Shown one piece after another: positions 1 to 19,353 of a DNA stretch of 19,353 nt (position 1 is its first letter; each line of letters opens with the position of its first letter). Both the position numbers and the translations under genes were made by a program. Origin of the DNA: Alistipes sp. (GTDB lineage: Bacteria; Bacteroidota; Bacteroidia; Bacteroidales; Rikenellaceae); the NCBI GenBank assembly GCA_017559685.1, contig JAFYQY010000061.1, positions 1 through 19,353 of the forward strand, given 5' to 3'. The notes under the pieces were generated by a model. That model ran no database searches. It was given only the letters and a program-made list of their open reading frames with translations, and was not told the origin of the DNA.

Positions 1-319
1 ACACAACAAGCAAAATGATTGCTGAAAGGATAGGAATGCCGAGAACTGTACCAAATGTATTGCCAATCACACCTGCAAGAGTTATCCAGCAAATGTAATC
101 AACAAACTTGTTAATCATTCTGCGCATCATTCGTGATGGGCGGAACTGTTCCCCTCTTTTGATACTTGCTTCTACTCCGAATCGAGTGTCAGCAATGATT
201 AACACAAATGCCAGTATCAACCAAGGTAGTAGAGCATAATAAAACTCTACAAGTGGCGAGATAACTGTTGCCATCGCTCCGCTTATTATATTTCTTTCTT
301 GCATTCTTTTATTTGTCAT
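1..319 (-). CDS. Phage holin family protein (3' end outside window)
   Basis: Partial gene; I translated it directly from the minus strand. It starts with ATG at 317-319, and about 106 codons are open to the left edge with no stop. A polar start (MTNKRMQERN) is followed by a hydrophobic stretch rich in L, I, V and F (around residues 18-43). A conserved-looking block follows: ADTRFGVEAS, then KRGEQFRPSR and RMINKFVDYICW. A second hydrophobic stretch runs into the window edge. The D-x-RFG-x-x-A...R-GE...S-R pattern between membrane helices resembles the holin family of Bacteroidetes phages. Holins make holes in the inner membrane at the end of infection to release or trigger the endolysin. The gene is last in the minus-strand structural operon, 31 bases after a small membrane protein, which fits a lysis position. 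The endolysin would be expected further left. Family assignment is from motif memory, without a search. Confidence 0.72.
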   Translation of the reverse strand, partial: MTNKRMQERNIISGAMATVISPLVEFYYALLPWLILAFVLIIADTRFGVEASIKRGEQFRPSRMMRRMINKFVDYICWITLAGVIGNTFGTVLGIPILSAIILLVV

Positions 320-350
320 TTTTTTAGTGAGAGAGTCTTTCTTGTTAGAC

Positions 351-563
351 TTACTCGCCACCTCTATTTATCTCTACCCCAATCCAACCTGCGACTACCG
401 CCAAGCACATTGCGTTGGCGATGATGCCGATAAGACCTACGGTAAGGTTAGTAATCGATGTATAAATGCTACAGCCGAGCGCAAAAAGCAACCCGATGCC
501 AATGATGCCGAGGATAATCACGAACCCCCACTTGCCAAGCCACTCTGCAATCTTATTCTTCAT
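351..563 (-). CDS. Small two-helix membrane protein, possible lysis accessory
   Basis: A 70-residue protein starting with ATG (561-563) and ending in TAA. A short amphipathic N-terminus (MKNKIAEWLGKW) leads into two hydrophobic segments, around residues 12-30 and 37-62, joined by a short polar turn. The C-terminus is charged (EINRGGE). It is four bases downstream of the 65-aa gene and directly upstream of the holin. A two-TM protein beside a holin could be a second holin, an antiholin or a spanin-like partner. Nothing in the sequence decides between these, and I do not recognise a named family. Confidence 0.6.
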   Translation of the reverse strand: MKNKIAEWLGKWGFVIILGIIGIGLLFALGCSIYTSITNLTVGLIGIIANAMCLAVVAGWIGVEINRGGE

Positions 564-567
564 ATCT

Positions 568-765
568 CTACTCGTTAATTGCGTTTAATTCTTCAACCTC
601 TTTTAGCAACGCATCACGCTCCTCTGCCGATGCACCTCGCAAGCCTTCTGCGCTTGCATTCACGCCTGCGATGCGAGTCCAATAGCCTCGCTCATTGATA
701 GGCAGTTCTTCGGCTTGTGTCATATACGGAGTGCCGAAAACCTCCATCGCTACTATCTCCTTCAT
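568..765 (-). CDS. Hypothetical 65-aa protein downstream of the fibre
   Basis: Small soluble protein starting MKEIVAMEVFGTPYMT. The ATG at 763-765 is chosen over an upstream in-frame TTG at 781-783. The ATG leaves a clean 4-base gap after the fibre gene, whereas the TTG would overlap it. The N-terminal third is hydrophobic/β-like. The middle has a W-T-R-I-AGVNAS segment, and the C-terminal part is an acidic helix (EERDALLKEVEEL). There is no signal peptide or membrane segment. Its place between the fibre and the lysis genes suggests a tail accessory or fibre chaperone, but that is inference from position only. Confidence 0.6.
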   Translation of the reverse strand: MKEIVAMEVFGTPYMTQAEELPINERGYWTRIAGVNASAEGLRGASAEERDALLKEVEELNAINE

Positions 766-769
766 ATTG

Positions 770-1990
770 TTATGCGCTTGCAAGTTTTACTAATGTCTTT
801 GAGTTTAGAGCCAACTTAATGTCCGCATCTGCCATAGCCATTGCGTAAGCGGTGGAGTGCAATGTGATAGTGATTGCGCTTGTTGCGTTAGAGTTTTCTA
901 TCATAAGCAAAATAGACTCCTTTGACAATAGAGGCGAATCAGCAAAGGATATAGATTGTTTTAATGCTTTCACATCTACCGTTGTCAGTTTGGTGCAACC
1001 TGCGAACATATTGGTTGTATTGGTCGTAAGAGACATTTCTAACGGTCCACAGATTCTACGCAAATTAGAGCAGCCGTTGAAAGCATTTGCTGCATTTACA
1101 AACTGACTATTAGCCACCAGCCAACTTGTAGATATTTGGCTGGTGAAGGTAAGATTAATAAATTCAAGACATTTGTTGCTTTGAGCAAATGATGAGCCTC
1201 CACTTGTATATAATGCAAAAGAGCCATTTCTCGGTATGTTAAATCTCACCCACGCAGGATGCTGTTCAACCGAAGCATTCAGAGGTTGCGCATCATTTGG
1301 GTTGAACCTGCCCAAAAGAAATGCCTTTTTCATTTCCTCTTTCGTCACATCGACCATATCATACATCTGCCAAAAGCCTGTGGTTGCATTCCATACAGCA
1401 CCTACAGCCTCATACATATAGTGCATTGGATCTCCGCTTGGTGTAGCAGGCATAAATTCCTTGCCGAGCAACACGATATTGCCATTGGCTTTGGTAGTAA
1501 TGGTGATGCTGTCTTGCTTTGTGTCGAGAGCCTTCTCCATCTCGAACAAATGCTCATCGTATTCGCCTCTATCAACATACCCTGCGAGTTTATCTACATT
1601 AACCTTATTATTCAGCTCGCTCTCAATGCTCGGTATCTTCTGCACCAACGCCTTGTCCGCATCGGTGTAGTTGTTGTCGGATAGGTCTTTGCCTTCAACC
1701 TTATCGACTTTTTCTACGATAAGTTCTTTCAAATCCGCAACATCTCCTTCTACAAACATCAAGGCCTCTTGACTCGCCTTATTGCCAACCTCTCTCAAGT
1801 CAGCCGCAAACTCGCTCTCGCTTTTATCGTAGCCTGCTTCTTTGGCATAATCGTATGCGCTTTTGCCATCAACTCCATCTCGGCCATTTGTGCCACGAAA
1901 GATATGGCCATAGTTCAAGGTGTACTCCTCGGTGATAACCTCTGGAGTTGTATTTATTCCTGTCTTTCCAATCTTGAGATTTAATTCCAT
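770..1990 (-). CDS. Tail fibre / receptor-binding protein with LRR-like C-terminus
   Basis: A 406-residue modular protein. The N-terminal ~30 residues probably attach it to the virion. Residues about 33-70 hold a very short collagen-like element (GTNGRDGVDGKSAYDYAKEAGY), which is common in phage fibres. Residues about 85-165 are helical, with the fibre-type segments VDKVEGKDLSDNNYTDADKA and ALDTKQDSI. Residues 200-275 look like β-rich lectin or enzyme-like sequence with several W and F. Residues about 275-345 carry repeats with the pattern F-x-GC-x-x-L-x-x-I/V followed by T-x-x-MFAGCTKLTTV, like BspA-type leucine-rich repeats of Bacteroidetes surface proteins. A conserved-looking cap (SFADSPLLSKESILLMIENS) ends the protein. 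It is the last large gene of the structural operon, two bases after the 110-aa gene. Role in host recognition is inferred. Confidence 0.75.
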   Translation of the reverse strand: MELNLKIGKTGINTTPEVITEEYTLNYGHIFRGTNGRDGVDGKSAYDYAKEAGYDKSESEFAADLREVGNKASQEALMFVEGDVADLKELIVEKVDKVEGKDLSDNNYTDADKALVQKIPSIESELNNKVNVDKLAGYVDRGEYDEHLFEMEKALDTKQDSITITTKANGNIVLLGKEFMPATPSGDPMHYMYEAVGAVWNATTGFWQMYDMVDVTKEEMKKAFLLGRFNPNDAQPLNASVEQHPAWVRFNIPRNGSFALYTSGGSSFAQSNKCLEFINLTFTSQISTSWLVANSQFVNAANAFNGCSNLRRICGPLEMSLTTNTTNMFAGCTKLTTVDVKALKQSISFADSPLLSKESILLMIENSNATSAITITLHSTAYAMAMADADIKLALNSKTLVKLASA

Positions 1991-1992
1991 AT

Positions 1993-2325
1993 CTATCGTG
2001 TGTATGATTGTTTAACCTCTATGACATTTGTGGTAGACTCCTTAATTTCCTCGCCATTATAGATATTGTGCAATGCTATCTCCATAGCATACTTACCGAC
2101 TGCGAGGTTTTTGCTCTGCTCGGTTGTGAGTGTCCATACCGCCTGCTCTTGTTCCAACTCTATATCCTCCCACAAAAGCACCGCATCACCGCAAGCACAA
2201 TCCCTGCGGAACGAAGATGTTGTAGGTCGCAATGCAGCTCGCACCTTATAGTCTACAAACTCGCCATCGCCACTCTTGCGCTGTAAGGCGAATGTCAATG
2301 TTTCTCCTTGCAATATCTCTATCAT
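1993..2325 (-). CDS. Small β-sandwich-like tail/baseplate protein
   Basis: A 110-residue protein starting with ATG and ending in TAG two bases before the fibre start. It opens with the pattern ILQGETLTFALQ, followed by short alternating β-strand-like segments (VRAALRP, AVWTLTTEQS, GKYAMEIALHN, TNVIEVK). This resembles the Ig-like or BppU N-terminal-type folds found in tail and baseplate proteins. There is a Cys pair (CACGD) in a loop. No membrane segments are visible. Its position, directly before the fibre, suggests that it anchors the fibre to the particle. Fold and role are inferred and I cannot name a family with certainty. Confidence 0.6.
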   Translation of the reverse strand: MIEILQGETLTFALQRKSGDGEFVDYKVRAALRPTTSSFRRDCACGDAVLLWEDIELEQEQAVWTLTTEQSKNLAVGKYAMEIALHNIYNGEEIKESTTNVIEVKQSYTR

Positions 2326-2328
2326 AGC

Positions 2329-2793
2329 CTAAATGTATCTTAATTTTCGTGTACCAAAAGTTGGAATAACAATCGAGCGAATAGCTGACACAGTGTCAGC
2401 TGCCGATACCGAATACTGCTGTGCGAGTTGTGGTACACGAAGATTGTACCACCAGGACAACAACATATACTGCGCCACTTTCTCAAATAGAGGCGCAAGG
2501 CGTTCACTTGCGTTGCAATCCTTTGCCTCAACAGCGTATCCAAAGCCTTTATCAGAGAAAAAGTATTCAGGCGCATATCCACGAATATCTTGATACACTG
2601 CCGGTACAATCACCTTCAACTGCTCCAATAAAGCAGGGAAGTCGTCTGCTGTTACAACCATATCCTCAAATGATGTATCAATACTACCTCCCTGTTGTGT
2701 CGCAGATGCTCGAAATGCTCGAAAGTTCTGCGCTGTTTCACGCTCAACTGCGCCAAACACCTCGTTATTAAGTATCTCTACAAAATGTATCAT
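2329..2793 (-). CDS. Hypothetical virion/tail protein, 154 aa
   Basis: Starts with ATG at 2791-2793, overlapping the stop of the upstream adaptor-like gene as ATGA (4 bases), which predicts translational coupling. Ends in TAG three bases before the next start. The protein is mixed α/β with no membrane segment. A helical N-terminus is followed by F-x-D-M-V-V-T-ADDF, a segment with paired aromatics (YAPEYFFSDKGFGY), a W-rich helix (LLSWWYN) and a C-terminal basic end (TFGTRKLRYI). I do not recognise the family. Position between the adaptor candidate and the baseplate candidate suggests a neck or tail-completion protein. Confidence 0.6.
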   Translation of the reverse strand: MIHFVEILNNEVFGAVERETAQNFRAFRASATQQGGSIDTSFEDMVVTADDFPALLEQLKVIVPAVYQDIRGYAPEYFFSDKGFGYAVEAKDCNASERLAPLFEKVAQYMLLSWWYNLRVPQLAQQYSVSAADTVSAIRSIVIPTFGTRKLRYI

Positions 2794-3419
2794 AACGCTT
2801 GTAATTGTTGCTGAATTTGATTTTGTGCGAACTGCAAGCCCTGTGCATCATTCATTGCCGACAAGACAAGTTCTGCGGTCTTCCACGCAATAACACTACT
2901 CAACTGCTCTGGGTAATTTTCGGTACTTGATACGACAAAGGCTTGTGCTTTTTTGATAGTCCCGGTACTGCTGTAATACTCTAAGTTTGAACCGCCATCG
3001 CAGATAAATACGACAGGTCGTTTAGGTGTTCCCATAAGAATAGGGTCCGCTTGCTGACGATAGCGAGGGTTATCCGAGTAGAGAGCATCGGTAATAGGCA
3101 ATGCCCAATCGCTCATTTGGAAAGCGATAAGACGAACAAAGCCCGAAGGAAGTGGCACAGGGTTTACTCGCAGATGTGAGTCGTTATCAGTTTGCGAGGT
3201 GGTATTTTCACCCTCTTGTGGCTTATCCTCTTGTTTCGGCACAAACGAGATTCCTGCACCTAATGCCCTAACCGGAGCAACACGCCCAATAAAGCGTATG
3301 GCATCATCAACAAAGTCCTCGATATGAAACTCATCGATGTCTGACGACAGTGGAGTATCAGGATAGACTTCGTCAAGGCACTTATAGGCTTTTTCTACGA
3401 TTTGGGTGCGTGTTGCCAT
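2790..3419 (-). CDS. Probable head-tail adaptor (connector) protein
   Basis: A 209-residue protein. The N-terminal helix (MATRTQIVEKAYKCLDEVYPD) and the FVDDAIRFIGRVAPVRAL helix resemble the start of phage adaptor proteins that dock under the portal. A variable hydrophilic loop (about residues 60-82, rich in Q, E, N, T and S) follows. Next comes LPSGFVRLIAFQMSDWALPI, typical of the strand-helix region of podovirus adaptors, then NPRYRQQADPILMGTPKRPV. The C-terminal helix is rich in Q and L (QFAQNQIQQQLQAL). It sits five bases after the 144-aa head gene and overlaps the next gene by 4 bases. The order capsid, small head protein, adaptor is standard. Assignment is by pattern and position; a structure prediction would settle it. 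Confidence 0.5.
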   Translation of the reverse strand: MATRTQIVEKAYKCLDEVYPDTPLSSDIDEFHIEDFVDDAIRFIGRVAPVRALGAGISFVPKQEDKPQEGENTTSQTDNDSHLRVNPVPLPSGFVRLIAFQMSDWALPITDALYSDNPRYRQQADPILMGTPKRPVVFICDGGSNLEYYSSTGTIKKAQAFVVSSTENYPEQLSSVIAWKTAELVLSAMNDAQGLQFAQNQIQQQLQAL

Positions 3420-3424
3420 AGGTT

Positions 3425-3859
3425 TTAGTTGAAGTTAGGGAATATGGTGTTATACTTCTCAGCAGCCTCCTGCTTAATAGTCTCTGCCTTACGAGCACGG
3501 AACACAGTACCGTGAGTGCGCTGGCACCAATTCTGCGCAGTTGCCAAATCCACTACCGACAACTCCTCAACGATATTCTCCTTATCCTTGCAGAGTTCTC
3601 TGTAATCGACAACCTTTGGTTGCTCAGTAATCTCCTCTGGAGTGTCGTTGGTTTCACTTTGTAAATAGAACAACGAGCCAAAGCTGTTATGCTTCTTTAA
3701 CTTTTCGATAACCTCCTTATCCGAAGTGATATATCGAGCAACACCGACATTGCCAAACAATATCGGAGCCTCGAAATTTATGATTACAAGACGACCATTA
3801 TCTCGTCTAATGGTTGTGGTAAGGCATTGTGTACCTCCTGTTACAAATGTTGCTGACAT
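3425..3859 (-). CDS. Hypothetical head-associated protein after the capsid gene
   Basis: A 144-residue protein with ATG at 3857-3859. The N-terminal half is β-rich (FVTGGTQCLTTTI, RLVIINFEAPILFG, GVARYITSDKEV). It is followed by a short helix with K and N, then LFYLQSE. A charged linker (TNDTPEEITEQP) leads to a helical C-terminal part containing VDLATAQNWCQRTHG and ending FPNFN. No membrane segments. It follows the major capsid gene after a 60-base gap that holds a strong hairpin. By position it could be a head decoration, stabilisation or completion protein. The family is not recognised. Confidence 0.6.
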   Translation of the reverse strand: MSATFVTGGTQCLTTTIRRDNGRLVIINFEAPILFGNVGVARYITSDKEVIEKLKKHNSFGSLFYLQSETNDTPEEITEQPKVVDYRELCKDKENIVEELSVVDLATAQNWCQRTHGTVFRARKAETIKQEAAEKYNTIFPNFN

Positions 3860-3883
3860 ACTTATATATGTTTTATGATTAGG

Positions 3884-3914
3884 GAGTGAGGAGAGTTATC
3901 GGCTCTCCCCACCC
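3884..3914 (-). promoter_or_regulatory. Strong mRNA hairpin just after the capsid gene
   Basis: In the minus-strand transcript, the 12-base arm at 3914-3903 pairs with the arm at 3895-3884 through 12 consecutive pairs including two G-U wobbles, closing a 7-base loop (3896-3902). It starts five bases past the capsid stop codon and ends 25 bases before the next start codon. No U-tract follows, so a complete terminator is unlikely. It may instead protect the 3' end of the capsid message or mark a processing site. Pairing is seen directly; role is inferred. Confidence 0.55.
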
Positions 3915-3919
3915 AATGA

Positions 3920-5344
3920 TTATTTGAGGCAAAGGAATCCGTGAGTCTTCGGATTAGTTACCTCCAAGGTGAATGCCTCCTCCAAGAGCACATCCTCCGA
4001 GTTGCGGATACCGGCCTTCTTCAGGTCGAGGTTCTCCATTGTGAGTGGCACCTGCTCGATACGACGAATGTTTGCAGGGTCAATCAAGAATGCAGCCTTG
4101 CCATAACCTGCTACACCGAGTCCTGGGTGCATAATCGCCATCAAAGTACCGAAATTGCTCTCGATAACCTTCCAGGTGATACCCCACTTAACCTCGGTCT
4201 TGCCTGCCTCCAACTGACGAGTCCAAACACCCGAGTTGGCGAGTGCAGTAGCGAACTCTGGGCCATAAAGCAAGAGTCGCTTCTCCGAACCGTTGTTGTT
4301 CTCAAAGGCCTTCTGCATAGCGATGTTGATGTACTCCTCAACACTCTCATCGCCCTGGATATACTTCAGGATATCAAACGACAAGAGACCACGCATAAAG
4401 AGCTTACGCTTCTGCGTATTAGGGTCGATGATAGCACCATCATCAGCCGGAGCCTCGCCAAAGAGAGCTGCGTACTCAGCCTGGGCACGGAAGTCGAGGA
4501 GAGCCTGCTCCTTAAACTCTGCGATACCGTACTCTACCTCCTTATCCTGCAATGCCTGGTAGACATTCTGCGAGATTGTACAGAGGTTACGCTGGCAGAA
4601 GTTCTTTTCCTTTACAGGAGTTGCCATAGGGTCGTTGCTGATTGCAGCCTCCTGATCCTTGGCCGAAGCCATACGGCGGAGCACAACACCCGAGGTAAGC
4701 TTTGCCTTTGCAGTCGCAGCCGAAATACCCTTGCTTGTCACAACGACATCAATGGTACCAGCACCATAGTTGATATCCACGATGTGGAGTCGGAGTGGGT
4801 TTGTTGCGATAGGGTTTGCTGTATTTACAGCTGAACCCTCAACCTGCAACTGTGGGATAAACACATTCGCATCCTTCGAGAGACAGTGGCAACCATCCGA
4901 CAAGGTAATCTTGATGATATTACCTGTAGGATCTGCTGACGAGCCAATTGTTGCTGACAAGCCACGAGAGTGAATCGAGTAGAACTCAAATACATCAGAG
5001 TTAGTCTTACCCGAACCAATGTTACGCAACAATGTATCGAGAGGAGTTCGGCTTGGCTCAATCTTTGAGAGCTTCTCCGATACAGTTGCTTTGTTCATCT
5101 GAGGCTTATCCTCTGGCGATAGGCCACTCTTGCCAGTAGTTACCTCTTTGCCACCTGCTGTTGGAGCTGAACCAACAGTAGTAGAATCAGCATCTGCACC
5201 GACAAAGCCAACAGGCGCAACGGCCATCATAGCACCTGCACCCAATGCGGACTCAATATCTACGATACCGAGAACACCCAATACGGCTACAACTGCTGCA
5301 ATCACAACAGTCAAGCCCGACAAAATCTTCATTGTCTTTTTCAT
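3920..5344 (-). CDS. Major capsid protein, HK97-type fold likely
   Basis: A 474-residue protein from ATG at 5342-5344. An in-frame TTG at 5390-5392 would add 16 residues, but that stretch looks like an A/T-rich leader and would overlap the scaffold gene. The N-terminus is unusual: MKKTMKILSGLTVVIAAVVAVLG and a second hydrophobic stretch (GAGAMMAVAPVGFVGADAD), followed by a Ser/Thr/Gly-rich linker to about residue 80. The body has R-x-P-L-DTLLRNIG near residue 100, CQRNLCTISQNVYQAL around 250, a long helix (YGIAEFKEQALLDFRAQAEY), and a C-terminal half with LLLYGPEFATAL, GITWKVIESNFGTL and a terminal TLEVTNPKTHGF. This pattern fits HK97-fold capsid proteins. It follows the scaffold by 41 bases, as expected. 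The N-terminal part is probably a removable delta-like domain. Confidence 0.82.
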   Translation of the reverse strand: MKKTMKILSGLTVVIAAVVAVLGVLGIVDIESALGAGAMMAVAPVGFVGADADSTTVGSAPTAGGKEVTTGKSGLSPEDKPQMNKATVSEKLSKIEPSRTPLDTLLRNIGSGKTNSDVFEFYSIHSRGLSATIGSSADPTGNIIKITLSDGCHCLSKDANVFIPQLQVEGSAVNTANPIATNPLRLHIVDINYGAGTIDVVVTSKGISAATAKAKLTSGVVLRRMASAKDQEAAISNDPMATPVKEKNFCQRNLCTISQNVYQALQDKEVEYGIAEFKEQALLDFRAQAEYAALFGEAPADDGAIIDPNTQKRKLFMRGLLSFDILKYIQGDESVEEYINIAMQKAFENNNGSEKRLLLYGPEFATALANSGVWTRQLEAGKTEVKWGITWKVIESNFGTLMAIMHPGLGVAGYGKAAFLIDPANIRRIEQVPLTMENLDLKKAGIRNSEDVLLEEAFTLEVTNPKTHGFLCLK

Positions 5345-5385
5345 ACTTCTTTGATTATTAAATGTTTGATTAAATGGATTGTTGA

Positions 5386-6249
5386 TTACCAATTTTTGCG
5401 AGACTTACGCTTTACCTCTCCGAAGATGTCATCCTCCTCAATCTCCTCCGGCATCGTTACGCCTACTGCGCTACCACCTGTTGGGAGTCCGTCAGTCTCC
5501 GCCTCTGCACGCTCACGCTCTGCATCGATACGAGCATTCTTAGCATCGATAGCACCTGCCTCACGAGCCGACTCCATTGCCTGCTCATAGTTCATAGCAC
5601 GATAGAACACATCGAGAAATTCTCGTGTTACCACACCATTGACATAATCGGCAATCATCTTGTCGATCTTGTTGGCAAACGCCACTCCCTGCTCCTCGTC
5701 AAATGCAACCTCCGAGAAGAAATCAGAGATCACCTGCTTGCTATCCTCTGCGTTCTTGCTAAATGTCTCTCGATACTCGTCAGATTTGCGCTTGCGATCT
5801 TTTCGTGCTTCGTGCGCTGCCTGATACTCAGCATACATCTCCTCGCCCTCCAAAGGTTTGAGAGACTCCACATCGACATTTGCCGCAAGAGCAACCTCAA
5901 AAGGCTTTCCCTCCGACAAGTCCTGGATAATTGCATACAACTCTGGATACTCAGCGAGAATATCGCCTACCATACTGTCGCTTGTCGAGAGTTCATTCAA
6001 CTTCTCCTCGATGAAAGCATACAGCTCCGCATCGGTATCAAACTGCTTGCCGAACTTGTCGGCCACAAACTCTCGCAAAGAATCAATGCCCAAAGTGAGT
6101 TCTCCGCCATCTGGCATTTCAACCATACCTGCATCTACAGGCTCCTCAACAGGGGTCTCAGTAGGCGCTGTTTCCTGCTCCGGAGCTGCAACGATAATCT
6201 CTGTAATGCTCTCCGGCTGCTCTGTTTTTGTTTTGTTTTCCTTTGCCAT
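5386..6249 (-). CDS. Capsid scaffolding protein
   Basis: A 287-residue, highly charged and largely helical protein starting MAKENKTKTEQ. The first ~45 residues are disordered and rich in E, P and T. The middle (about residues 50-240) is acidic and helical with little hydrophobic core (for example REFVADKFGKQF, YAEYQAAHEARKDRKRK, AMESAREAGAIDAK, ARIDAERERAEAE). An acidic patch (EEIEEDD) is followed by a short basic tail ending EVKRKSRKNW, the usual capsid-binding element of scaffolds. It lies directly upstream of the major capsid gene in the same operon. Scaffolds guide procapsid assembly and then leave or are degraded. There is no protease motif, so a separate protease, if used, is not here. 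Confidence 0.75.
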   Translation of the reverse strand: MAKENKTKTEQPESITEIIVAAPEQETAPTETPVEEPVDAGMVEMPDGGELTLGIDSLREFVADKFGKQFDTDAELYAFIEEKLNELSTSDSMVGDILAEYPELYAIIQDLSEGKPFEVALAANVDVESLKPLEGEEMYAEYQAAHEARKDRKRKSDEYRETFSKNAEDSKQVISDFFSEVAFDEEQGVAFANKIDKMIADYVNGVVTREFLDVFYRAMNYEQAMESAREAGAIDAKNARIDAERERAEAETDGLPTGGSAVGVTMPEEIEEDDIFGEVKRKSRKNW

Positions 6250-6273
6250 AGTAAAATGAATTTTCTACAATAG

Positions 6274-6281
6274 CAAAGGTA
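6274..6281 (-). promoter_or_regulatory. Candidate -7 box for the capsid operon
   Basis: TACCTTTG on the minus strand fits the Bacteroides -7 pattern TAnnTTTG and would start transcription roughly 18 bases before the scaffold ATG. There is no TTTG at the expected -33 distance (the bases there are A/T-rich), so this is a half match. Back-to-back placement with the terminase promoter is suggestive. Confidence 0.4.
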
Positions 6282-6295
6282 TATCCTTACATTTA

Positions 6296-6327
6296 TTTGC
6301 TTATTTAATTATTTACATATAACTTTG
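6296..6327 (+). promoter_or_regulatory. Bacteroides-type promoter for the terminase operon
   Basis: TTTG at 6296-6299, a 20-base A/T-rich spacer, and TAACTTTG at 6320-6327 match the known Bacteroides consensus TTTG-N19-21-TAnnTTTG. Transcription would start near 6332-6336, about 25-30 bases before the ATG at 6361, with no Shine-Dalgarno motif in between. This promoter would drive the small terminase candidate, TerL and SSB. Confidence 0.7.
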
Positions 6328-6333
6328 CAGTGA

Positions 6334-6351
6334 ATGTGATAAAAATCACAT
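6334..6351. promoter_or_regulatory. Perfect inverted repeat, CRP/FNR-like operator
   Basis: Two 7-base arms (ATGTGAT / ATCACAT) flank AAAA. The core reads TGTGA-N6-TCACA, identical to the classical CRP-family half-site arrangement. It sits at or just after the predicted transcription start of the terminase operon and before its first ATG. A protein bound here would block transcription. As RNA it could form a 7-bp hairpin in the leader. Confidence 0.5.
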
Positions 6352-6360
6352 CGAAGAAAT

Positions 6361-6597
6361 ATGAATGGCTATGAAAAGGCAAATCCTCGCTCCAACAGGG
6401 CGATAAATCTACACAAGGAGATTTTCAGGCGTTATCAAGAGTTGCAAAGAAAAAAAAAGGAGGATAGTCCTACCGAAGCAAGGTTTCTTTCTGTATCATA
6501 CTACGCTGAGGTTTTATCACAAGACCCACTTATCGGATTACAACCCTACACCATTGTTCGCATTATCAATAGTTTTATCAAGGGTAGGCGCAAATGA
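6361..6597 (+). CDS. Small HTH-like protein, candidate terminase small subunit
   Basis: A 78-residue basic protein (ends FIKGRRK; also RKKK at residues 30-35). Helical throughout: AINLHKEIFRRYQELQ, then a helix-turn-helix-like unit around residues 45-74 (SVSYYAEVLSQDP...QPYTIVRIINSF). Its stop overlaps the TerL start as ATGA, so the two are translationally coupled. A small DNA-binding protein immediately before TerL is the usual place of the small terminase subunit, which recognises the packaging start site. At 78 residues it is shorter than most. A regulator of the operon is the main alternative. Confidence 0.5.
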   Translation: MNGYEKANPRSNRAINLHKEIFRRYQELQRKKKEDSPTEARFLSVSYYAEVLSQDPLIGLQPYTIVRIINSFIKGRRK

Positions 6598-8567
6598 CCG
6601 CAGAGGAGTTAAAGCGAATACTTGAAGAGAACGATAGGCGCAACGGACTACTTTTTGCATACTACGATCCTCTTACAGGCGAAGGCTCACCACTACCTCG
6701 AGAGCCATTCGACATAACTCCTACTCAGCAGGTTTTCATTCCAAAATATCTATGGCACACCTCTGTTATCCAAGAGATTATCAAAAGTGGCACACTCGCC
6801 CACTATGCCGAAATGTTAGGCGTTCACTTCGGCCAGCTGCTCGATTGGTTTAATCTCCAACGCATTACATTTGATTTCGAATATTGGGCTGCTACCTGCT
6901 CGACTATTATGGATAAATTGTCGGGGCAGGAAATACGATTTACGCTTAATAAACCGCAACTTAAAATTCTTGGTATCATCAACAGCGACCTATTCGCCAA
7001 CATTCCTGTTCGAGCAATACTTTTGAAAGCTCGACAATATGGAGGTTCTACACTTATTGATCAATGGGAGGCTTGGATACAGCTGTTCCATAGAGTGAAT
7101 TGGAACTCGGTTATTGCCACGCACGAACAAGATGCTTCACGCACTATCCGAAAGATGTATGCACTTATGGCCGAGCGCCATCCGAAAGATATATGCAATG
7201 TGCAGTTGCGTTCTTTTGAAGGCTCGCCAAATAAAAAGATAGTCCCTTCACGAGGTTGTACTATTGCGATTGCGTGTATCAAGAACCCAGAGTCGTTGCG
7301 TTCATCAGATATTAAGTTGGCTCACCTGTCAGAGGTTGGTTTGTGGCAAGATAACCCTGCAATTAAGGGAGATGATCTCGCACAGTCTATTATCGCTTCT
7401 GTTCCGAACATTCCATTTACAGCCATTATTCTCGAGTCTACCGCCAAAGGTATTGGAAACTATTTCTATAGAACGTGGAAAGCGGCAGAACAGGGTAAGA
7501 GCGCATTTAAGCCAATCTTTGTGGCGTGGTTTGAAATACCTATTTACTGGAAGGCGTTTGTTAGCGAGGGGGACAAGATTGCGTTTATTAGCACACTGTC
7601 GCCAGAGGAGTGGGATAGGTGGCATCTTGGAGCAACGCTCGAGGGTCTCAACTGGTATCGAGAAAAGTTGTCGGAAATGCCAAACGAGTTCCGTATGAAA
7701 CAGGAGTTCCCATCGACACCACAGGAGGCATTCTCCACAACAGGTCGCTATGTCCATAACGCAGCCGACATAGACTTCCTCCGTGCAGGCTGTTCTGCTC
7801 CAAAATATACCGGCACTCTCCTCGCCACAATGCAGTATGGCAGGGAGGCTATCGACTCCTCGCTCCGCTTTGTTCCTGACGATAATGGCGACCTCTTCCT
7901 CTGGGCGATGCCGGATAAGGAACGCAATGTAAGTAATAGATATATAGTAACAATGGATATCGGAGGTCGCAGTGATGATGCCGACTGGACCGTTATATCT
8001 GTTATTGACCGCTATCCGCTTATGTTTGGTGGAGTGGAGGAGTGTATTGGCACCTGGCGTTTCCATCTCGACCAAGACCTTGCAGTTTGGAGAGCCGTGC
8101 AGCTTGCCAAGTTCTTCAACGATGCACTGCTTGTAGTCGAGTTCAACTCCCTCGACACCAAAGGCTCGGAGGGCGACCACACATTTACTATTCTCGATGC
8201 CATCGTAGAATACTACGAAAATATATACTACCGAGACGACCCTACTAAGGTTCGAGAAGGCCTTGCTCCACACTACGGTTGGTACACTGGAAGATCGCAA
8301 AAGATGGCTATTGTATCGCACATGCAACATCTATTGCGTGATAAGCAGGTTATTGTTCGTGATGAACGCTTGCTTGATGAATGTGCCTGGTTTGAGCAGA
8401 AGGAGAAGCGAGATACCTACGGAGCTGTAGATGGCGAACACGATGATATTTATATGTCGTATGGCATTGGTCTCTATGTGTCATCTAAATGGGATATGCC
8501 TAAGGAGCACGAAGTATACGAGCGCAACAATGGGCGCATTACCGTACGTACACACGCACATATTTAA
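6594..8567 (+). CDS. terL: Terminase large subunit (DNA packaging ATPase/nuclease)
   Basis: A 657-residue packaging motor protein. The ATPase domain shows a Walker A variant, KARQYGGST (residues 145-153), a Walker B-type end AHLSE (E247), and the coupling motif ILESTAKG (279-286). The nuclease domain, RNase H-like, shows MDIGG with D455, LLVVEFNS with E516, and a late acidic pair GEHDDIY (D617/D618). The N-terminal ~120 residues precede the ATPase core. TerL pumps DNA into the procapsid through the portal and cuts the concatemer. It is on the plus strand, whereas the portal and capsid genes on both sides are on the minus strand. Length and motif order are complete, with no sign of damage. Confidence 0.93.
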   Translation: MTAEELKRILEENDRRNGLLFAYYDPLTGEGSPLPREPFDITPTQQVFIPKYLWHTSVIQEIIKSGTLAHYAEMLGVHFGQLLDWFNLQRITFDFEYWAATCSTIMDKLSGQEIRFTLNKPQLKILGIINSDLFANIPVRAILLKARQYGGSTLIDQWEAWIQLFHRVNWNSVIATHEQDASRTIRKMYALMAERHPKDICNVQLRSFEGSPNKKIVPSRGCTIAIACIKNPESLRSSDIKLAHLSEVGLWQDNPAIKGDDLAQSIIASVPNIPFTAIILESTAKGIGNYFYRTWKAAEQGKSAFKPIFVAWFEIPIYWKAFVSEGDKIAFISTLSPEEWDRWHLGATLEGLNWYREKLSEMPNEFRMKQEFPSTPQEAFSTTGRYVHNAADIDFLRAGCSAPKYTGTLLATMQYGREAIDSSLRFVPDDNGDLFLWAMPDKERNVSNRYIVTMDIGGRSDDADWTVISVIDRYPLMFGGVEECIGTWRFHLDQDLAVWRAVQLAKFFNDALLVVEFNSLDTKGSEGDHTFTILDAIVEYYENIYYRDDPTKVREGLAPHYGWYTGRSQKMAIVSHMQHLLRDKQVIVRDERLLDECAWFEQKEKRDTYGAVDGEHDDIYMSYGIGLYVSSKWDMPKEHEVYERNNGRITVRTHAHI

Positions 8568-8594
8568 TAATGTATAACTAAAAACTAAATCATT

Positions 8595-8945
8595 ATGTCA
8601 TTAAACAAAGTACAACTGATCGGCCATATCGGAGCCGACCCCGATGTTCAAGCCCTCAATCTCGGCCGCAAAACTGCCAGGTTTCGACTTGCAACAACCA
8701 AATGGACCAGAAAAGATAATCAAGAGATAGAGCCAACCCCTGTATGGCATAGCATTGTATGTTGGGATAAGCTCGCAGAGTATGTTGAAAGAAGTATTAA
8801 AAAAGGAGACAAGATATATCTTGAAGGAGAAATATCTTATCGCACCTACAAAAGCAACAATATAGAGCAAACTTATACGAATATTGTAGCATCAGAAATC
8901 ATAATGCTTAAAAAGAAAAACGAAAGCAAAGATGATATGCAATAA
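8595..8945 (+). CDS. ssb: Single-stranded DNA binding protein
   Basis: A 116-residue OB-fold protein of bacterial SSB type: NKVQLIGHIGADPDVQ at the N-terminus, ARFRLATTKW around residues 28-37, WHSIVCWDKLAEYVERSIKKGD around 51-72, and IYLEGEISYRTYKSN with the usual Y. It protects single-stranded DNA during replication and recombination. The C-terminus is very short and ends ESKDDMQ. The acidic linker and DxxPF tip that cellular SSBs use to recruit partners are absent. It follows TerL by 27 bases with no promoter that I can see, so it is probably co-transcribed with the packaging genes. It has a TAA stop. Confidence 0.9.
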   Translation: MSLNKVQLIGHIGADPDVQALNLGRKTARFRLATTKWTRKDNQEIEPTPVWHSIVCWDKLAEYVERSIKKGDKIYLEGEISYRTYKSNNIEQTYTNIVASEIIMLKKKNESKDDMQ

Positions 8946-8987
8946 TCTATTTTTGTTACGATTTTGCGTTATGCAATGTTACGATTT

Positions 8988-9009
8988 TTGAAACAATAAA
9001 TTGTTTCAA
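8988..9009. repeat. 22-bp palindrome downstream of ssb
   Basis: TTGAAACAA (8988-8996), TAAA, TTGTTTCAA (9001-9009): nine perfect base pairs. It partly overlaps the second copy of the direct repeat. There is no T-run on either strand after the stem, so it is not a standard terminator. It could be a binding site or a stabilising 3' hairpin for the ssb message. Confidence 0.5.
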
Positions 9010-9058
9010 TTCAATATGTGATGACTGCTTTTGGCTATTTTGACATCAGAATAGAATG

Positions 9059-9098
9059 AAATCGAAACATTCATAACAATTCGATTTAACATTTTTTT
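9059..9098 (+). terminator. Weak candidate terminator after ssb
   Basis: AAATCGAA (9059-9066) pairs perfectly with TTCGATTT (9080-9087) around a 13-base loop. Seven T follow at 9092-9098 after a 4-base gap. The stem is A/T-rich and the loop large, so termination would be inefficient. Position, after ssb and before a new promoter, supports it. Confidence 0.35.
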
Positions 9099-9107
9099 GT
9101 AACAATC

Positions 9108-9138
9108 TTTGCAAATTCAAAAATTGTTTGTACTTTTG
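9108..9138 (+). promoter_or_regulatory. Bacteroides-type promoter of the small-gene cassette
   Basis: TTTG at 9108-9111, a 19-base spacer, TACTTTTG at 9131-9138: a full match to TTTG-N19-TAnnTTTG. The expected start is near 9142-9146, at the very beginning of the left arm of the long leader stem. It would produce a leader of about 140 bases before the ATG at 9287. Confidence 0.75.
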
Positions 9139-9142
9139 TAGT

Positions 9143-9299
9143 GCGACAAAATGATACTTGTAGTATCTAAAGACATATTTATTACGCACAATAAAGGCGT
9201 ATCCCTCCTTATCTGTATTTACAGGTATCGTTTTGTCGCAAAAACAATGGGGTACGCCCTTTTATATACACTAACTTTTTAGGAATATGCGACAAAACG
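9143..9299 (+). promoter_or_regulatory. Structured leader RNA with alternative pairings
   Basis: Three pairings are seen. Stem A: 9143-9157 with 9225-9239, 15 continuous pairs with one G-U. Stem B: 9196-9205 with 9249-9258, 10 continuous pairs with one G-U, followed by C and TTTTATATA. Stem C: 9229-9240 with 9288-9299, 12 perfect pairs that include the last two bases of the ATG at 9287. A and C share the same strand (9229-9239) and exclude each other. A and B interleave, so they would form a pseudoknot or also compete. The layout looks like a riboregulator or attenuator in front of the next gene. A stand-alone ~120-base RNA ending at the T-run (about 9260-9263) is the alternative. No known riboswitch class is recognised. 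Confidence 0.5.
9151..9282 (+). CDS. Possible 43-aa leader peptide
   Basis: An open frame of 43 codons beginning MILVVSKDIF and ending LLYTLTF, with ATG at 9151 and TAG at 9280-9282, four bases before the next ATG. It starts only about 8 bases after the predicted transcript start. The C-terminal half is hydrophobic and aromatic with a few basic residues, as in a small membrane peptide. It overlaps stems A and B and the left arm of stem C, so ribosomes moving along it would open those stems. A 43-codon frame can arise by chance in this composition, so confidence is low. No SD motif is seen. Confidence 0.3.
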   Translation: MILVVSKDIFITHNKGVSLLICIYRYRFVAKTMGYALLYTLTF

Positions 9300-9610
9300 G
9301 AAAAGTTAGCAGCAAAGCGGAGAAGAATAGTAACCGTGCTGCACAGAAGTTCTACCACTATGGTAAGGCAATGTTATTTGGCTACTTTGAAATTACTAAG
9401 CGTTTTGCTTGTGGTCAAGATGCAATCGAGTGGCACCGCAGAGTACAATCTGGTTGGAGAGCCAAAATATACGATGCACACCTCTATTACGATAGCTATG
9501 CAACCCAACCTATGATAAAAGGATTTGATTCATTTAGATTTGCTAAAACAAAAAAAATATGTGGTATGCAAACCGCCATACAGTTGGCTAAAGAGGGAGC
9601 TTTTATATAG
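9287..9610 (+). CDS. Hypothetical basic protein, 107 aa
   Basis: Starts MRQNGKVSSKAEKNSN with many K, R, N and S, so the first ~22 residues are probably flexible and basic. The rest has dense aromatics and two W: KFYHYGKAMLFGYFEITKRF, then QDAIEWHRRVQSGWRAKIYD, then a Y-rich segment (HLYYDSYA) and a basic FRFAKTKK. The C-terminal helix is small and uncharged. There is no signal peptide or clear membrane helix. It is the first full gene after the structured leader, and its ATG lies in stem C. It is followed 17 bases later by an acidic protein. No family is recognised. A nucleic-acid-binding role would fit the charge, but that is a guess. Confidence 0.65.
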   Translation: MRQNGKVSSKAEKNSNRAAQKFYHYGKAMLFGYFEITKRFACGQDAIEWHRRVQSGWRAKIYDAHLYYDSYATQPMIKGFDSFRFAKTKKICGMQTAIQLAKEGAFI

Positions 9611-9627
9611 ATGTAACTAACATTATT

Positions 9628-9918
9628 ATGACATACGACCAAAAAGACAAGCAGGTTATTCTAATAAATGGAGAAATAACCAACTACACTAACGCTGATA
9701 TTCCCCACACAAAGCACCCAATTCGGCTGCTTCACAACAGGGTGTTTAACGAGGAAGAGTGGAATAAAGAAATAGGCCCAATAGATTTTGAGAAAGCGTT
9801 TGGCAAAAAGAGTGCATTGATACACGTACTAAACTTTCCAAAGACTTTCGAAGAAATCTTAGAAGAAGATAGAAATACAAAAACAACCCAAGAGATTATA
9901 AAAGAGAAATGGATGTAA
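9628..9918 (+). CDS. Hypothetical acidic protein, 96 aa
   Basis: Starts MTYDQKDKQVILINGEITNY, a probable β-hairpin, then a short N/H/T-rich loop and RLLHNRVFNEEEWNKEIGP. A second half, FEKAFGKKSALIHVLNF, leads to an acidic/charged helical C-terminus (TFEEILEEDRNTK...IIKEKWM). No membrane or signal segments. Its stop codon forms the first bases of the strong terminator that closes the cassette. The pairing of a basic 107-aa protein and this acidic 96-aa protein in one short unit could mean they bind each other; that is inference. No family recognised. Confidence 0.65.
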   Translation: MTYDQKDKQVILINGEITNYTNADIPHTKHPIRLLHNRVFNEEEWNKEIGPIDFEKAFGKKSALIHVLNFPKTFEEILEEDRNTKTTQEIIKEKWM

Positions 9919-9954
9919 ACAAACAACTCGTGGAAGCCACGAGTTGTTTGTTTA
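9916..9954. terminator. Bidirectional intrinsic terminator between convergent genes
   Basis: Arms 9916-9933 and 9937-9954 pair perfectly over 18 bases around a 3-base loop (AAG). The core is G/C-rich (CTCGTGG/CCACGAG) and the outer part is A-rich on one side and T-rich on the other, giving a U-rich 3' arm in both directions. It separates the plus-strand small-gene cassette from the minus-strand portal gene. Confidence 0.88.
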
Positions 9955-9966
9955 GTTATAACTATA

Positions 9967-12012
9967 CTATGCCACTGGCAACAACTCCTCCTTGAAGTTA
10001 TTACCCATCATTTGTTGTATCATTCCCAAAGCACGAGGGCTGGACTGCTCCTGTGCCAACTGATGAATGTTATTCACGGTCTGCATATTCGGTGCACCAC
10101 CTTGCGCCTGTTGCTCCTTCAATGACTGCAACTCCGACAATATCTGCTTACCGAATGGTAATGTAGTATGCTGCAAGAAGGTCTCAAGAGGTATCAATCC
10201 GCCCATCAACATATCCTTAAGATAGTCATTGATTTGCATGCGGAACACTGGCGTATCCATACCCTGCGAAGGAACAAACGATACGCTATCGATGATAGCA
10301 CGAGCCTTCTCCGGTATATACTCCGATGCTGTCTGTCCGTAGTTCTTACCCGATGTCGCAAGGTATCGCTTAATAGTGTAGTACTGCACTAAAGTCTGCA
10401 ATAACTTCCTATCACGCTTCAATGCGTAGTCGTTAAAGCGGTTAAACAACAGCACAAAATTCAGCATAGTATTTTGCGCCTGCTGTGCATACAAGGATGC
10501 AGGAGTAGAAGACTTTGCCACCTGACCCTGAATAGCTCCCGACAAGCCACTAATCTGCTGTATCTGCTGCATATCAAAGTTCAGTACATCGAAGATGCCG
10601 ATGTTAATAGCATTACGCTGTAAGAATTGTGGCATAGGTACACCCGGTTTAGGCTTAAACTTGATAATACCGTTAATCTTCATTATCTCCTCAGCATACT
10701 CCTCCAAAGTGTTACCGTCTAACGCATCTTCCGGAATAAATAGAGTATTCTTTGCACTCGATGCAATAAGCATATCAAGCATTGTGCGCTGGCGATTGAT
10801 GTTGCGCTGCATATCTATAAGGTCCGAGAACAACGGCTTTGCCTCTCCGTCAATGATAGGCATCGTAGCAAAGATATATGGGTGAGAGCCGTGCTCGTAT
10901 GGCGACTCCATCTCTTTCAGACATACGCCCTGCGGTGTCAAGAACTTACAGTTCCAATAGTGCTCGTATCGCTCCTCCATCTCAATTAAAGGAATATCCT
11001 CAACATCAATACCTGCTGCGGTACCCTGCAAAACTCTTCGTCTATTCTCTACCTCAACCTTCTGCTTTACTGCCTCGATATTGTCTACATACTCCTTTGG
11101 TCGAGCAAACGAAGCTCTATCGTTAGTCCACAATACCCAACGACCACAACGATACCACACCTCAATTACTCGATACTTATTAACTTCAAGAGCATTGCTC
11201 CAAAAGTCCATACTGCCAAGCACGGTCTTTGCCGTATTGTTGATATTCTCCAAGCGGTCAGTATCTGTTTGCGAAAGGGTAAAGGCAAGGTTGCGAATAA
11301 TTCGCTCATCCTCTTTCGTCTGCGCAAAGTTAGAAATCAACTCATTCATTGTATAGGAGTGCAACTCCGTAATACGCCTAATATCGAAGAGTCGAGGATC
11401 CTCAACATCCTGATTCCACGCAAAACGCTGCTCATTTACATAGTTGATATGACCATCTTTTTCTTTGCGTTCATCCCAAGGTCCATAGGTAACCTTTGCC
11501 GCTACGGTACCAATAGTGTGCAATGCTATAATAACATTGATATCAAGGGTCGAGTTTTCGTTGATGTCAAGACACGCCTGCACCGCATTAGTAAGCATCT
11601 CGGCCGCCTGTGCATCCTCCTCTCTACGAGCGTTGATAATGGTCTTGTAGTTATTTGTTAGGAGCTGACCGCACACATTGCGAATATACTGCTGCAAGAT
11701 ATTGTGCGTAATAGGCGTAATACCGGAACGAGAGATTAACTCACGCTCTGTAATCTTCTTGCCTTTATTGTCAGGGTCTGCAACAAGGTCGCTCCACTGA
11801 TCACCTCCATAATACTTCATAAAGCGGAGATGCTCTCTGCGCTTATCGGCAAGTTGTAGCCAATCATTATGACATGCCCATAGTAAGTCCATATTGTGCT
11901 TTTCCTTAACAGCATCTCGCTTTATGGCCGACTTCAAGCCCGAAGGCTTGCGCTGTGGCTTTCGGTAGCGCAAGCCCAATTTTGTTACATCTATTTGTTC
12001 CATATTGGTCAT
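9967..12012 (-). CDS. Portal protein (P22-like)
   Basis: A 681-residue portal, the dodecameric ring at one vertex through which DNA enters and leaves. Near the N-terminus it has FMKYYGGDQW, followed by a KGKKITERELISRSG-type block and the ITPITHNILQQYIRNVCGQL helix, characteristic of large podovirus/P22-type portals. Later comes HPYIFATMPIIDGEAKPLFSDL, then the stem-like region MQRNINRQRTMLDMLIASS. Around residues 480-520 is FDMQQIQQISGLSGAIQGQ, a pattern usual in portals of this type, followed by SSTPASLYAQQAQN. The C-terminus is Q-rich and helical. The start overlaps the polyprotein stop by one base (TAATG), so translation is coupled. The gene ends 12 bases from the shared terminator. Confidence 0.88.
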   Translation of the reverse strand: MTNMEQIDVTKLGLRYRKPQRKPSGLKSAIKRDAVKEKHNMDLLWACHNDWLQLADKRREHLRFMKYYGGDQWSDLVADPDNKGKKITERELISRSGITPITHNILQQYIRNVCGQLLTNNYKTIINARREEDAQAAEMLTNAVQACLDINENSTLDINVIIALHTIGTVAAKVTYGPWDERKEKDGHINYVNEQRFAWNQDVEDPRLFDIRRITELHSYTMNELISNFAQTKEDERIIRNLAFTLSQTDTDRLENINNTAKTVLGSMDFWSNALEVNKYRVIEVWYRCGRWVLWTNDRASFARPKEYVDNIEAVKQKVEVENRRRVLQGTAAGIDVEDIPLIEMEERYEHYWNCKFLTPQGVCLKEMESPYEHGSHPYIFATMPIIDGEAKPLFSDLIDMQRNINRQRTMLDMLIASSAKNTLFIPEDALDGNTLEEYAEEIMKINGIIKFKPKPGVPMPQFLQRNAINIGIFDVLNFDMQQIQQISGLSGAIQGQVAKSSTPASLYAQQAQNTMLNFVLLFNRFNDYALKRDRKLLQTLVQYYTIKRYLATSGKNYGQTASEYIPEKARAIIDSVSFVPSQGMDTPVFRMQINDYLKDMLMGGLIPLETFLQHTTLPFGKQILSELQSLKEQQAQGGAPNMQTVNNIHQLAQEQSSPRALGMIQQMMGNNFKEELLPVA

Positions 12013-15000
12013 TATTTGTTGTTATACTCAATCCACATATCATATACCTCTCGCATCATATCGTGGCGTTTCTGCAACTCCTGCTTGCGCTTCGATACTC
12101 CTGCTTCATCAAATGGCAATATACCCTGATACATCTCCTTTGTGAGTTTTGTTATCTTATCATATCGCTTTGCTATCTCTATCTGCTTTTTGCGTTCAGC
12201 CTCTGGCAATGCCCTAAACTCCGCAACACCCTCATCGCTCTTATCAAAGAATAGCAACCGCTTGCGAATAGCCTTAATGCGCTGTTCCAAGACACGAACA
12301 TCACGAGGAGCAATGCCTAAATCTCTGTACAATTCGTTGTCTTTATTATCGATATACTCTTTGGTGCGCTCAGTAACAAACTTCTTGTCATACTTTCCAC
12401 TACCAGCATTTACCAGACGATATATGTAAGACATTCTATCCAAATAATCTTGCTTGTTCTCTCCTGCACGAGGCTCACCAGCTATTGCACGAGTAAGTCC
12501 ACGAGGTGATGAAAGTACAGCCATTACATCTTCTGCATTTACCTCGCCATCTTCAATCATGCCCATCACTCCTTCCGACATACGGACTACAAGGTTAGGA
12601 TTTACGCCAAGTCCTGCCTTAATAAGAGCATTGACAACTAACCACTCAGCAGAACGATCCCAACTCTTGGCCTCCTTTGTTTCACGGTCGCCTGTGATGT
12701 TGTTCTTCACACCTACCCACTGCTGGAACATAGCATCAATGAGGTCTTGTGCATCGGCTGATGCAGGAGACTCGAATATACCGCCCCAAGTCTTGCCATC
12801 GGCTGCATTCTTAGAGTAAGTCAGCAACTGCTTTGTTATTGGGGCGTTATAAAGCATAGGAGTCTGCCATACCATAGTTTCTGCCGACACTGCGGTAGCA
12901 AGTTCCTGTCGGAATTTTTCATTCTTCCACACCTTTTCCCACTCGTCTTTGTCGTTAAATAGAGCCGCAATACCTGCACTAAGTAATGGTGTAAGCGCAG
13001 CACCTGCAATCGCCCAGAAGTAGTTGTTCAAGATAGCATTGTGTATAAAACTTGAAGCCTGTGAGCCATACGACTCATTAAAGTCGCTTTTTGCTAATTC
13101 GTATGCCTTCTTATCCTCAATACCATCCGCCTTGTATGCCTCAACTTGGCGAGCAATCATATCCTTCTTTGTCGTAGGTTTCAACATTCGAAGCATATTT
13201 GTTGCCGAGAAACGCTCGTTTCGAGCAAATGCCATAGAGGAGTTCTGATAAGCGCCAAGGCCAACACCCAGCAATCGTTGAACGCCACCACCTGATTGGA
13301 ATGACGATATAAATCCATCAAGACTCGACTGCTGTGTCTCATTCACAAATACTGCAGCCTTAACACACGCCTCACGATGTGCCTCTTCCTTACTACGGCC
13401 TCGTTCTAACAGACGAGGATATTCATACTCATATACTGTTCTGGCGCAATTCGAGCAAGTCATCATATCAACAAAGGCATTAGGCGATAAACCAATGCTT
13501 GTAAGCATTGAGGTAACTTTATCCCAAGTCTCCCAACTGTGCGACTTTAACACCTCAAAGCCTACATCACGGCCTTCCCAACGCTCTCTGAGAGTTGGTA
13601 TATTCTCGATAGCCCACTTCCAGTTATTACCAACCACCTTCCAATTTATAACCTCAACAGGGTTAATCTCTCCACCCTTAATCTGCTGAACAATCTTCGC
13701 TACTCCTGCGTGTATTGCCGAAGGTACAAAGAAGTTCTTTGCCCAGATAGGAATTATCTTAGGATTAGCAGTATAACCAAGCGTTGCTGTTCCCGACACA
13801 ATCTGTTTTGCGGCCGCATTAAGGTTGGCTACAATATTACCTGCAACAATACCCTTTGATGCTGCATTCAATAATTTAACAGCACCAGTATTCTCGGTAG
13901 AGTTAATCTTGCCCTGGCCAACAGCGATCTCATATACCTCTTTTAATTTCTGAGGTGATACACCCTGCGCCTTCAATATGTTGTTAAATGCGTGAGATGT
14001 TGCTACGCTGTTAAACTTGTCGGTAAGCTCTGAATACGCACACCAATTAAGAGTCTCTTGCATGTGGTCTTGCAACACCTTGAATGCATCGGCAGTCAAA
14101 TCCATCTTTGCCGAAGTCTTTACACGCTCTACTATATTGCCTGTTACAGATGATGGCAATGATACCTCACCTTCACCAACCTCGGCAATCTTGCCCACCA
14201 TGCGCTTATCACGCACAAATGGGAAGTAGAACGCTGTCTTTGGAAGATGTGTGCCAAACTTCTTGAAGTAAATAGCATCTTGCATATCGTACAACTTAGG
14301 CAAGAAGTCGCCTACAACCCAATCAAAGAACTTGCAGTACTCTGGATAGTGAGTCTCGGCATAGTTTGCTACATTCTGCATCCAAGTCTCGGAGAAGCCC
14401 CAACTTGTATATCCTGCCATACCATTTGGCTGACGAATAGCGTTACGCATATAGAGGATATTACCAATAGTAAGAGGTATGTTCTCCTGATAGCCTCCAA
14501 TAACTTTACCATACTTATTGGTATTAACTGCCATTCGCTGAATAGAAAGTCCTGACTTCTCTTGCGCAGCGGTCGCTAACACATTCAAAGGATTGCCTGA
14601 CACAGCCTTGAATTTATCCCAGAACTTGCTCTTGCCAACAAAACGAACAACAGCATCATCCAACTCCTTGAGCAATGATTTCTCGGTCTTATATCGCCAA
14701 TCTGTACGCTCCATATATCCACCCGGTGCAAGCATAAACTGGTAATACCAGCCACTACGGTTCCATTGTCCCGGTATAGAGTTGATGTCTATATCTCGGC
14801 TCATCTCATCAAAGGTTGCCATAAATACACTCTCGTTAATCTTGGCACGAGTATTCAAACCTTTCCAATTTATCTTTTGCTTCTCACCCTTGCGGCTCTT
14901 ACCCTCAACAGGCAGTACCGGAGCCTCAGGATTCTTTACAAAGTCATAGACACCTTTGCGCCACTTTACACGCTCCTCTGCCTTTGCGAGTTCCTCTCGT

Positions 15001-18000
15001 GCAAACTCTGCTGCACCCTTATCATCTAATTGCTCCAAAGTTGTCGTAAAGACCTTCAACTGCGCTGCGTAGCGATGACGAAGGTTGGCACGATTCTGCT
15101 GCTCGGCTGTAAGGTTGCGCTTATACTCGTCTAATACCGACTGCAAGTTCTTTCGTTGCTCCGAGCCCGCTGGTGCCGCACGAAGTTCTTGGCGAACACG
15201 CTCAATCTCTCCGTTAATGCGATTTATCTCCTCGGTTGATTGTCCAATAGCCTCGTTCAATACAAGGGTGTTATCGTATCGTTCAAGAATATTAGCAGTG
15301 TATTCGAGTTGTACTGCCTTGCGAGTAATCTCTGTTGTCAGTTTCTCCGCATTGTCAATCATTTCGTCAGCCTCTCTGCGCAAACGCTGAATCACCGATT
15401 CATTATCACCCGATGTGCGCAAGCGGAACGAAGATGTAATGTCGCCATCTTCGGTACGATTCTTCAAGCGGTAGCGTACAGGCTTTCTACGACCATCATC
15501 AGTACGCTCCTCCTCAACAAGCTCACCGATAGCATTACGCAAGATGTCGAATATCTCTCGTGTATGCTCGTCAATACGCTTACCGGTGCGGATACCTTGT
15601 GCGGTATAACCGTAAATAGCTGTATCGAGAATATCTGTTACCTCATTCAAGCGTTGGCGAGAGAGCAACTGCGAAAGACTGTCGTCAATATCTGTCAAAT
15701 ACTTATCGACAATCTTACGCTTCTCGGCTGAATCAGTTACGCTGTACGCTTTCTTAATCGCCTCAATGCTATTCTTGATAACCTTACGATATTGAGCCTT
15801 ACCAACGCCCTCACCCATAGTGCTTGCCACATCGGTAGAGGTCAAGAAGGTGTAAATATCGGTCAAAGTATTATCCAACGACTTTTTCTTGTCATTCAAG
15901 CGAACCTTCAATTCCTCAACCTTTTCGGATAACTTCTCCTCCTTGCTCTTACGAGGCTTGCGAGTTGGAGCCTCAACAGGCTCCGAAGCCTCATAGCTAA
16001 CCGAAGCATTAACATTACCAGATGTGATTGTGTCATACTCGGCATACACCTGCTCAAACATCACCTGGTCTTTACGAGCTATATCCTTAGCCTCTGTTGC
16101 CTCAAGCAATGTCGCTCTGCGCTCCTCAGGGGTCATACCCATACGATTTTGCACACTTCTCGCCTCTACTTCACCTTTGGTTGCCCTATACTTTTCAAAT
16201 GGTGTTTGTATGTCTTCTGTTAATTGCCATATATCTTTATAGCCATATTTAGTAGCTACATCGTTTAACTTCACCAAAAGTTTCTTGTCGATCCAGGCCA
16301 ACTTAGAAATATCCATCAAACCTTGTCGCAACTCCGTACCGCTGGCTATCGTTCTGCCGTTCTCAAGCAACAGCCCATCTGTTGCATCATTTATCGCATC
16401 AATCATCTTGTCAAAACGAATAGCATACACCCCCTCAGATGCACCCTGGGCAAAGCCCTCGATATACTGTATTGCGTGTTGTAGCTCGTGAAGCAAGGTG
16501 CTGTATGCCACAGCCCAACCATTAGGAACAACATTGATCTCAATAACCTTACTATAAGGGTTGTAGGAGCCTCGCAAACCGTTTGGATAAGCTTCAACTG
16601 GAGAGATTTCAACCCTTATGTTTCTAAAGGGGCTATAAGGGTTGTTGGAGTATTTTTCTAACAGCATTTCAATGCCTTCGCCCCAGACAATATCTTCCAA
16701 TGCAAACGACTTAATCGCAGCAGGAGCCTTTCGTAACTCGTGCTCCAACTTTGCAATGTCTAATACAACGTCAGCTCGTCTCATTTTGCGATACATCTCA
16801 TCATATTCGGGGTTGCCAGAGAGGGAACCTTTGTGATTGCGCCGATAGTCATAGAACGCCTTTGTTGCCTTATCTGCTCGGGTGGCTGCCTCCTTAACTG
16901 TAGGTATCTTATGGGCTAATGGACTATCAAAATCTGGTATTTCATAACGCCACTTGCCATCAGCACCACGCTCCCAGCCGGTAGCGAGACGAATAGCCAA
17001 AGCATCTTCATAACCTTTCTCCATCTCTCTTGCTACCGCAAGATTGTCAATACGAGTGGTTGCCTCCTCAACTCGGTCAAGTTCAGCGGCACCCTTCTCG
17101 CCAAGAATCATAAAACGAATATCCTCCGATGCGGTTGCCGCCAAAGTTGCCTTTCTGCGTGAATCCTCAACATCTGGGTTATATTTGTAGATTGCCAAGC
17201 CTGCATCACGCAACTGTTTCTCCATTGTCTCAGGCATAGTATCGGGAGCCACCACCGCTGCGAACTCATTGAACATTACAGGTCGCTCAAACTTGGTTTC
17301 GAAGTACTTAGCAGGCATTTTACGGACATCGCCAATGAATGACTTTATCTCTTTGGCAAGGTCGCTATCTTTTGCAATATCATAGCCATACTCCTTATTC
17401 AAATGCGCAATCGGATCCTTCTTTGCTAACGCATCTTGCAATCGTTGTTCTGCATAATCTATATTCATAAAACGGTTGCTCGATATCACCTGCATATCCG
17501 CTATTGAAGATATGATATTGAACAGTCTATTGCTCAATTTATCATACACACTATTGTATGTATCTGTTGTTTGAAGTCGCTCTTTATTTTTTCGGATATC
17601 GCTTAATGTTGTCAATCTATCCAAAAGCGTAGCTTTGGTTGCTGACAAACCTCCATTATTATATGCATTTTGCACACCCTGAGAACGCATATGACGAGAT
17701 ACATTTTCCAATGTATTCGGCGTGTATATTCGGTTTCCATTTCTATTGTATCCAGCAAAGAAAACCTCTTTTGCGCCCAACTCGTCTATAATAGAATCAA
17801 GCCATGCATCAAACTCCTCTCGGAGCCCATTTTTATCAACATAGTGCGCTGCTGCATCGAGTGTATTACGCTTATCTATTTTGCCTGCATTTCGCTCTTT
17901 GGTTAATATATCATTTACGAACTTATCGAATTTCGAGAAACTCAAATCATCGTATAATTTAAGCGACTCCTTTAGGCTCGGATCCTCCTTAAGCATTGCT

Positions 18001-19353
18001 CGTATCTTCGCATTTTCTGCGGTATTACCTTTAGCCAATGCCCAACGGTTAAACTCATACTTATTACCGCGACTCAATGCTTTGTATTGCTCATACGCCT
18101 CTAGGCCCGATGTGATATTCTTAATACCGGATATTGCCTCAAGGTTTGATACACTCAAGAAACCATCAGCTCCTTCATACTTCAACTCTGGTTCTATGCC
18201 CTTCTCCTTTAAGAACACATACTCCATTCTTGGAGAACGATTCTCCTCGAGGTGCTCACGCACACCATTATAGATGTCGGATAACAACTCCTTTTTATCG
18301 CCTATAGTTGTCGCAATTCTGTTTCGCAAAGTTTCCCAACCCTTACTATCAAGCTGGCGAATAATACTCGGATATGTTGGAGTCCAAGCATCACCTGTGA
18401 AGGTTCCTAAGTTTCTACCACTCGCTGTTTCCACCAAAGCCTTTGGCAATATCAGCGAATACTCGCCATAGCCCTCGTGGTTTTGCTTTGCAATATCAAT
18501 CACCGCAGCCGAAGGGTTAGCAAGTCCGCCCTGCTTCAATGCCTTCTGCAACTTCTCCTGCGAGATGTTGTGAATACCGACAAGAGAATTTTCCTGTGCC
18601 TCTTGCAATTTACTTTCACGATATTTACGCAAATCTACACCCTCGAACAAATCACGCAACGGCATATGCGAGAACTGATTAACAGTCAAGTTCTGCAAAT
18701 CTTTCTTGCTCCATTTTGCAAATGTCGCCTTAATATCGCCCCAGAACTTGCGTATCCAAGCACGGAGTTTTGCGATAAGCGACTTATTGTCCGACACCTC
18801 CGACATCTTCTTGCCGGCTTCTTTTGCTGCAATACGAGAGAGTGTTTCCGAAGCTTTTAAATCCTCGCTAAGGTCTTTGTAATTTGGATCCTCATTTACC
18901 TCTTTCCAAGTATCTGTCTCTTTAAGCAACTCCTTACCTCGTGCCCACAATTTAGGGTTGTTCTTGGCAACAATCTTACTCCACCACTCGGTGTACTCGT
19001 GTACTGGTGTTTCAGGATTTAACTCGTCAATATCGATATAAGATGTATCGCCAATAGTAAAACCATAGACAACACCCTGAGGAGTCTTCAAGTATTGGAT
19101 ATGGTCCACAATCTTCACATCGTCAGCATTGAAGATCACATAGTTCTTCGCACCATCGGCACGACCACCGGTAGTGTACTGCGCAGGATACTCGACACCT
19201 ACAAAACCAAGATTATGCAAAAACTCGGAAACAGCCTTGTCAGAGCCAAGTGCTAATTCAAGTTTTTTGTAAGCTTGTTGCCCTGTTTGTCCATATTTGA
19301 GATTTGCTTTGTCTAAGACCTCTTCCCCAAACTGCTGTTCAAGAGCCTTATCT
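12012..19353 (-). CDS. Giant multidomain virion polyprotein (N-terminus outside window)
   Basis: The frame is open to the right edge, so at least 2,446 residues are present and the true start is not visible; an in-frame TTG at 19218-19220 is not a likely start. Domains by position, from N to C: FLHNLGFVGVEYPA...NYVIFN (19120-19230), an ADP-ribosyltransferase-like/MuF-C-like pattern; HEYTE (18987-19001), a zincin-like site lacking the second His; GYGEYSLILPK...GDAWTPTYP (18370-18480); a PAKYFETKFERPVMFNE block (17240-17320); GWERGADGKWRYE (about 16930-16985); HELQH (16476-16490) with EVEAR (16158-16172), a probable zinc metallopeptidase; long coiled coils (about 14960-15960); a W/Y-rich helical domain (14200-14620); NETQQSS (13323-13343); a hydrophobic A/L/G segment (12950-13045). 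These are 'large polyvalent protein' modules of phage virions. It is coupled to the portal, so it is probably packaged and ejected with DNA. Confidence 0.85.
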   Translation of the reverse strand, partial: DKALEQQFGEEVLDKANLKYGQTGQQAYKKLELALGSDKAVSEFLHNLGFVGVEYPAQYTTGGRADGAKNYVIFNADDVKIVDHIQYLKTPQGVVYGFTIGDTSYIDIDELNPETPVHEYTEWWSKIVAKNNPKLWARGKELLKETDTWKEVNEDPNYKDLSEDLKASETLSRIAAKEAGKKMSEVSDNKSLIAKLRAWIRKFWGDIKATFAKWSKKDLQNLTVNQFSHMPLRDLFEGVDLRKYRESKLQEAQENSLVGIHNISQEKLQKALKQGGLANPSAAVIDIAKQNHEGYGEYSLILPKALVETASGRNLGTFTGDAWTPTYPSIIRQLDSKGWETLRNRIATTIGDKKELLSDIYNGVREHLEENRSPRMEYVFLKEKGIEPELKYEGADGFLSVSNLEAISGIKNITSGLEAYEQYKALSRGNKYEFNRWALAKGNTAENAKIRAMLKEDPSLKESLKLYDDLSFSKFDKFVNDILTKERNAGKIDKRNTLDAAAHYVDKNGLREEFDAWLDSIIDELGAKEVFFAGYNRNGNRIYTPNTLENVSRHMRSQGVQNAYNNGGLSATKATLLDRLTTLSDIRKNKERLQTTDTYNSVYDKLSNRLFNIISSIADMQVISSNRFMNIDYAEQRLQDALAKKDPIAHLNKEYGYDIAKDSDLAKEIKSFIGDVRKMPAKYFETKFERPVMFNEFAAVVAPDTMPETMEKQLRDAGLAIYKYNPDVEDSRRKATLAATASEDIRFMILGEKGAAELDRVEEATTRIDNLAVAREMEKGYEDALAIRLATGWERGADGKWRYEIPDFDSPLAHKIPTVKEAATRADKATKAFYDYRRNHKGSLSGNPEYDEMYRKMRRADVVLDIAKLEHELRKAPAAIKSFALEDIVWGEGIEMLLEKYSNNPYSPFRNIRVEISPVEAYPNGLRGSYNPYSKVIEINVVPNGWAVAYSTLLHELQHAIQYIEGFAQGASEGVYAIRFDKMIDAINDATDGLLLENGRTIASGTELRQGLMDISKLAWIDKKLLVKLNDVATKYGYKDIWQLTEDIQTPFEKYRATKGEVEARSVQNRMGMTPEERRATLLEATEAKDIARKDQVMFEQVYAEYDTITSGNVNASVSYEASEPVEAPTRKPRKSKEEKLSEKVEELKVRLNDKKKSLDNTLTDIYTFLTSTDVASTMGEGVGKAQYRKVIKNSIEAIKKAYSVTDSAEKRKIVDKYLTDIDDSLSQLLSRQRLNEVTDILDTAIYGYTAQGIRTGKRIDEHTREIFDILRNAIGELVEEERTDDGRRKPVRYRLKNRTEDGDITSSFRLRTSGDNESVIQRLRREADEMIDNAEKLTTEITRKAVQLEYTANILERYDNTLVLNEAIGQSTEEINRINGEIERVRQELRAAPAGSEQRKNLQSVLDEYKRNLTAEQQNRANLRHRYAAQLKVFTTTLEQLDDKGAAEFAREELAKAEERVKWRKGVYDFVKNPEAPVLPVEGKSRKGEKQKINWKGLNTRAKINESVFMATFDEMSRDIDINSIPGQWNRSGWYYQFMLAPGGYMERTDWRYKTEKSLLKELDDAVVRFVGKSKFWDKFKAVSGNPLNVLATAAQEKSGLSIQRMAVNTNKYGKVIGGYQENIPLTIGNILYMRNAIRQPNGMAGYTSWGFSETWMQNVANYAETHYPEYCKFFDWVVGDFLPKLYDMQDAIYFKKFGTHLPKTAFYFPFVRDKRMVGKIAEVGEGEVSLPSSVTGNIVERVKTSAKMDLTADAFKVLQDHMQETLNWCAYSELTDKFNSVATSHAFNNILKAQGVSPQKLKEVYEIAVGQGKINSTENTGAVKLLNAASKGIVAGNIVANLNAAAKQIVSGTATLGYTANPKIIPIWAKNFFVPSAIHAGVAKIVQQIKGGEINPVEVINWKVVGNNWKWAIENIPTLRERWEGRDVGFEVLKSHSWETWDKVTSMLTSIGLSPNAFVDMMTCSNCARTVYEYEYPRLLERGRSKEEAHREACVKAAVFVNETQQSSLDGFISSFQSGGGVQRLLGVGLGAYQNSSMAFARNERFSATNMLRMLKPTTKKDMIARQVEAYKADGIEDKKAYELAKSDFNESYGSQASSFIHNAILNNYFWAIAGAALTPLLSAGIAALFNDKDEWEKVWKNEKFRQELATAVSAETMVWQTPMLYNAPITKQLLTYSKNAADGKTWGGIFESPASADAQDLIDAMFQQWVGVKNNITGDRETKEAKSWDRSAEWLVVNALIKAGLGVNPNLVVRMSEGVMGMIEDGEVNAEDVMAVLSSPRGLTRAIAGEPRAGENKQDYLDRMSYIYRLVNAGSGKYDKKFVTERTKEYIDNKDNELYRDLGIAPRDVRVLEQRIKAIRKRLLFFDKSDEGVAEFRALPEAERKKQIEIAKRYDKITKLTKEMYQGILPFDEAGVSKRKQELQKRHDMMREVYDMWIEYNNK

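Follow-up and report, generated by a model that had tools for sequence, protein, structure and literature searches.

In the satellite phage P4, immunity acts through premature transcription termination of the replication genes, and the CI RNA pairs with the sequence seqA lying upstream and with seqC lying downstream of it (PMC4825925). In phages P1 and P7, the antisense RNA c4 acts on its target by blocking the ribosome binding site region, and its differing sequence underlies heteroimmunity (PMC12197685); PMC2864571 tabulates c4 for Proteobacteria and phages. The immI unit of P22 lies within the late operon region and contains a small antisense RNA that restrains a protein acting on the primary repressor (PMC2629481, PMC11016777). 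STnc6030, found in BTP1, protects against its own phage BTP1 and not against P22 (PMC7067206). IsrK of the Salmonella prophage Gifsy-1 works with an mRNA switching between two structures. The P22 sar RNA is a separate RNA transcribed from its own promoter. To our knowledge, RNA-based phage immunity of the seqA/seqB/seqC type is known only from phages of Proteobacteria; a literature search by title and abstract start, covering mostly papers outside subscription, returned no such RNA in Bacteroidota phages, which is weak evidence of absence.

Here we describe a leader in a 19,353-nt stretch of DNA from Alistipes sp. (contig JAFYQY010000061.1; hereafter the window). We consider, with moderate confidence, that this leader forms a type-specific switch of the antisense RNA kind, resembling P4 CI RNA and acting on the gene ORF1, and probably ORF2, in a probably temperate group of Bacteroidota phages. 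As in P4, an RNA piece is flanked by a complementary seqA upstream and seqC downstream, and the regulator would derive from the controlled transcript; the window leader has this layout, the single transcript being deduced from sequence. In contrast to the P4 system, seqC overlaps a start codon here and the controlled gene encodes a 107-aa Bacteroidota phage protein; the resemblance is one of layout. P4 controls a replication operon, whereas only ORF1 and ORF2, with no match to a replication family, lie downstream of this leader. P1/P7 c4 (RF01695) is similar in placing an antisense RNA at the ribosome binding site region of the target gene and in its sequence-based heteroimmunity. The C4 covariance model (RF01695) did not reach gathering score in the window and was not listed for 9090-9400 up to E 10. 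Since Rfam C4 is not matched and the controlled gene is not a replication operon, the leader would work like P4 CI and P1 c4 while belonging to neither. The P22 immI region or 'ant moron' (mnt, arc, sar RNA, ant) shares a unit in the late region under antisense RNA control. IsrK and STnc6030 differ in layout and host, their relation having been checked by the Rfam scan of the window. No Rfam family reached gathering score anywhere in the window, and the leader region, searched up to E 10, gave four weak matches, none to a phage family.

The cassette between ssb and the portal gene

The window represents the structural region of a tailed phage. A small gene (6361-6597), TerL (6594-8567) and ssb (8595-8945) are followed by the cassette and by a portal gene convergent to it (P22_portal match, E 8.8e-34), beyond which lies an ORF of 2402 aa. 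A reading made earlier from the sequence alone (the sequence-only reading) had proposed a self-contained unit in the gap between ssb and the portal gene (9108-9954), and its components, a promoter motif, a structured leader, ORF1, ORF2 and a terminator-like hairpin, are all present. ORF1 (9287-9610, plus strand) encodes a basic protein of 107 aa (pI 9.9) and ORF2 (9628-9918, plus strand) one of 96 aa, both without known family; the latter had been called acidic, which its net charge of -3 supports, although only mildly so (pI 5.8). These are the only two genes downstream of the leader and before the hairpin and the convergent portal gene.

The promoter motif TTTG-N19-TACTTTTG (9108-9138, plus strand) follows the pattern TTTG-N19-TAnnTTTG, which we take to be a Bacteroidota-type promoter. 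The pattern alone is weak, with 2 matches on both strands of the window against 0.64 expected and at least 2 in 30 of 200 shuffles; the promoter named earlier is corroborated by the same motif at the matching place (5839-5869), with identical spacing, in the related contig L001. In the gap between ORF2 and the convergent portal gene, perfect 18-bp arms (9916-9933 and 9937-9954) enclose a 3-nt loop to form the terminator-like hairpin (9916-9954, no strand assigned), with T-rich sequence within the 3' arm and a hairpin at the equivalent place in L001. The earlier call of a terminator with 18-bp arms holds in these respects, but a terminator scan did not list it.

That neither protein is recognizable was confirmed, since searches of Pfam, PHROGs, PADLOC and NCBIfam gave nothing above cut-off for ORF1 or ORF2; the matches returned, also for 23 members of the ORF1 family, were weak and below threshold. 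The profile of ORF1 matched no solved structure, and none of its relatives has a known function. Structure prediction, which had been suggested for the proteins singly and as a complex, was carried out singly and yielded models of low confidence (mean pLDDT 58.7 and 53.9), and a Foldseek search with the ORF1 model found no fold match at E 0.001. Because the models are poor and ORF1 has no fold match, no function was read from structure. The ORF1 family is narrow, with 25 matches among 5.8 billion proteins including that of the window itself (P0002), and a profile search added none to these 25; one homolog is labelled as an Alistipes sp. MAG. ORF2 has three homologs besides itself. The homologs P0014 and P0028 share a longest-contig figure of 5415, so the two genes may occur side by side in that phage as well. 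In L001, ORF2 is without a match, and a basic 68-aa protein (pI 9.75) takes its place, which counts against a fixed two-protein complex and weakens the earlier idea that the opposite charges hint at one. Among the homologs of ORF1, P0001 (167 aa) carries a central unit of approximately 55-60 residues duplicated in tandem.

Two IMG/VR contigs, L001 and L002, carry ORF1 at the same site with 74% identity; as they are identical over 10,669 bases except at 6 of the first 7 positions, they were counted as one relative. Scans of viral contigs with ORF1, TerL, portal, the leader DNA pattern and a TerL fragment recovered these same two cassette-bearing contigs together with L005, L006 and L014; the TerL and portal search patterns covered few places, and relatives may have been missed. 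Scans of the viral contigs with ORF2 gave no match. L014 was rejected as a cassette relative and judged a chance match because its surroundings lack the cassette layout. The distant contigs L005 and L006 carry TerL and portal without ssb, ORF1 or ORF2, and since ssb is lacking too, the difference there is larger than 9108-9954. No match was found in the genome species collection (ORF1 profile and TerL as a pair), among 50,697 phage records (ORF1, protein level), among plasmids (DNA 8590-9967) or among phages (DNA 6594-9967). The earlier description of the cassette as moron-like is therefore upheld in part: the promoter motif, the structured leader, the unmatched proteins and the probably temperate phage group agree with it, but the expected presence or absence of 9108-9954 between intact flanks was not seen, ORF1 being at the site in 1 of 1 independent close relative. 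Conservation at the same place, as in a core gene pair, which had been named as evidence against such a unit, was seen in part for ORF1 and not for ORF2.

Complementarity and joint change in the leader

Directly downstream of the promoter, the leader contains three complementary pieces, all on the plus strand. seqA (9142-9162) is the 5' arm of the 21-bp stem P1; as it begins 4 nt past the end of the -7 box, it would lie at or near the transcript start if the promoter is used. seqB (9220-9240) pairs either with seqA over 21 bp or, through its last 12 nt (9229-9240), with seqC (9288-9299), a perfect complement of these 12 nt that overlaps the ORF1 start codon. A repeat search returned both the 21-nt inverted repeat and the 12-nt complement, and the complementarity of the three pieces is certain at the level of the letters; the two pairings are mutually exclusive. 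An attenuator-like stem, P2, can form between p2 (9196-9205, plus strand) and p2' (9249-9258, plus strand), and together with the adjoining CTTTTA (9259-9264) it is a possible intrinsic terminator. A third hairpin, P3 (9271-9309, plus strand; arms 9271-9279 and 9301-9309), has a loop that contains seqC and the start codon of ORF1. The leader (198 nt from 9143) folds at -52.7 kcal/mol (z -3.78), an energy equalled by 0 of 200 shuffles, and in this fold seqA pairs with seqB, and seqC and the start codon lie in the P3 loop. The structured leader noted earlier is thus substantiated; we read it as a three-part switch and not as a structured untranslated region alone. Its main feature, the recurrence of the stem sequence for a third time at the ORF1 start codon, had been overlooked in the sequence-only reading.

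Leader DNA was compared between the window and the single independent relative, L001. The promoter and the DNA directly after seqC are nearly identical in the two phages and most of the leader is unalignable; L001 has the same seqA/seqB/seqC layout in different letters. With the stems aligned by hand, 9 of 15 pairs of P1 had changed on both sides and none was broken; for seqB:seqC, 7 of 12 had changed on both sides with 1 broken, for P3 3 of 8 with none broken, and for P2 2 of 10, with 1 single change and 1 broken. MAFFT with RNAalifold recovered neither P1 nor seqB:seqC (18 pairs, 2 double changes), and the two leaders folded separately each gave P1 and P3. The calculated energy of seqB:seqC was -19.1 and -21.0 kcal/mol for the cognate combinations and -11.3 and -7.6 kcal/mol for the crossed ones. 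This comparison of letters shows that both alternative pairings, seqA:seqB and seqB:seqC, have been kept in L001 through compensatory change, and RNA pairing in the leader is likely to be under selection.

5' hairpins commonly protect mRNAs, and it could be supposed, in line with the moron of the sequence-only reading, that the hairpin only stabilizes the transcript of a constitutive moron comprising ORF1 and ORF2. The frequency of such protective hairpins and the presence of the promoter motif and the terminator-like hairpin agree with this; we nevertheless find it improbable, as it explains neither the third copy at the start codon nor the joint change of that copy with seqB (7 of 12 pairs). 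We hold it very improbable that the three copies act as DNA sites, either as operators for ORF1 or a repressor, or as inverted repeats for a site-specific recombinase. The orientation of the copies would suit such sites, seqA and seqB being inverted and seqC direct relative to seqA, as would a further palindrome of changing sequence upstream (8988-9009). However, G-T pairs occur in seqA:seqB of each phage (pair 11 in the window; pairs 9 and 12 of the 15 counted in L001), so that RNA pairing fits better than DNA symmetry, and the separate stem P3 also stays paired through double changes.

The arrangement was also set against chance. Seven phage sequences, overlapping in part, supplied 3734 ATGs when both strands were read, and the 200 nt upstream of each ATG were searched for the longest perfect complement. 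The ORF1 start of the window had the longest, 12 nt, as the sole case, and that of L001, with 11 nt, was one of 4 ATGs with this length; the distances are nearly equal, -58 in the window and -53 in L001. The triple motif appeared in 0 of 2000 shuffles per leader at each of three thresholds, which were set post hoc; among the real leaders, that of the window passes all three and that of L001 only the loosest (8 and 10). Of the helices in the folds, the longest spans 22 bp for the window, a length reached by 0 of 1000 shuffles, and 15 bp for L001, reached by 1 of 1000; the overall energy of the L001 leader is not unusual (z -1.79; 13 of 200 shuffles as good).

Separately, a 10-bp palindrome (8988-9009), which may be an operator or an RNA hairpin, precedes seqA by approximately 130-150 nt. 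The aligned stretch of L001 is also palindromic but in other letters, so that the symmetry is kept and the sequence is changed.

Predicted switching

Switching was modelled by equilibrium folding without pseudoknots or proteins. In the lone transcript, seqA:seqB was paired over 0.98 of the piece in the window and 0.86 in L001. When the cognate seqB RNA was supplied in trans, it took seqA at 0.98 (window) and 0.75 (L001); the cis seqB then moved to seqC at 0.34 in the window, where P2 formed at 0.60, and at 0.71 in L001, with P2 at 0.0. The seqB of the other phage, or one shuffled RNA per phage, left the seqA:seqB pairing unaltered; the shuffled RNA contacted seqC of L001 at 0.11. Compared with termination in P4, P2 followed by CTTTTA thus forms in silico, once seqA is taken, in the window (0.60) and not in L001 (0.0), P2 being absent from the L001 ensembles.

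These folds predict a switch with two states. In a lone transcript, seqA:seqB would be paired and seqC left free of seqB, with ORF1 on; a seqB RNA of the same type in trans would capture seqA, whereupon the cis seqB would pair with seqC and/or P2 would form, turning ORF1 off; the seqB of another phage is predicted to leave the leader unswitched. In the full leader, seqB is locked in the 21-bp duplex, and action in trans would therefore need processing. The leader RNA may be terminated or processed to a fragment bearing seqB, which could accumulate in the lysogen or with genome copy number. ORF1 would then be made in a burst at first entry and silenced afterwards; silencing would be immediate in an incoming phage of matching type and would not occur in one of another type.

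The pairing evidence fits equally well a switch that acts only in cis, with seqA, seqB and seqC toggling within one RNA through RNase III processing of the 5' end, a kinetic timer, a ligand or a protein, and with neither a trans RNA nor immunity. The sequestration of seqB within the full leader is in line with this, as are the folds obtained after removal of the first 24 nt, in which seqB:seqC reached 0.82 for L001; for the window it reached 0.17, with P2 (9196-9205 with 9249-9258) emerging at 0.79. A switch in cis alone, however, offers no obvious reason for many types reassorting between protein backbones (see below), and we regard it as rather unlikely.

If the antisense switch in trans operates, ORF1 would encode a protein unwanted in the lysogen, and our best guess is an antirepressor or an early take-over factor. 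The RNA-controlled antirepressor genes of P1 and P22 provide an analogy; neither ORF1 nor ORF2 had a Pfam or PHROG match above cut-off to the P22 Ant antirepressor. With a protein repressor also present, control by RNA would amount to secondary immunity, by analogy with P22 immI (PMC11016777, PMC2629481).

N-terminal types of ORF1 and the phage group

seqC overlaps the ORF1 start codon and is reflected in the first residues of the protein. The profile and the tree excluded P0001, for its internal duplication, and P0025, in which the N-terminus is joined to a permease in a probably chimeric assembly; the alignment (A3) held 23 ORF1 rows, and the tree set 24 (A3 and L001). In A3, columns 2-5 had a mean entropy of 1.98 bits against 0.67 for columns 8 onward, although these four columns rank 16th, 8th, 6th and 4th of 109, so that some other columns are equally variable. 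The 24 proteins fall into 14 N-terminal types (columns 2-6). On a tree of columns 9 onward, in which 2 of 21 inner branches were starred and which is therefore a weak basis for the reassortment test, the types required 19 changes, where 13 would correspond to one origin each. Pairs of the same type (n=15) shared 74.5% over the rest of the protein compared with 75.3% for all pairs, a value reached by 1303 of 2000 shuffles, and P0018 and P0021 are nearly identical past residue 9 and differ in N-terminal type. The N-terminal types thus seem unlinked to the remainder of the protein, as if the seqC segment reassorts.

All 24 ORF1 proteins have R, Q, L or P as residue 2, amino acids that can all be encoded by CNN, with every second base used; among mechanical ORFs of these phages, residue 2 was L, P, H, Q or R in 20 of 83, and the codon began with C in 15 of 83. 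This is the pattern expected if ATGC is fixed and the base after it is free to vary, with seqC deduced from residues in 22 of the 24 proteins and read from DNA in the remainder. Synonymous change amounted to 6 of 35 in ORF1 codons 9-48 and 19 of 37 in later codons; as TerL also has a window with 1 of 30, we place little weight on this stretch of ORF1.

More tentatively, we propose that temperate phages of gut Bacteroidota use allelic RNA self-recognition, in which a specificity segment (the leader and the first ORF1 codons) would reassort by recombination in conserved flanks, each type silencing ORF1 in phages of its own type alone, as a homotypic immunity of origin independent of P4 and P1. 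If true, this hypervariable, reassorting form in gut Bacteroidota phages would mean that RNA immunity arose or spread elsewhere; it would also provide a rule, readable from sequence, for which phages exclude which, and make ORF1 worth testing.

The phage group is probably temperate, since a longer relative (G002) encodes an integrase of the tyrosine type as well as regulators that match Cro/C1-type or repressor families. The same genome carries an apparent diversity-generating retroelement (IMG/VR contig L013, 2877-5858), with a reverse transcriptase at 2877-4151, a template-like repeat at 4097-4182 and variable copies at 4710-4795 and 5105-5190 in two neighbouring ORFs; the listed differences lie mostly at A of the coding strand. 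The retroelement was rejected as a source of leader variation because the leader changes affect G and C besides A and are compensatory. Other features of G002 are a short tandem repeat of CAAGTTGTCCCA units inside a helicase-loader-like gene (L013, 10530-10749) and a strong palindromic hairpin, perhaps a terminator, directly after a 901-aa ORF (L012, 17406-17441).
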